Position numbers and translations under genes: made by a program. The notes beneath the pieces are model-generated. The model worked only from the letters and a program-made list of their open reading frames with translations. It was not told where the DNA came from and ran no database searches. A stretch of DNA of 59,618 nucleotides from Roseibacillus sp. (GTDB taxonomy: Bacteria > Verrucomicrobiota > Verrucomicrobiia > Verrucomicrobiales > Akkermansiaceae), in the NCBI GenBank assembly GCA_002686085.1, contig NZAC01000046.1, positions 1-59,618 on the forward strand, in the 5' to 3' direction. Of this stretch, positions 1 through 59,618 are shown in pieces; within the stretch, counting starts at the first letter, position 1, and each line of letters begins with the position of its first letter.

Positions 1-24
1 ACTTCGCTAAATCCACAATCTGTC

Positions 25-99
25 GCTCGGTTAACTCAGTGGTAGAGTGCATCCTTCACACGGATGAAGTCACTGGTTCAAATCCAGTACCGAGCACCA
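25..99 (+). tRNA. tRNA-Val (anticodon CAC)
   Basis: A cloverleaf can be folded by hand. The acceptor strands GCTCGGT (25-31) and ACCGAGC (89-95) pair fully. The anticodon stem CATCC/GGATG encloses the loop TTCACAC, which gives anticodon CAC for the valine codon GUG. The T arm ACTGG-TTCAAAT-CCAGT is perfect. Discriminator A96 is followed by a genomically encoded CCA (97-99). The next gene starts 44 bases downstream on the same strand. Confidence 0.95.
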
Positions 100-143
100 T
101 CACCTTCCTGCCCTGAACACCACGCGGGCCCAATTTTCGGACG

Positions 144-992
144 ATGCAATTCAGGCATATGCTCCCGCATTTCCTCACCAATTCTGTCTTATTAATGGCG
201 CTCTTTGTGAGTGTGATGCCTGTCACCTCGTGCGGAGAACAGGCGAAAGTTCCTTCGGGACCTCCTTCTCCCCTGCTTCGCGCCCATGCCCACAACGACT
301 ATCTCAACAAACGTCCTCTTCTCGATGCTCTTGATCAGGGGTTCTGCAGCGTAGAGGTGGATATTTTTCTGCGGGGACAGAAGTTTCATGTTGCTCACAC
401 CCGCTTCGGAATCCGGAAGGATCGCACTTTGGAAGAGATGTATTTGAAACCTCTTGCTGAGCGGATCAAGAGAAACAAGGGGGTCGTCTTTCCTGGTCAG
501 AAAAGATTCATTCTTCTGATCGATATCAAGGACGATGGGGATGAAGCCTACCCTGTCTTGGACCGACTTCTCACCAGTTACGGCTCTCTTTTTACCGCCG
601 TTCTACATGGCAAACACCGCCCGGGACCCGTAACTGCAATCCTTAGCGGAGCGAGACCACGGGCCTTGGTGGAAAAGGATCAGACCCGCTACTGCGCCCT
701 CGACGGCAGACCCGGAGATCTCGGCGACAAGGCTGCTCCTGATCTTATTCCGCTAATCAGTGATAAATGGTCCAATCACTTTAAATGGAGGGGCCGCGGA
801 TCGTTTCCACCGGATGAGAGACGACGTCTTTCTGACTTTGTGAAACGCAGTAAGGACGATGGCCGAATCCTTCGTTTCTGGGCTGTTCCTGACCGGATTG
901 AAGCATGGAAAGTTCTCCATGAAAGTGGCGTCGACCTTATCAACACCGACAAACTCAAGGAGCTGGCCCTCTTTCTGCGCTCCCAGCAATAA
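144..992 (+). CDS. GDPD / PI-PLC-like phosphodiesterase lipoprotein
   Basis: This 282-residue protein looks like the glycerophosphodiester phosphodiesterase/PI-specific phospholipase C superfamily. The N-terminus has a hydrophobic segment ending in the lipobox V-T-S-C (Cys30), so it is probably a lipoprotein. The motif RAHAHNDY (residues 46-53), the acidic pair in VEVDIF (about 70-75) and a later HVAH match the TIM-barrel active site of the HAHNDY subgroup, and the C-terminal LINTDKL is the usual last strand. Substrate is unknown. A second ATG at 159 is an alternative start that still leaves a signal peptide. It lies just after tRNA-Val and converges on the next gene with a 14-base gap. Confidence 0.75.
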   Translation: MQFRHMLPHFLTNSVLLMALFVSVMPVTSCGEQAKVPSGPPSPLLRAHAHNDYLNKRPLLDALDQGFCSVEVDIFLRGQKFHVAHTRFGIRKDRTLEEMYLKPLAERIKRNKGVVFPGQKRFILLIDIKDDGDEAYPVLDRLLTSYGSLFTAVLHGKHRPGPVTAILSGARPRALVEKDQTRYCALDGRPGDLGDKAAPDLIPLISDKWSNHFKWRGRGSFPPDERRRLSDFVKRSKDDGRILRFWAVPDRIEAWKVLHESGVDLINTDKLKELALFLRSQQ

Positions 993-1006
993 TTGCCCGG
1001 AAGAGG

Positions 1007-1720
1007 TCAGCGGCGCAAAACCTTTCCCGCAACACGGCGACCAACCTCCTTGGCAATTTTGCGCTCCATATCTCTTCCCATCAGGATCTCAATCGCCCCA
1101 GGAACAGCCTGCCTGTAGGCAAGTGACTTGCAGGCCCGAGCTACTGCCTCACTTTCTCTCAAGCGCGGGAAAACGCGGGATTCATCAATGATGGTTGCCA
1201 TCATTCTTGCGCCCTGCACTTCAACCTGCAGGGAGAGCAATGAGAAAAGACTTCCCGCTCCCAGTGCTGCGGCTGCAAAAGCTAACCCAAGCCCGGCTGG
1301 AATCTTCGCCACCACCACAGCGAACACCAGAACCACCGCACTGAAGATCGGAAAGGCTAAGCTGAACTTCACTGCCCATTGTCGCCATTTGAGAAGATCA
1401 GGATTACTTGTAGCCACAAGAGCATGCCCGCAAAGAAGAGCCACCTCTCCTAACGCCAGAACATTGGAGGATTCGGCCAGACGCTTGGTGAGGATCAGCC
1501 TGACAGACTTCCCAACTTTGACCTCTGCCCGGCGTTTTTCCTCAATCTCAACCTGACTCGCAATCCCTGCCTTGGAAAGAAGGATGTCAGCCAACTCCCG
1601 ACCAGTTCGGGAGGTCTTCGCATCACCTGCAGAGCGAACACCTCGGTCACAAAACAGCTTTCTTATCACCACGGAAAGAATGATCGGAACCAAGGAAATG
1701 AGCAGAATCAACCGTGACAC
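1007..1720 (-). CDS. YugP-like membrane protein with degenerate zinc-peptidase motif
   Basis: This 237-residue protein has an N-terminal membrane segment (about 3-20) and two more near 118-162. Its order of elements resembles the YugP/Zn_peptidase_2 family: a basic amphipathic stretch, then ALGEVALLCGHAL (89-101), then hydrophobic segments, then LQVEVQGARMMA (about 164-175), which resembles the family's LPVEFxASRRA block. At the point where the family has HEVGH this protein reads LLCGH (95-99), so the first His and the catalytic Glu are absent. The reading frame is intact. I infer a non-catalytic homologue; the family call itself is moderate. It lies 63 bases downstream of hrpB on the same strand and may be cotranscribed. 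Confidence 0.55.
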   Translation of the reverse strand: MSRLILLISLVPIILSVVIRKLFCDRGVRSAGDAKTSRTGRELADILLSKAGIASQVEIEEKRRAEVKVGKSVRLILTKRLAESSNVLALGEVALLCGHALVATSNPDLLKWRQWAVKFSLAFPIFSAVVLVFAVVVAKIPAGLGLAFAAAALGAGSLFSLLSLQVEVQGARMMATIIDESRVFPRLRESEAVARACKSLAYRQAVPGAIEILMGRDMERKIAKEVGRRVAGKVLRR

Positions 1721-1783
1721 AGCCTGATGCTACCTCATTGCCAGTTGTTCTGATACCAAATAGATGCCCCTGACCTTCCGCTC

Positions 1784-4345
1784 CTACCTCCACTCATGCC
1801 TGGGATAGCGCCCCGCAAGGTCCTTTTTCATCTGTGGGTATCCACTTTCCCAGAAACTGCTGAGATCCTGGGTTACCTGCCAGGGGCGCTGGTTTGGAGC
1901 AAGAATCTGCACCTGAATCTGTTGACCGGAAACCTCTGGGGTCTCCTTCACCCCGTAAAGCTGCTGAACTTTGAGCGCGATTGCGGGCGTCGTTCCCTCC
2001 TCATAGCTAACTTTTGCGACAACTCCATTGCTCAGCTCAAGCCGCTCAGGAGCATAACTCTCAAGAGCTGCTGACTGTGGCGCAGAGAGCCAGTCCTTGA
2101 GGGCGGGCCAAACATCGCGGTCCTTGATATCCCGGTAGGACCGGGCCTTCATACATATCTGAGTAACGAGTAGTTTTTTCTCTTCCTCGCCTATAGCGCT
2201 GATTTCTAGTTCCGGCATGGACCGAGCCACAAAGCCTACCCGGGCAATCCAACGCTCAACCTTGGCATCCCATCGCTTTAACCTGAGCGCTCCGCTGACA
2301 ACATGATTTGACAGCAAGACCGCCGCGTCCTCATCGCTGACCTCTCCTCCCTCCTTATCCTCAAGGGGAATGTCATAAAACAGAACTCTACGGCGAGCCA
2401 CAACGCGTCGAGCGACCTCATCAAAGACCGCTCCCTCTTCCTTCCGGAACCCTGATGGAAACAACTCCCTCAACCATTCTTCCTCTACACGCACAGCATA
2501 ACTGAGCCTTACTGACATCTCCCGTCCCTCTACCTCAGTGATTCCGGCTGCCACCAGCAGTGCAGCATCTCGGGCTACACTCCCCTGGTCGAGTTTGCCC
2601 CGCCTTCCTCCAACGACCCGACAAGCAAGTGACCCTCGACTCGTTCGCACGGCGACATGGTCTCCATAAGCAGCCAACACCGCCCGACCCAGAGGTATCC
2701 GGAGCTCTTCCATATCCACATGCCCTCTCCGAATCGCAGGCCGGCCCACTAGTCTACACAACTGCTGCCACGACTGCAGGATCTCTCTAGCCTGGCGCGC
2801 ATGCAGCCCCAGCTCTCCACAACGAACCGGATCGAAGCGCAGACGCTCCGCGACCTCACAGGCTCGCCACTCGAGCTCAAAATCAGATCGATCACCGTCC
2901 TCCTGGAAACGCTCCTTCTGGGCACGAGTAGCCTTTCTCGTAAAGACTCCCTCTCCCTGCAACACTGACGCAGAAAAACATGCCTCTGCCACACATCCCT
3001 CCCGCTTCGCAGCTTCCAGCAGGCGAGCAGCTCGCGGATGCAAAGGGTAGCGCGCCATTGAATACCCTATTTCCGTGAGCTTCCCTTCCTCATCGACTGC
3101 TCCAAGCATCTTCAGCAGATCTTCCGCACGCCTTAGAGAGTCCTCCTCGGGGGCATCCAGCCAGCGGAAATCACGTATCTCATCTACCCCTCCCGACTTC
3201 AGATAAAGAACTGCTTCAGCCAGGTCGATACGATGCACTTCGGGGCTTTCAAACTCGGACCGGCGGCCATGATCTCTCTCACTCCAAAGTCGGACACACC
3301 TCCCCGGGCCGGTCCTCCCCGCACGACCCGCACGTTGCTGAGCGGAAGCCCGGGAAACCTTGCCCACCGTAAGAGTATCAATCGCTCTTCTAGAATCATA
3401 CGATGCCATCCTCGCCAGTCCGGAATCAATGACCACAACGACTCCATCGATCGTGATAGAGGTCTCGGCTACATTAGTTGCTACGATGATTCGAGGTGCC
3501 CCCCCTGGACTGACCGCTTCCGACTGGGCTGCAGGCGAGAGACCGGAATAGAGCGGCTTAACCTCCCACCCCCTTGACCACGAACTTCTCTCAAGAAGTT
3601 CTACTGTTCTGCGAATCTCGAAGGCGCCAGGCAAGAAGACCAATATTCGTGGTTCGTTACCAACTCCCTCCCGTCCCTGGGCATCCAGCCCCAAGATTTC
3701 GGAGCGACAGACAATCCCGACCTGCTCCCAGACAGGAATGCTTTCCATCGTTCCATGCTTTCCTCGTCGTGGAGCCGGAGGAGGCTTATAAACAATTTCG
3801 ACTGGATACATGCGCCCCCCTGCTTCGAGCACTTCGCAAGGTTGAAGATAGCCCACCAATTCCTCCGTCTCAAGGGTAGCCGACATCACGAGCACTTTGA
3901 GCTCTTTTCGTTGTGTCTCCTGAAGCTCAAGAATTCGGGCCAGGGAAAGGTCGGAGGCCAACCTTCTCTCATGAAATTCATCAAAGAGAACAGCTCCTAC
4001 CCCCTCAAGTTCTGGATCGTCGCGCAACCAACGCTGCAGCACACCATCAGTCACGTAAACGATTTTACTACTTTCATTGTAGCAGGCATCAAACCGCACA
4101 GCATAACCCACCTCCTTGCCCACTTTGCTTCCCATCAAGCTCGCTACGAATCCGGCGAGAAGGCGCGCGGCAATCCGACGAGGCTGAACGACAATGATCA
4201 TGCCGTTTATCTCACCGGTCTCCAGCAACATGACCGGAACCCCGGTGGACTTTCCTGAACCCGTAGGAGCCTTTAGCAAAACCCGTCCACCATCTTGCAC
4301 GCATTTCTCTAGTTTTTCCCGAATCTTGAAAACAGGCAGCTCCAC
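1784..4345 (-). CDS. hrpB: ATP-dependent helicase HrpB
   Basis: An 853-residue DEAH-box helicase of the HrpB type, close to the usual length of about 810-850. Visible motifs are Walker A APTGSGKST (26-34), the PRRIAA block (55-60), the DEFH box (122-125), SATLE (155-159) and the motif VI string QQRAGRAGRTGPG. The C-terminal third carries the HrpB-specific domain and ends with SSFWESGYPQMKKDLAGRYP, a characteristic HrpB ending. The start codon is GTG at 4345. The biological role of bacterial HrpB is poorly defined; an RNA helicase role is inferred from homology. Confidence 0.93.
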   Translation of the reverse strand: MELPVFKIREKLEKCVQDGGRVLLKAPTGSGKSTGVPVMLLETGEINGMIIVVQPRRIAARLLAGFVASLMGSKVGKEVGYAVRFDACYNESSKIVYVTDGVLQRWLRDDPELEGVGAVLFDEFHERRLASDLSLARILELQETQRKELKVLVMSATLETEELVGYLQPCEVLEAGGRMYPVEIVYKPPPAPRRGKHGTMESIPVWEQVGIVCRSEILGLDAQGREGVGNEPRILVFLPGAFEIRRTVELLERSSWSRGWEVKPLYSGLSPAAQSEAVSPGGAPRIIVATNVAETSITIDGVVVVIDSGLARMASYDSRRAIDTLTVGKVSRASAQQRAGRAGRTGPGRCVRLWSERDHGRRSEFESPEVHRIDLAEAVLYLKSGGVDEIRDFRWLDAPEEDSLRRAEDLLKMLGAVDEEGKLTEIGYSMARYPLHPRAARLLEAAKREGCVAEACFSASVLQGEGVFTRKATRAQKERFQEDGDRSDFELEWRACEVAERLRFDPVRCGELGLHARQAREILQSWQQLCRLVGRPAIRRGHVDMEELRIPLGRAVLAAYGDHVAVRTSRGSLACRVVGGRRGKLDQGSVARDAALLVAAGITEVEGREMSVRLSYAVRVEEEWLRELFPSGFRKEEGAVFDEVARRVVARRRVLFYDIPLEDKEGGEVSDEDAAVLLSNHVVSGALRLKRWDAKVERWIARVGFVARSMPELEISAIGEEEKKLLVTQICMKARSYRDIKDRDVWPALKDWLSAPQSAALESYAPERLELSNGVVAKVSYEEGTTPAIALKVQQLYGVKETPEVSGQQIQVQILAPNQRPWQVTQDLSSFWESGYPQMKKDLAGRYPRHEWR

Positions 4346-4514
4346 CGCCCCTTCTTAGTCTGCTGAACCAGACATCCAAACCCTATTTCACCCCCCCAAA
4401 TCCCAAAAACACCATCTGAAAAGGCCTTCTGATGCTCTCAGGTTCCTGAATCAGTCCTCTTCAGACCGGAGTTATTTCTTTGCACGATCCGCCAATCCAA
4501 ACTAGCTTACCCCC

Positions 4515-4781
4515 ATGACCAACACTTTGGCGTTCATCGGCGGCCTTGGCGGCCCGGAGATCGCAGTCATCTTCATCATCGTCCTCCTGCTCTTCGGGGC
4601 AAAGAAAATCCCCGAGCTTGCTCGCGGACTGGGCAAGAGCATGGGTGAATTCAAGCGTGCCCGCGATGATTTCGAAGATGAGATCAAGATGGCAGAGATG
4701 GAAGTTTCCAAAGAAGTTGAAGAAGCTCAGGTGAAAACCAAGGAGGCCCCTCATAAGGAGGAAGCATCCGAGCCGTCCTGA
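4515..4781 (+). CDS. tatA: Sec-independent translocase protein TatA/TatE family
   Basis: An 88-residue protein with the TatA layout: a short N-terminus, a single membrane helix (about 11-28, ending [18 protein letters not shown]), an amphipathic helix with the typical [21 protein letters not shown] pattern, and a charged tail. TatA forms the pore component that moves folded proteins across the cytoplasmic membrane. No tatC is present in the window. The stop overlaps the next start by one base (4781), so it is translated with the lipoprotein that follows. Confidence 0.9.
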
Positions 4782-5872
4782 TGCACAACTCCCGAGTTAG
4801 AGCGGTTCTCATACGCGCCCCGCAGTGTGTCGGGGCGTTTCTTTTGCTCTCGCTCAGCCTGCTCTTCAGCGGCTGCAATGAAAAATCGCACACCCCTGAA
4901 TGGAAACAACCGGGGGCCGCTGACGAGGCCCCAAAAGTCCCGACCACTCAGGAGGCCCCGCCATCCTCCCGGACTCCAACCAGCCAACCTGTCACTCAAC
5001 CGTTAAGTAACGGTTCGGATGAGGAACTTCGGTTTCTCTCCTATAACATAAAAAACTACCTCACCATGTCGCGCTACGTCGATGGCGAGAGGAAAGATCG
5101 CCGGAAGCCGGCCAGGGAAGTTGATGCCCTCGTGGATATTATTATCGCAGCTCGCCCGGATGTCCTTGGAATCTGCGAAATTGGCACCGTCGAAGATCTT
5201 GCTGAATTACAGAAGAAGCTAATCGACGGAGGACTCCCCCTTGCACATAGCGAACATGCGGGAGGAGCAGACACCACCCGCCAGCTCGGACTGCTTTCTC
5301 GCTACCCTATCGTGGCGACCGACTCTCAGGGAGCGGATGGGTCCCTGACTTATAGCTCCGTCGATGCAGATAATCGACCAAAGGAATTCGCGATGCAAAG
5401 AGGGATTCTTGATGCCACCGTTGCGGCAGGATCTCAGGAAATTCGATTTCTTGGAGTCCATCTCAAATCCAAGCGTGAAGTCCCCTATGGACACCAGGAT
5501 CTCATGCGGCGCCACGAGGCCTATCTTCTGCGCAAGCACGCGGATCGGATTCTTGAGAAGGCTCCTGAAACCCTGCTGTGCGTCTACGGAGATCTCAACG
5601 ATACCCGACGCGAGAGCCCGGTGAGATCCATTCAGGGGCCAACCCAGTCATCTCGCTATCTCGAACCGCTCCATCACACAGATTCCCGTGGTCATGTATG
5701 GACTCACTACTGGGAATATCAGCAAGTCTACTCCCGCTTCGACTACGTTCTTGCCAGCAGGTCTCTCCGACCTCTCTTCAATCAGAAGGAAAGCTATATC
5801 ATCGACAGCCCCAGCTGGAGCAAGGCATCAGATCACAGAGCCCTGGTCAGCATCTTTAAGTTAAAGAGGTAA
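4781..5872 (+). CDS. Endonuclease/exonuclease/phosphatase (EEP) family lipoprotein
   Basis: A 363-residue protein with an N-terminal signal ending in the lipobox F-S-G-C (Cys32), then a Pro/Thr-rich linker to about residue 80, then an EEP domain. Catalytic blocks are visible in order: LSYNIKNYL (Asn), DVLGICEIGT (Glu), GDLNDTRRES (Asp/Asn) and the terminal KASDHRAL (Asp-His). The fold covers DNase I-like nucleases and phosphodiesterases, so the substrate cannot be read from sequence. Export as a lipoprotein suggests an extracytoplasmic nuclease or phosphoesterase. It follows tatA with a 1-base overlap, and its last 17 bases overlap the end of lipA on the other strand. Confidence 0.82.
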   Translation: MHNSRVRAVLIRAPQCVGAFLLLSLSLLFSGCNEKSHTPEWKQPGAADEAPKVPTTQEAPPSSRTPTSQPVTQPLSNGSDEELRFLSYNIKNYLTMSRYVDGERKDRRKPAREVDALVDIIIAARPDVLGICEIGTVEDLAELQKKLIDGGLPLAHSEHAGGADTTRQLGLLSRYPIVATDSQGADGSLTYSSVDADNRPKEFAMQRGILDATVAAGSQEIRFLGVHLKSKREVPYGHQDLMRRHEAYLLRKHADRILEKAPETLLCVYGDLNDTRRESPVRSIQGPTQSSRYLEPLHHTDSRGHVWTHYWEYQQVYSRFDYVLASRSLRPLFNQKESYIIDSPSWSKASDHRALVSIFKLKR

Positions 5873-7001
5873 ATTCCTCTCCCTTCTCAACCAGAGACTC
5901 AGCCCGGTCAGAAGAATCCGACTTGACCACCCCGAGAACCTCTTCTCTCGGAGAGAAATCCGCACCCTGACAAGAGCTACCCACAGGCGGGTTACTCGCG
6001 ACATGCCACACTGACTGGGCAACTTCCTCTCCCTGCTCAACACGGGTCTCGTCCCGCTCTGCAAGATCTGACTCGATTGCCTCGAGAACATCGTCTTCAG
6101 GATGGAAATCCGCTGCGTGGTAGGAACTTCGCACAAGCGGACCACTCGCTACATGACGGAATCCTTTTGTGAGTGCGATTTGTCTCAGCTCCTCGAAACG
6201 TTCCGGTGTGATGTATTCAACCACCGGCAAGTGCATCGCTGTCGGACGGAGATACTGCCCCATTGTAAGCACTGTGACACCGTGCTCCCGTAGATCATCC
6301 ATGGCTTGGAAAATTTCTTCCTCTCTTTCACCTAGGCCGAGCATGAGACCACTCTTTGTGGCGACCTTACCGTCAACCATATCCTTGGCCTTTTTCAAAA
6401 CGGTTAACGATCGCCCATACTTTGCCCTGCTACGAACCAGAGGTGTCAGGCGTTCGACCGTTTCGATATTGTGATTAAATATATGCGGCCGGGCGTCCAT
6501 CACCATCTCAAGAGCCCAGTCCTTGTCGTTGAAGTCGGGAACCAAAACCTCGATGATAATCTTCGGGTTCGAAATCCTAACCGCTTCGATGGTCCTTTGG
6601 AAATGCTCCGCACCTCCATCCTTCAGATCATCACGAGCCACAGCTGTGATCACAATGTGATTCAGATTCATTCGCTTGGTCGCCTCCGCAACCCGCTCCG
6701 GCTCATCTTCTTCGAGCGCCTCAGGCCGAGCTGTCTTCACTGCACAAAATCCGCATGCGCGAGTACATCTCTCACCAGCAATCATAAACGTGGCAGTACC
6801 TTGCCCCCAACATTCCCATCGATTAGGGCACTGAGCCTCCTCACACACCGTGACAAGCTTGAGGTCCGTAATCAGGGACTTGGTCGACCAAAAGGCCGGA
6901 TTGTTCGGCAGCCTGACCCGAATCCAATCGGGTTTCTTGTCCCGGTGAAGACCAGGATCCATCAGCATTCTTGGGCCACGATTAGCACCACACCCGCTCA
7001 T
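5856..7001 (-). CDS. lipA: Lipoyl synthase LipA with duplicated C-terminal segment
   Basis: A radical-SAM enzyme that inserts two sulfurs into octanoyl groups to make lipoyl cofactors. The auxiliary-cluster motif CEEAQCPNRWEC (53-64) and the radical-SAM motif CTRACGFC (79-86) are intact, and the family's C-terminal block VASGPLVRSSYHA is at 284-296. In the family this block is close to the C-terminus and its serine ligates the auxiliary cluster. Here the protein runs on to 381 residues because residues 282-331 are repeated as 332-381. The second copy reads NPPVGSSC, so the Arg and Tyr of RSSY are lost. Family members are usually about 290-340 residues. The stop region overlaps the convergent EEP gene by 17 bases. 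Confidence 0.93.
   Translation of the reverse strand: MSGCGANRGPRMLMDPGLHRDKKPDWIRVRLPNNPAFWSTKSLITDLKLVTVCEEAQCPNRWECWGQGTATFMIAGERCTRACGFCAVKTARPEALEEDEPERVAEATKRMNLNHIVITAVARDDLKDGGAEHFQRTIEAVRISNPKIIIEVLVPDFNDKDWALEMVMDARPHIFNHNIETVERLTPLVRSRAKYGRSLTVLKKAKDMVDGKVATKSGLMLGLGEREEEIFQAMDDLREHGVTVLTMGQYLRPTAMHLPVVEYITPERFEELRQIALTKGFRHVASGPLVRSSYHAADFHPEDDVLEAIESDLAERDETRVEQGEEVAQSVWHVASNPPVGSSCQGADFSPREEVLGVVKSDSSDRAESLVEKGEEFTSLT
5859..6158 (-). repeat. Two tandem 150-bp units inside lipA
   Basis: Unit 1 (6009-6158) encodes LipA residues 282-331 and unit 2 (5859-6008) encodes residues 332-381. They align without gaps. By hand count about 100 of 150 bases and 23 of 50 residues are identical. 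The unit length is a multiple of three, so the frame is kept. Conserved points include HVAS, SS, ADF, VL, SD and VE-GEE. The divergence shows the duplication is not recent. Confidence 0.9.
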
Positions 7002-7054
7002 TGGTCGTTACGCTACGTACCTCTGGCAAAATAAAAATAATAAATTCCAGATTC

Positions 7055-7852
7055 TCAGCCTTGCGGAACTTTCCTCGAAGAAGGAATTCGTAGCACAGAG
7101 CCCACACGGATCTGATTCGGGTCGTCGATCTGGTTCAACGCCAGAATCGCTGCGACCGGCGCACGATGCAGCAAGGCGATCGCCGACAAAGTATCCCCGA
7201 CCTGAACCTCGTACTCAACGAATTCGGGCGGCATTGGCTCTTCCTCGAACAATTCGACACCTACCTCACCCTCCGGAATGGGCTCGGACCCATGCGCTTC
7301 GGCAGGCTCCGAATCTAAATTCGTGGTCGAATCAGGCCCCGCGGAGGGCAGAGAATCCTCTTCAGGCTGCTGGTGCCCGGCATGCCCACTACCCGACTCC
7401 GCCGCCTTTAACTCCGCGGAAAGGGCGTTTCGCTCCCCCTCTGGAAGCTGCTGCATGAGCACATCGATCTCAGAGGATTCAGCTCCGTGCTGCCCGAGGA
7501 GCCGAATAAGAGAGCGGAGGGTCTCCGCCGGGACCCGTGCCACTCCCTCGGGTGGGGTATCTGCGGCTACCGCTTCTGCCTCGATCGCTTTAGCTTCGAG
7601 ACTCCGAGCCCGCCCATCCAGTGAGCTCAGCTTTTCCTCTATCGCTTTAACAAACTTCCGTTGCTCTGTGAGGACCATTCCCCGTAGCACCATATTCTCA
7701 TTCCGCATTTTTTTCAAAACCATCGCCAGCGCAATCAGGGAGAACAGGATAACAGCTCCAAACACAGATACCATAAACCGAAACGAAAGGAGCCACTGAA
7801 GCCCTCCGTTACTCCTCTTCCGGAATGTTCCGTGACTACTTTTACCGTTCAT
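7055..7852 (-). CDS. Membrane-anchored LysM protein (downstream copy)
   Basis: A 265-residue protein with a basic N-terminus, one membrane helix (about 24-47), a Glu/Ala-rich stretch likely to be coiled coil (about 50-110), a Ser/Glu/Pro-rich linker, and a C-terminal LysM domain (about 214-260, from YEVQVGDTLSAIALLH to IRVGSVLRIP). LysM binds peptidoglycan-type glycans, so it probably links the inner membrane to the cell wall. No catalytic domain is seen. It shares its architecture with the gene just upstream, so the two look like paralogues. Confidence 0.78.
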   Translation of the reverse strand: MNGKSSHGTFRKRSNGGLQWLLSFRFMVSVFGAVILFSLIALAMVLKKMRNENMVLRGMVLTEQRKFVKAIEEKLSSLDGRARSLEAKAIEAEAVAADTPPEGVARVPAETLRSLIRLLGQHGAESSEIDVLMQQLPEGERNALSAELKAAESGSGHAGHQQPEEDSLPSAGPDSTTNLDSEPAEAHGSEPIPEGEVGVELFEEEPMPPEFVEYEVQVGDTLSAIALLHRAPVAAILALNQIDDPNQIRVGSVLRIPSSRKVPQG

Positions 7853-7931
7853 CAGCTTAATAAAACGCCGGCTTGGTGATCGTTAAAGGTTTGGCACCGT
7901 ATGCGCGCCCCCATCGAGCAGGCATTTACAC

Positions 7932-8771
7932 TTACTCTTCCGGAATTTTAAGAACCTGCCCCACTCTGATCTTGTTCGGGTCAGTAATTCCATTTGCCTC
8001 CGCAAGAGCCCGGGAACTAATCCGGTGCTTGAGAGCAATCCGTGAAAGTGAGTCCCCCGGCTGAATCACATAATCCCTTATCGCGGCAGAGCCCTCATCG
8101 AATTCCTTTACGGCATCCCTCTCTGGGCCGAGGGAGTCCGGAGCCCCCGGAGACCCTTGTCCAAGACTCTCTAATCCTCCAGCATTTTCGGCGGAGACTC
8201 CTCTTCTCTGGCTATCGGAGGGCCCGGCTTCCTGGGGAAGGCTCTCATTTTCAGATTCACTGGTTTCTGGCTCCCTCACCTCAACTGGAGACTTCGAGGG
8301 AGAAACCAGAACAGGCTTTGTAGGAGAGATCAAAACAGGGGCCTCAGCAACATCCCTATCATCCGCGACCAGGCTGCTCCCGCTGGAATCCTTTCTCCCC
8401 TCCAACGATTCAAGAGCAACACGCATGGACTCTCGCTCAGCTGGATTGAGAGACGCCAGAAAGCCCATTACCTCTAACTCCGCCGGCTTGTGTTGGTGCC
8501 AGATCTCACTGAGGGCATTATTTACGTTCCCCATCTTTTCCTGCGTTTCCCTCCGCAGGGATTCCACATCAGCACTCAAGACTACCAATCTCCGGCTCTC
8601 ATCCTTTTGCAGTGTCCGCAGGTCTTCACGAACCTCGTTGAGAGAAATAGCAATCCATCCGACCGCTACCAGCATTGCAAAACCACACATTGCGGCAACT
8701 ACCCGGAAGGTCCCACCGTCAGCAGCTGGTTCCGCATCCCGAAAAAGTTCCTGTCGCCTTTGGTCCGTCAT
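7932..8771 (-). CDS. Membrane-anchored LysM protein (upstream copy)
   Basis: A 279-residue protein with one membrane helix near residues 24-45, a helical region rich in Arg, Glu and Leu (about 46-130), an acidic Ser/Pro/Glu linker, and a LysM domain at the very C-terminus (about 233-278, from YVIQPGDSLSRIALKH to VGQVLKIPEE). Layout and LysM sequence resemble the next gene downstream. Both lie between recR and lipA on the same strand. A role in envelope structure is inferred from the domain order only. Confidence 0.78.
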   Translation of the reverse strand: MTDQRRQELFRDAEPAADGGTFRVVAAMCGFAMLVAVGWIAISLNEVREDLRTLQKDESRRLVVLSADVESLRRETQEKMGNVNNALSEIWHQHKPAELEVMGFLASLNPAERESMRVALESLEGRKDSSGSSLVADDRDVAEAPVLISPTKPVLVSPSKSPVEVREPETSESENESLPQEAGPSDSQRRGVSAENAGGLESLGQGSPGAPDSLGPERDAVKEFDEGSAAIRDYVIQPGDSLSRIALKHRISSRALAEANGITDPNKIRVGQVLKIPEE

Positions 8772-8851
8772 TAAGAGTGCCTTGGCTTATATCCCATACC
8801 CCCATGAGTTGTCTAGCGGGGCATCCAAGAACTTGTATTAGGATCGATCTT

Positions 8852-9451
8852 TCAACGCCTTCCCTCAAAAGCACGAGAAACAGTGAGAGCGTCCGCGTGC
8901 TCCAAAATACCTCCGGCAGGTAACCCCTGAGCGAGCCGACTGATGTGACAATCATAACCCGAAAGGAGATCAGTCAGGTAATTCGTCGTCGCTTCACCCT
9001 CCACATCAGAGCTAAGAGCAAGGATGATTTCCACACCCGCAAGACTCTCCAACCGTTTGAGTAGCTGCTCAATGCGAAGATCGTCGGGCCCCACATTGTC
9101 GAGGGGGGAAAGCTTCCCTCCGAGGCAGTGATAGAGCCCTTTAAACGCTCCAGAGCGCTCGATCGGAAGAACATCTGTCGCCTGCTCTACAAGGCACAAC
9201 TTGCCCCAATCGCGACCCTGATCAGAACACAACGAACACCCCTCTAACGTAGCGAAAAACCCACATTGCGGACACGAAGTGACCGTAACTGCAGCATTCT
9301 GAATCGATTCAGCCAGACTATTCGGCTGAGCCTTGCTGCTCTGCAGCAACCAGAGTGCCATTCTTTCGGCACTCCTTGGCCCAACCCCCGGAAGCTGCTT
9401 AAGCTGATCAATCAGATCACCTACCGGTTGGGGGTATTCAGCACGAGCCAC
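8852..9451 (-). CDS. recR: Recombination mediator RecR
   Basis: A 199-residue protein, the normal length for RecR. The N-terminal helix-hairpin-helix region reads LPGVGPRSAERMALWLL, followed by a four-Cys zinc finger (CPQCGFF and CSLC near 76-96) and a Toprim domain with CLVEQATDVLPIERSG and YHCLGGKLSPLDNVGP. RecR acts with RecO and RecF to load RecA at gaps. The start is GTG at 9451. No dnaX or YbaB gene is adjacent, unlike the arrangement common in other phyla. Confidence 0.95.
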   Translation of the reverse strand: MARAEYPQPVGDLIDQLKQLPGVGPRSAERMALWLLQSSKAQPNSLAESIQNAAVTVTSCPQCGFFATLEGCSLCSDQGRDWGKLCLVEQATDVLPIERSGAFKGLYHCLGGKLSPLDNVGPDDLRIEQLLKRLESLAGVEIILALSSDVEGEATTNYLTDLLSGYDCHISRLAQGLPAGGILEHADALTVSRAFEGRR

Positions 9452-9568
9452 GCAGGCACTGTAACGCCTTATTGCTTTTTTGCCAGCCTCCTGCCAATCC
9501 TCTCAACCACTCATCGTCCTGAAATATTGTATCGCCCCAGAAGATTATACTCTTCCGCCCCAGGACAA

Positions 9569-10012
9569 CTAGGTTCCTTCTATTTCACAGGGCGTCGGAT
9601 GATAGCGAGCCCACAGAACCGCACATGCTGCACTCCAACTCAAACAGAAAACCGCAACCACTGGACTCCAGAAAAGGCCCCATAACGCAACTACCGGCGA
9701 AGCCGAGACAACAAGCACAAGGCAACTCAAGAAAAGAAGAAGGCGCCTGAGAAGACCCGGAACTTCAAGAAGAACCAGCGCAATGCCATAAGTCAGAACC
9801 AAAAGCACCAGAACGGCCCACCACGGCTGGCCCACTGCATTCACAGGAAATCCGAGTTCCATATAAGCCGAAAGAATCTGACGCTCAATCCATAGCGATA
9901 TCCCCGAGATCCGCACGACTAGTCCAACCGCCATGGCAAAGCTCCCGACCACCACGGTCACCGTGAGGGGGTGATGATGGGCAGGGGAAGATCTACCGAA
10001 CTCTTCAGGCAT
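9569..10012 (-). CDS. Small integral membrane protein, unknown function
   Basis: A 147-residue protein with about four hydrophobic segments (near 17-35, 63-82, 88-108 and 112-132) and an acidic/basic N-terminal tail. I recognise no family. An AAGAG motif seven bases before the ATG supports this start. It begins 10 bases after the ClpX-like gene on the same strand, so the two are probably cotranscribed. Function cannot be stated. Confidence 0.6.
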   Translation of the reverse strand: MPEEFGRSSPAHHHPLTVTVVVGSFAMAVGLVVRISGISLWIERQILSAYMELGFPVNAVGQPWWAVLVLLVLTYGIALVLLEVPGLLRRLLLFLSCLVLVVSASPVVALWGLFWSPVVAVFCLSWSAACAVLWARYHPTPCEIEGT

Positions 10013-10022
10013 GGAAATACTC

Positions 10023-11642
10023 TTACACCCCTCCAGATGAAGTTTCCTCCTCAGAATCGCTACTCCGATAGCTTTTCACCACAAGGTCACTTAAGTATTT
10101 ATCAGGATCTTTCACGGCCTCGGGACCGATTCTAAACGTCGTGCGCCCGGTATTTTTCTGGACCAGCTTTAAGCCGAACTGAACGTCGCGAAAGCGCTGT
10201 CGGCACAATTGGAGCAGACTGCGGCCTTGTTCAGCGGCTTCCTCTGCTAGCTTAGAAAGGGCTTCGGGTTTGAACTCAAGCTCTACACCATGCTCCGCCT
10301 GAAAATCCCGACAAAAGGCATCGAGCTCGCGGGCGGCCTTCTCGACATCCACCTTTCTTCCCAGTTCTCGATACTCTTCCAAAAGCTCCTCGCGCCTGTC
10401 GATCAGCTCCTCGTTGATGGACAACTCCGATACAGAGGTCCCCGGGAGCTCAAACTTAAAATCTCTGAGCAATCGTTCACAAACGGTCATCAGAGCACGC
10501 GCCCCCGTGTTTTCCTTCTCAGCGAGAGATGCTATTCTCCTAATCGCTGTATCGTCAAAACGAGCCATGATCCCGTAGGCCTCGAATTCCCTCTCATACT
10601 GCCTCAGGAGACTGCCCTCTGAAAACTTCAGGATATTCTCGAGGTCAGCAGCGCTGAGTTTCTCACAAACGACCCGAACGGGTAGACGACCGATAAATTC
10701 CGCTTCGAATCCAAACTCAATGAAGTCCTGGGTCTCCACCTCACTGAACAACTCACCGTCCATGGGCCTCTCCGTAGGATCCGCCCCAAACCCAATTTGC
10801 CCCTCGCTAAGTCGCTTCCGCACGACTTTTTCGAGACCAGAGAACGCACCACTTACGATGAAAAGAATATGCCGGGTATTGACGGTATCTTTCGCGGCTC
10901 CGCCACCCTGCTGCATACTCATCATCGACTTCATCTGACTCCGGATATCCATGGGGTTGGTAAGCGGAACCTCCGTTTCCTCCATTAGCTTGAGGAGAGT
11001 CGTCTGCACCCCTCTGCCACTGACATCCCTTCCGATCATCTCGCTCCGGGTCGCAATCTTGTCTATTTCATCAATGTAGATGATTCCAAATTCGGCCAGA
11101 TCGAGATTCCCCTCGGCTTTCTGAACAAGGTCACGAACGAGATCATCAACATCTCCCCCCACGTAGCCGGTTTCGGAGAACTTTGTTGCATCTGCTTTCA
11201 CGAAGGGAACTCCGATCAGTTCCGCAATGTGCTTCACCAGATAGGTTTTACCAACTCCGGTCGGTCCTACCACGATCACGTTCTGCTTCTGCAACTCGAT
11301 CCCTTCAGGAAGTTTACCGCTCTCGTTCTCAAGACTGCGCAAGTATTTTGCGTGATTGTAGTGATCGCATACCGCAATCGAGAGCGCCTTTTTAGCCTCA
11401 TCCTGCCTGATCACAAATCGGTCAAGGTGAGCCTTTATATCACGCGGAATGTAATCGAACTCGAAAACGCTGTCAGCTCCCGGCCCCTGCGGCACTTCCG
11501 GAACCGACTCCTCCTCTTCACTGTTCATTCCAGCCATCCCCCATTGCACGTTGCCCATTTTCCCGAAGAACTCTTGCAGGCTTTGCTGCAATTCGTCCGG
11601 ACTCGGCCCTGTCCCGGGGGACTGTTTATCGTCATCAGCCAT
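10023..11642 (-). CDS. ClpX-like AAA+ unfoldase lacking the zinc-binding domain
   Basis: A 539-residue AAA+ ATPase closest to ClpX. Visible are Walker A GPTGVGKT (126-133), pore loop GYVG (159-162), Walker B IIYIDEID (187-194), the second pore region RDVSGRGVQ (205-213), an IGFG loop (283-286) matching the ClpP-docking loop of ClpX, and sensor-2 GARAL. The four-Cys N-terminal zinc domain of ordinary ClpX is absent; residues 1-60 are acidic and contain no Cys. The C-terminus extends about 120 residues past the usual end, including a Glu/Lys-rich helical part. It may be a ClpP partner with different substrate choice. It sits between the kinase gene and a membrane protein gene. Confidence 0.82.
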   Translation of the reverse strand: MADDDKQSPGTGPSPDELQQSLQEFFGKMGNVQWGMAGMNSEEEESVPEVPQGPGADSVFEFDYIPRDIKAHLDRFVIRQDEAKKALSIAVCDHYNHAKYLRSLENESGKLPEGIELQKQNVIVVGPTGVGKTYLVKHIAELIGVPFVKADATKFSETGYVGGDVDDLVRDLVQKAEGNLDLAEFGIIYIDEIDKIATRSEMIGRDVSGRGVQTTLLKLMEETEVPLTNPMDIRSQMKSMMSMQQGGGAAKDTVNTRHILFIVSGAFSGLEKVVRKRLSEGQIGFGADPTERPMDGELFSEVETQDFIEFGFEAEFIGRLPVRVVCEKLSAADLENILKFSEGSLLRQYEREFEAYGIMARFDDTAIRRIASLAEKENTGARALMTVCERLLRDFKFELPGTSVSELSINEELIDRREELLEEYRELGRKVDVEKAARELDAFCRDFQAEHGVELEFKPEALSKLAEEAAEQGRSLLQLCRQRFRDVQFGLKLVQKNTGRTTFRIGPEAVKDPDKYLSDLVVKSYRSSDSEEETSSGGV

Positions 11643-11711
11643 CAGTGCGGAAGATCGACGTAAAAGCTACCTTGTCAATAATTGCCATCGATTCACCACT
11701 TCTTCATCGGG

Positions 11712-14078
11712 CTATCTTCCAAAATCCTCTAAAATCTGCTCCCACTGAACGGAGAAATCAGGTCTCAGCTTAACCAACTCCTCTGCCATCATACGACATT
11801 CCTCTGTCAGGCCATTCAACCATCCGAAGGCAAGAGCATTCACCAATAGCTTTGCTCTCTCAGGCCCCTTATCGGTCTCATTTACAAGAACCCGGTGAAG
11901 GCCCAGCAATGAGCGAGGATCTATGTCCTTCCAATCAAGGGAGCGAGCCGAACCGGACTCCTCTACCATGAGCCCACTCTCCTGAGACCCAATCACCTGT
12001 GTATGACGCACCCCACTCCGAGTCCGAATTTCGACCCCAGCTGCTCCGGGGCCCAGAACCCGGACAAGATCACCAAGAAACACCTCTGCCTCGGCCGCGA
12101 AAAAAAGGAGTGCAGCTCGCTGACTCCGTTCCAAGTCCCCCTTCAATTCAATCGTCTGCAGGGCGTTTGCTCCGGCTGCAAATTTTCCATCCGAAAAATA
12201 TTTTCCCGATACTTCGCTACAGAGCATTCCCCACTCTTCATCCACCTTCCTGTTCCGAAAGTAACGCAAACGTTCTCGCAATACGCTCTGCCAGGCCTTC
12301 ACGTTAAAACGGGCCCTGCCGATCGTCTTGAGAGAGCCATGCAAGTTATCAAGCGCAAGAATACCCGCTTCAATTTCGGCTCTGGTCTTTCCCTCGGTCC
12401 CCAATTCTACCGCGGAAAGAAGACGGTAGTCAGCCACGTAGCGGTTCCCGATCCTGAGATACGCCTGCATCCAATCCGACTCAGGCCACGGCCCACTACG
12501 AAGGAACTTTTCAAACATGCCCCCAGCACGCTCCACATCGCCCTGTTCCCACGTTTTCAAGGCCATGGCAAAGAACACCGTTGCACGGAAGGGCTTGTCC
12601 AGCACCTCCGGGATGCGCTCCGTCGGAATAAATTGCAGGTCGGTAAGAAGTTCCGCAGCGGCCTGTACTCTCCTTCCCATCACTGTATCCGATGCCTGTC
12701 GCTCATTTACAAAATCAAAGAGATCGGCCAAGTACTGCCGTGCGTCAGCACTCCTTCCGTCCAGAAAGGAAACTACTACTGCTTCAAATCCAGCCCAGAT
12801 TGCAGTCTCAGCGGGGGCCTGCTCATTTCGCCATACCTCACAAAACTTTTGTTCCGCTCCCACGTAATCGTCCTCATCCAAGAACTTGCGGGCAGTCTGG
12901 TAGGTCTCATTTATCTGCATCGCGGCTTCCAGTCCCACATTGGGATTCTTCTCCGGATCAACCATGAGGGCCGCGTAACTGACGCCTCCTTCCTTTTCCT
13001 CATCAGAATTTATCGCAGAGAGGTAAAGCCCGGTAGCAGTCAGAAGGCCTCCCACAACCAGCACAGACAGCCCGAAAAGAACCTTCCGTCTGGTATCGTA
13101 TCTCTTCCTTCGCTTGCTGCGGGTCCTTCCCTGAACCGGAGCCTTTGTCCCTTTTTCCTTCAGGGCCATCCGCGCGTTTTCTAGTTCAGCTCTGAAATTC
13201 TCATAATCAAGAAACCGTTCATCCGGATCGTCCGCCATTGCCTTCTCAACGATTTGCACGGTCTCGTTTGAGAGCCAAGGAGCCACCCGCTTCAGCGGAA
13301 CTATCTCCTGCTTGGCCTTCCGGGCGGCCTTGTTGCTCACCTCGGTCAATTCGATCGGTCGACAGCCGGAAAGAGCATGGTACAGAGTTGAGCCAAGCGC
13401 ATATATATCTGCCCTGTGGTCTTCTCCTGACTGCTCGAGCACCTCCGGAGCGACATAAGTAGGGGTAGCCCATATTTCCTCTGCCTGAACTATCCCGCTC
13501 TCAGTGAGAAGAGACAGCCCGAAGTCTACCAGCTTGGCAGTGCCATCCTGGGCGATAAGAATATTTCCCGGTTTGATATCCCGGTGAAGAAGACCTGCAG
13601 TCTGCGCTGACCGCAGCCCGTCTACTACCTGAAGAGCAAGACGCACCACCGCATCCTCCGGCAGGGCCCCGAAATCAGACATCCGCTCTTCAAGGCTTTC
13701 GCCTGGCACCAGCTCCATGGCTATGAAGTTACGCCCATAGGCTCTCCCCACTGTGTAAACATCCACGATGTTTGGATGGCTTACTGTTGCGGTCAGTCGC
13801 GCTTCCTTCTTAAACGCGGCCTCCCTTTTCTCATCTGCCGAATATTCCTCATTGAGCACCTTGACCGCGATCTCTCGATCTAGAGTCGTGTCGTGAGCCG
13901 CATAGATAACACTCATGCCCCCATGGGCGATAAGACGCAGTAACCGATAGGGCCCCATTTCCGCCTTCACTCGCACCTCCGCCCCACATGTTGGACAGGC
14001 CACCCGAGTGAAGGGACCGACATCGACAACGTTCATCTCGCCCCTACATTCCGGGCAGCTGGCAAGATGATCCATCAC
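11712..14078 (-). CDS. Receptor-type Ser/Thr protein kinase with N-terminal zinc ribbon
   Basis: A 788-residue PknB-like kinase. It opens with a CxxC-CxxC zinc ribbon (Cys8, 11, 28, 31). The kinase domain (about 43-305) has the catalytic Lys in AVKVL (73), HRDIKPGN (165-172), DFG (185-187) and a PE pair (211-212), so it should be active. A basic stretch and one membrane helix (about 333-355) follow. The remaining 430 residues are predicted outside the membrane and look helical and TPR-like, with no PASTA repeats. The first codon is GTG, and an ATG one codon in (14075) follows a GAGAGG motif and may be the true start. It is divergent from the pseudouridine synthase gene. Confidence 0.9.
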   Translation of the reverse strand: MMDHLASCPECRGEMNVVDVGPFTRVACPTCGAEVRVKAEMGPYRLLRLIAHGGMSVIYAAHDTTLDREIAVKVLNEEYSADEKREAAFKKEARLTATVSHPNIVDVYTVGRAYGRNFIAMELVPGESLEERMSDFGALPEDAVVRLALQVVDGLRSAQTAGLLHRDIKPGNILIAQDGTAKLVDFGLSLLTESGIVQAEEIWATPTYVAPEVLEQSGEDHRADIYALGSTLYHALSGCRPIELTEVSNKAARKAKQEIVPLKRVAPWLSNETVQIVEKAMADDPDERFLDYENFRAELENARMALKEKGTKAPVQGRTRSKRRKRYDTRRKVLFGLSVLVVGGLLTATGLYLSAINSDEEKEGGVSYAALMVDPEKNPNVGLEAAMQINETYQTARKFLDEDDYVGAEQKFCEVWRNEQAPAETAIWAGFEAVVVSFLDGRSADARQYLADLFDFVNERQASDTVMGRRVQAAAELLTDLQFIPTERIPEVLDKPFRATVFFAMALKTWEQGDVERAGGMFEKFLRSGPWPESDWMQAYLRIGNRYVADYRLLSAVELGTEGKTRAEIEAGILALDNLHGSLKTIGRARFNVKAWQSVLRERLRYFRNRKVDEEWGMLCSEVSGKYFSDGKFAAGANALQTIELKGDLERSQRAALLFFAAEAEVFLGDLVRVLGPGAAGVEIRTRSGVRHTQVIGSQESGLMVEESGSARSLDWKDIDPRSLLGLHRVLVNETDKGPERAKLLVNALAFGWLNGLTEECRMMAEELVKLRPDFSVQWEQILEDFGR

Positions 14079-14178
14079 CCTCTCAGGTTAGATCCAACCT
14101 GGACCCGGTGGCAAGGAGCGTTCCGGCCTCAATACCTCGCTACTTGCCCCTCGTCTCCTCCTGCTCCAACCTTGACCC

Positions 14179-15189
14179 GTGACGATCAAGGTCGAAACAT
14201 CCAGCGGCGAACGACTCGATCTGTTTCTTGTGCGGGAACTTCCGGATCTCTCGCGCTCCCGCATCCAGACTCTCCTCAAGCAGGGGCACATTGTGGTCAA
14301 CGGAACGGAAGCAAAGCCTAAAACTTCCGTCAACTCTGGTGACCAAATCACAATCAGCCTTCCAGAGCCTCAGCCCGCCGAGATCATTCCGCAGGATATT
14401 CCCCTCGATATCCTCCACGAGGATCAAGATCTCATCGTCATTAACAAACCCACAGGTTTGGTGGTTCACCCCGCGCCGGGGAATCCCGACGGCACTCTCG
14501 TGAATGCTCTTCTTCACTACTGCGAGGGCAACCTTCCCGGCGTTGGAGGAATAGAGCGACCCGGTATTATACACCGCCTCGATAAGGATACCAGCGGATG
14601 CATTGTCACGGCGAGGACCGACAGGGGCCTTCAGTCGCTTCTCGACCAGTTTGCGGAAAGAAAAACCACCAAACTGTACCTTGCCATTACAGAGAAATCT
14701 CCGATCCAGCCTTCAGGATCAATCTTTACCCACATCGGGCGTCACCCGGTAAAAAGACAGATGCAGGCTGTTCTCAATCCTGGTGAAGGATCGAGCCGTC
14801 CTGCCATCACCGATTACTACGTCCTCCATCGTGCCGAATCGGCCGGGTGGGCTCTCGTCCTCTGCCACCTTCACACTGGGCGCACTCATCAGATCAGGGT
14901 GCATATGAAACATATCGGCTGCCCGCTCCTCGGCGACCCTCTCTATGCCAACCCCAAGCGACAATCACCGAGGCCCGAACGCCTCATGCTCCACGCCTGG
15001 CGCCTCGGTTTTACCCATCCCGATACCGGTCAGTTCAAAACCCATGAAGCGCCACCTCCACCTGAGTTTGAAGCGTTCTTTCCAAATCATCAATGTCTCG
15101 ATACTATCCGCAACACCAGCCCTGATGCGCTGCCGCAGGCCCTAAATGTTGATGGCCGTGCAAGTGAGGACCAGAGCAAAACCCCGTAA
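14179..15189 (+). CDS. Pseudouridine synthase, RluA/RluD family
   Basis: A 336-residue protein with an N-terminal S4 RNA-binding domain (about 10-60, SRSRIQTLLKQGHIVVNG) and an RluD-type catalytic domain. The signature GIIHRLDKDTSG is at 129-140, with Asp135 as the expected catalytic residue, and LHTGRTHQIRVHM and HIGCPLLGDPLY follow. These enzymes modify uridines in 23S rRNA; RluD acts on helix 69, but exact specificity is not provable here. Start is GTG at 14179. The last 40 residues extend past the usual domain. The next gene begins 5 bases downstream. Confidence 0.92.
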   Translation: MTIKVETSSGERLDLFLVRELPDLSRSRIQTLLKQGHIVVNGTEAKPKTSVNSGDQITISLPEPQPAEIIPQDIPLDILHEDQDLIVINKPTGLVVHPAPGNPDGTLVNALLHYCEGNLPGVGGIERPGIIHRLDKDTSGCIVTARTDRGLQSLLDQFAERKTTKLYLAITEKSPIQPSGSIFTHIGRHPVKRQMQAVLNPGEGSSRPAITDYYVLHRAESAGWALVLCHLHTGRTHQIRVHMKHIGCPLLGDPLYANPKRQSPRPERLMLHAWRLGFTHPDTGQFKTHEAPPPPEFEAFFPNHQCLDTIRNTSPDALPQALNVDGRASEDQSKTP

Positions 15190-15194
15190 AAGAT

Positions 15195-16157
15195 ATGAAC
15201 ATTACCTGCCTCGATTCCTCAACGCTGACCCGAGGCGACATCGACTTCGCCCCTCTGGAGGCACTTGGGAACTTTTCGCACTTTGACCGGACCGCCCCGT
15301 CTCAGGTGATCGAACGGTCCTACGATGCCGAGGTGATCCTCACCAATAAGGTCGTTCTCGATGCCGGGATCATCCAGTCACTCCCTAATCTTAAATTAAT
15401 TCTGGTATGCGCCACGGGAGTCAATGTTGTCGATCTCGATGCCGCAACCGCAAGAGAGATCCCCGTCTGCAATGTTGCTGGTTACTCCACTCCCAGTGTC
15501 GCCCAACATACGGCGGCACTTCTTCTCTCCCTTGTCACCAAGGTTCACCGGCTTGCAAGCGAACATGAGGAGTGGCCTCGATCTCCCATCTTCACTCGCT
15601 TAACCCACCCGATTACCGAACTTGCGGGAAAGTCCTGTGGCATCGTCGGCCTTGGTGAAATCGGATCAGCCTTCGCTGGGATTGCAGAGGCCCTGAAGAT
15701 GAAGGTACAGGTTCTTGCGCGCGAGGGATCATCGAATGCTCATCGTCCCGATCTCCCCCGGGTCTCACCAGAAGAGTTCTTTGCCTCTTCCGATGTCGTC
15801 TCGCTTCATTGCCCTCTCACCAGCGAGAATGAGCATATGATTGACCGAACGATCTTATCTTCCATGAAGCCGGGTTCCATTCTTCTTAATGTCAGCCGGG
15901 GCCCTCTAATCAATGAGGTCGATCTTGCCGAGGCTCTTCGAAGTGGCCACCTCTCCGGAGCCGGACTCGATGTCCTCTCCACGGAACCTCCCAGCCCGGA
16001 TCACCCCCTGTTTGCGCCCGACCTTGCGGATTGCAATCTCATCATGACCCCTCACACCGCCTGGCTGTCTCTGGAGTCCCGCCGCCGCCTTCTGGCAGGG
16101 GTCGTGGATAACCTGAAAAACTGGATCGCCGGCACCCCCTCCAACCGGGTTGCCTGA
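15195..16157 (+). CDS. D-2-hydroxyacid dehydrogenase (hydroxypyruvate reductase-like)
   Basis: A 320-residue NAD(P)-dependent dehydrogenase of the D-isomer-specific 2-hydroxyacid family. The Rossmann motif GLGEIGSAF is near 152-160. Catalytic positions are visible as Arg in LNVSRGPL, Glu in LSTEPP and His in MTPHTAW. Overall it resembles glycerate dehydrogenase/hydroxypyruvate reductase more than lactate or phosphoglycerate dehydrogenase (no ACT domain). It starts 5 bases after the pseudouridine synthase and ends 5 bases before a small unknown gene, so these form one transcription unit. Confidence 0.88.
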   Translation: MNITCLDSSTLTRGDIDFAPLEALGNFSHFDRTAPSQVIERSYDAEVILTNKVVLDAGIIQSLPNLKLILVCATGVNVVDLDAATAREIPVCNVAGYSTPSVAQHTAALLLSLVTKVHRLASEHEEWPRSPIFTRLTHPITELAGKSCGIVGLGEIGSAFAGIAEALKMKVQVLAREGSSNAHRPDLPRVSPEEFFASSDVVSLHCPLTSENEHMIDRTILSSMKPGSILLNVSRGPLINEVDLAEALRSGHLSGAGLDVLSTEPPSPDHPLFAPDLADCNLIMTPHTAWLSLESRRRLLAGVVDNLKNWIAGTPSNRVA

Positions 16158-16162
16158 CAACC

Positions 16163-16408
16163 ATGGATGACGGCATTGAACAATTAATCCCTGCTGTGGA
16201 GCAGCAGATCTCCTCCACGGAGACTCCCTATGTCGGGCAAACCTACCGCCGCCTCCTTGAAGAGCCTGATATCGACGAGCATGAGGCCAAGCTGATGATC
16301 GCCCTCTGTCTCGCTGATGAGTCCGAGGCCATGTTCGAAAAAGAGCGTGATTTCGATATTACCCGGTATCAGAAGCTTCTCACTCTCCTACCTATTCTAC
16401 CCGGCTAA
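16163..16408 (+). CDS. Small conserved-looking protein, unknown function
   Basis: An 81-residue acidic protein, mostly helical, with no Cys and no membrane segment. The part YRRLLEEPDIDEHEAKLMIA followed by a Glu-rich helix and a FDITRYQKLLTLLP ending resembles short Glu-rich DUF1841-like proteins by eye, but this is weak. The tight spacing to its neighbours (5 bases after the dehydrogenase, 18 bases before yraN) supports a real gene in the operon. No function is claimed. Confidence 0.6.
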   Translation: MDDGIEQLIPAVEQQISSTETPYVGQTYRRLLEEPDIDEHEAKLMIALCLADESEAMFEKERDFDITRYQKLLTLLPILPG

Positions 16409-16426
16409 CCCATCGCCCCCTCATCC

Positions 16427-16861
16427 GTGCTCAGAGCGCTCTCTCTCCAATTCAGGAAAAGATTTAGCCCCCTCCTCAACAGGGCCTGTCCACCACCCTG
16501 TAACGACCATCTCGCGACCGGCTCACTCGGAGAAAAAATCGCCTGCGCCTATCTCCGGTCTGAGGGTCGCCGTATCCTTTACCGGAATTTTCGCGGACCA
16601 AAAGGAGGAGAAATCGACATCGTCACTCGAGACGGAAACACCCTCGCGTTTGTGGAAGTCAAAACCCGCACTAGCGAGCAATTCACCCGACCCCTGGATG
16701 CTGTTAACCATAAGAAAAAGAGACTCATGGAACGGGGAGCGAAGAGCTGGCTCCAGTTACTTGGAAACCGCGATCTCAGATGGCGTCTCGATGTGGTCGA
16801 GATTATTCTGCTTGAGGGAGAAAAGCCCCGCATAACCACGGTAGAAAATGTGACCGGGTAA
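16427..16861 (+). CDS. YraN/UPF0102 family endonuclease-like protein
   Basis: A 144-residue protein with the UPF0102 pattern: LGEKIACAYLRSEG (helix), RILYRNFRGPKGGEIDIVTRDG and FVEVKTRTS. The Glu-x-Asp in GEIDIV and the Glu-x-Lys in VEVKTR form a PD-(D/E)XK-type nuclease core. The family often sits next to rnhB in bacteria; here rnhB is about 1.1 kb away on the other strand. Start is GTG at 16427. It is the last gene of the plus-strand run. Confidence 0.88.
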   Translation: MLRALSLQFRKRFSPLLNRACPPPCNDHLATGSLGEKIACAYLRSEGRRILYRNFRGPKGGEIDIVTRDGNTLAFVEVKTRTSEQFTRPLDAVNHKKKRLMERGAKSWLQLLGNRDLRWRLDVVEIILLEGEKPRITTVENVTG

Positions 16862-16891
16862 CGCAACCAGAGCATCTGCCTTGAGGACCTT

Positions 16892-17770
16892 TCAGCCCCC
16901 AATCAGCTCAAGCAACTGACTGACAGGCACGCAGTTCTTGAACACCATCTGCAGATTGTTCTGAACCCCTTCCTTTTCGGTGTAGTAGAGCGACTCAGTA
17001 CTGGCTGCAACACCTACTACTTGACCTTCCTCATTGAGCACTGGAGCACCGCTTGAGCCCTTACCAAAATCGGCCGTGATTGCCATGGCCGGCACAGGCC
17101 TGCGATTTCGCTGTGTGACAAAATACCGCGCCACCTTTCCCTCGCTGAGAGTGTAAAACTTACGGTTGGGATGACTGATAAGGTTCACTTTAGCCCCAAC
17201 CGGGGCTGATGGGCCGAGTGCAACCGGCTTGATACCCGTTTTGGGCAAACGCAACACTGCAAGATCATACCGCTCGCTCGCCGCCACCACATCTTCGACC
17301 ATGAACATGCGCCCATCAAAAAGCCGAACGGCCAAGCCAGATCGCTCTGGATTGTCGACAACGTGATAGTTTGTCACCACCAAATCCTCCGCGATAAGGA
17401 AACCGCTGGCTGGAGCGATATGCCAATCAGGGCATCTGTTACACTTGTAAACTCCACCCACAACGGCTACCGCTTTTTGTGCCTCATCGGCGCTTGACTG
17501 ACTGATCTCAGGCAACTGCAACTTGGCCTTGGGTTCTTTTTTTAACTTCTCGATCAAAGACTTCATTTCCACGACCGAATCTGAGTCCATCATCTCCGTC
17601 ACCTTGGCCGTCATCTGCTGAACGATCTGCCGGTCATCAATGACCGCCGGCTCAGGTTGACTCAAGGCTGGCACTCCCTCATCGACAATCACTTCCTCAT
17701 TCAGGATTGAGGTGCACCCACCGAGCACCAAGCCTGCAATCGCAACTGGCAATAGTTTGATCCAATTCAT
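16892..17770 (-). CDS. Trypsin-like serine protease lipoprotein
   Basis: A 292-residue protein with a lipoprotein signal ending L-G-G-C (Cys19), a linker of about 90 residues with possible coiled coil, then a chymotrypsin-fold domain from about 105. The triad is visible as His in VTNYHVVDN, Asp in RYDLAVLRL and Ser in GKGSSGAPVLN. A CNRC motif precedes the domain. There is no PDZ domain, unlike DegP or HtrA. It is likely anchored outside the cytoplasmic membrane. Targets are unknown. Confidence 0.85.
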   Translation of the reverse strand: MNWIKLLPVAIAGLVLGGCTSILNEEVIVDEGVPALSQPEPAVIDDRQIVQQMTAKVTEMMDSDSVVEMKSLIEKLKKEPKAKLQLPEISQSSADEAQKAVAVVGGVYKCNRCPDWHIAPASGFLIAEDLVVTNYHVVDNPERSGLAVRLFDGRMFMVEDVVAASERYDLAVLRLPKTGIKPVALGPSAPVGAKVNLISHPNRKFYTLSEGKVARYFVTQRNRRPVPAMAITADFGKGSSGAPVLNEEGQVVGVAASTESLYYTEKEGVQNNLQMVFKNCVPVSQLLELIGG

Positions 17771-18015
17771 TGTTACTCTGGAACTTTAGAACAAGTGTAG
17801 CAAAGCCGCCAGCGATTAGTCGCAGCAGAGTTAATCAGCTGGCTGGAAGAGACCTATAAAGGGATAAACGCTGACACCTTAACAAAAAACGAGCTCCATC
17901 ACCTCTGATTATCCGCACTGGGGAACCCTTCACATACTTCTGAAAAAGTGAAGAAATGGGACCGTGAAGCACCACAAAACCAGTGGATCAGAAGAGCTCA
18001 CAAGTGCATCCCCTG

Positions 18016-18630
18016 TTACTGAATCAGCTTTGCTACCGGAGCAAAGGAGCGACGATGCTCCCGACAAGGTCCATACTCCCTGAGAGCCTTCATGTGAATT
18101 TGCGTGCCGTAACCTTTGTGCTTCGCGAAGCCATAGACCGGGAACTCGTCTGCCAGCTCCTGCATTCTGCGATCCCGGGTCACTTTTGCGATAATGCTGG
18201 CAGCCGCAATCGAGAGACTGATTCCATCACCCTTTACCACACCCTTTGCCTCAAGGGGAAATCCAGGGACATCCAATCCGTCAATAAGACAGAAGGCCGG
18301 CTGAACGGGAAGCGCCAGAGCTGCTCGCTCCATCGCGACATGAGTAGCACGCAGAATATTCAGCTCATCAATTTCACCCACCTCGGCAAAGCCGACACCC
18401 CAGTAGACCTGCGAATCACGAGTCAACTCCTCATAAAGTAGATCCCGCCTCTTGGAGCTGACCTTCTTGGAGTCATCCAGAAACTCTTGAGAATAGCCCC
18501 GGGGTAAGATGACCGCTGCCGCGACCACCGGGCCAGCCAAAGGCCCCCGCCCAGCTTCGTCGATACCAGCAACTGGGGCTCTTCCACGCTCGATCAATTC
18601 TCTTTCCAGCTCCAGATCCGGCATCCCCAT
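18016..18630 (-). CDS. rnhB: Ribonuclease HII
   Basis: A 204-residue enzyme of normal RNase HII length. The opening GIDEAGRGPLAGPVVAAAV carries the first two acidic catalytic residues, and later blocks CLIDGLDVPGF, SIAAASIIAKVTRDR and YGFAKHKGYGT fit the family. It cleaves RNA in RNA-DNA hybrids, including single misincorporated ribonucleotides. An ATG two codons downstream is an alternative start. The permease gene lies 45 bases upstream on the same strand. Confidence 0.95.
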   Translation of the reverse strand: MGMPDLELERELIERGRAPVAGIDEAGRGPLAGPVVAAAVILPRGYSQEFLDDSKKVSSKRRDLLYEELTRDSQVYWGVGFAEVGEIDELNILRATHVAMERAALALPVQPAFCLIDGLDVPGFPLEAKGVVKGDGISLSIAAASIIAKVTRDRRMQELADEFPVYGFAKHKGYGTQIHMKALREYGPCREHRRSFAPVAKLIQ

Positions 18631-18675
18631 TCTTGTAAAGCACCGGACCAGCGAACTCGACCTCCAACTTCATCC

Positions 18676-20010
18676 TTATGTCACGCCAGCAGCGCCCCGG
18701 TCTCGCTGAGCCAGAAAATATACCCCCACACCAAGCGCGAGAGTTGCTAGGCCCCAGAGCGTCTCTTCCGGCTTATCTCGAATAATATAAACAACCATCC
18801 AGATATTGACCGCTACGAAGAACACTGGAGTAAAGGGATAACCCCACGCCTTAACCGGTCGAGCCCGGTCGGGATGATTGATCCTCAACCAGAATACCCC
18901 TGCTACCGTCACCAGAGCAAAAAGCACGAGAAGCAGTTCTATATAGACGAGGACCTGCTCAAAGCTGCTAGTCAGAATCAGCGCGATCGCCACCCCGGTC
19001 TGAAGGAAAACCGCATTGGCAGGAATTCCCGAACGCGACTTCCGGGCCAGTAGCCGCAGCCCCCGAAAATCCTCTCCCATCCGCTGGGCCACCCGTGGCC
19101 CAACCCAGATACTGGCACTCAACATGGAAACGAGTCCAAAGCTGATCAAACCCGCCATCACCCGGCCACCTGTCTCCCCAAGAACATGATCTGCGGCTAC
19201 CTTAGCCACTTCTATTTCTCCCTTCATTCTATCTACTGGTGCACTATACAAAAACCCTCCATTCAATCCGATGTAGAGCACGGTCACCAGAGCGGTTCCA
19301 ACCAGCAGCGCGCGTGGCACCGTCCTCTGGGGATCCCTTACCTCATCAACAATGTAAGTGGCAGCATTCCAACCCGTGTAAGCATACATCACGAATACCA
19401 AGGCAATGGCGAACTCCGCACTGAAGAGCAGAGCGAAATCCCCCTCCCTGGGAAGGAAGCTCACCTTCTGTCCTCCTCCCAGGAGAAAACAGGTTACTAT
19501 GAGAGCTCCGATGCAAAGCACCTTGAGAGCGGTAAAGATACTCTGGAAACGGGATCCCAGCCCGATCGGCCTCAGATGAATTCCCGCCACTCCCAGCACA
19601 ACCGTTACCGAAAGGATCATCGGCCATGCCTCCCCCTCGAAAGACAGCGCGCCGGAAAAATAGGTTCCAAACGCCATCGCACCCAGCGCAATGGGGGCCG
19701 CAAAACCCACCGTCACCGAAATCCAACCGGCCAGAAAGCCCAAAGCGGGATGGTAAACCTGAGAAAGCAAATGATACTCACCTCCGGAACGAGGAAAGGC
19801 CGCAGCCAGCTCCCCGTAACACACCGCTCCACACAGGGCACACCCACCTCCCAGCCCCCAGAGGAGCATGAGAACAAAGCCCGACTGAATATCCACAAGC
19901 TGATAGCCCAGACTCGTGAAGACCCCCGTCCCCACCATGTTGCCCACCACCACTGCGATCGCCGGCCCAAGCGTGACCGGTCGCGAGGAGGCGGCCCCTT
20001 TCTCCGTCAT
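18676..20010 (-). CDS. APC-family amino acid permease
   Basis: A 444-residue protein with about 12 hydrophobic segments and the APC superfamily opening GPAIAVVVGNMVGTGVFTSLG in the first helix. Later blocks include GELAAAFPRSGGEYHLLSQVY and VMYAYTGWNAATYIVDEVRDP, typical of amino acid/polyamine permeases. The substrate cannot be read from sequence. It is upstream of rnhB on the same strand and divergent from the metzincin-like gene. Confidence 0.88.
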   Translation of the reverse strand: MTEKGAASSRPVTLGPAIAVVVGNMVGTGVFTSLGYQLVDIQSGFVLMLLWGLGGGCALCGAVCYGELAAAFPRSGGEYHLLSQVYHPALGFLAGWISVTVGFAAPIALGAMAFGTYFSGALSFEGEAWPMILSVTVVLGVAGIHLRPIGLGSRFQSIFTALKVLCIGALIVTCFLLGGGQKVSFLPREGDFALLFSAEFAIALVFVMYAYTGWNAATYIVDEVRDPQRTVPRALLVGTALVTVLYIGLNGGFLYSAPVDRMKGEIEVAKVAADHVLGETGGRVMAGLISFGLVSMLSASIWVGPRVAQRMGEDFRGLRLLARKSRSGIPANAVFLQTGVAIALILTSSFEQVLVYIELLLVLFALVTVAGVFWLRINHPDRARPVKAWGYPFTPVFFVAVNIWMVVYIIRDKPEETLWGLATLALGVGVYFLAQRDRGAAGVT

Positions 20011-20151
20011 ACCTGCAATCTAGCTGCGGGGAGACCGCCCGAAAGATCAAACTGACTTGGGAAACCTCTCTTCGTTCTCCCGCTAACCCAGCCCCCCTCC
20101 GAACCCAAGCACTTGTAAACCCCGAAAAAATGCTGTTTAACTGCGGTACTC

Positions 20152-21351
20152 ATGAGATTTCTGCCCGGCTCGCTACTCTCCGCCATCGTGGTCCTCTCCC
20201 TCGTTTTCGGCCTGGGCCTCATGGCTCAACTCGACCGTAAAAAAAGCTCTTATTCTAATGATCCTCAAGGCTTCATAACTCCCCCTCCGCTGGAGGACCT
20301 CGGGAGAGACTACAAAGTCAGGCTGGTCTACTTCGTTCCCACCGATCGCGAGGTGAAGCCGGGCTATCGAGACAAATGTGAGGTCCTCATGCGGGTGGTA
20401 GCCGACGTCTACCGGAGGGAAATGAAGGCCAACCGGCACCAGACGCGAGGTCTCGACTTCGAGTTCGCCGAGGATGGCCGCCTCCGAGTCCACCTGGTTA
20501 AAGCCAAGCACCCATCCACCTTCTATACTGGAGAACCCTTCGACGTGGACCGCCTCCTGAATACTCAGCAACAGGAAATCTGGGAAACTACAGGCTACTC
20601 CCGCAACCGGCCAACTCTTGTCTTTTCCGAGGCCGGCGCCGTGGCCGAGGCCCGCCCTCTTCCTCATGTCTACTCCGGCCTCGCCTGCGTCTCAGGCGAC
20701 ATTTTCCGGGACGAAGTCACCGCCTCCACCATCGAGGAGCAGATCCGCTACTTCATGGACCAGACCCCGGTACGCAGGGTCGCTGGAGAGGACGAACGCC
20801 CCCGCAACCGGGAATCCCAGACCAGCAACGGCGTCCTCATACACGAACTGGGCCACATCTTTGGCATGCTCCATGACACCCGGGATCCCCGGAACATCAT
20901 GATGCGGGGATACGACCATCTCGGACAGATGTTCGATCATGAGACCGCTCCCGGACGCCCCGTCCGTTTCTCCCCCGCTCATGCCCGGATGGCCGCCGTC
21001 AGCCGCTTTTTTAGCGAGTCCTTCGATAAGAGCGATACCGAGGCACCCCTTATCGAGGAATTCAAGATCGCCAGCCCTCCCAAGGCAGGAGAGAAAACAG
21101 TGAAACTCTCCATCAAAATGAGCGATGGCAAAGGACTGGGGCCGCTTGTCATCCTCCAGCGAGGCGGCGGACAAATCGACGCTCTTGTCAGAGACCTTTC
21201 CCTGAAAGGTGCCCGGAAGAGGGCTGGGATCCTAACCGTAACTGCACCCCGCCCTCTCGTAGCCGGTCAGCCGCTGATCTACATCGTCAACCTCTTCGAC
21301 GTGAACGGGAATCTGAGTCAGTCCGTGATCAACTCTCAGGTTATACCGTAG
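20152..21351 (+). CDS. Metzincin-like membrane-anchored zinc protease
   Basis: A 399-residue protein with an N-terminal membrane anchor or signal (about 5-26). The zinc-binding motif HELGHIFGMLHD is at 231-242 (His231, Glu232, His235, His241), followed by a Met-turn candidate NIMMRG (249-253). Spacing and the terminal His-Asp match metzincins such as matrixin or reprolysin folds. The N-terminal 180 residues are unassigned, and the last 90 look like a beta-sandwich with no catalytic motif. I do not recognise the exact family. It acts outside the cytoplasm if the anchor is correctly read. Confidence 0.72.
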   Translation: MRFLPGSLLSAIVVLSLVFGLGLMAQLDRKKSSYSNDPQGFITPPPLEDLGRDYKVRLVYFVPTDREVKPGYRDKCEVLMRVVADVYRREMKANRHQTRGLDFEFAEDGRLRVHLVKAKHPSTFYTGEPFDVDRLLNTQQQEIWETTGYSRNRPTLVFSEAGAVAEARPLPHVYSGLACVSGDIFRDEVTASTIEEQIRYFMDQTPVRRVAGEDERPRNRESQTSNGVLIHELGHIFGMLHDTRDPRNIMMRGYDHLGQMFDHETAPGRPVRFSPAHARMAAVSRFFSESFDKSDTEAPLIEEFKIASPPKAGEKTVKLSIKMSDGKGLGPLVILQRGGGQIDALVRDLSLKGARKRAGILTVTAPRPLVAGQPLIYIVNLFDVNGNLSQSVINSQVIP

Positions 21352-21395
21352 GGCATGTCATAAACGCCCCAAAAGCTAAGGGGCATATCTAGTCT

Positions 21396-22562
21396 TCATG
21401 CTGCGGCGATTCTGAGCTTCTTTGCTTTCCCCATTTTCTTGATGGCAGCAATCAGAAACATAACCGCCAGCACCAACAGCGGCATCCCAAGAAGTGGTCG
21501 ATAAAACACCCAGGCGACCGCTATAGTTGTCAGGGACAGGCCCAGAGAAATGAGAATGGCCATAACTAACGTTCCGGCCCCTACGATATCGCCAAGGAAG
21601 GGCAAAAAACTGCTTACTACGGCAAGGGGCCTGAAAATCATCGCGAACCCGATAACCATCAGAACCAACCCTACTAATCGCATCGTCCAGGTAAGAATCT
21701 TGAGCTCGCCTCGCTCGGCTGCGATCACTTCTTCAACGCTCAATCCTCCCATTCTGAGAGGCGAAAATGCTCTTCCATTCCGAGCCACAAAGGCCTCAAA
21801 GGTATTCCCTTTCTGTTTGGCAATGAAGCTGACAAGGTTGGGGGGTACGACTGAGAAGGACACCTGTAAGTCGCCCACTTCGGGAATCGAGGGATTTTCG
21901 CCCTGGTAGTATCCCGAATCGCTATCTTTGAAACCTTCGCGCATCGCCTCTGGCAATGCAGCTCGATTCTCTGCCGTAAGCTCAAGAGGAACCGCCCCTC
22001 CAATCTGACTCACAAGATCTTCATTGAGCCTAAAAGCTCCAACCATCGCCTCCTTAGTCAATAACTCTGCACTCTCATAAGGCATTGGTGGGTTTTCATG
22101 TCCCTCCGGATAGCTGAACAGAGAGGAATCGACAGGATAAGATGACCAAGCTTTCTCATACTCATAGGTTGTCACCGTTTTCTCGCCGCCTCCCGCAGTA
22201 GTCTTGGTTTCCGTCGTTTCAGACTCGTGCCACTGAAACATCCTGACGCTTGTGATCAGACGAAGCGCTGTAGCTGAAACTTGAAACAACTCATCTTTGA
22301 GGACTTCCTCGGTGACAGCCTTTCCCGTGAGGTGAACAGGCCTACCCTCATTAGCTGCATCAACTCGATCGGTCGGAACAGTCACCGCAAGCCTGGAGAG
22401 CTCGCTCAAACCGGCGTGACTTCTGGCCGAATTCTCCTCGTTCATCCATAAAAGAATGAAGGAGACCGGGATGCAGACAACTCCTACAAGGCCTCCCACA
22501 ACAGCGCTCTTTATACGAGAGCCGTATCCAGTATTGGTTGTTTCTGTAAAACTATCGACCAT
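21396..22562 (-). CDS. TMEM43-like membrane protein
   Basis: A 388-residue protein when started at the ATG at 22562, which gives MVDSFTETTNTGYGSR, very like the usual TMEM43-family N-terminus. The longer frame begins with GTG at 22577. One membrane helix follows the start (about 22-42), then a large hydrophilic domain containing paired LTGK and SYPVDSS blocks, then a cluster of three or four helices at the C-terminus (MRLVGLVLMVIGFAMIFRPL and following). Human TMEM43 (LUMA) is a nuclear-envelope protein, and bacterial homologues have no settled role. It converges on the metzincin-like gene. Confidence 0.8.
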   Translation of the reverse strand: MVDSFTETTNTGYGSRIKSAVVGGLVGVVCIPVSFILLWMNEENSARSHAGLSELSRLAVTVPTDRVDAANEGRPVHLTGKAVTEEVLKDELFQVSATALRLITSVRMFQWHESETTETKTTAGGGEKTVTTYEYEKAWSSYPVDSSLFSYPEGHENPPMPYESAELLTKEAMVGAFRLNEDLVSQIGGAVPLELTAENRAALPEAMREGFKDSDSGYYQGENPSIPEVGDLQVSFSVVPPNLVSFIAKQKGNTFEAFVARNGRAFSPLRMGGLSVEEVIAAERGELKILTWTMRLVGLVLMVIGFAMIFRPLAVVSSFLPFLGDIVGAGTLVMAILISLGLSLTTIAVAWVFYRPLLGMPLLVLAVMFLIAAIKKMGKAKKLRIAAA

Positions 22563-22681
22563 CGATACCATTAACACCCCAGACGTTCAGACCAGTCTAT
22601 TACAATCGACTGCAAGGATTGTAACCCCCAATTCCCGGAGGCTCTCCAGCATCCATTCACGGGAATCTTAACCTCCGCCAG

Positions 22682-22756
22682 TGGAGCCAATGGCCGGAAT
22701 TGAACCGGCGACCTGATCATTACGAATGACCTGCTCTACCCCTGAGCTACATTGGC
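22682..22756 (-). tRNA. tRNA-Thr (anticodon CGT)
   Basis: Read on the minus strand, acceptor GCCAATG pairs with CATTGGC. The anticodon stem GGTCA/TGATC (partly wobble) encloses TTCGTAA, giving anticodon CGT for the threonine codon ACG. The T arm GCCGG-TTCAATT-CCGGC is perfect. Discriminator T is followed by an encoded CCA. It stands alone between the TMEM43-like gene and a small protein gene. Confidence 0.93.
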
Positions 22757-22855
22757 TTTTGCTGGCATTGAGGAAGGTCCCTTGCGCCTACCCTCTCCAG
22801 AAAGACTGGACCGGGCGAACAGCACTTTGGGGCTCTATCCGAAGACCGCCGCGAT

Positions 22856-23059
22856 TTAACGCCGCACAGGCGTCACCGCAAGCCTGTAACACTCATCACA
22901 TGCAGTGAAAAACGCCTCATTAGGACCTTTGTAGACGGTCCAAGCAACCCAAGAGCCTGTGCCATTACAAAAATAGGCTCTGTGTGTAATGGATCTCACC
23001 TCTGAAACCCATTTAACTGACTTTGTGTGACTTGGATTGTCTTCTGAGATAGATCCCAT
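22856..23059 (-). CDS. Small CxxC protein, unknown function
   Basis: A 67-residue frame starting at the ATG at 23059. A very strong Shine-Dalgarno motif GGAGGAGAT (complement of about 23063-23071) sits at ideal distance before it, which decides this start over longer versions. The protein has a CxxC pair (Cys54, Cys57: ACDECYRL), a further Cys31, and several aromatic residues, but no membrane segment. I do not recognise a family. Its start codon lies 16 bases from that of the YqiJ-like gene on the other strand, so the two 5' ends nearly touch. Confidence 0.5.
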   Translation of the reverse strand: MGSISEDNPSHTKSVKWVSEVRSITHRAYFCNGTGSWVAWTVYKGPNEAFFTACDECYRLAVTPVRR

Positions 23060-23075
23060 ACGATCTCCTCCAAAT

Positions 23076-23720
23076 ATGACATATATTCTTGAGTGGTGGC
23101 AAAATTTAGAACCGGAGGGCATGCGGACCTTCGTAACCATTGGAATGGCCTCCAGTCTGGTCCTGTTCATTCAGATGATCGTCATTCTCTTCGGCGGATC
23201 CTTCGACCTTCCCGATTTCGACCTCGATACCGGATCCGGAGGAGGAGCTGGGATGTTTTCCGTTCGTGGTATTGGCGCTTTCTTTACCGGGTTTGGCTGG
23301 ACCGGGGCCTCAGTCCTCGACCTCGGTTATAGCCTCCCCATCGCCTTGCTTTCCGCTACTCTTGTTGGAGCGGTCACCCTTACTCTTTTTGTCCTCCTTA
23401 TGCGCTGGCTCCACAGCCTCCGATCCGACGGCACAATGGACTACAGTAACGCGCTTAACCAGATCGGAAGCGTTTATGTTCCGATCCCTCCCAGAAGGGA
23501 GGGCCTCGGCCAGATCGAAGTGCTCGTGCAAGACAGAATGACGACTGTCCGGGCTCTCACCGACAACGACACGCGCATTGGAAACCGAACAGCGGTCAAG
23601 GTAGTCGAACTGGTCGACGAAAGAACTTTGCTGGTGGAGACCTTAAGCCCCAAGAGCGAAGACTTACCCAATACGGATGATTGTTCATCCGGGGATTCCA
23701 ATCAAAACCCTACCTCCTGA
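23076..23720 (+). CDS. YqiJ-like membrane protein with NfeD-type OB fold
   Basis: A 214-residue protein if started at the ATG at 23076; a TTG at 23037 would add 13 residues that lie over a divergent small gene. Neither has a clear ribosome site. It has about three membrane helices (near 20-38, 64-82 and 88-108) and a C-terminal beta-rich domain (QIGSVYVPIPPRREGLGQIEVLVQ to VDERTLLVE) resembling the NfeD OB fold. Placement 26 bases before a flotillin gene mirrors the E. coli yqiJ-yqiK pair, where the two products act together in membrane organisation. Confidence 0.75.
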   Translation: MTYILEWWQNLEPEGMRTFVTIGMASSLVLFIQMIVILFGGSFDLPDFDLDTGSGGGAGMFSVRGIGAFFTGFGWTGASVLDLGYSLPIALLSATLVGAVTLTLFVLLMRWLHSLRSDGTMDYSNALNQIGSVYVPIPPRREGLGQIEVLVQDRMTTVRALTDNDTRIGNRTAVKVVELVDERTLLVETLSPKSEDLPNTDDCSSGDSNQNPTS

Positions 23721-23746
23721 GATAACAGGATTAACAATGTAAAAAT

Positions 23747-25270
23747 ATGAACCTACTAAAAAACATCATAGTGATAGCAGAGTCCGGCGGGGGCTCAAAT
23801 TATACTCTTGTACTCGTCGCCTCCCTGCTCGTCGTGGGACTGGGAACCATCATGTTCGCGTTCTCCCGCTACAAGCGTTGTCCCTCGGACCGTGTTCTGG
23901 TTATTTATGGTAAAACAGGCAAAGGCGGATCCTCGCGCTGCGTCCATGGGGGTGCATCCTTCGTCTGGCCGGTCTTTCAGGATTTCCAGTTCCTCGACCT
24001 GACTCCGATTCCCATCGACATTAAGCTCGAGGGCGCTCTTTCGAAGCAGAACATCCGGGTCAATACGCCCTCAACTTTCACGGTCGGAATCTCGACTGAG
24101 GCCGGCGTCATGGAGAACGCTGCTGAACGTCTCCTCGGACTCGATCTCAACCAGATTCGTCTCCTGGGTCAGGATATCATCTTTGGTCAGATGCGAGTTG
24201 TGATCGCCACTATGGACATCGAGTCCATCAATGCTGACCGTGATCTTCTCATCGAGAAGATCACTGCTGGGGTCGAGGTAGAGCTCACCAAGGTTGGTCT
24301 CCGGCTGATTAACGTGAACATTCAGGACATCACCGACGAATCTGGCTATATCGAAGCTCTAGGTAAAGAGGCTGCTGCCCGGGCCATCAATGAGGCCAAA
24401 ATCAGCGTCGCCGAGCAGGAGCGGGCTGGTGAGATCGGAAAGAATAACGCCGAAAGAGACCAGCGTGTGGAAGTGGCAGCCGCGCAGGCTACAGCCGTCG
24501 AGGGTGAGAACGTGGCCAAGATCAAGGTCGCCCAGTCAGATGCAGCCCGCCAGGTGCAGGAGGCGGAGGCGGAGCGCCTCGCTACGGCGGCCGAGAAGGT
24601 GAAGAGCGCCCAAGCCCTTGAGGAAGCCTATGCCTCCGAGCAGAAGGCGGAAGAGGCTCGTGCCGCTCGTGAAAAAGCCACCCAGTATGCCAACGTCGTG
24701 GTCCCGGCCGAAATCGAGAAATCCAAGATTGAGACTCTCGCTGAAGCGGACGCGGAAAAAATCCGCCGAATCGAGAAAGGTAAGGCTGATGGTATTCAGT
24801 CCATTATGGAGGCAGAGGCCCGCGGAACCCTTGCCACCCTGCAGAGCAAGGCTCAAGGTTTTGGAGACATTGTCCAAGCCTCCGGCGGAGCCGCCGACGA
24901 CGCAACCCTGCTCCTCGTTACCGAGCAATTACCAGCTCTTGTTGAAGAACAGGTGAAGGCCATCTCCAACCTCCAGATTGATTCAGTGACTGTCTGGGAC
25001 TCGGGAGGCAAGGGCAAAAGCGGCAAGAATGACACCGCCGAATTCGTCTCCGGTCTGGTAGGAGCGCTCCCTCCTCTGCATCAACTCACCAAAAATGTCG
25101 GGATCGAATTACCTGAGTTTCTCGGCAAGCTCAGCGATAATCCTGAGGAAGCCGCTCAACTACTTAAACAGGCCAAGCAGGCGGCCCCTGCCGCCCCCGT
25201 CGAAGTCGCAGTTGTTGACACACCCGACACCGATCAGAATCCAGCGGGAGGGCCAACCGGCTCCCAATAA
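23747..25270 (+). CDS. Flotillin family protein (YqiK-like)
   Basis: A 507-residue protein. It has one N-terminal membrane helix (about 20-40), an SPFH/band-7 domain (about 50-230, beginning RVLVIYGKTG and including IRVNTPSTFTVGIST), a long Ala/Glu-rich coiled coil with repeated EAxxA units (about 230-370), and a C-terminal oligomerisation part with ATLLLVTEQLPALVEEQVKAI. Flotillins scaffold membrane microdomains. It is paired with the YqiJ-like gene 26 bases upstream and followed by a strong terminator. Confidence 0.93.
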   Translation: MNLLKNIIVIAESGGGSNYTLVLVASLLVVGLGTIMFAFSRYKRCPSDRVLVIYGKTGKGGSSRCVHGGASFVWPVFQDFQFLDLTPIPIDIKLEGALSKQNIRVNTPSTFTVGISTEAGVMENAAERLLGLDLNQIRLLGQDIIFGQMRVVIATMDIESINADRDLLIEKITAGVEVELTKVGLRLINVNIQDITDESGYIEALGKEAAARAINEAKISVAEQERAGEIGKNNAERDQRVEVAAAQATAVEGENVAKIKVAQSDAARQVQEAEAERLATAAEKVKSAQALEEAYASEQKAEEARAAREKATQYANVVVPAEIEKSKIETLAEADAEKIRRIEKGKADGIQSIMEAEARGTLATLQSKAQGFGDIVQASGGAADDATLLLVTEQLPALVEEQVKAISNLQIDSVTVWDSGGKGKSGKNDTAEFVSGLVGALPPLHQLTKNVGIELPEFLGKLSDNPEEAAQLLKQAKQAAPAAPVEVAVVDTPDTDQNPAGGPTGSQ

Positions 25271-25328
25271 GGAGCGGGCAGTTCGCGGGGCCTCTGGCCC
25301 ATCTATCGCTCAACCAGAAACACTCAAG

Positions 25329-25364
25329 GCCATTCCGGAAAGATCATTTCCGGGGTGGCTTTTT
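25329..25364 (+). terminator. Rho-independent terminator after the flotillin gene
   Basis: A 13-bp stem forms between 25329-25341 (GCCATTCCGGAAA) and 25347-25359 (TTTCCGGGGTGGC) with two G-T pairs and a 5-base loop, followed by TTTTT at 25360-25364. It lies 58 bases after the flotillin stop and 100 bases before the convergent cobA-hemD end. Confidence 0.88.
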
Positions 25365-25464
25365 CTTTCCACGCTCTCAGCTACAGGGATTCCTTTCATC
25401 GCACCCGATTCGCCCCCACCCCCACCAAAGCCGGCGAGAAGAACACACTGTTTCCTTCCCTTCC

Positions 25465-26976
25465 TCAGGCCTGGTAGTGCTCCAAAATGGCATTCAACAG
25501 CCCCTGTATATTACTTTCCGCCGCCTCAATCTCGGGCTCGATACCATGTTCACGAAGTTTACCACTGGTGACCGGTCCAATACTGGCGGCCTTACACCCC
25601 TCCGGCCAGGGCACTCCTAGCGCGAAAAAGCTCTCAACGGTCGAACCACTCGTAAACGTAATCACATCAGCACCACCTGTTGTAAGGCTCTCAAGCGCTC
25701 CGGTAGGATCCCCGGTCTCAGGAACATTCCGGTAGGCAATACAACGATCCACAATCGCTCCCTGTTCCATCAGTTTATCGTAGATGATTTCACGGGTATC
25801 CTCCGCCTTGACCCAGAGAACCGTCTGACTCTCGATATGCTGGTTCTTGAACGCTTCTACCAAACCCTCGGCCACGAAAGTTTCGGGGAGTAGATCCGTC
25901 GTGAAGCGATATTCCGCAATCTTTCTCGCTGTCGCTGGCCCGATGGCCGCAATCTTCGGCTTCCCGAAACTCCGTGCATCTTCATACGCTGCAAAGAATG
26001 CATCAAAGAAACACTCCACCCCATTGGGGCTTGTGAAAACGACCCAGTCATACGTGTGGACATCCGTCACCAGCCGGGAGAACTCTTCACGCTCTAATGG
26101 AGCTTCGATACGTATCGTCGGCAATTCGATGACATCCGCGCCGACCTCGAAAAGCTTGGCGCTCAACTCCCCTGCCTGCTCCCGAGTACGAGTTACCACA
26201 ACGCGCTGCCCGAAAAGAGGTCGAGTTTCAAACCAGTTAATCTTCGAACGCTCCCTGACCACATCTCCAAGAACTGCCACTGCCGGAGACTTGAAGTGCT
26301 CCTTCTCCGCGATATCCGCCATACTCCCCAGTGTCCCTTCAATTGTGCACTGACGCCCTGTGGTAGCCCAACGGGTTAGAGCCATGGGAATTGCAGGGTC
26401 AGCACCATGTTCGATAAGGGCCGAGGTAATCTCCCTGAGGCGCGAAACTCCCATAAGGAATACTCTCGTGCCGTCGGCCTCGGCCAGCTTTGCGTAATCA
26501 AGGCTGGTCTGCTCCTTGGAGGGATCCTCATGACCAGTAAATAACGTCAGTTGAGAACAGTGATCGCGGTGAGTCACAGGAATACCGGCATAGGCGGCTC
26601 CTCCAATTGCAGAGGAGATCCCGGGCACGATCTCGAATGGCACCTCCGCCTCTGCCAGTTCAGCCGCCTCCTCTCCTCCACGTCCGAAGATCATAGGGTC
26701 ACCTCCTTTCAACCTGACCACGGTCTTGCCCTCCCTTGCTTTCTCAACGATCAGCTCGTTAATACCCCCCTGTGGAATGGCATGATCGGAGGCCCGTTTA
26801 CCCGCATAGATCTTCTCGCAGTCTTTGGGCACCATTCGAAGAAACTCAGGACTACTCAACGCGTCATAGACGAGCACATCAGCCACTGAGAGGCATTCCT
26901 TTCCCTTGACCGTGAGCAGCCCCGGGTCTCCCGGACCGGCCCCGACAAGATAGCATTTTCCGTTCACTCTCTCCAT
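25465..26976 (-). CDS. Uroporphyrinogen-III methyltransferase/synthase fusion (CobA-HemD)
   Basis: A 503-residue two-domain enzyme. Residues 1-245 are a SAM-dependent uroporphyrinogen-III C-methyltransferase (YLVGAGPGDPGLLTVKG, VVRLKGGDPMIFGRGGEE, PGISSAIGGAAYAGIPVTHRD). Residues from about 255 are uroporphyrinogen-III synthase (GQRVVVTRTREQAGELSAKL, VVFTSPNGVECFF, ADVITFTSGSTVESFF). The fusion makes uroporphyrinogen III from hydroxymethylbilane and methylates it toward precorrin-2 for sirohaem or cobalamin. It begins 2 bases after hemC ends and is the last gene of the haem operon. Confidence 0.93.
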   Translation of the reverse strand: MERVNGKCYLVGAGPGDPGLLTVKGKECLSVADVLVYDALSSPEFLRMVPKDCEKIYAGKRASDHAIPQGGINELIVEKAREGKTVVRLKGGDPMIFGRGGEEAAELAEAEVPFEIVPGISSAIGGAAYAGIPVTHRDHCSQLTLFTGHEDPSKEQTSLDYAKLAEADGTRVFLMGVSRLREITSALIEHGADPAIPMALTRWATTGRQCTIEGTLGSMADIAEKEHFKSPAVAVLGDVVRERSKINWFETRPLFGQRVVVTRTREQAGELSAKLFEVGADVIELPTIRIEAPLEREEFSRLVTDVHTYDWVVFTSPNGVECFFDAFFAAYEDARSFGKPKIAAIGPATARKIAEYRFTTDLLPETFVAEGLVEAFKNQHIESQTVLWVKAEDTREIIYDKLMEQGAIVDRCIAYRNVPETGDPTGALESLTTGGADVITFTSGSTVESFFALGVPWPEGCKAASIGPVTSGKLREHGIEPEIEAAESNIQGLLNAILEHYQA

Positions 26977-26978
26977 AA

Positions 26979-27953
26979 TTACGATGGTTTTGAATCCTTC
27001 ATGGCGGCCAGTAATTTTACTGCCAGACCCTCCGGGTCATCTCCCGCCCCCAAAGCCTCTCCACGAAGCGGAACATTCTCGCCATCCTCAAATAAAACTG
27101 CCCTGAGCCGAATCTTTCCAAGTTCTCCATCCTCCTCGATCTCCGCAGCGACACCCACAGGGGTTTCGCATCCTGCACCCAGAAGAGCGAGAAAACGGCG
27201 CTCTGCAGCAACAAGTCGCATCGTATTGCCATCATTGACCTCCTTGCACGCGTTGAGGGCATTCATGTCCCCAGAGCGAATTTCCAATCCCACCGCGCCT
27301 TGACCCGCAGCCGGCACAAATACTGTCTCGTCGAGCTCCTCAACATAAAGAACCTTCCCTCCACTGTCCACCACTCCATCGTGCAGAAGATCAAGCCTGC
27401 ACAATCCAGCCTTGGCCAGAAGGAGGCCCTCAAGCTCTTCTGATTCGCGCAACTTATGAATCCTTGTCGGGACGTTTCCCCGAATATCAACAATTTCGAG
27501 ATCTGGCCTCATTGATTCCAACAGCCGTCGACGCCGGACTGAACTGGTTGCCACCTTAGCCCCGTGCCGCAAGCCCTTCAGGCCTCCGGATTCTTTTCCA
27601 ATTAGAACATCCATCCGGGAAGCACGGGGGAGAACCGCCGCAATTGAGAACTCCTCGTCCAGCAGGCTCGGCATATCCTTCAAGCTGTGCACTGCAATAT
27701 CAATCTCGCCATTCTGCAAGGATACTTCCAACTCCTTGGTGAACACTCCCTTGTCCATATCGGCAGCTCGGGCGACTTCGCTAAGAGGGATATCGGTGCG
27801 ACGGTCTCCCGTCGTCTTGATGACCCTTCTCTTAATATTGAGATCCGGAAACACAGCCCGCAAGGCACTCTCTGCCATCTTTGCCTGAGCAAGCGCAAGG
27901 GCGCTACCCCGTGTACCAAGAATAATCGATTTCACTTCCGGAGCCTCCTTCAC
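26979..27953 (-). CDS. hemC: Hydroxymethylbilane synthase HemC
   Basis: A 324-residue porphobilinogen deaminase. Diagnostic blocks are LGTRGSALALAQ near the N-terminus, HSLKDMP, VRRRRLL and the dipyrromethane-attachment loop GAGCETPVGV with its Cys. It condenses four porphobilinogen units into hydroxymethylbilane. The GTG start overlaps the hemA stop in a GTGA sequence (27950-27953), which indicates coupled translation. Confidence 0.95.
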   Translation of the reverse strand: MKEAPEVKSIILGTRGSALALAQAKMAESALRAVFPDLNIKRRVIKTTGDRRTDIPLSEVARAADMDKGVFTKELEVSLQNGEIDIAVHSLKDMPSLLDEEFSIAAVLPRASRMDVLIGKESGGLKGLRHGAKVATSSVRRRRLLESMRPDLEIVDIRGNVPTRIHKLRESEELEGLLLAKAGLCRLDLLHDGVVDSGGKVLYVEELDETVFVPAAGQGAVGLEIRSGDMNALNACKEVNDGNTMRLVAAERRFLALLGAGCETPVGVAAEIEEDGELGKIRLRAVLFEDGENVPLRGEALGAGDDPEGLAVKLLAAMKDSKPS

Positions 27954-28957
27954 GATCCAAATAATCCACTCTCAATCAGTTCTTGGTCGATAATCCTCTC
28001 ACACAACTTGATCTGATCAGCACGCTGCCCCTTACCCTCCATGGCGATTTCCTTCAAAGCGTCAATATCGTACAAGTAGACTTCTTCAATGTCACCGACT
28101 TCCACCTCAATATCCCGCGGCACCGCTATGTCGATTGCAAAGAGAGGCCGGTAGCGGCGCTTCCGACGTACCGCCTCAACGTGCTCACGCTTCATTACAG
28201 CATGAGGGGCACCAGTCGAAGATATCACAACATCCACCTCCTGCAGAACCTCATGCCATTGATCAAAACGAACTGATTCTCCGTTGAGCTCATTAGCCAG
28301 TTCCTTTGCCCTTTCATACGACCGATTGGTAACGAAAATACTGCGAGCGCCCCTCGAAAGGAGACTCTTGGCTGTCATACGGCTGATTTCTCCTGCCCCG
28401 ATCACCATCACCTTACTATCTCGCAGATGACCAAATATCTTTTCGGCAAGATCCACCGCAACACTCCCTACCGAGGTCTGTCCCTGCTGAATACTCGTGT
28501 TTGTTCGCACCTTTTTCCCGACCCCGAAAGCTTTCTGGAACAGCTGATTTAGACTTCTGGCCGTAGCTCCCTTCTCCAAGGCAGCTTGGTAAGCTTTCTT
28601 CACCTGCCCAAAAATCTCGGTCTCCCCAAGAACCATCGAGTCAATCCCTGAGACGACACGGCAGAGATGCCTGGCGGCCTCCAACTGCTGCTTTTCGTAG
28701 AGATGCTCCACCCTCAGACGGCTGCCTGCCTGCGACTGCAGAAACTCGCGGAGATGATCGCTTGCGACTCCACAATCTACCGCTGCTGCATAGTACTCAG
28801 TTCGATTACAGGTCGAGAGAACAACACTTTCTTCGACACCCTCGACTTCACATAACCGTCCCGAGTGCTCTCCAAGACGACTCTCGGACACCGCGAAAAT
28901 CTCCCGTATCTCTACGGGAGCAGTCTGGTGATTCAAACCAAGACAGAGGATACCCAT
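27950..28957 (-). CDS. hemA: Glutamyl-tRNA reductase HemA
   Basis: A 335-residue protein when started at the ATG at 28957, giving MGILCLGLNHQTAPVEIRE, the usual N-terminus; the longer frame from 29005 runs into the preceding gene. The nucleophile Cys is in STCNRTEYY, followed by GETEIFGQVKKAY and the NADPH-binding GAGEISRMTAKSL. It is shorter than many family members (about 420), lacking most of the C-terminal dimerisation domain. It reduces glutamyl-tRNA to glutamate-1-semialdehyde. It starts 4 bases after the HemX-like stop and overlaps hemC by 4 bases. Confidence 0.93.
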   Translation of the reverse strand: MGILCLGLNHQTAPVEIREIFAVSESRLGEHSGRLCEVEGVEESVVLSTCNRTEYYAAAVDCGVASDHLREFLQSQAGSRLRVEHLYEKQQLEAARHLCRVVSGIDSMVLGETEIFGQVKKAYQAALEKGATARSLNQLFQKAFGVGKKVRTNTSIQQGQTSVGSVAVDLAEKIFGHLRDSKVMVIGAGEISRMTAKSLLSRGARSIFVTNRSYERAKELANELNGESVRFDQWHEVLQEVDVVISSTGAPHAVMKREHVEAVRRKRRYRPLFAIDIAVPRDIEVEVGDIEEVYLYDIDALKEIAMEGKGQRADQIKLCERIIDQELIESGLFGS

Positions 28958-28961
28958 TGCT

Positions 28962-29729
28962 CTAGACGAACGCAAAAACAAGAAGAGAAAGAATAAACAC
29001 AACAATCACGCTGCTCGACAGCCGCCGAGGAGTGATCCCGCGCCAGAAATACATGAAGACCACCGCGAGATAGGCCAACCAAGTCGCGATCGCGGCAATA
29101 AGGTGTGACCCAAGAGCGCTGTCTCGCTCCATCAGAAAGGCAGAGATAATTCCGATGGTAAGGATTCCAGCCCCTATCGATGTGAGGCGAACTATTGAAT
29201 CCAGCAGCGATCGAGCGGGAGGCAGCTTCCGAAAGAGCGACGATCCCAGTTGTTGATCCTTGAGCTTCTTATTCAGAACAAGAAACATGAGGGCCGCGAT
29301 TGCCGCCAGCGCGAAAGCTCCGTAGGACAACACGGAAAATGCCGCGTGGGCCTCCCCCCAGGGATCAACCTCGACAACTGCAACAGGGTCACGGTCCATC
29401 ACTCCGGGCAAAACTGCGACCACTTGAAAAACAGCAACAACGGGTGCAGTAAAAAGCCCCAGAAGCGAAAGACGATATGCTGGACCCACTACGAGGTAGA
29501 AGAGAACAAGCGCCCATGCGAGAAATGCGAGGATTTCGCCATAGTCTCCAAGAGGACACTTTCCTCGCAGTTCACCGCGAATGCCAAGAACTCCCATCTG
29601 GCAGATAAATGCGAGAATCATACAGGAAAGAGTCCCAATATTTCTCCCTCCGGGCCGAAAAGAAGTCGCCCCCCATACCCCGCCAAACACGACGAGCACA
29701 GTTGCCACAACCAAAAGCCATTGCGCCAT
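28962..29729 (-). CDS. HemX/CcsA-like cytochrome c assembly membrane protein
   Basis: A 255-residue protein with about eight hydrophobic segments. The stretch WGEAHAAFSVLSYGAFALAA, the loop before it with an acidic patch, and a late conserved region place it in the CcsA/CcmC/HemX haem-handling superfamily, although the classic Trp-rich WWD motif is only weakly kept. HemX in Bacillus sits in the hemAXCDBL operon and influences HemA level. Here it is the first gene before hemA, so a similar regulatory or haem-handling role is inferred. Confidence 0.78.
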   Translation of the reverse strand: MAQWLLVVATVLVVFGGVWGATSFRPGGRNIGTLSCMILAFICQMGVLGIRGELRGKCPLGDYGEILAFLAWALVLFYLVVGPAYRLSLLGLFTAPVVAVFQVVAVLPGVMDRDPVAVVEVDPWGEAHAAFSVLSYGAFALAAIAALMFLVLNKKLKDQQLGSSLFRKLPPARSLLDSIVRLTSIGAGILTIGIISAFLMERDSALGSHLIAAIATWLAYLAVVFMYFWRGITPRRLSSSVIVVFILSLLVFAFV

Positions 29730-29976
29730 GACCTTTCCATGCTCTCCGCCACCCCTTGATGCAAGGGAAAGTTCATGTCTTCCGGGCTATTTATATTCAG
29801 TCTAGGGATCTCTCGTCCACCTCCCGGCACCTCGCGGCCCATCCTTTCAGTCATGAAAATGAGATACGATCGAACTAGCCGACTCGCTCACAACACATTC
29901 GAATCACCCCGTCGGGACGCTCCGGAAAACGGTGAATTATTCTGTTCCTACCGCCTGCGAGGAGTTAGGCAATTAT

Positions 29977-30501
29977 ATGGATCAGTCCAACCACCTCCGT
30001 GCAGCTGTTCGTGACGTTCCCGACTTTCCCAAGCCCGGGATCGTCTTCAAGGACATTACACCGATTCTCGGTGACAGCGCCCTCTTTCAGGACTCCATAA
30101 AGTTACTGGCAGAAACCGCAGGTGGGGCAACAATAGACAAGGTCGTTGGTATTGATGCCCGGGGGTTCATTTTCGCTGCAGCGGTAGCTGACCGTCTCAA
30201 CGCAGGATTTATCCCAATTCGAAAAAAGGGAAAGCTCCCCTCAACTACTCGTGAAGCGGCATACGAACTGGAATACGGCGAGGGGATCGTCGAAATTCAC
30301 GAAGATGCCATTGGGCCTGGAGAGAACGTCCTACTGATTGACGATCTTCTTGCTACCGGCGGCACTGCAGAAGCGGCTCTCAAACTACTGGATGGACTGG
30401 GGGCCAATCTCATTGGCGTATCGTTTCTCATCGAGCTTACGTTTCTCGACGGTCGCAGCAAACTTGGCACGAGGCCAATCACTTCCTTAATCTGCTACTA
30501 A
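29977..30501 (+). CDS. apt: Adenine phosphoribosyltransferase
   Basis: A 174-residue enzyme when started at the ATG at 29977, which gives the normal length; a longer frame begins at 29932. The N-terminal block RDVPDFPKPGIVFKDITPIL is diagnostic, GIDARGFIFAAAVADRL follows, and the PRPP-binding loop reads VLLIDDLLATGGT. It salvages adenine to AMP using PRPP. An AGGAG motif lies 12 bases upstream of the chosen ATG. Confidence 0.93.
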   Translation: MDQSNHLRAAVRDVPDFPKPGIVFKDITPILGDSALFQDSIKLLAETAGGATIDKVVGIDARGFIFAAAVADRLNAGFIPIRKKGKLPSTTREAAYELEYGEGIVEIHEDAIGPGENVLLIDDLLATGGTAEAALKLLDGLGANLIGVSFLIELTFLDGRSKLGTRPITSLICY

Positions 30502-30580
30502 AAAACCCTTAAGACGCGGAGACAACCCACGATCATGCTCCGGGGCGATATTCTCTGGCTGAAATGAGTAAAAATCAACC

Positions 30581-32923
30581 GTGAGAGGCCTCCCAGATCA
30601 TCACTGGGAAATCCTCACCTTCTTTTGGGGTTTTCACGATAGCCCCCGATCATCAGCCGCGCTACCCTCAGGGGTGCCCAGATCTTTTTCTCTTCTTCTC
30701 TGGCTTACGTCGGCCGTCTTCCTCTGCGCCGAGCGGGTTCCCGCGCCCCGTAGTGAAATCCTCTTTGAGGCCCCAAATAACCAAAATCAACAAACCACTA
30801 CTCCAGAGAGCAAGCCTCAGTCCGTAGAGCAGATTGCCAAACTCTCCCGCCGCTCCGCAGTGGTCATCCGCCACGGAGGTCGAGCCGGAGGCGAGGGCGG
30901 AACAGGAAGCGGCTTTGTTATTTCGGAAAGTGGACTGATTGCGACCTGCGCGCATGTCATCGGTGAATCTAGGCCCCTGACTGTTCATTTCGACGACGGA
31001 TCGGAGCACAAGGTCACTTCTATCCACGCTTGGGATGCAAAACTGGATTTAGCCATCCTTCAGATCGATCTCCGCGGCAGGACCGTAGAACCTCTTAGAC
31101 TTGCGCCTGCTGACACCATCTCTCAGGGCACGGAGATTGTTGCGATAGGAGCCCCTCACGGCCTTGAATTCAGTGTCGTCAAAGGAGTCATTTCAGCCCT
31201 TCGCGACTTTGATGGACGCGCTCTCCTCCAAGTCGCAATCCCCGTTGAACCTGGCAATAGCGGAGGACCCCTCCTTGACCGCCAAGGCGAGGTTCATGGC
31301 TTGCTGACCATGAAATCGGCCGTGACTGACAACCTGGGCTTTGCAGTTCCCGTGGGAGCGCTCCACCGTCTACTCGCCAACCCCAATTCTGTCCCCATGG
31401 AGAAATGGCTTACAATTGGCAGCTTAGACCCCAAGCGGTGGCGAATCCTGATGGGCGCAAACTGGAAACAGCGAGCGGGAAGAATCACCGTGAGTAGCCC
31501 GGGTGATGGGTTTGGGGGTCGCAGCCTCTGTCTGTCACAGCGCGAAGCTCCAGGCCTCCCTTACGAGATATCTGTCGAGGCGAAGCTTGATGACGAGGCC
31601 GGCGCGGCGGGACTCGTCTTTGAATCAGACGGAGGGAACCGCCACTATGGATTCTACCCTAGTAGCGGCAGCCTGCGCCTTACTCGCTTCGACGGCCCTG
31701 ATGTATTTAGCTGGAACATACTCAAGCAACTAAAAAGTGATGCTTACCAGCCCGGAGAATGGAATCGCCTTCGTGTCCGTATCGAGGAAAAGGCCATCTC
31801 CTGCTTCGTAAACGGGGAGAAAGTAATCCAGCTCGAGGACAATATCCTTCGAGGCGGCCATGCAGGCCTCGCAAAGTTCCGCCAGACAGAGGCCACTTTC
31901 CGCAACTTCCGCATTGGCCCCGACCTCGCCGAAGAGAAGCCCCCGAAGGAACTGGTGATCGCGATTGAGAAACAGGTGAACAGACTGAAGAAAAACCCCG
32001 ATAACGAAAACACCGTTGATCGACTAAGTAAAAATGCAGACCTCGTTCGCCCACTTCTCAGGCGTGAGGTGGAGAACCTTCGAGCCAGGGCCGATCGCCT
32101 CGAGAAGAAATCACGAGAAATACATCGCAGATCAATCATAGATCAAATCATCACTTCCCTGCAGGGCGATGACAATCAGGGCCTGTTCCACGCAGCCCTG
32201 CTAATCGCGCAGATGGACAACCCAGAACTCCGAGTAGGTGACTATCACGTAGAACTCGACCGAATGGCCGCCGAAATTGCGGGGACAATTACAAAAAAAG
32301 CCAACCTCCCTGAAAAGGTCAGCGCGATCGGCAACTACCTATTTAAGAATAATGGATTTCATGGAAGCAGGAGCGACTACTACAACCGCTCCAATAGCTA
32401 TCTCAACGAAGTAATTGATGACCGGGAAGGCATTCCAATCACCCTATCCCTCCTTTTCATGGAGCTTGCCAGACTGGTTGGAGTAAAGATGCATGGCTTG
32501 CCCCTCCCCGGCCATTTTGCCACCTGCTATGAATTTGATGGAAAGCGGATCATCATCGATCCGTTCGATGGGGGAACAGTCATGAAGTCGGAAACTGCAG
32601 ATGCACTACTCTCCGATGCAGGAATGCAGATAGATTCTTCCAGAATGGAGACTGCGACGCCCCGGGAAATCGTGTGTCGCATGCTCAGAAATCTACAGAC
32701 CATCGCGATTGAAGAAAAAGCATTCCCCGATGCGCTCGACTATGTCGATACGGTTGTTCGAATTCAGCCGAATTCAGCGCAGGACCGTCTCAACCGTGCC
32801 CTTCTCAGCCTGCAGATAGATCAGCCAGGCAGGGCGAAAACTGATTTACAGTGGATCCTTGATAACAAGCCTGAGGGAATCCATCTGGGCCGGATCCGAG
32901 ACCTTATGACTCGCCTTGAGTAA
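30581..32923 (+). CDS. Trypsin-like protease / LamG-type / SirB1 transglutaminase-like fusion
   Basis: A 780-residue secreted multidomain protein. A hydrophobic signal is near 35-50. Start is GTG at 30581; a GTG at 30674 would also keep the signal. Residues about 85-270 are an S1C serine protease with His125 (TCAHVIG), Asp156 (LDLAIL) and Ser227 (PGNSGGP). Residues about 285-448 look like a concanavalin-type domain (DUF1080/LamG-like). After a charged helical linker, 530-690 match the SirB1_N/transglutaminase-like domain (NNGFHGSRSDYYNRSNSYL, REGIPITLSLLFMELARLVG, GLPLPGHFATCY, IIIDPFDGG). TPR-like helices end the protein. No PDZ domain is present. The target is unknown. Confidence 0.82.
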   Translation: MRGLPDHHWEILTFFWGFHDSPRSSAALPSGVPRSFSLLLWLTSAVFLCAERVPAPRSEILFEAPNNQNQQTTTPESKPQSVEQIAKLSRRSAVVIRHGGRAGGEGGTGSGFVISESGLIATCAHVIGESRPLTVHFDDGSEHKVTSIHAWDAKLDLAILQIDLRGRTVEPLRLAPADTISQGTEIVAIGAPHGLEFSVVKGVISALRDFDGRALLQVAIPVEPGNSGGPLLDRQGEVHGLLTMKSAVTDNLGFAVPVGALHRLLANPNSVPMEKWLTIGSLDPKRWRILMGANWKQRAGRITVSSPGDGFGGRSLCLSQREAPGLPYEISVEAKLDDEAGAAGLVFESDGGNRHYGFYPSSGSLRLTRFDGPDVFSWNILKQLKSDAYQPGEWNRLRVRIEEKAISCFVNGEKVIQLEDNILRGGHAGLAKFRQTEATFRNFRIGPDLAEEKPPKELVIAIEKQVNRLKKNPDNENTVDRLSKNADLVRPLLRREVENLRARADRLEKKSREIHRRSIIDQIITSLQGDDNQGLFHAALLIAQMDNPELRVGDYHVELDRMAAEIAGTITKKANLPEKVSAIGNYLFKNNGFHGSRSDYYNRSNSYLNEVIDDREGIPITLSLLFMELARLVGVKMHGLPLPGHFATCYEFDGKRIIIDPFDGGTVMKSETADALLSDAGMQIDSSRMETATPREIVCRMLRNLQTIAIEEKAFPDALDYVDTVVRIQPNSAQDRLNRALLSLQIDQPGRAKTDLQWILDNKPEGIHLGRIRDLMTRLE

Positions 32924-33021
32924 GCGGCCCTTCAAAACCTCGAGCGCCGACCCTCTCGATAACTCGCCTCAAATCTGCGCGGAAACTTTCCATTTCAGGT
33001 CTGTTCCGGCACACTCACCAC

Positions 33022-35778
33022 GTGTTGCAGGATGAGCATCCCGAGACCGTTCCTGATCCCCTCCGCCCGGATCAGCTTGCGGAGTTGCCAGCAGGCGAAC
33101 GGCTTGAGGTGTACAAGCGATATCTGAAAAATGAAAACTCCCGCATTCGCCGTATTCACGACCAAGGAGCCGGAGGATGTGAAATAGCAGCTTTACGCTC
33201 AGGAATCATTGATACCCTGCTTCGATCTCTTTTTCAGACTGCGAGCTCGCAAACCCCCACTCCACCTGCTCTTAGCCTCATGGCCAATGGAGGTTACGGC
33301 CGGGGCCTACTCAACCCCTCCTCTGATATAGACCTCCTTTTCCTCCTACCCCAACCCTCCCACCGACTTGGCCAAAACGAACGTAATCTCGTTGAGAGTA
33401 TCCTCTACCCCTTATTTGATCTCGGATTCAAAGTAGGACACGCCTCACGCTCCGTCAACGAGTGCCTTACAGAGGCAAGAAGGGATCCCATTACCCGCAC
33501 CTCTCTCTTCGACCACCGCCTGCTCTGTGGTAACGAAGACCTGTCCAAGGAATTCAGCCAAAGGTTCAGGCAGGAATGCATAATCAAAGACCGCCTCCGG
33601 TTTTTTGAGGAGAGAAAAAGCGATATCGAGACTCGCTACCACAAGTTCTCTTCTACGGTTTTTCTCCAAGAGCCCAATTTGAAGGAAAGCCCAGGATGCA
33701 TGCGGGATTTTCACAACCTGATCTGGATCTCCGACGCACTCTTTAATACTCGCGATCTCGACGAACTCCAGCGTCTAGGCATTCTGAGCGTAAATGCCTG
33801 TGCCGAACTCAAGGAAGGCTTCGATTTTCTGCACCGCGTCCGCAATTGCCTTCACTATCACACAGGAAAAGCCACTGACATCCTTACTCTCCGGTTCCAG
33901 GGAATCATTACAGAAGAGTTTCACTATCGACATAAGACCAAGCTCCGCAGGATCGAGGCTCTTATGAGGGACTACTACCTCCACGCTCGAGATATTCACC
34001 AGCATACCGCCAGCGTCTTCGAGATCGCGGAGATCGAAACTCCGGTCCTCCGCCCTTTCAGACTTCCTTTTCGAATCCCCTTCCTCCGAGGATCTGCCGC
34101 CAAAAAGTTCGATGGATTTATAGCTGAGAACGGCCTTCTCTCTGCGACCTCCGAGGGGGTCTTCAGCCAAGAACCAGAACGTCTCCTCCGCCTCTTTCTG
34201 CATTGCCAGAAACATCACCTCAGGCCCTCGCCTGCACTCCGGAAACTGATTAAGGCCAATTGGCACCGAATTGACAGACGCTTCAATTACAACCAAGAAA
34301 ACCGACAGACGTTCCGGACTATCCTCGAGCAAAAGGGTCAGGTCGCGCGAATCCTTCGATTAATGCATCGGTGCGGAGTTCTTGGCCGATATCTCCCTGA
34401 GTTCGGTGCACTTGAATGCCTTGTTCAGCACGAATTTTTTCATCGCTACACAGCGGATGAACATACTCTGCAATGTGTCGATCAGCTCGATGCTCTCATG
34501 GAATCCGATGACCCAGCTGTGGCGCGATATCGCCACATCCTGATTGATATTGAGGATCCGTATGCGCTCTACCTTGCGGTTCTTCTTCACGACTCAGGTC
34601 GAGCGGAAAATGTGCGTGAACATATCGATGGCTCGCAGATCCTTGCCAATAAGGTGTGCAGACGGCTCCAAATCAGCCATGGGCGGCGCCAGCTGATCAT
34701 GTTCCTTGTCGATCATCACCTCACTCTCTGGCGCTTTGCTACCAAGCGCAATATTGATGATCCCGATGTCGTTGCAGAATTTTCCGACCTCATGAAAAAT
34801 CGGAGATTTTTGGACGCGTTACTGCTTTTCACCTACGCGGATTCCAAAGGGACGAGTGAAGAGGCCTGGGGGTCATGGAAGGAGTCCCTTCTCGTTCAGC
34901 TGTACAGGTCTGCGCGTGCCGTCCTTGAACGTGGGTATGAAACCTATGATGCCGAGTTTCGAGAGAAGCTGGAAAACCTGAGAGAGAAAGTCAGCAGGGA
35001 TCTGCACGAACGCTATGCCGATATTATCAGTGAGCACTTCGGCCGAATGCCCAAGCGCTACTTCCGCTATCGTGACGCTCTGAGTGTAGGCACTCACATC
35101 CGTGCAATCTGGCAATATCTGGATCGAAGAAAAAGGCGGCCCAACACTCCTTTCGAAGCTGCTGTTCAGTGGCTCGAGTATTCCGAACAGGGTTATACAG
35201 AGTTAACGGTCGTAACCGAAGATCGGAACCTGCTTCTCGAAAAGATTTGCTGCGCACTCGCCGCTCATGAAATCAATATCATGTCCGCGGACATCTACAC
35301 ACGCCCAGACGGAGTTGCCCTTGACGTTTTCAGGGTCAGCACCGGTGACATGGAGGCCGTTGCGAATACCTACCGGCAGGTTAGCGTAGTAGTAACATTG
35401 TATGAGTTGAATCATGAAGAGGACTACGAACCCGGAGCCTATCTCAAGGTGAAGGAGAACTTCCTTCGCGATTCTAATGACGATGCCATTCCCTTCCCAG
35501 TTCGAGCCTATATTGACAATGAGAGCGATCCACGATTTACCGTGATTGAGATTCAGGCAATTGATCGCATCGCTCTTCTTCACAATTTGCTACACACAAT
35601 AAATCGACACGGTCTCGACACAATTCACGCCCGAATTGCCACCGAGAAAGGAGCTGCTTTGGACACCTTCTACGTTCAAACAACTAACAACCAGTCCAAG
35701 CTCAGTGAACCCGACCGAATTATGGAGCTACAAAAAGCCCTGCAGGAAGTAATCCTGCCCATTCAGGAGGAGAACTAG
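33022..35778 (+). CDS. glnD: [Protein-PII] uridylyltransferase/uridylyl-removing enzyme GlnD
   Basis: A 918-residue nitrogen-sensing enzyme. The nucleotidyltransferase motif is GGYGRGLLNPSSDIDLLFL (90-108), with Asp102 and Asp104. The HD phosphohydrolase domain has HD at about 523-524, with upstream and downstream His-rich blocks (EFFHRYTADEHT, LVDHHLTLWRFATKRNIDDP). Two ACT domains follow (about 730-800 and 835-905). It adds UMP to PII proteins when glutamine is low and removes it when glutamine is high. Start is GTG at 33022. No glnB or glnA is in the window. Confidence 0.93.
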   Translation: MLQDEHPETVPDPLRPDQLAELPAGERLEVYKRYLKNENSRIRRIHDQGAGGCEIAALRSGIIDTLLRSLFQTASSQTPTPPALSLMANGGYGRGLLNPSSDIDLLFLLPQPSHRLGQNERNLVESILYPLFDLGFKVGHASRSVNECLTEARRDPITRTSLFDHRLLCGNEDLSKEFSQRFRQECIIKDRLRFFEERKSDIETRYHKFSSTVFLQEPNLKESPGCMRDFHNLIWISDALFNTRDLDELQRLGILSVNACAELKEGFDFLHRVRNCLHYHTGKATDILTLRFQGIITEEFHYRHKTKLRRIEALMRDYYLHARDIHQHTASVFEIAEIETPVLRPFRLPFRIPFLRGSAAKKFDGFIAENGLLSATSEGVFSQEPERLLRLFLHCQKHHLRPSPALRKLIKANWHRIDRRFNYNQENRQTFRTILEQKGQVARILRLMHRCGVLGRYLPEFGALECLVQHEFFHRYTADEHTLQCVDQLDALMESDDPAVARYRHILIDIEDPYALYLAVLLHDSGRAENVREHIDGSQILANKVCRRLQISHGRRQLIMFLVDHHLTLWRFATKRNIDDPDVVAEFSDLMKNRRFLDALLLFTYADSKGTSEEAWGSWKESLLVQLYRSARAVLERGYETYDAEFREKLENLREKVSRDLHERYADIISEHFGRMPKRYFRYRDALSVGTHIRAIWQYLDRRKRRPNTPFEAAVQWLEYSEQGYTELTVVTEDRNLLLEKICCALAAHEINIMSADIYTRPDGVALDVFRVSTGDMEAVANTYRQVSVVVTLYELNHEEDYEPGAYLKVKENFLRDSNDDAIPFPVRAYIDNESDPRFTVIEIQAIDRIALLHNLLHTINRHGLDTIHARIATEKGAALDTFYVQTTNNQSKLSEPDRIMELQKALQEVILPIQEEN

Positions 35779-35842
35779 GAACGGCACTCCGGGATGCCGC
35801 TCAACCATATTCCAAATCGCTGACCCCACAGATGAGTTAGGA

Positions 35843-36841
35843 TCACCCCTGCTTTCTCGGATCTGGCACCACAAGCCTCTCGCTTACGGAATTCACCACT
35901 GCCCCTGATTGAACCCACTGGTTATAGAGATTCCATCCCCGCTCTACGAGAGCCTCTGTTTGACCAAACCGATCTGGGCTACCCAGAACAATACAAACAA
36001 GACGGCGAGGAGTGAGTCTGGTTGCTCCGTCTGGCAACTTTTCCACGATCGGACGCAGTTCGGAGCTCGTTGCAAGGCACTGCCCAGCAGCCCTCGTCAT
36101 TCCAGTCTTAATGCCGTTGATCTGAATGCGCCCCAGGATCTTGTTAGTGTTTTGCACGCGAAAAGCCTTGGTCACTTCGCCGTGCTTGAAAGAGAGTGCC
36201 CGACTCTTCTGCTTCACGAAAAACGCAAATCCAGGATTTCTCATCGCGTAGATACAAAGCCGGGCCATATCCGCAGCCGTTGAGTAACCCTTGCTCCTCT
36301 GCACGTAGAGTCCATGAGGGGTCGAGAATCTCGTCCTTCTCATTTCCAGTTCTCCAGCCAGGATATTCATTTCCGCCACAAAGGCCTTCACGGGATCACC
36401 TCTATTCCCCCTTGCCTGCTGCAGGGCAAACCCCACATGGTGCGCAATGGATTGAGCCGCCGAGTTGTCCGAACCCATCAAAGCGGAATAGAGGGCATTC
36501 CTGAGAGATATCCTATCACCTGGCTTCAGTCCCATGGGATTAGAACCACCCAGGCTGGCAACTGATGGCGGAACTACCATCTCACCACCCAGATCGGCTC
36601 CAGTAGCTTTGGCCCAATCCAGCGCGATGATCGCGGTTGCCACCTTGGTCAAACTGGCGACTGGACGTTTTTGGTCAGAGCCCTCCGCAAGGAGAATTCT
36701 TCCCGAGTTGGCTTCAACAACGAAATACGACTCTCTGGCTGACAATGGCAGAATACTGCCCATAGACAGCAAAAGGGTGGCAAGGACACCAGCTCGGAAA
36801 CAATTTAACACGGGCATTAAGGCAGATTGCCCTGAAAACAT
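35843..36841 (-). CDS. D-alanyl-D-alanine carboxypeptidase (S11 family)
   Basis: A serine carboxypeptidase trimming peptidoglycan pentapeptides. The three penicillin-binding motifs are present: S-L-T-K in PVASLTKVATA, S-D-N in MGSDNSAAQS, and K-T-G in INGIKTGMTRAAG. The frame extends to 37042, but the extra N-terminal part looks non-coding. I chose the ATG at 36841 (332 residues); an ATG at 36817 is equally possible. Both leave a hydrophobic signal (GVLATLLLSMGSILPLSA). It lacks the long C-terminal domain of E. coli DacA. It converges on glnD. Confidence 0.9.
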   Translation of the reverse strand: MFSGQSALMPVLNCFRAGVLATLLLSMGSILPLSARESYFVVEANSGRILLAEGSDQKRPVASLTKVATAIIALDWAKATGADLGGEMVVPPSVASLGGSNPMGLKPGDRISLRNALYSALMGSDNSAAQSIAHHVGFALQQARGNRGDPVKAFVAEMNILAGELEMRRTRFSTPHGLYVQRSKGYSTAADMARLCIYAMRNPGFAFFVKQKSRALSFKHGEVTKAFRVQNTNKILGRIQINGIKTGMTRAAGQCLATSSELRPIVEKLPDGATRLTPRRLVCIVLGSPDRFGQTEALVERGWNLYNQWVQSGAVVNSVSERLVVPDPRKQG

Positions 36842-37281
36842 AGACCTTTGCCCCGGGGAGGGACAACTCTCAAATCCCCACTTTGCTGGGCCTAAGCCAT
36901 TTGCCTTGCCGGAAGAGTCGAGCCCAGATAATCTAATCCCACGGAAATTCTTTCGATGAGTATGCTCGCCCCTCGAGACTCGAACGGCAGCCAAAGCGGC
37001 TCGACCATGCCACCAGAATGGATGTCCGTAACAGCCACCCAATCAATAGAGTGGCTAACAACCTCTCAGGCCAACAGGCCCCACTATGCGGGGACGCAAC
37101 CAGAATTACGCCGAGCAAGCGGATTCCTGACTCTATTTAACCTCATCCAGAAGCAGTCGACTCACCGTATGACAACAGAGCTGCCAGTGCTTCCTATCCG
37201 GTTTGAGGACCTTGAGAGTCCGCGAAATGCCATCGAAGCGTCCATATTGTCCCCGCGCGAACCTGAAATACAACAAGAACA
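36842..37281. other. Intergenic region between the carboxypeptidase and RRM genes
   Basis: About 440 bases with no convincing gene. Long frames here are extensions of the two flanking genes in unlikely composition. I see only a small inverted repeat AGCCAC/GTGGCT with a 12-base loop near 37033-37056. It probably holds the divergent promoters of the two genes, but no clear -35/-10 pair could be assigned. Confidence 0.5.
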
Positions 37282-37953
37282 ATGTCTGATTCGTCCAACA
37301 GCGCGCGGCGATCTGAATCCGGAGGAGACTCCGGCAACCGTAACCGCAACCGCAACCGCAATCGCAACCGCAACCGCAACCGCAACCGCAACCGTAACCG
37401 GTCCCGTGAAGGCGGCTCAGGAGGAAACCCCCAGTCCGGAGGGCGCCGCTCTGGCGGTCGCCGACCACGCAAGGGACCAAAACGCGTTCCTCTGACCTGG
37501 TGGCAGAAGATCCTTAAGGCGATCGGCCTCTATAAGGAAACCGTGCGACCTCCCCGTAAACGAGGAGGTGGAAGTTCCTCCGATCAAAGTAAGCGAGAAC
37601 CCCGCAAAGCACCAAAATCCGGGACTCGTGTAGCAAAAACCTCGAGCTCCTCCCGCAGAGCCCCAGCACCCAGCCCTGTAAATTCCAACAGGCTCTATCT
37701 CGGCAACCTGTCATACGACGCAGCAGAGTATGAACTCGAGGAACTGTTCAAGGGTGTCGGCGCAGTACGGAGCATTGAGATCGTCTACAATCGAAATACC
37801 CATAAATCCAAGGGCTATGGATTTATCGAAATGGCAAACATCGAGGAGGCAAAAAGAGCCGTCGAAGTTCTCCATGACCAACCGTTCATGGGCCGCAAGA
37901 TGATCGTCAGCGGAGCGAAGTCTCAAGGCGAGACCGAGTCTACCCACGAGTAG
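37282..37953 (+). CDS. RRM RNA-binding protein with N-terminal Asn-Arg array
   Basis: A 223-residue basic protein. Residues 19-40 are eleven Asn-Arg dipeptides, followed by a Gly/Arg/Ser/Pro-rich basic region to about residue 130 that contains a hydrophobic island TWWQKILKAIGLYK (72-85). The C-terminal RNA recognition motif (about 137-212) has RNP2 LYLGNL (138-143) and RNP1 KGYGFIEM (177-184). Bacterial single-RRM proteins are thought to bind RNA under stress or cold. The disordered basic tail suggests added nonspecific RNA affinity or phase separation (inference). A perfect terminator hairpin starts 20 bases after its stop. Confidence 0.88.
   Translation: MSDSSNSARRSESGGDSGNRNRNRNRNRNRNRNRNRNRNRSREGGSGGNPQSGGRRSGGRRPRKGPKRVPLTWWQKILKAIGLYKETVRPPRKRGGGSSSDQSKREPRKAPKSGTRVAKTSSSSRRAPAPSPVNSNRLYLGNLSYDAAEYELEELFKGVGAVRSIEIVYNRNTHKSKGYGFIEMANIEEAKRAVEVLHDQPFMGRKMIVSGAKSQGETESTHE
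37336..37401 (+). repeat. Eleven-unit hexanucleotide array encoding (Asn-Arg)n
   Basis: Eleven units of AACCGN run without interruption from 37336 to 37401. Eight of the eleven are exactly AACCGC, two end in T or G at the third Arg position, and one uses AATCGC. All read as Asn-Arg in frame. Copy-number change by slippage would keep the frame, as the unit is 6 bases. Confidence 0.9.
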
Positions 37954-37973
37954 GCCCGCACCAAATACCATTT

Positions 37974-38004
37974 ATCCCCATGAACTCTGGTTCATGGGGA
38001 TTTT
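37974..38004 (+). terminator. Perfect hairpin with T tract after the RRM gene
   Basis: ATCCCCATGAAC (37974-37985) pairs completely with GTTCATGGGGAT (37990-38001), 12 base pairs with the tetraloop TCTG, followed by TTTT. It lies 20 bases after the RRM stop. The ATG of the following miaA frame (37980-37982) is inside the left stem arm, so the hairpin would also mask that start in any read-through transcript. Confidence 0.85.
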
Positions 38005-38963
38005 GTATTGTATGGCTTGCACCTTCCGTAGCGGGACAGAGCTTAAAGTATAACACGAGGAACACCCTGAAACCATCTTTACAGCCACTGTACATTTGTG
38101 GTCCCACGGCGTCTGGGAAGTCCTCTCACGCCCTTACTCTAGCCCGTGAGTTCAATGGAGAGATTGTTAATGGTGATGCCCTGCAGCTGTATAGGGGTAT
38201 TGAGACCATCACGGCCTCACCCAGCGAAGAGGATCGGCTCCTCGCAGTTCACCATCTCTATGGAATTGCGGATCCCTCTGAGACCTTGAATGCTGGCCAA
38301 TATCGAACAATGGCTCTTCCTGTCATTGAGAGCATCCGCGCAAGGGGGAAACTTCCGATCATCGTAGGTGGATCTGGACTCTATCTCAAGTTCCTTACTC
38401 ATGGGCCAGGCAACATACCCGCTCCCGCCCTCGGGCTCCGGGCTCAACTTGAGACACTCTCTCTCGACGAACTAAATGCGCGCCTGCTCGAGGTCGATCC
38501 AGTCACGGCGGCTAATATTGATCATAACAATCCTCGCTACGTCCAACGTGCGCTGGAAATAAGCCTGTCCGGCGGTGATCCTGCCTCCGTGCGGAGATCC
38601 TCATTTCAAGCACAACGAGACGCACTTCGCGGTATTTTACTCACTTGGGATCCCTCGGACCTCGACCAACGTATCCGCAGGCGGACCTCTGAAATGCTGG
38701 GGCGCAACGCCGCAGAAGAACTGGCTGCTCTTCCTACTCCCGGCCCCGCTGTATCCAGAGCTATCGGCGTCCCGCAAATCCAGCGCCTTCTTGATGGCGC
38801 CATCGACCGTTCTACCTGTGAAGAGGAAATTGTGATCGCAACCCGCCAATACGCCAAGCGCCAGCGAACCTGGTTCCGACGGGAAGGCTGGTTGACCTCC
38901 ATTCCAGGAGGCTGCTCATCCCGCGAGATTATCGCAGCAGCTCACAAACTGTTGACAGGCTGA
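37980..38963 (+). CDS. miaA: tRNA dimethylallyltransferase MiaA (start uncertain)
   Basis: The enzyme adds a dimethylallyl group to A37 of tRNAs reading UNN codons. The P-loop GPTASGKSSHA opens the conserved part, followed by NGDALQLYRG, PIIVGGSGLYLK, NPRYVQRALEI and ATRQYAKRQRTWFRRE. The only ATG in frame (37980) lies in the terminator hairpin and would add 29 residues of unfamiliar sequence. No GTG or TTG is available downstream. A CTG at 38067 follows GAGG by 6 bases and would give MKPSLQPLYICGPTASGKS, the usual N-terminus and a 299-residue protein. I keep the ATG coordinates but consider the CTG more likely. Confidence 0.88.
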   Translation: MNSGSWGFCIVWLAPSVAGQSLKYNTRNTLKPSLQPLYICGPTASGKSSHALTLAREFNGEIVNGDALQLYRGIETITASPSEEDRLLAVHHLYGIADPSETLNAGQYRTMALPVIESIRARGKLPIIVGGSGLYLKFLTHGPGNIPAPALGLRAQLETLSLDELNARLLEVDPVTAANIDHNNPRYVQRALEISLSGGDPASVRRSSFQAQRDALRGILLTWDPSDLDQRIRRRTSEMLGRNAAEELAALPTPGPAVSRAIGVPQIQRLLDGAIDRSTCEEEIVIATRQYAKRQRTWFRREGWLTSIPGGCSSREIIAAAHKLLTG

Positions 38964-39042
38964 GGAGAAAACTCCCTTGGCCTTTTGTTCATATTGATTC
39001 CACCCGACAAATCTGTGTAGCTCCCACGAATACGCCGTTCCC

Positions 39043-39798
39043 ATGCCTGAAATCCCCTCCTACCGAATATTCGGCTCCTCCCAATCCGCATCTACGGCCC
39101 TCGCTGAGGATATCTCCCAGCTCATTCGCTCTCGAGATAGCGAAGAAAGAACCACAGTTTTGGGGTTGGCGACCGGGAATACCCCTATTCAACTCTACAA
39201 GGAATTGATTCGAATGCATAGGGACGGATTGTCTTTTCGGAACGTCGTCACCTTCAATCTCGATGAATATATCGGTATCAACCGGGAACATCCAGAGAGC
39301 TACTGGCAGTTCATGCACTCTCATCTTTTCAATCATATCGATATCAACCCAGAGAACATTCACATTCCGGAGGGGATGGTGGCAGCGGATGATATTGAGA
39401 GTCACTGCTCTGCCTACGAGAACCATATCGAAGAGGCAGGAGGCATCGATCTTCAGGTACTCGGCATTGGAAGAAATGGTCACATTGGATTTAACGAACC
39501 CGGCGTAAGCCCCGACGTTGCTACGCACGCAACAGAGCTTAACCAGGTCACTATCCATGACGCGGCTAAGGCCTTCGGTGGAGCTGCCCACGTTCCTCAG
39601 CGCGCTATCACAATGGGCGTGAAGACAATACTCGGCGCCCAGCGAATTGCCCTCCTAGCCTTCGGAAGCAGCAAGGCAGACATCGTTAAACGAGCACTCA
39701 CACCAGGAATCACCTCCGAGGTCCCTGCCACCTACCTTCAATCACACAACGACACCACATTCTTTCTCGATCAGGACGCAGGAAAGCGCCTGTCCTGA
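39043..39798 (+). CDS. nagB: Glucosamine-6-phosphate deaminase
   Basis: A 251-residue protein, normal for the short NagB class. Visible blocks are LGLATGNTPIQLYKEL (phosphate binding), VTFNLDEYIGI with the catalytic Asp/Glu pair, LGIGRNGHIGFNEPG with the catalytic His, and TMGVKTILGAQ. It converts glucosamine 6-phosphate to fructose 6-phosphate and ammonia, linking amino-sugar use to glycolysis. No nagA is adjacent. Confidence 0.95.
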   Translation: MPEIPSYRIFGSSQSASTALAEDISQLIRSRDSEERTTVLGLATGNTPIQLYKELIRMHRDGLSFRNVVTFNLDEYIGINREHPESYWQFMHSHLFNHIDINPENIHIPEGMVAADDIESHCSAYENHIEEAGGIDLQVLGIGRNGHIGFNEPGVSPDVATHATELNQVTIHDAAKAFGGAAHVPQRAITMGVKTILGAQRIALLAFGSSKADIVKRALTPGITSEVPATYLQSHNDTTFFLDQDAGKRLS

Positions 39799-39850
39799 AC
39801 CTATTTTAGAGCTTCATCCAGCACCACAAACTACCTGCCCGAAGACAGCT

Positions 39851-40270
39851 CTAGCCGCAGCCGCACCCTCCCTCGTTGCAACAGCCTCCCTGATCAGCAA
39901 GATCTTCCTCCGCAGGCACTCGGCCCAGCTCAAGGGTAATTCCTACATATTTTCCGATCGCACTTTGAACCGATTGCAGGCTTTGCTGGGCGTCCATGAA
40001 CTCCCTCGCTACAGTGTTACTCATCAATGCCTCGCGGGCATTCTCAAAATCCTCGACCTCACCAACACTTAGCTCCAGTCCGGATTGTTGCTTCTGACCG
40101 AGCTCCTGGCTGCGTTCCTGAACACTCTGAAACTGTAACTTGGCTGCATCATCCTCCATGAAGCACTCGACCTTTTCCATCATCGACCGATATTCCGGGT
40201 CATCAGCAATTGCCGCACAAAGCTCTTTTGTCTTACTAATCACGAGTGAATCGTCGGCCAGCATCTTCAT
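39851..40270 (-). CDS. YlbF/YmcA-like protein with Cys-rich tail
   Basis: A 139-residue, highly helical acidic protein of the YlbF/YmcA (Com_YlbF) family by helix pattern: SLVISKTKELCAAIADDPEY, then FQSVQERSQELGQKQQSGLE and NTVAREFMDAQQSLQSVQ. The C-terminus ends in GGCCNEGGCGCG, four Cys in twelve residues. In Bacillus, YlbF, YmcA and YaaT form a complex that carries Fe-S clusters and affects RNase Y. No ymcA or yaaT partner is in the window. An AGGAG motif 13 bases upstream of the ATG supports the start. Confidence 0.75.
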   Translation of the reverse strand: MKMLADDSLVISKTKELCAAIADDPEYRSMMEKVECFMEDDAAKLQFQSVQERSQELGQKQQSGLELSVGEVEDFENAREALMSNTVAREFMDAQQSLQSVQSAIGKYVGITLELGRVPAEEDLADQGGCCNEGGCGCG

Positions 40271-40472
40271 ATCAGAAACTTACGCTCCTTTTTTCCAGCA
40301 AGCAATCAACGATCGGCCTTCTCTTGTCTTTTACCACATTCAAAAAACTCTACATGGGTCATCGAAAAAAGGGACTTCCTTATCTTCCAGACATTCTCTT
40401 TCCGTCCAGAATTAAGACGAACCGTCCTGGTCAGAGACCGAACTCCAAAACTCCAGTCGCCCTCGTTTAAAG

Positions 40473-41690
40473 GTGAATACGATCCTAATCGTGGGAGCTG
40501 GCGGGGTTGGCAGTGTCGCCGCCCACAAGTGCGCACAGCTACCTGAAATCTTTCACGAGATTCATCTCGCTTCCCGCACGCTGTCAAAATGCTGCCTCGT
40601 CGCGACATCCATTCGCCAGAGAACTGGGCAAGAGATTACGACCCATCGTGTGGATGCAGATAATCTGGACGAGGCTATTGCGCTCCTCCGCAACCTGTCC
40701 CCGGACCTTCTTTTGAATTTGGCTCTGCCGTACCAGAATCTGACCTTGATGGAGGCCTGCCTCGCTACCGGGACAAACTATCTGGACACAGCAAATTATG
40801 AGTCCCCCGAGATCGCCCGTTTTGAGTACAAGTGGCAATGGCAATATCATGAAAGATTCCAAGAAAAGAATCTCTGCGCCCTCCTCGGCTCAGGATTTGA
40901 CCCGGGAGTAACGAACGTCTTCACCTCGTTCGGCTCAAAACATTACTTTGATGAGATTAGCGAGCTCGATATTGTCGATGTGAACAGCGGAGAAAACAAC
41001 GAATCCTTTGCTACCAACTTCAATCCAGAAATTAATATCCGGGAAGTCTCAGCAGCTTGTCGTCACTGGGAAGGAGACCAGTTTGTGGAGTCCCCAGCAT
41101 TTTCCACTCACCGCTCTTTTTCCTGTCCGGAGGGAATAGGTAATTTTGAAATCTACCGGATGTATCACGAGGAACTAGAGTCTCTCACGGCCGCATACCC
41201 CTCACTCCGAAGAGCACAATTCTGGATGTCCTTTTCACCATCCTACCTGCAATACCTGAAGGTGCTTACCAATGTGGGAATGACCAGCATTCATACGATC
41301 GATTACCACGGCAAACCCATCGTGCCCCTTCAATTCCTCAAATCTATTCTGCCCGATCCAGGAAGCCTCGGAGAGTCTACAACCGGACAAACCTGTATCG
41401 GATGCATTCTACGCGGGAGGAAAGGAAACAAATCTCGAAGCATTTACATTTACAACACTTGCTCTCATGAAAGCTCCTTCACAGAAACCGGCTCCCAGGC
41501 AGTCTCATACACGACGGGCGTACCCGCAATGATCGGAGCCAAACTGATGCTTCAAAAGAAATGGTTCGAAGCCGGGGTATGGAATATGGAGCATTTTAAT
41601 CCAGATCCCTTCATGGAAGACCTTGATTCCTTTGGACTCTCCTGGTCGATTGAGGAGAGAGACCCTTTCGTCAGGAACTCCTGCTCCTGA
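40473..41690 (+). CDS. Carboxynorspermidine/carboxyspermidine dehydrogenase
   Basis: A 405-residue saccharopine-dehydrogenase-like reductase. The NADPH motif IVGAGGVGSVAAHKCA opens the protein, LLNLALPYQNLTLMEACLATGTNYLDTANYE and GSGFDPGVTNVF follow. The family condenses a diamine with aspartate semialdehyde. The gene lies before nspC-like and agmatinase genes, so carboxyspermidine formation from putrescine is the best call. Start is GTG at 40473. The next gene begins 57 bases later. Confidence 0.88.
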   Translation: MNTILIVGAGGVGSVAAHKCAQLPEIFHEIHLASRTLSKCCLVATSIRQRTGQEITTHRVDADNLDEAIALLRNLSPDLLLNLALPYQNLTLMEACLATGTNYLDTANYESPEIARFEYKWQWQYHERFQEKNLCALLGSGFDPGVTNVFTSFGSKHYFDEISELDIVDVNSGENNESFATNFNPEINIREVSAACRHWEGDQFVESPAFSTHRSFSCPEGIGNFEIYRMYHEELESLTAAYPSLRRAQFWMSFSPSYLQYLKVLTNVGMTSIHTIDYHGKPIVPLQFLKSILPDPGSLGESTTGQTCIGCILRGRKGNKSRSIYIYNTCSHESSFTETGSQAVSYTTGVPAMIGAKLMLQKKWFEAGVWNMEHFNPDPFMEDLDSFGLSWSIEERDPFVRNSCS

Positions 41691-41747
41691 ATTGTTTACT
41701 ACCAGCTCAGGGTCGACAATGCACGAGCCACCAGTTAAACGTCTCCC

Positions 41748-42896
41748 GTGAGAACGCCTACCCCGGCCTACCTCATTGATCTTGCAGTGATCAGGAAAAA
41801 CTGCGAAGCCCTCTCTGAACTCAAGGCCAGAACAGGCTGCCGAATCGTTCAGGCGCTGAAAGCCTTTGCCCTTCCCGCAGTATTTCCACTACTGCGCGAT
41901 CACCTTGACGGGTGCTGTGCGTCAGGCCTGTGGGAGGCACAGCTCGCTAGGGAATTCTTCGGTGAAACAGTGCTCACCTGCGGCCCCGTCTACCATGACA
42001 CGGACACTGATCTATTCGATCTCAGCTCACACATTGTCTTTAACTCCCTGTCTCACTGGCAGCATTGGCGTCACTATGCCCTGAGTCATCCTCGCTACAA
42101 ACAGGGTATTATTTCCTACGGACTACGGCTCAACCCACAATGCTCAACCGGCTCACCCTCCATCTACGATCCATGCCGTCAAGGCTCTCGTCTCGGCACT
42201 CTTCCGGACAGCTTGAAAAATGCAGATCTAGAGGGCCTCAGTGGCTGCCACTTCCACTCCCTCTGCGACCAGAACAGCGATGCACTTGCCACAACGCTTG
42301 AATCCCTAGACCTTCACTTTGGCGCCGTTCTTCGGCGACCTCAAATCCGGTGGCTCAATATGGGCGGCGGCCACGCTCTGACTCGCCCTGAGTATGATCA
42401 ACACCTACTCGTCGATCTCATAAAGCAATCCCGGGACTACTATCATCTGGACGAGATATGGCTCGAGCCTGGTGAAGCCCCAGTCCTCAACGCAGGAAGC
42501 CTCCACTCGACGGTTCTCGACATATTTCAAAGTGGAGAGCAGACCGTAGCAATTCTTGACGTCTCTGCGACGGCTCATATGCCCGATGTTCTTGAAATGC
42601 CATATCGTCCCGACCTGACCCTGGATGGCACGCCTTCCCTTGAACGGGGAATTCACCGGTATCACCTTGGGGGAAGCACTTGTCTGGCTGGGGACATTAT
42701 CGGACCATACAGCTTCCATCGACCACTGAAAATCGGAGATCGTCTGATTTTTCAGGATATGGCCCAGTATACTATGGTCAAAACTACATACTTTAATGGA
42801 ATCCAGCATCCATCAATCAACTTACGTGATGAGAGCGGCAACGATCAGATGATTCGATCTTTTGATTACGAAGATTTTAAACGACGCTTGATGTGA
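41748..42896 (+). CDS. nspC: Carboxynorspermidine/carboxyspermidine decarboxylase
   Basis: A 382-residue PLP enzyme of the alanine-racemase fold (group IV decarboxylase). The PLP Lys is Lys38 in IVQALKAFAL. GCHFHSLCDQ, WLNMGGGHALTR, LEPGEAPVLNAG and the CLAGD motif near the C-terminus match NspC. It decarboxylates carboxyspermidine to spermidine. Start is GTG at 41748; the stop overlaps the agmatinase start as GTGA. Confidence 0.92.
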   Translation: MRTPTPAYLIDLAVIRKNCEALSELKARTGCRIVQALKAFALPAVFPLLRDHLDGCCASGLWEAQLAREFFGETVLTCGPVYHDTDTDLFDLSSHIVFNSLSHWQHWRHYALSHPRYKQGIISYGLRLNPQCSTGSPSIYDPCRQGSRLGTLPDSLKNADLEGLSGCHFHSLCDQNSDALATTLESLDLHFGAVLRRPQIRWLNMGGGHALTRPEYDQHLLVDLIKQSRDYYHLDEIWLEPGEAPVLNAGSLHSTVLDIFQSGEQTVAILDVSATAHMPDVLEMPYRPDLTLDGTPSLERGIHRYHLGGSTCLAGDIIGPYSFHRPLKIGDRLIFQDMAQYTMVKTTYFNGIQHPSINLRDESGNDQMIRSFDYEDFKRRLM

Positions 42897-43744
42897 CCAT
42901 CTCTCCTCCCCGGGTTCCATATCTTGAATCCGCCGTGGAACCTGTCAACGGGACCCCCGCCCTTCTTGGTGTCCCATTCGACGACACAGCCTGCTTCCGC
43001 AAAGGTGCGGCAGGCGGACCCGATTCAATTCGGGAAGCATCGGATTGCTTGGAGAGCTACTCTCCCTTTCTTCACCGTGATCTGAGCCTGAGACCTTTCA
43101 GTGACCTGGGAAACCTTATCGTGGCCGGGGAGAGCGCTGAAAAGGTGAATACTCTCGTCAAGGAAGCCTCCCTTCACCTTCTCTCGAAAAAATTGACTCC
43201 CCTCCTGATCGGAGGAGAGCACTCCTTCACCCCTGGAGCAGTAGCTGCCGTCCTCGAGCATCATCCGGGCCTGGCCGTTGTTCAATTCGACGCGCACGCA
43301 GACCTGAGAAACGAATGGACTAACACGCAGTGGAGTCATGCCTGCTGCATGCGGCGTATTCGCGACATGATCCCACCCTCTCGAATATTACAGTGCGGCA
43401 TCCGCTCAGGCAGCTCAACTGAGTTCGACGACCTCCGAGAGTCTGGCTGCCTCGTCCCTCCTGACATCGAGTCACTTACCAGTGCATTGAAAACAATAGA
43501 GGGGTTACCTCTTTACCTTACTCTGGACCTCGACTTCCTCGACCCAGCAGACCTACCGGGAACGGGTACTCCGGAACCGGGAGGGGTCAACTGGCAAAGA
43601 CTGGAAGAATTACTTGCAGCACTACCGTGGCAAAGGGTCGTTGCCTGTGACGTTGTCGAATTAGCTCCCGAACTCGATCCAACTGGCCGCTCGTCCATCC
43701 TCGCTGCAAAGATTATCCGGGAAATACTACTTTCCCTTCCATAG
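42893..43744 (+). CDS. speB: Agmatinase (ureohydrolase family)
   Basis: A 283-residue arginase/agmatinase-family enzyme. Manganese ligands are visible in LIGGEHSFT, VVQFDAHADLRNEW and LTLDLDFLDPADLPGTGTPEPGG. It hydrolyses agmatine to putrescine and urea, which supplies the diamine for the two preceding enzymes. The GTG start at 42893 overlaps nspC by 4 bases. Agmatinase is preferred over arginase because of the operon partners. Confidence 0.9.
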   Translation: MTISPPRVPYLESAVEPVNGTPALLGVPFDDTACFRKGAAGGPDSIREASDCLESYSPFLHRDLSLRPFSDLGNLIVAGESAEKVNTLVKEASLHLLSKKLTPLLIGGEHSFTPGAVAAVLEHHPGLAVVQFDAHADLRNEWTNTQWSHACCMRRIRDMIPPSRILQCGIRSGSSTEFDDLRESGCLVPPDIESLTSALKTIEGLPLYLTLDLDFLDPADLPGTGTPEPGGVNWQRLEELLAALPWQRVVACDVVELAPELDPTGRSSILAAKIIREILLSLP

Positions 43745-43779
43745 CCTCGAACATTCTGAAACGACAGTAGCCTCCCTTC

Positions 43780-44166
43780 TTAGGACGTAGTAAGCGCAAC
43801 TGCATTCGCGGCCGCATAATGCTTGGCATGAGTGAGACTGACCTTGATTTGATCGATCCCATGCTGACTACAGAACTCCAGTCCGTCGCCACTCAAAACC
43901 ATCTCCGGCTCCCCTGATTGCCGGCGAACAACTTCCATATCCCCCCAAGAAAGCAACTCTCCGATGCCTGTCCCCAGAGCCTTTGATGTCGCCTCTTTTG
44001 CGGACCAGCGAGCGGCAAAATGAACAGCAGGACGATTCTGTCTCAGGCAGTAGTCCCGCTCATTCACGGTAAAGATCCTAGCAAGAAAGCGGTCGCCGAA
44101 AGTCTCAATTGCTTTCTCCACTCGCTCAATTTCGATCACGTCGATACCAATCCCGAAGACCTTCAT
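43780..44166 (-). CDS. acpS: Holo-[acyl-carrier-protein] synthase
   Basis: A 128-residue protein, normal length. GIGIDVIEIERVEKAI carries the Mg-binding Asp9, FAARWSAKEATSKALGTGIG carries the conserved Glu and Lys, and VSLTHAKHYAAANAVAL closes the domain. It transfers phosphopantetheine from CoA to ACP. Its start overlaps pdxJ by 4 bases, the pdxJ-acpS arrangement common in bacteria. Confidence 0.95.
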   Translation of the reverse strand: MKVFGIGIDVIEIERVEKAIETFGDRFLARIFTVNERDYCLRQNRPAVHFAARWSAKEATSKALGTGIGELLSWGDMEVVRRQSGEPEMVLSGDGLEFCSQHGIDQIKVSLTHAKHYAAANAVALTTS

Positions 44167-44912
44167 TGTTCCACCGTATACCGCCCCATGATCACCACCA
44201 TTTCCCGCACGGCCTGCTCCATCCCCGTCATGATAGCTCGCGATACGATGCTATGTCCGATGTTGAGCTCCACCAGATGAGGGATTTCGAAAAGCTCTTC
44301 TAGATTGTCGTAGTTGATACCATGCCCCGCATTAATGCACAGACCCAGTTGATTCCCAACTCGTGCAGCTGCTGCCAGCCGGGCGAGCTCATCCTTCCTC
44401 ATCGTTCCTTCACAATTGGCAAACGAACCGGTATGGAGCTCAACCATATCGGCCCCAATCTCCCGTGAAGCTGTGACCTGCTCTTCCTCCGGGTCGATGA
44501 ACATGCTCACCTTACTTCCGGCATCTCTCAGAGCTCCCACCGTTGCGCGAAGAGTCTCTCTTTGCCCGGCAACGTCAAGCCCTCCCTCCGTGGTGATCTC
44601 CTGCCTGTTTTCTGGAACCAGACACACAAATTCAGGCCGCAGCCTGAGAGCCATTGCCACCATCTCAGCCGTACTGGCCATCTCAAAATTGACCGGTAGG
44701 TTACATGCTTCCTTAACGCGAAACACATCCTCTTCCTGCACATGCCTTCTATCCCCTCGCACATGCATGGTTATTGAGTCCGCTCCTCCTCTCTTCGCTG
44801 CGAGGGCGGACATTACGATGTCAGGCTCCGCATTGTTCGATTCCAGCATTGTAGCATAGCGGGCCTGCCTGAGGGTAGCCACGTGATCAATATTAACTCC
44901 TAGCTTCAGCAT
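44163..44912 (-). CDS. pdxJ: Pyridoxine 5'-phosphate synthase PdxJ
   Basis: A 249-residue protein when started at the ATG at 44912 (MLKLGVNIDHVATLRQAR), the standard N-terminus. An upstream start at 44957 would add 15 atypical residues. DSITMHVRGDRRHVQ, NFEMASTAEMV, HTGSFANCEG and INAGHGINYDNL are family blocks. It condenses 1-deoxyxylulose 5-phosphate with 3-amino-1-hydroxyacetone phosphate to make pyridoxine 5'-phosphate. It lies between purH and acpS on the same strand. Confidence 0.95.
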   Translation of the reverse strand: MLKLGVNIDHVATLRQARYATMLESNNAEPDIVMSALAAKRGGADSITMHVRGDRRHVQEEDVFRVKEACNLPVNFEMASTAEMVAMALRLRPEFVCLVPENRQEITTEGGLDVAGQRETLRATVGALRDAGSKVSMFIDPEEEQVTASREIGADMVELHTGSFANCEGTMRKDELARLAAAARVGNQLGLCINAGHGINYDNLEELFEIPHLVELNIGHSIVSRAIMTGMEQAVREMVVIMGRYTVEQ

Positions 44913-44965
44913 TTTACTGCCAGATATGAAAACTCCTGAACTGGTGTGCCCCGGCAATGGAAAAC

Positions 44966-46510
44966 TCAGTGACGGAAGTGACGGTGCCCGGTAAACACCA
45001 TTGAAAGCCCCGCCTCATTAGCCGCCGCGATCACCTCTTCGTCTCTTACCGACCCTCCCGGCTGAATACATGCAGTTGCACCTGCCTGAATTGCCGCCTC
45101 AAGACCATCCGCAAAGGGAAACATCGCATCAGAGGCAATCACGCTACCCTTTAGCGACAACCCCGACTCCTCAGCCTTCCACACCGCAATGCGAGAGGAA
45201 TCGATCCGGCTCATCTGCCCTGCTCCGATTCCAATCGTACTATCCGTGGTAGCAAAAACAATGGCGTTGGACTTCACGTGCTTGACCACTCTCCACCCGA
45301 AACGCATCGCCTGGATCTCCTCCTTGGTTGGCGGGCGCTCAGTCACAACCTTCTCCTCCAGATTCTCCAGTCCCATTGCTGTGTGATCACGTTCCATCAC
45401 CATCAACCCACCGGGTGCAGAGCGGATCAGAGGCTCCTTCTTTTCCTGTTTGTAGCTCTCGTTAATCTTCATCAGCCTAAGATTCTTCTTCTTTTGCAGG
45501 ATCGCCCGCGCCTCCGACTCAAAATCTGGAGCAATAATGACGTCCGTGAAAATCTCACTGATGACCCGTGCCAGACTCTCGGTTAGAGGTCGGTTGCACA
45601 CAATCACTCCACCAAAGGGAGCCTGGCGGTCCGTCTCGAACGCTTTCTGCCACGCCACTCTCAGATCCTCATCGTCCTGGCCTACTCCGCAGGGATTAGT
45701 ATGCTTCAGGATTGCTACCGTCGGCCTGCGGAAATCCATGATCAAATCAGCCGCCGCTTCGATATCGAGAATATTGGTGTAGCTGAGCTCCTTCCCCTGC
45801 AGCTTGCTAAAATGATCGCTGAAGGAACCATAAAGGCGAGCCTTCTGGTGAGGATTGTCACCGTAGCGCAGCTCTCGCTCGAGTGGTATCGTAGTTGAGA
45901 AACAGGCAGCTGTGCTCTCATCGCACTTTCCAAGGTAATTTGCGATGGCGGTATCGTAATCTGAAGTCCGCTTGAAAACCTTCACTGCAAGTTCTTCGCG
46001 CAACCGAAGACTGGTATCTCCATCGTGATTACGCATCTCATCCACGACTGTCGCGTAGTCACTGGGATCCGTGACCACCGTGACCGAGGCAGCGTTCTTG
46101 GCAGCGCTGCGCAACATCGATGGGCCGCCAATATCAATGTTTTCAATTGCCTCCCCTACCGTGACGCCATCTTTTGCAACTGTTTCCTCAAAAGGGTAAA
46201 GATTAACGACCACAAGGTCGATGGGCTCGATTTCGTTTTCTTCTGCCTGTTTCCTGTGCTCCTTCGAATCTCTCTTGTGAAGCAGGCCCCCATGCACCTT
46301 CGGATGCAGGGTCTTAACCCTTCCTTCAAACAGCTCAGGGGCCTGCGTATATTCGGAGACATCAATAACAGGCAGACCAGCATCTCGCAGGGCATTCGCC
46401 GTTCCGCCTGTTGAAAGAAGCTCCACGCCAAACTCCTCATGAAGTGCTCGCGCAAAGTCTTCCAACCCTGCCTTGTCTGAAACTGATAAAAGCGCACGCT
46501 GAATTGCCAT
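44966..46510 (-). CDS. purH: Bifunctional AICAR formyltransferase/IMP cyclohydrolase PurH
   Basis: A 514-residue enzyme of normal length performing the last two steps of IMP synthesis. The N-terminal cyclohydrolase domain has VSDKAGLEDFARAL, LLSTGGTANAL and RVKTLHPKVHGGLLH. The transformylase domain has RYGDNPHQKARLY, VAILKHTNPCGVGQ and the terminal MVFTGHRHFRH. It is the first gene of the purH-pdxJ-acpS unit, with 53 bases before pdxJ. Confidence 0.96.
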   Translation of the reverse strand: MAIQRALLSVSDKAGLEDFARALHEEFGVELLSTGGTANALRDAGLPVIDVSEYTQAPELFEGRVKTLHPKVHGGLLHKRDSKEHRKQAEENEIEPIDLVVVNLYPFEETVAKDGVTVGEAIENIDIGGPSMLRSAAKNAASVTVVTDPSDYATVVDEMRNHDGDTSLRLREELAVKVFKRTSDYDTAIANYLGKCDESTAACFSTTIPLERELRYGDNPHQKARLYGSFSDHFSKLQGKELSYTNILDIEAAADLIMDFRRPTVAILKHTNPCGVGQDDEDLRVAWQKAFETDRQAPFGGVIVCNRPLTESLARVISEIFTDVIIAPDFESEARAILQKKKNLRLMKINESYKQEKKEPLIRSAPGGLMVMERDHTAMGLENLEEKVVTERPPTKEEIQAMRFGWRVVKHVKSNAIVFATTDSTIGIGAGQMSRIDSSRIAVWKAEESGLSLKGSVIASDAMFPFADGLEAAIQAGATACIQPGGSVRDEEVIAAANEAGLSMVFTGHRHFRH

Positions 46511-46744
46511 TTGACCGGTGCCTAGCTCTCCACCCCGGCAACCGCAAGCGCATTATCCCATCTTCTTACTCCCAACCGGTCATACAAAGGCCTATCAGGC
46601 CCGATTCTCAGCAGGTTCCGCCCCTAAGGACCCCCTTGAGGCAATTCCCTGAAGTCCCTCGTATTTAGCAACTAACCACCTGGATGGCAGTCCTTACAAA
46701 AGCTGTATGTATCAGCATCCATGGCCGTATTCACTCTGACTCGT

Positions 46745-47527
46745 TCAATTTGATCTCTCCCCAGATAGCTTAGCCGTTGATTTTTCACACAATACCATCC
46801 AGTCCCAAGGAGGAGCCTCGTTGAGCCACTCGGGTGGATTCACGATTTCTTCGGACCATTTGTATTCCACTTTCCTGATTCTTTGAACACTCAGACCCTG
46901 CTCCTTCAAACAGGTGATCAACTCTTCTCTCATCCAATACTTCGTTAGCGTTCCCCCTACCCGGACAATTCCATCAGAGAACGACTGAACCTCTGCTCTC
47001 AGCATACGCTCAGCCTCACGTAGTCCAAGTCCATCCATGCCTCCCGCTCGTTCTCTAATCATCCGAAGCGTGTGATAAACGTGAAATACCGATTCCAAAG
47101 CCGGAACAACAATCACCGCCACTCCTTTTTTCTGCATCACCGAGCGCAAGGACCGAAGCATTCCGGCACGCTTGTTGCGATCAGGATCTATCAGAGCATT
47201 AATACAACAGACCACCTCTACCTTGAAGGGCAACTTCCGTCCTTCGCTCAGATCATAACTCGCGAACCTGACCTTTCTGCTGCGGCAGCGGCGGCGAGCC
47301 TGATTCAGCAACCGTTCAGCATAATCAACAGCTATCACATTGTTGAAATACCTTACGAGAAGCGGGAGCAGACTGCCGGGACCACAACCCAGATCGGCTA
47401 CGCTTACATCCTCTCCCCTCAGAGCACTCAACTCATCTGTCAGGGCGCCCTCGAGATCCTCCCGGGAAATCTCTAACAGATTTTCCTCATAATTGTCAGC
47501 GAGTGAGTCCCAATATTGACGGTCCAC
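46745..47527 (-). CDS. Class I SAM-dependent methyltransferase
   Basis: A 260-residue protein with the SAM-binding motif VADLGCGPGSLLPLL (about 42-56), an acidic residue at the end of the second strand (VIAVDYAERLLNQARRR), and VVCCINALID as a post-motif II stretch. The C-terminal half has no family-specific motif that I can name, so the acceptor is unknown. Start is GTG at 47527. It is divergent from tgt. Confidence 0.8.
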   Translation of the reverse strand: MDRQYWDSLADNYEENLLEISREDLEGALTDELSALRGEDVSVADLGCGPGSLLPLLVRYFNNVIAVDYAERLLNQARRRCRSRKVRFASYDLSEGRKLPFKVEVVCCINALIDPDRNKRAGMLRSLRSVMQKKGVAVIVVPALESVFHVYHTLRMIRERAGGMDGLGLREAERMLRAEVQSFSDGIVRVGGTLTKYWMREELITCLKEQGLSVQRIRKVEYKWSEEIVNPPEWLNEAPPWDWMVLCEKSTAKLSGERSN

Positions 47528-47665
47528 ACCCTATCTAAGAGTAAAATAAGCATGTGAACGACTCGGAACTTCGCTCGCTGGGGGATTAGATCTCAGCACA
47601 CTCTGTTTTTCTTACGTGGTCTCCCGGTCGGAACATGCTACCTGAAGTCAACCTCTTCCCTCGTA

Positions 47666-48841
47666 GTGTTCGAGCTTCTTGCCACCGACCCTTCCTCCAA
47701 GGCCCGATCCGGCCGCCTCACCACTGCTCATGGCATTGTGGAAACTCCCATATTCATGCCTGTCGGGACTCAGGGATCGGTCAAGACCCTCCATCCTGAC
47801 GAGCTCAGGCTCCTCGGGTCGGAAATCATCCTCGGTAACACCTATCACCTCTGGCTCAGACCCGGACAGGAGACAATCCGCGAACTAGGAGGACTTCATC
47901 GATTCACAAGCTGGGATCGCCCCATTCTCACCGACTCGGGGGGCTTCCAAGTCTGGTCTCTTGCCAAGACACGCAAGATCACCGAAGAAGGCGTCCATTT
48001 CCAGAATCATCTCGATGGATCTCCTGCTCTCCTCACCCCGGAAAAAAGTATGGAGATTCAGGCTACTCTGGGTTCTGACATCGCCATGGTCTTCGATGAG
48101 TGCCCGCCCTACCCCTGCGAGCGTTCCTATGCTGAGAAATCCACGGCCCTCACAACCCGATGGGCTGAAAGATGCCGGATCTGGCATGCTGATTGTTCCT
48201 CTGACTTCTTTCCCGACGCCCACACAAACCCGAAAGAGGACGAGAATTCCCGTCCTTCCGCGAGGCGACAACTCTGCTTTGGAATTGTCCAGGGATCTTC
48301 CTACGAGGACTTACGAGCTGCCTCTGCGCGAGACCTAGCCATGCTGGATTTCGACGGCTATGCCGTAGGGGGAGTTTCTGTCGGCGAACCAGAGGAGGAA
48401 ATGTTTCGTGCGGTCGAGCACAGTGAGCCTTTCCTTCCACCAGAGAAACCCCGTTACGCAATGGGACTCGGCACTCCTCCTCAAATGCTTGAAATGATCG
48501 CACGGGGGGTGGACATGTTCGACTGTGTCCACCCAACCCGATCGGCCCGTCACGGGCTCGCATTTACAAACGATGGCCCGATCCACATAAAGAATGCACG
48601 CTTCGAGCGCGACAAGTCACCTCTGACCGAAGATTGCCACCCTCATCTTGCAGACTTTTCCCGTGCCTATCTGCGCCATCTCTTCAAGGCCGGAGAAATG
48701 CTGGCTTTACGATTGCTTTCTTTTCACAATCTTGATTTTTACCTCCGCCTCGTGCGTAATGCACGAAAGGCTATCAGCGAGGGTCAATTTGAGGAATTTC
48801 GTTCCTCTTTCTCCGAACGCTACAACCACAAGACAACATGA
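47666..48841 (+). CDS. tgt: Queuine tRNA-ribosyltransferase Tgt with atypical zinc site
   Basis: A 391-residue enzyme exchanging guanine-34 for preQ1 in GUN-anticodon tRNAs. The core is intact: TPIFMPVGTQGSVKTL, LGNTYHLWLRPG, TDSGGFQVWSL, FDECPPYP, GIVQGS, DGYAVGGVSVGEP, CVHPTRSARHG and LSFHNLDFYL. The usual CxCxxC zinc ligands before SRAYL are replaced: the sequence reads EDCHPHLADFSRAYL, so aligned positions are Asp, His and Leu, with one Cys and one His shifted. A short insert enriched in polar residues follows CRIWHADC. Start is GTG at 47666. It overlaps yajC by 4 bases. Confidence 0.93.
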   Translation: MFELLATDPSSKARSGRLTTAHGIVETPIFMPVGTQGSVKTLHPDELRLLGSEIILGNTYHLWLRPGQETIRELGGLHRFTSWDRPILTDSGGFQVWSLAKTRKITEEGVHFQNHLDGSPALLTPEKSMEIQATLGSDIAMVFDECPPYPCERSYAEKSTALTTRWAERCRIWHADCSSDFFPDAHTNPKEDENSRPSARRQLCFGIVQGSSYEDLRAASARDLAMLDFDGYAVGGVSVGEPEEEMFRAVEHSEPFLPPEKPRYAMGLGTPPQMLEMIARGVDMFDCVHPTRSARHGLAFTNDGPIHIKNARFERDKSPLTEDCHPHLADFSRAYLRHLFKAGEMLALRLLSFHNLDFYLRLVRNARKAISEGQFEEFRSSFSERYNHKTT

Positions 48842-49215
48842 ACTGTTATTCCATCATCGCCGCTGCTCCTCCCCAGACACCAGGCGGACAAAACCAGAAT
48901 CCTCTCGGAAGCATGTGGGTGATGCTCATCCTGATGTTTGTCATCATGTATTTTCTGATTATCAGGCCCCAGAGCAAACAGCGGAAGGAACAGGCTGCGA
49001 GAGTAGCCTCCCTTTCCAAGGGGGACAAAATCGTCTCGATCGGTGGCATTCATGGAACGGTCCATCACATTTCAAAAACCACAGTGACTGTGAAACTCTC
49101 CGAGAACGTCTTCGTCCCTTTCGAAAAGGATGCGATCCGATCGGTGACCAAGGTTGGCAATTCCTCGAAGCAGGATAGCTCTGAGGAACAGGCAGACGCA
49201 GGGGAAGAGTCCTAG
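48838..49215 (+). CDS. yajC: Preprotein translocase accessory subunit YajC
   Basis: A 125-residue protein with a single membrane helix (about 26-43, MWVMLILMFVIMYFLIIRPQ) directly followed by the YajC cytoplasmic domain KQRKEQAARVASLSKGDKIV, IGGIHGTV and FVPFEKDAI. YajC associates with SecDF. The ATG overlaps the tgt stop (ATGA). The acidic tail ends just before the SecD-like lipoprotein gene. Confidence 0.93.
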   Translation: MNCYSIIAAAPPQTPGGQNQNPLGSMWVMLILMFVIMYFLIIRPQSKQRKEQAARVASLSKGDKIVSIGGIHGTVHHISKTTVTVKLSENVFVPFEKDAIRSVTKVGNSSKQDSSEEQADAGEES

Positions 49216-49240
49216 ACTTTGCCTACTCGTCGCTCACTCG

Positions 49241-50017
49241 ATGCCTCAAGCCTCCTCATTGGCCGCTTCTCTCGTTGCATTGGGCTGCGTCATATTGACG
49301 TGCTGCAAGCCAAAGGAGGAACTGAATTACGCGGCCATCCTCTCGCTCCCTCCCGACGAGCAAACAACCTCTCCATCGTCTCTTGTCGAAGAACTGACCG
49401 CACGCGCCGAACTGCTCGGCCTACCGGCAAGAGTCCGCACCACAGAAAGATCTGCCCGTCTTCTCGAAGTCCAGCTCTACGGAACGGATCGAGACGACGC
49501 CTTGTCCCGTCTCGACCGCCTGTGCGTGAGTGGAAAAATCAGCATCAGAGCCATCCACGATCGTAGTGCCTACATCACTGATATTGCCTCCAAGGATCCC
49601 TCTCAGCTCCCTTCGGACCATCAAATTCTCCTCTATCACGCCCGAGGCAAAGGAGGCTCAAACGGACAAAAATTAGCCGTCTCACGGGCTGAAATCCTCA
49701 ATAATTCGCATGTTGAGAGCGCCCTTGCAACCCCTGACGGTGACAATATGGTGCATATATCCCTCAATTCCAGTGGATTACGAAGGATAAGGTCCGCAAC
49801 CGAAAAAATGCAAAAAGGCCGCTCCCGACTTGCCATCATCTACGATGAACGGATTATCAGCGCCCCGGTGGTCGCTGAAGAATTGTGGACTCCAGTAACA
49901 CTCGAGGGGTTCAACTCCTTCGAGCACGCTGAAAGTCTGGCCACCTCACTCAACAAGCCCCTTTCCTCTAACCTCCTGATCGAATCACTCATACCACTTG
50001 CGCCTCAGGCCAAGTAA
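49241..50017 (+). CDS. SecD periplasmic-domain-like lipoprotein
   Basis: A 258-residue protein when started at the ATG at 49241; a longer frame from 49154 overlaps yajC. A hydrophobic signal (about 6-20) ends with I-L-T-C, a lipoprotein site. The rest matches the first periplasmic domain of SecD, seen by aligning it to the SecDF gene 34 bases downstream: ISIRAIHD against LELRAVHP, VHISLNSSGLRRIRSATEKM against VQVTLTNAGATLMRNLTAPM, and RLAIIYDERIISAPVV against RLAVVLDGEVDSAPVV. No transmembrane block follows, so it is not a transporter. Likely partner of SecDF or a regulator (inference). Confidence 0.78.
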   Translation: MPQASSLAASLVALGCVILTCCKPKEELNYAAILSLPPDEQTTSPSSLVEELTARAELLGLPARVRTTERSARLLEVQLYGTDRDDALSRLDRLCVSGKISIRAIHDRSAYITDIASKDPSQLPSDHQILLYHARGKGGSNGQKLAVSRAEILNNSHVESALATPDGDNMVHISLNSSGLRRIRSATEKMQKGRSRLAIIYDERIISAPVVAEELWTPVTLEGFNSFEHAESLATSLNKPLSSNLLIESLIPLAPQAK

Positions 50018-50051
50018 GCTTAGCGGCCTCTAACCCCACCGCCTTTAACCA

Positions 50052-52796
50052 ATGCAACCTACGATCGTTTTTCTCTCCGGCCTGTTCATTCTGGCTCTCC
50101 TTTTCTGGTATCTCGCTAGTGATGATATCAGCCGCAAGCGCAAGGTAGGAACCGTTCTTATCCTCGGCATTATCGTGATGTGCGGATGGTCCCTGTCTCC
50201 ACGGACGGAAACCTCGGAGTTTCTCGCAGGTAACATCACTGAAATGACTGATGGGACCGGCTACGAACTTTCTGTCACGGCAATTCTCGCCAAGGATGCA
50301 AAAGGTGAGGAGCTTGAGATGGAGCAGGACACTCTCGATAGAAGAGTTCGAAGTCTGGAGGCTAAAATAGGCCGTCAGGAGGATGGCGTCACCTACTCCT
50401 CTTCCCTGCCAAACCTTATCACTATCACGATGCCGGGATTCTCCAAGGAGGATGCCGAGGAGATCGCTTCCCTAGTCGAACAGTCTGATCCAGCCTCCTC
50501 TCTGAAACCCGGTATCGACCTTGCAGGTGGCGCATCCTTCACCCTTCAGGTCCAGCCCAAGGTCCTTGACGACTCCGAAGAAGCGACCGATGAGGATCCA
50601 GACGCCTACCGCGTTGGCGCGGATTCCATTCAGCAGGCGATCAAAACACTCCGGGGGCGACTGAATCCGGACGGCACCAAGGACATGCTGATCCAGCCTC
50701 AGGGACAGGACATGATCATCATCGAGATGCCCGGGGTCTCGGAGGAAGAGGCTGCATGGGTACGCGAAATCATCCAGAAACAGTCCGTCCTCGAACTGCG
50801 CGCGGTGCATCCCGACAACAATAACAAAGCTCCAAAGGTTGCCGCCAAGGAGATTGTCGTCCCTGGATACAAGCTTTTTACCTATACCGATACCGATGAC
50901 CGGGGAGAACCCCGCACCGAACAGCTCCTGCTCGAGAATCGGAATAAAATCGAGGGGAAACATGTCAAGAGAGCCTCTCCCGATCTTGCCACTTCTGGAG
51001 TCGTGCAGGTTACTCTTACCAATGCTGGTGCAACTCTGATGCGAAATCTCACCGCTCCCATGCGCAAGGGTGTGGACCGGCTTGCCGTGGTTCTTGATGG
51101 AGAAGTGGACAGCGCTCCCGTGGTGCAGGCTGTCCTCGACAAGAATTTCATCATTCAAGGTGTTGGGGACGCAGAGGAATGCCGCAATCTCTCCGCCACC
51201 TTGATGAATCCTCTCGAGAATCCGCTCAAGATTCTAAAGGAGTCCACCGTCACCGCGCGTCTCGGCGCCGCCACCGTCAACCAGGGCATCCTGGCCGGCA
51301 TTGCAGGCATCTCTCTCACGATTCTCTTCCTTGGAGTTTACTATCGTTTCGCGGGAATCATTGCCTTTATCGGACTCACCGTAAACGTCCTCATTCTCTT
51401 CGGTGCCATGGCGATGTTTGAATTCACCTTCACCCTGCCCGGCATCGCGGGCATCATCCTCACTATCGGTGTCGCGGTAGACGCGAACGTGCTCATCTAC
51501 GAGCGTCTCCGTGAAGAGCGCGCTGCAGGAAAATCCCTGTTTGCGGCAATCCAAGCTGCCTACGAGAAAGCATTCACTGCGATTTTTGACGCCAACATCA
51601 CCACCTTGATTACCGCCATCATTCTCTTCTGGCGGGCCTCTGGAACCGTCAAGGGATTCGCAATCACCCTTACGATTGGAATCCTTGCCTCTATGTTTGC
51701 GGCTCTTGTTGTCACTCGGGTCGCCTTCTGGTGGACCTCGCGAAACTCCGAGAGGAGCTCTCGTGATGACAGTCGCAAGTTAAAATTCATGAGCAGCCTG
51801 GTTCCGCGTCAGACCCTGCACTTCATGGGAATGCGCAAAGCAGCCTTTACGATCTCTCTTATCTTCCTTGCAGGCAGCCTGATCATGATTGGTGCGAAAC
51901 GTGGAAACGCTCTCGGCATTGATTTTGCAGGTGGCGCACTGATCCAGTTTCAGACCCAGCAGGAGACCGTACCGGAGGCCGAAGCAACTGCTGCACTTGC
52001 CGGCCTCGATCTCAAAAAAGATCCCATCATTCAGAACGAAACTCTCCCCGCTCCGGACAAATCGCAGATTCTCTCCATTCGCTGTGCCGACGAGGATGCC
52101 GAGATGATTGCCAATACCCTTCGTGAAAATGTTCCTCTGCTCGGGCTGAGGGCAGAAACAGCTGAGGAAGGCTCCACAGCTGTTGAGGCGGCATGGAAAT
52201 ACGATTCCTCCCGCGACACGGTGGAAGCCAGCCTCGGAGCAGACTTTCTCACGAATTCGCTGATTGCCCTAGGCCTTGGCCTCATCGCCATTCTCGCCTA
52301 CATCACGATCAGATTTGAATTCTCCTTCGCGATGGGTGCTTTCGCCGCGCTTTTCCATGATATCCTGATCTGTATCGGAATTGTGATCGCCCTGGGCCAG
52401 GAACTCACCCTGATTCACGTGGGAGCCTTCCTAACCATTGCTGGATACTCCATCAACGACACCATTGTCGTGTTCGACAGAATTCGGGAATCGCTAAGGA
52501 TGAAACGAGGTGAAGTAGAGGAGGTAATGAATATTGCTATCAACGCCACCCTTTCCCGCACAATCCTGACCTCGGCTACCACCTTCATCACCGTGCTTGT
52601 ACTCTTTATCTTCGGTGGTCCAGCCCTTAAGACCTTTTCACTCGCCATCATGGTGGGGGTAGTCGTTGGAACGTATTCCTCGATTTTCGTGGCATCTCCA
52701 ATCGTCCTGATTTGGAGCCGTAAGCGGGGTGTCAACCTTCGCCGGGAATTGCTGGATGCCAACCTCGAGGCTCAGGTGAACCCGGCACGGGGATAA
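50052..52796 (+). CDS. secDF: SecDF fusion, protein-export membrane protein
   Basis: A 914-residue fusion of SecD and SecF, using the proton gradient to help secretion through SecYEG. The SecD half has the first helix, KPGIDLAGGASFTLQ, the large periplasmic domain and a helix bundle with VGVAVDANVLIYERLREE-type motif (the sequence reads IGVAVDANVLIYERLREE). The SecF half starts near RGNALGIDFAGGALIQ and contains IAGYSINDTIVVFDRIRES. It begins 34 bases after the SecD-like lipoprotein. The first 110 residues include two membrane helices, one more than in standard SecD. Confidence 0.95.
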   Translation: MQPTIVFLSGLFILALLFWYLASDDISRKRKVGTVLILGIIVMCGWSLSPRTETSEFLAGNITEMTDGTGYELSVTAILAKDAKGEELEMEQDTLDRRVRSLEAKIGRQEDGVTYSSSLPNLITITMPGFSKEDAEEIASLVEQSDPASSLKPGIDLAGGASFTLQVQPKVLDDSEEATDEDPDAYRVGADSIQQAIKTLRGRLNPDGTKDMLIQPQGQDMIIIEMPGVSEEEAAWVREIIQKQSVLELRAVHPDNNNKAPKVAAKEIVVPGYKLFTYTDTDDRGEPRTEQLLLENRNKIEGKHVKRASPDLATSGVVQVTLTNAGATLMRNLTAPMRKGVDRLAVVLDGEVDSAPVVQAVLDKNFIIQGVGDAEECRNLSATLMNPLENPLKILKESTVTARLGAATVNQGILAGIAGISLTILFLGVYYRFAGIIAFIGLTVNVLILFGAMAMFEFTFTLPGIAGIILTIGVAVDANVLIYERLREERAAGKSLFAAIQAAYEKAFTAIFDANITTLITAIILFWRASGTVKGFAITLTIGILASMFAALVVTRVAFWWTSRNSERSSRDDSRKLKFMSSLVPRQTLHFMGMRKAAFTISLIFLAGSLIMIGAKRGNALGIDFAGGALIQFQTQQETVPEAEATAALAGLDLKKDPIIQNETLPAPDKSQILSIRCADEDAEMIANTLRENVPLLGLRAETAEEGSTAVEAAWKYDSSRDTVEASLGADFLTNSLIALGLGLIAILAYITIRFEFSFAMGAFAALFHDILICIGIVIALGQELTLIHVGAFLTIAGYSINDTIVVFDRIRESLRMKRGEVEEVMNIAINATLSRTILTSATTFITVLVLFIFGGPALKTFSLAIMVGVVVGTYSSIFVASPIVLIWSRKRGVNLRRELLDANLEAQVNPARG

Positions 52797-52916
52797 GCTG
52801 TTCCCGGGGTTCGCATCCTTTGGCAAACCCTGCCCAATCTAGGGCTGAGGCCCCGAAACCGTCCCAAAAATCTGGAAATTCTCTCTGCGCTTTGCTAGAG
52901 TCAGGAAGACCTGACA

Positions 52917-54107
52917 ATGCATCGCAGCCTCTCCCTTTTCCTTGCAGCATTACTTCTTCTGGCTTGCCCACCGGCCTTCACTCAAGAAAGGCCTTTCTCA
53001 CCAAAACGCGGAGAGACGTTGCTTCCGGGCGAGAAGAATCCTCCTAAGGATGATGGGACCAGAGTCTCGGTCCTTGGATACCATGAGTTCTCCTCTTCTC
53101 TGGCGCCCTCGCAGATGCGCATAAGGACGGCAACATTCAAAAAGCAGATGGAGGCCCTGAAATCTCTCCGACTGCCCGTTATTTCGCTGCAGGATTTTCT
53201 GGAGTGGAAGAAAGGAACAAAATTCATCCCCCCTCGGGCGGTGATGATCACTATTGATGACGGCTGGAAATCGGTCTACACGGAAGCGTTTCCGATTCTG
53301 AAGGAAAACAAATTTCCCTTCACCGTCTACCTCTACAAAAACTATGTCGACGGAGGTGGACGAGCTCTGACAACCCCGATGATCAGGGAAATGCAGGAAC
53401 ACGGGTGTACTATTGGCAGCCACTCCGTCTCCCACCCCTTCCCGGGAACGGTCAAGCACCATGCGCGAAAGGGAGAAGCTGCCTACCTGAAATTTCTCAG
53501 GCGGGAATTCGGCGATTCCAAACGCTTTCTCGAAGAGCGGTTCAGCCAGCCAATCACTACCTATGCTTACCCCGGAGGCTACTTTACCGAGGCGATGTAT
53601 CCGGTCGCAGCAGAATGTGATTACGAATACCTCTTCACGGTCTTACCCGGGAAGATTCGGAGAGGACTGGATAATCGGCGCCTACCTCGCTATATCATTC
53701 ACGGAAATTCTGATCTTCATTTTGAACAGGCCACCACCTTTAAAGCGCTCCGTGGTGCAGAGGCATTAACTGGAGTAGTGGTTCAAACCACCCCCCACCC
53801 TGTAAAACCTGAACCTGGTAGCAGAATCGAATCACGGCTCCCCGTGATCACCGCTGATCTGTCCGGGGTGGAGAATCTTAAACCGGACTCTGTCGTTATG
53901 AGGGTCTCCGGCTTCGGCAAAGTGGACCACGAGTATAATCCCGCTTCTGGCCAAGTGAGCTGGACGGTTGACCGTCGTCTCCGCCACAGGGTTTGTGAGG
54001 TCAACGTTCAATGGCAGATTGCAGGTCGCACCAAGCTTGAAGCTCCCATGCGCTGGAGCTTCCTCATAGAGAGAGAGGCAGCCTATCAGGTGGGAGCTGG
54101 AGAATAG
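52917..54107 (+). CDS. Secreted polysaccharide deacetylase (NodB family)
   Basis: A 396-residue protein with a signal peptide (about 1-22, LFLAALLLLACPPAFT; a lipoprotein reading is possible). The NodB domain (about 50-270) shows the Asp-Asp pair in VMITIDDGWKS and the His motif IGSHSVSHPF, with the RYxxP-like block ITTYAYPGGY. It probably removes N-acetyl groups from peptidoglycan or another polysaccharide. The last 120 residues are beta-rich with no known domain that I recognise. Confidence 0.88.
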   Translation: MHRSLSLFLAALLLLACPPAFTQERPFSPKRGETLLPGEKNPPKDDGTRVSVLGYHEFSSSLAPSQMRIRTATFKKQMEALKSLRLPVISLQDFLEWKKGTKFIPPRAVMITIDDGWKSVYTEAFPILKENKFPFTVYLYKNYVDGGGRALTTPMIREMQEHGCTIGSHSVSHPFPGTVKHHARKGEAAYLKFLRREFGDSKRFLEERFSQPITTYAYPGGYFTEAMYPVAAECDYEYLFTVLPGKIRRGLDNRRLPRYIIHGNSDLHFEQATTFKALRGAEALTGVVVQTTPHPVKPEPGSRIESRLPVITADLSGVENLKPDSVVMRVSGFGKVDHEYNPASGQVSWTVDRRLRHRVCEVNVQWQIAGRTKLEAPMRWSFLIEREAAYQVGAGE

Positions 54108-54206
54108 ACGGACCCTATCTTAATTATTGAGTTATTCATTCGGAGGGGACACAACCCCCTTGCGACGCTCTTCGTTCCATAGAAATTAACCTCGCCGGCA
54201 AACAGT

Positions 54207-55616
54207 ATGTTCTCCTCACTTTCTGACACCTTAGACAAGACCTTTCGGAACCTCAGGGGCGTAGGGCGTATTTCTGAAAAGAATATCTCAGACGCTCTTC
54301 GTGAAATTCGCCTCGCACTATTGGAGGCTGATGTCGAATACAAAGTAGCTCAGACCTTCATCGAGGGCGTAAAGAAAAAGGCAGTTGGCGCAGATGTTCT
54401 CAAGTCTATCAAGCCGGGAGAGCAAATCGTTAAAATATTCCATGATGAACTTACCGCTCTTCTTGGTGGTGATCAGGCTCCCCTGAACCTGAACCCCCCG
54501 GCCCGCATCCTTCTCTGTGGCCTGAACGGGGCCGGCAAAACCACCACCGCAGGAAAACTTGCCCTGCGCTTGAAAAAAGAAGGGCGCCGACCCCTGCTGG
54601 TTGCATGTGATCTTTACCGCCCCGCAGCGATCGATCAGCTGGCCACGATCGCTGAACAGATCGAGGTCCCCTGCTACACCCCTGAAACGGGAGAGAAAGA
54701 CGTCCTCAAGGTCGCAAAAGCAGCCTTAAAATGGGCCGATCAGCAGTCAGGGTCTTGTATCATCTTTGATACCGCCGGTCGACAGGAAGTAGATGATAGC
54801 CTCGTTAAGGAACTTAAGAAGCTCCACTCCCTCCTCAAGCCTGGTGAAACCCTTCTTGTTGCAGATGCGGCAACAGGCCAGCAGGCAGTAAAGGTCGCTC
54901 AGACCTTTGATGAAGCAGTCGACCTGAGTGGCATTGTCCTGACCAAGCTTGATGGTGACGCACGAGGTGGCGCGGCTCTCTCCATGAGGGCAATCACGGG
55001 GCGCCCAATCAAGTATGTTGGTGAAGGAGAAAAGCTGGATCAGCTGAACGAATTTCATCCAGACCGCATGGCCGGGCGGGTCCTCGACATGGGCGACACC
55101 ATTACGATGGTCGAGCAGGTTGCTGAACATCTTGACGAGGAAAAGGCCGCCAAGGCCGCTCGCCGGCTCGAGAAAGGGCGCTTTGACTTCAACGATTTTC
55201 TTGAGCAGATGAAAATGCTCCAAAATCTTGGCCCCCTCGAAGGGCTTATGGGAATGCTTCCAGGATTCAACAAGATCAAGAAACAACTCCCATCAGGAGC
55301 TCTCGACCCAAGTCGCATCAAGCACATGGAAGCGATTGTCCTCTCAATGACACCCAAGGAACGCAGCCGCCCCGAAATCATCAAGGGAACCCGCCGCAAG
55401 CGTATCGCGGGAGGATCCGGTCGAAGCCTTCTCGAAGTCAATCAGCTCCTCAAGCAGTTCGGCATGATGCGTAAGATGATGAAGTCCAAGGGTAAAATGA
55501 AAAACATGATGAAGCAGCTTGGAGCCCTCGGAGGAGGGGGACCGGGAGATCTCGACTCCATGAAAGACCTCATGGGAGGCATGGGCGGAAAAGGCGGCCC
55601 AAAACTCCCTTTCTAA
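54207..55616 (+). CDS. ffh: Signal recognition particle protein Ffh
   Basis: A 469-residue SRP54 homologue. The N domain (FSSLSDTLDKTFRNLRG) leads to the G domain with GLNGAGKTTTAGKLAL, DTAGRQEVDDSL, TKLDGDARGGAAL and the closing GEGEKLDQLNEFHPDR. The M domain has a Met/Gly-rich tail (MMRKMMKSKGKMKNMMKQLG) that binds signal peptides and SRP RNA. It targets membrane proteins co-translationally. It converges on smc with a 40-base gap holding a weak hairpin. Confidence 0.96.
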   Translation: MFSSLSDTLDKTFRNLRGVGRISEKNISDALREIRLALLEADVEYKVAQTFIEGVKKKAVGADVLKSIKPGEQIVKIFHDELTALLGGDQAPLNLNPPARILLCGLNGAGKTTTAGKLALRLKKEGRRPLLVACDLYRPAAIDQLATIAEQIEVPCYTPETGEKDVLKVAKAALKWADQQSGSCIIFDTAGRQEVDDSLVKELKKLHSLLKPGETLLVADAATGQQAVKVAQTFDEAVDLSGIVLTKLDGDARGGAALSMRAITGRPIKYVGEGEKLDQLNEFHPDRMAGRVLDMGDTITMVEQVAEHLDEEKAAKAARRLEKGRFDFNDFLEQMKMLQNLGPLEGLMGMLPGFNKIKKQLPSGALDPSRIKHMEAIVLSMTPKERSRPEIIKGTRRKRIAGGSGRSLLEVNQLLKQFGMMRKMMKSKGKMKNMMKQLGALGGGGPGDLDSMKDLMGGMGGKGGPKLPF

Positions 55617-55656
55617 GGCGTCTTATGACATTACCCCCGTAAGTTCGGGGTGCCCC

Positions 55657-58600
55657 CTATTCCTCGGCGTCGAGGCGCTCGGCCGCACGCGACGCCGCAC
55701 CTTTAGCTTTGCCTTTGGTGGTCGCTGCCGCTGTCAGGCGCATTCCCACCGGCTTGGAAACCCCGAATTCTTCCATCGTTACCCCATACATGACATCGGC
55801 CCGGCTCATGGTCCGCTTGTTATGAGTCACAATGATGAACTGGCTCTGATCTACAAAACGATCCAGCACCTTGAGGAAGCGCCCGATGTTAGACTCATCC
55901 AAAGGCGCATCCAATTCGTCGAGAACACAAAAGGGACTTGGCTTGACCATGTAGATAGAGAACAGGAGAGCAACAGCCGTCATCGAGCGTTCTCCTCCCG
56001 AAAGAAGAGTAATGGACTGCAGCTTCTTTCCGGGAGGCTTGGCTATAACCTCAATTCCACATTCAAGGGGATCACCCTCATCAAGGAGAATCAGATCTGC
56101 CTTAGCGTTTGAACCAAACAGCTCTTTGAACATCTCACGGAAATTGGTCTGCACTTGTTTAAAGGTCTCAGCGAAAAGGACGGTCGTTTCCGTATTGATC
56201 TTTTCAATCACATTGAGGAGCTCCTCCTTGGAAACAACAAGATCGTCGTGCTGGCCCTTCACAAAATCATGGCGCTCTTCCAACTCTTCAAATTCATCGA
56301 TCGAGTCGATATTGACCGGCCCCATGCTGTCTAGTCGTCCTCTGAGCTCTTCGACAGCCAACTCAATGAACTTCCAGTCGGGACCATCCTCCAGATCGAC
56401 GTTCTGGAGTTCTTCCTCGACTCGTTCCGCAATCGTCCCTTCCTCTGCAATGACCGATTCTGAGTCCTCACTCGGCCCTGATTGCTCCCCATCTACAGTC
56501 TCTTCATCTTTAGTTGCCTCGTCCTCAACGCTAACAGGCGCCTTGGCCGCCAGCGTAGCCCGACGCTTTTCGAGGGATCGCATAGCTTTTCTCTGCTCCA
56601 TCATGCAGGCAAGCAAAGCGTGCGAATCCGTTTCAAAAGTCTGAAGATCCACCTGGTAGCGCTCCATGACACTCTCCAGCAGCTTCTCCAGTCGCATATC
56701 GATCTTGGCCAGAGAAACTTCCTCCCTGCCCCGCTGCTCACTAGACTGGCTCAGCTTGCGACGTAAATCCGAAAGAGCTGCCTCGGCGGCATTGATAGCC
56801 TGCTGAATCTCGCCCCGCCGAGCACCCACATCGTTAATTTCTGATTGAACCTTTTCTTCCTGCCTGCCCCGCTCGGCTATTTCCTCCCGAAGCCCCTCAT
56901 CCTCCTGCCCAGCAGATTTAATTCGCCTCTCGAACTCCTCTATCTCAGAGAGTCGGCGGGTATTGAGTTCCTTAAGCTCGCCAATCCTCGTCTGAATTGG
57001 CACCTGCTGCTGCTCAGCCGCCTCACGAGTCCGACGCTCCACTGCCAATGCTGTCTGCAATTTGCCCTGTTCCTCTCGCTCCTCGGACTCTCTTCTGCCG
57101 AGCTCCTCCATTTGCATACTGAGCCGGTTGATCTCACTTTCTACCGTTTCGAGCTTATCTCGGGCTTCCACGAGCTCACTCTGTAAGCGAGTCCTCAATC
57201 CTGCTTCACCCTCTTCGCGAACCTGAATTTCCTCCCGCTCTCGATGAACATTTCCTAGTTTACTCTCGAATGATGTGACCTCCTGCCCCGCCAGCGAAGC
57301 CCGTCCGCGTAAAGTGGAAAGTTCAACCTGCTGCCTTTGCAGACGATCTTTTCCCTGCTCCGCAGAGGCAAAAAGCTCATTAGCCTGATGGGTATTGCTA
57401 TCTAGCTTATCCGTTTCTTCACGTAGAACCAAGGCAAGATGCTCAACTTCTTCCTCCAATCCTTTCACCTCCTTGCGTCGCTCAAGTATAGACTTTCCAG
57501 CATCTCCTGCCGCTCGGCCTCCCCTAAAAACGCCCTCTGCACTCACGATCTCTCCTGCGAGCGTAACACAGGACCATGAAGGGTTCTGGGCCCGAAGCCC
57601 GTGAGCCGCTGGACGGTCCTTCACAACCAAGACGTCCTCTAGAAGGCGAGCCACAACCGAGCCCACTTCCTGTTCCGCGTTGACACAGTCTGCCACCCAG
57701 CACTCTGCTCCCTCCGGGACAGTCATCAGCTGCCTGTCATGCTCGGGACCAATCCATTCCGGCGCAATCAAGGAAACCTCGCCCTGCCCAGTCTGGGCAA
57801 GTCGATCCAGAATAGCATCGGCGAGATCCGCATCCCGAACGAGAATCGCCTCCAAGTTGGCCCCCAACGCTCCTTCTACCGCTCGCTCAAACCCACTCTT
57901 TACCTGGAGCTTGCTACCCAAAACACCACGTAATCCGGGCTGTATCAAGTTGGGATCATCCAGACCTGCCAGCACCCGCTGGGTTCCCTCGTTAAGTCCC
58001 TCTCCCCGCGCCAGAAGCTGCTGGAGCAGCTCCAGACGAGACCTCCGAGCCGTCAGATTACGATCCAGCTCCCCACAACGCTCCCGGCAGGCCTCAAGGT
58101 CACCCCTCGCATGCTGGTAAGACCTCTCGGCAGCTAATTTCTGCTCCTCAATTTGCCGGGTTCTATCTTCTTCCTCGGCAATCTTCTTCGTCAGATCCTT
58201 TTCTGTCCCCTGTAACTCCACCATTTCCACCTGTAGAACTTCCTCTTCCTCGGAGAGGCGCATGAGGCGTTCACGATTCGAGGCCGAAGTCAGCTCAACG
58301 CTCTCGATTTTCGCCTCGGCAGAGGCAAGCACTGCCTCAAGCCTTTTCGATTCTTCGCGAGCCTCATGCAGGCTACTCGCACTTGTTTCACGCTGGTTTT
58401 TCAGTTCCTCTACCAGACTCACCTTCTGCGCCAGAGCTCCAGCACGCTCCTCGATTCGCTTATGCAGGACATGCAGTTCATCTTTGGAAACATTAAAGTC
58501 GAGCTCCTGCTGGGCGAGCTTTTCACCACCCGCCTCCAAGTCGCCCCGATTCGTCTCAATTCGCTCCTGCAGTTCACGGCATCGCTCTTCGTTAAAGAGA

Positions 58601-59511
58601 ATTCTACTTCCTGCAGCCTTGGCCGCATTCTGGTGATTCGAAAGCCGCTGACGAAGCTCAGAAAGCTCACCTTCAAGGCTGGTTGCATTGTCCCTCGCCC
58701 TTACAACTTCCATTTCGACTTCTGGAAGACTCTCCTCCAGATCTGCCCTCTGCTTTTCCAGAGACTTCAGGGAAGTCAGCAGCTCTTCCCTTGCAGCAGA
58801 TTCCTCGCTGAATCGTTTCTGGCTCAGGTGAGTATCCAGAATTCTGACATCATTAGCGAGTGCCTGATAACGCCGCGCCTTCGCTACCTGCCGCTTCAGG
58901 GAGTTGATCCGTCTTCCTTGTTCCTCAAGGACATCATGAACTCTAAGAAGATTCGCCTCGGTATACTCCAGTTTCCGCAGTGCTTCTTTCTTCTCCTTCT
59001 TAAACTTGGTAATCCCGGCAGCCTCCTCAAACACTTGACGACGATCTTCCGGTTTCGCACTAAGGAGTAAATCGATCTTCCCCTGTTCCATGATCGAATA
59101 AGCCGACCGACCGATACCGGTATCCATGAAGAGCTCATGGATATCGCGGAGGCGACACAGTCTGTCGTTTATCCGGTATTCAGATTTTCCATCTCTAAAA
59201 ACCCGACGCGTAATCGCCACCTCGTGATATTCCGTCTTGAGGGAGCCCTCGCAGTCCGTGAGATTCAGGGTTACCTCCGCCATCGGCAGAGCTTTCCTCT
59301 TGTCAGTGCCATTAAAGATGACGTCAGCCATCTCACCACCCCGCAGCGCTTTGGCAGAAGTCTCCCCCAAAACCCAGCGAATGGCATCAACCACGTTCGA
59401 TTTTCCGCAACCATTAGGCCCCACAATCCCGGTAATTCCTTCGTGAAACTCAAAGGTAGTGCGCTCAGCGAATGACTTAAACCCTTGGAGAATGAGAGAT
59501 TTTAGATGCAT
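55657..59511 (-). CDS. smc: Chromosome segregation protein SMC
   Basis: A 1284-residue protein when started at the ATG at 59511 (MHLKSLILQGFKSFAE), the canonical N-terminus; the longer frame from 59565 adds 18 unlikely residues. Walker A is GIVGPNGCGKSNVVDAIRW, the ABC signature is LLSGGERSMTAVALLFSIYM and the Walker B/D-loop region is FCVLDELDAPLDESN. Two long Glu/Arg/Leu-rich coiled coils flank a hinge near residue 510-670 (RGVLGSKLQVKSGFERAVEGAL). It compacts and aligns newly replicated chromosomes, usually with ScpA and ScpB, which are not in the window. Confidence 0.95.
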   Translation of the reverse strand: MHLKSLILQGFKSFAERTTFEFHEGITGIVGPNGCGKSNVVDAIRWVLGETSAKALRGGEMADVIFNGTDKRKALPMAEVTLNLTDCEGSLKTEYHEVAITRRVFRDGKSEYRINDRLCRLRDIHELFMDTGIGRSAYSIMEQGKIDLLLSAKPEDRRQVFEEAAGITKFKKEKKEALRKLEYTEANLLRVHDVLEEQGRRINSLKRQVAKARRYQALANDVRILDTHLSQKRFSEESAAREELLTSLKSLEKQRADLEESLPEVEMEVVRARDNATSLEGELSELRQRLSNHQNAAKAAGSRILFNEERCRELQERIETNRGDLEAGGEKLAQQELDFNVSKDELHVLHKRIEERAGALAQKVSLVEELKNQRETSASSLHEAREESKRLEAVLASAEAKIESVELTSASNRERLMRLSEEEEVLQVEMVELQGTEKDLTKKIAEEEDRTRQIEEQKLAAERSYQHARGDLEACRERCGELDRNLTARRSRLELLQQLLARGEGLNEGTQRVLAGLDDPNLIQPGLRGVLGSKLQVKSGFERAVEGALGANLEAILVRDADLADAILDRLAQTGQGEVSLIAPEWIGPEHDRQLMTVPEGAECWVADCVNAEQEVGSVVARLLEDVLVVKDRPAAHGLRAQNPSWSCVTLAGEIVSAEGVFRGGRAAGDAGKSILERRKEVKGLEEEVEHLALVLREETDKLDSNTHQANELFASAEQGKDRLQRQQVELSTLRGRASLAGQEVTSFESKLGNVHREREEIQVREEGEAGLRTRLQSELVEARDKLETVESEINRLSMQMEELGRRESEEREEQGKLQTALAVERRTREAAEQQQVPIQTRIGELKELNTRRLSEIEEFERRIKSAGQEDEGLREEIAERGRQEEKVQSEINDVGARRGEIQQAINAAEAALSDLRRKLSQSSEQRGREEVSLAKIDMRLEKLLESVMERYQVDLQTFETDSHALLACMMEQRKAMRSLEKRRATLAAKAPVSVEDEATKDEETVDGEQSGPSEDSESVIAEEGTIAERVEEELQNVDLEDGPDWKFIELAVEELRGRLDSMGPVNIDSIDEFEELEERHDFVKGQHDDLVVSKEELLNVIEKINTETTVLFAETFKQVQTNFREMFKELFGSNAKADLILLDEGDPLECGIEVIAKPPGKKLQSITLLSGGERSMTAVALLFSIYMVKPSPFCVLDELDAPLDESNIGRFLKVLDRFVDQSQFIIVTHNKRTMSRADVMYGVTMEEFGVSKPVGMRLTAAATTKGKAKGAASRAAERLDAEE

Positions 59512-59592
59512 TTGTGTTATTCCGGCGTGCCCGTAAAAAATAAAGGAGCGCCCAAACTGGAGCAAGAAAAGAACCCCAATTCCACAAGATAT

Positions 59593-59598
59593 AGTATA
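59593..59598 (-). promoter_or_regulatory. Possible -10 element upstream of smc
   Basis: On the minus strand the AT-rich stretch before smc contains TATACT (5 of 6 matches to the -10 consensus) about 82 bases before the ATG. The -35 box would lie at or beyond the edge of the window, so the call is weak. Confidence 0.25.
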
Positions 59599-59618
59599 TT
59601 TTTACAAAAATCATACGA

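Follow-up and report, generated by a model that had tools for sequence, protein, structure and literature searches.

Gene X, located between yajC and secDF in Roseibacillus sp., is best explained as encoding an exported auxiliary SecD capture domain that works beside SecDF, in a gene that also hosts a cis-element probably serving secDF expression. We infer the function and give this reading a probability of about 0.5. P1, the first periplasmic domain of SecDF, has a substrate-capturing role, and X appears to be a detached, exported copy of it. The mature domain would begin about 7 residues past a probably lipidated Cys22, so that X would sit near the outer face of the membrane, where it may add substrate-capture or holding capacity beside SecDF-YajC. 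Less certainly, a 68-nt element within X would act in cis, most likely as an internal promoter/operator or as an mRNA element that sets secDF expression; X would therefore combine a protein role with a regulatory one. The genes and protein segments concerned are given below by position in the window (the whole stretch of DNA analysed, 59,618 nt).

47666..48841, + strand: tgt, first in the gene run tgt-yajC-X-secDF (ORF)
48838..49215, + strand: yajC (PF02699, 7e-28)
49241..50017, + strand: X, exported P1-only SecD paralogue, 258 aa (ORF, Pfam, BLASTP, structure, genus conservation)
49241..49306, + strand: signal sequence of X, Cys22 invariant; the lipobox reads LTCC in this strain and LTGC, LTSC or LTAC in distant members (alignment, read from sequence)
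49325..49555, + strand: P1 base half, aa 29-105, beta-alpha-beta-beta-alpha-beta (predicted secondary structure; alignment to 3aqo from aa 28)
49556..49975, + strand: P1 head region (Pfam PF22599 match, predicted secondary structure)
49976..49996, + strand: last base strand, aa 246-252 (predicted secondary structure, SecDF comparison)
50052..52796, + strand: secDF, fused, 914 aa, the neighbouring paralogue of X (TIGR01129, 402.8 bits)

Gene order on the + strand was tgt-yajC-X-secDF-(polysaccharide deacetylase-like gene)-ffh, where the first gene is presumed to be tgt from the established tgt-yajC-secDF cluster. X is a complete ORF with an ATG start, separated by 25 nt from yajC upstream and by 34 nt from secDF downstream. 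It was matched by Pfam PF22599 (SecDF_P1_head) at 54.8 bits (cut-off 27, E 1e-14) over aa 140-238 (49658-49954); X also carries the P1 base, which lies outside the coverage of that model. NCBIfam secD (TIGR01129) aligned to aa 51-238 at 41.5 bits, far below its cut-off of 244.4, so X falls outside the curated SecD family. BLASTP against the neighbouring SecDF gave 26% identity over 151 aa (E 2e-10). Profile searches returned no match in X to the SecD/SecF transmembrane families, including SecD_SecF_C. The closest MAGs were those of Roseibacillus and Akkermansiaceae. The RND-type helices with their proton path are missing, and the ORF stops at the last P1 strand, at the point where the next transmembrane helix of SecD would start. 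A sequence-only reading of the window had described a complete gene for a SecD-like protein that lacks transporter helices, and both points hold.

An AlphaFold2 model of X had a mean pLDDT of 81, with low confidence confined to the signal. Its input alignment contained 16 Roseibacillus sequences (10 X and 6 SecDF P1 segments), and these P1 rows make the model partly dependent on SecDF. Foldseek returned ten matches at E <=0.001, all of them SecDF or SecD, with 5yhf and 3aqo at the top (E 1e-12, probability 1.0). VIA-align of the model to 3aqo_C, a crystal structure of isolated SecDF P1, gave Z 18.8 over 202 residues at rmsd 3.2; Z was 12.6-15.2 against whole SecDF and at most 9 against unrelated ferredoxin-like folds. 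A PDB profile search, using the same mixed X and SecDF P1 rows, agreed with the SecDF P1 fold (E 9e-13), and the sequence matches, including that of Pfam to X alone, agree with the modelled fold. The predicted fold is thus that of SecD P1, and the likeness noted from sequence is real. Its extent had been understated: with the P1 base included, the entire mature protein is covered by the structural match (aa 28-253). Compared with the P1 of T. thermophilus (3aqo, 5yhf), X has the whole fold, base and head, and the shared invariant residues, but it lacks the transmembrane helices and the GG motif and has its own signal sequence in a separate gene.

The SecDF of core Roseibacillus has an additional periplasmic segment of about 90 aa ahead of the GG motif (window 50214-50501, SecDF aa ~55-150). 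This segment resembles an additional, second P1-base half in sequence and fold (local pLDDT ~80; whole model only 54) and is missing from genomes G010, G012 and G021.

Fifteen genomes of the genus were searched for X. It was intact and in the same place in 13, with the order always yajC-X-secDF at the loci read. One genome placed in the genus (G012) is without X, and its yajC leads directly into secDF; in another (G006) neither X nor SecDF was matched, and the locus was therefore probably not assembled. No X orthologue was found at E 1e-20 in the other 245 family genomes searched. X was retained down to 46% identity, and the X-bearing genomes of the genus contained no broken copies, stops or frameshifts. 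The TAG flagged as possible decay in relatives was the stop codon of X itself, which the alignment had overrun by two residues. Against the window, dN/dS was 0.15-0.31 for X and 0.08-0.14 for SecDF, and it was about 0.17 in each half of the mature X protein. X is under purifying selection in Roseibacillus. Neither of the two refutations proposed in the sequence-only reading was borne out: by prediction the fold is that of SecD P1, and close relatives keep X undamaged at this locus.

P1-only genes were also found elsewhere in Verrucomicrobiota. They lie just upstream of secDF in G022, G023, G049, G069, G076 and G081; in G032 the gene precedes tgt-yajC-secDF, and in G042 it is 7 kb away. In a P1-domain tree (IQ-TREE, 96 rows) each of these eight genes grouped with the SecDF P1 of its own genome or its nearest relatives, with supports from 86/80 to 100/100. 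AU tests, whose p values are descriptive because the groups were defined with the first tree already in view, rejected a single clade of all P1-only genes including X (p 9e-7), one clade of the eight from outside the genus (p 9e-5) and one clade of the three from g10 (p 2e-11). The two from g24 were allowed as one clade (p 0.36) and could share one origin. For Roseibacillus X, which had a long branch, grouping with its own SecDF was allowed (p 0.47). The groupings and tests therefore indicate that, besides that in Roseibacillus, seven or more duplications would be needed, or else repeated gene conversions; repeated conversion of an older gene by the neighbouring secDF would yield the same tree. 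We infer that X itself arose by partial duplication of secDF. That it is one of several separate duplications had been missed from the window alone.

In five of the eight genes outside the genus dN/dS between the P1-only and SecDF paralogues was 0.11-0.39, so these genes seem to be constrained too. As read by eye, their anchoring varies by lineage, with ordinary signal peptides or transmembrane anchors in place of the lipobox; a lipobox-bearing P1-head protein occurs immediately before yajC-secDF in G095, outside the order. Two genes near secDF were P1-unrelated by sequence: the ~320-aa gene in the slot of X in genus g3 is polysaccharide deacetylase-like, and a 334-aa gene in G066 reads as a glyceraldehyde-phosphate dehydrogenase. 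A trans-acting product that would work with SecDF is favoured by the recurrence, by the position next to secDF and by purifying selection that extends across the entire mature domain. The same selection and recurrence strengthen the earlier suggestion, made from location, of a working partner. Since the P1 copy is intact across the genus and independent copies recur in relatives, the detached grip probably has a real job in export.

Other small exported proteins of Verrucomicrobiota share the P1-head and a signal sequence with X, but are away from secDF, more diverged, and head-only or repeated. Contig C7 of the same genome (L123:2610-3110) encodes a second exported protein, of 166 aa, with a weak, diverged P1-head match, and ORFs of similar size with weak P1-head matches recur in relatives. 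Genus g3 has exported proteins (528-556 aa) with two to three P1-head-like repeats, not at secDF (L112:1385-3055, L113:1662-3248, L132:2224-3051; the frame in L132 is split into two ORFs). In several genera the P1-head is fused to an uncharacterised C-terminal region common to these proteins (L062:1999-3474, L114:2507-3700, L117:2232-3476, L119:2169-3059). No publication on detached SecD domains was found in the open-access literature searched.

An alignment of the 3' part of X from eight divergent species revealed a conserved block, listed here with a site inside it and a nearby intergenic sequence.

49802..49869, + strand: nucleotide-level conserved element in X, 68 nt (core 49829-49869, 41 nt invariant in all X-bearing genomes)
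49830..49857, + strand: sigma70-like site TTGCCA-16-GATTAT with dyad TCATC-TAC-GATGA in the spacer (consensus match only)
50022..50029, + strand: intergenic AGCGGCCT, which could pair over a long range in RNA with its reverse complement AGGCCGCT at 49816-49823

Mean pairwise identity among the eight species was 0.97 in the element, 0.68 before it and 0.77 after it. No other invariant run in the operon is as long as the 41-nt core; the second longest, 17 nt near the 3' end of tgt (48692-48708), possibly reflects a yajC promoter or mere codon conservation. Codons for invariant residues were identical in all species at 18 of 22 positions inside the element, against 10/57 in the rest of X (Fisher p 2e-7, descriptive because the block was noticed before testing), 46/354 in secDF, 30/248 in tgt and 6/44 in yajC. 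Runs of identical codons reached 13 in the element and at most 4 elsewhere, and in the paralogous secDF stretch, which encodes the same motif, 0 of 12 codons were identical (a scripted count used 13). This nucleotide-level conservation, which had escaped the sequence-only reading, adds a cis-regulatory role of the gene as a serious possibility.

The element is probably an internal promoter/operator, although matching a consensus is weak support; it may instead be an mRNA element or a DNA-binding site of another kind. The sigma70-like match is 9/12 (0.3 expected per 500 bp), and has A-tracts upstream; nothing else in the genome fits the degenerate pattern. With no other match in the genome at 3 mismatches, a regulon sharing the site was rejected. 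A mobile or multicopy element was ruled out by single copies in each genome (two in G014, whose assembly has two X contigs) and none in viral contigs. A programmed frameshift or overlapping ORF was rejected as well, as the other frames on both strands have stops in or soon after the element. Rfam contained no known RNA family matching the element at E 1. Folding of the region was no better than that of shuffles (z +0.46), and the RNAalifold covariation term was unfavourable (+1.97). The long-range helix was paired in 91% of cells, with no compensatory changes.

These observations bear on a reading in which X is mainly cis-acting: a secretion-monitoring or leader ORF like VemP, ApdA, ApdP and the RQH family, whose translation or export state would control secDF through the element and the intergenic block. 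X does resemble such ORFs in being exported and directly upstream of secDF, and uORFs of this kind upstream of secDF are patchy but widespread (PMC10987492, PMC7897499). The constraint on nucleotides in the 3' half of X and a possible pairing of AGGCCGCU with the intergenic AGCGGYCU would fit as well. X differs, however, in being a folded full domain, with the constraint of its N-terminal half and the whole P1 fold kept; no RAPP/RGPP-type or other known arrest motif is present, the final residues vary (APQAK, LAR or LAP before the stop), and the intergenic pairing is without compensatory change. To our knowledge, known arrest peptides are constrained at residues and not at synonymous sites, unlike X. 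A purely arrest-peptide reading fits less well, and a mainly cis-acting X is unlikely.

A role as decoy or negative regulator, in which X would compete with the P1 of SecDF for substrate or for YajC, YidC, SecYEG or similar partners, is rather improbable. In its favour, X is paralogous to a domain of its neighbour, has the same invariant residues, is separate from the motor and is probably co-transcribed. Against it, the sequence does not set a competitor apart from a helper, and recurrence beside secDF fits a helper or a dosage effect equally.

The signal sequence bears on where X would act. The lipoprotein signal claimed for X carries a caveat. Cys22 is invariant in 14/14 aligned Roseibacillus sequences, with good lipoboxes in the distant members (LTGC, LTSC, LTAC). 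The clade of the window has LTCC, with Cys at -1, and no Lys/Arg ahead of the hydrophobic stretch, which leaves lipidation in this strain likely rather than certain. The residue at +2 after Cys22 is an invariant Lys, which in E. coli permits sorting of lipoproteins to the outer membrane; if the same rules held here, lipidation would send X away from SecDF to the outer membrane. Instead of working at the inner membrane, P1 could then meet clients on their arrival from SecDF, perhaps at the BAM complex. A periplasmic SecDF-BAM contact has been described for E. coli (PMC7695460). The linker of only about 7 residues and the soluble or transmembrane-anchored versions in other genera argue against this location, which we regard as improbable.

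That X is a functionless by-product of frequent tandem partial duplication of secDF would account for repeated origins in the same slot, for a decayed relic in the 700-bp gap between yajC and secDF of G040 (L071:1318-2018, remnant DDQVLSAPV..., HMM E 0.005) and for the shortened P1-only copy in G073, but is largely refuted for Roseibacillus, and very improbable, given genus-wide retention under unrelaxed dN/dS and the constrained paralogue pairs of other genera.

An auxiliary capture domain beside SecDF thus remains the preferred reading of X. Against it stand the dependence of SecDF capture on a proton-driven channel, which X lacks, the fact that G012 does without X, the outer-membrane sorting that E. 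coli rules, if they hold, would predict for lipidated X, and, for the element, the incomplete promoter-like match and the shuffle-level RNA folding.

More broadly, and tentatively, detached SecD capture domains may have been made repeatedly from the resident secDF in Verrucomicrobiota and kept beside it as a separate component of export, with the Roseibacillus gene also carrying a deeply conserved cis-element that would control secDF. If so, an accessory subunit and the regulatory switch of its partner would be united in one gene. For the question of how SecDF P1 grips and releases exported proteins, and whether it needs the joined proton-driven channel, free P1 domains, seemingly made at least seven times besides Roseibacillus and kept beside secDF, provide a ready set of proteins for asking what a detached P1 can do, and the Roseibacillus element is a lead to secDF regulation in a phylum where the topic appears to be little studied.
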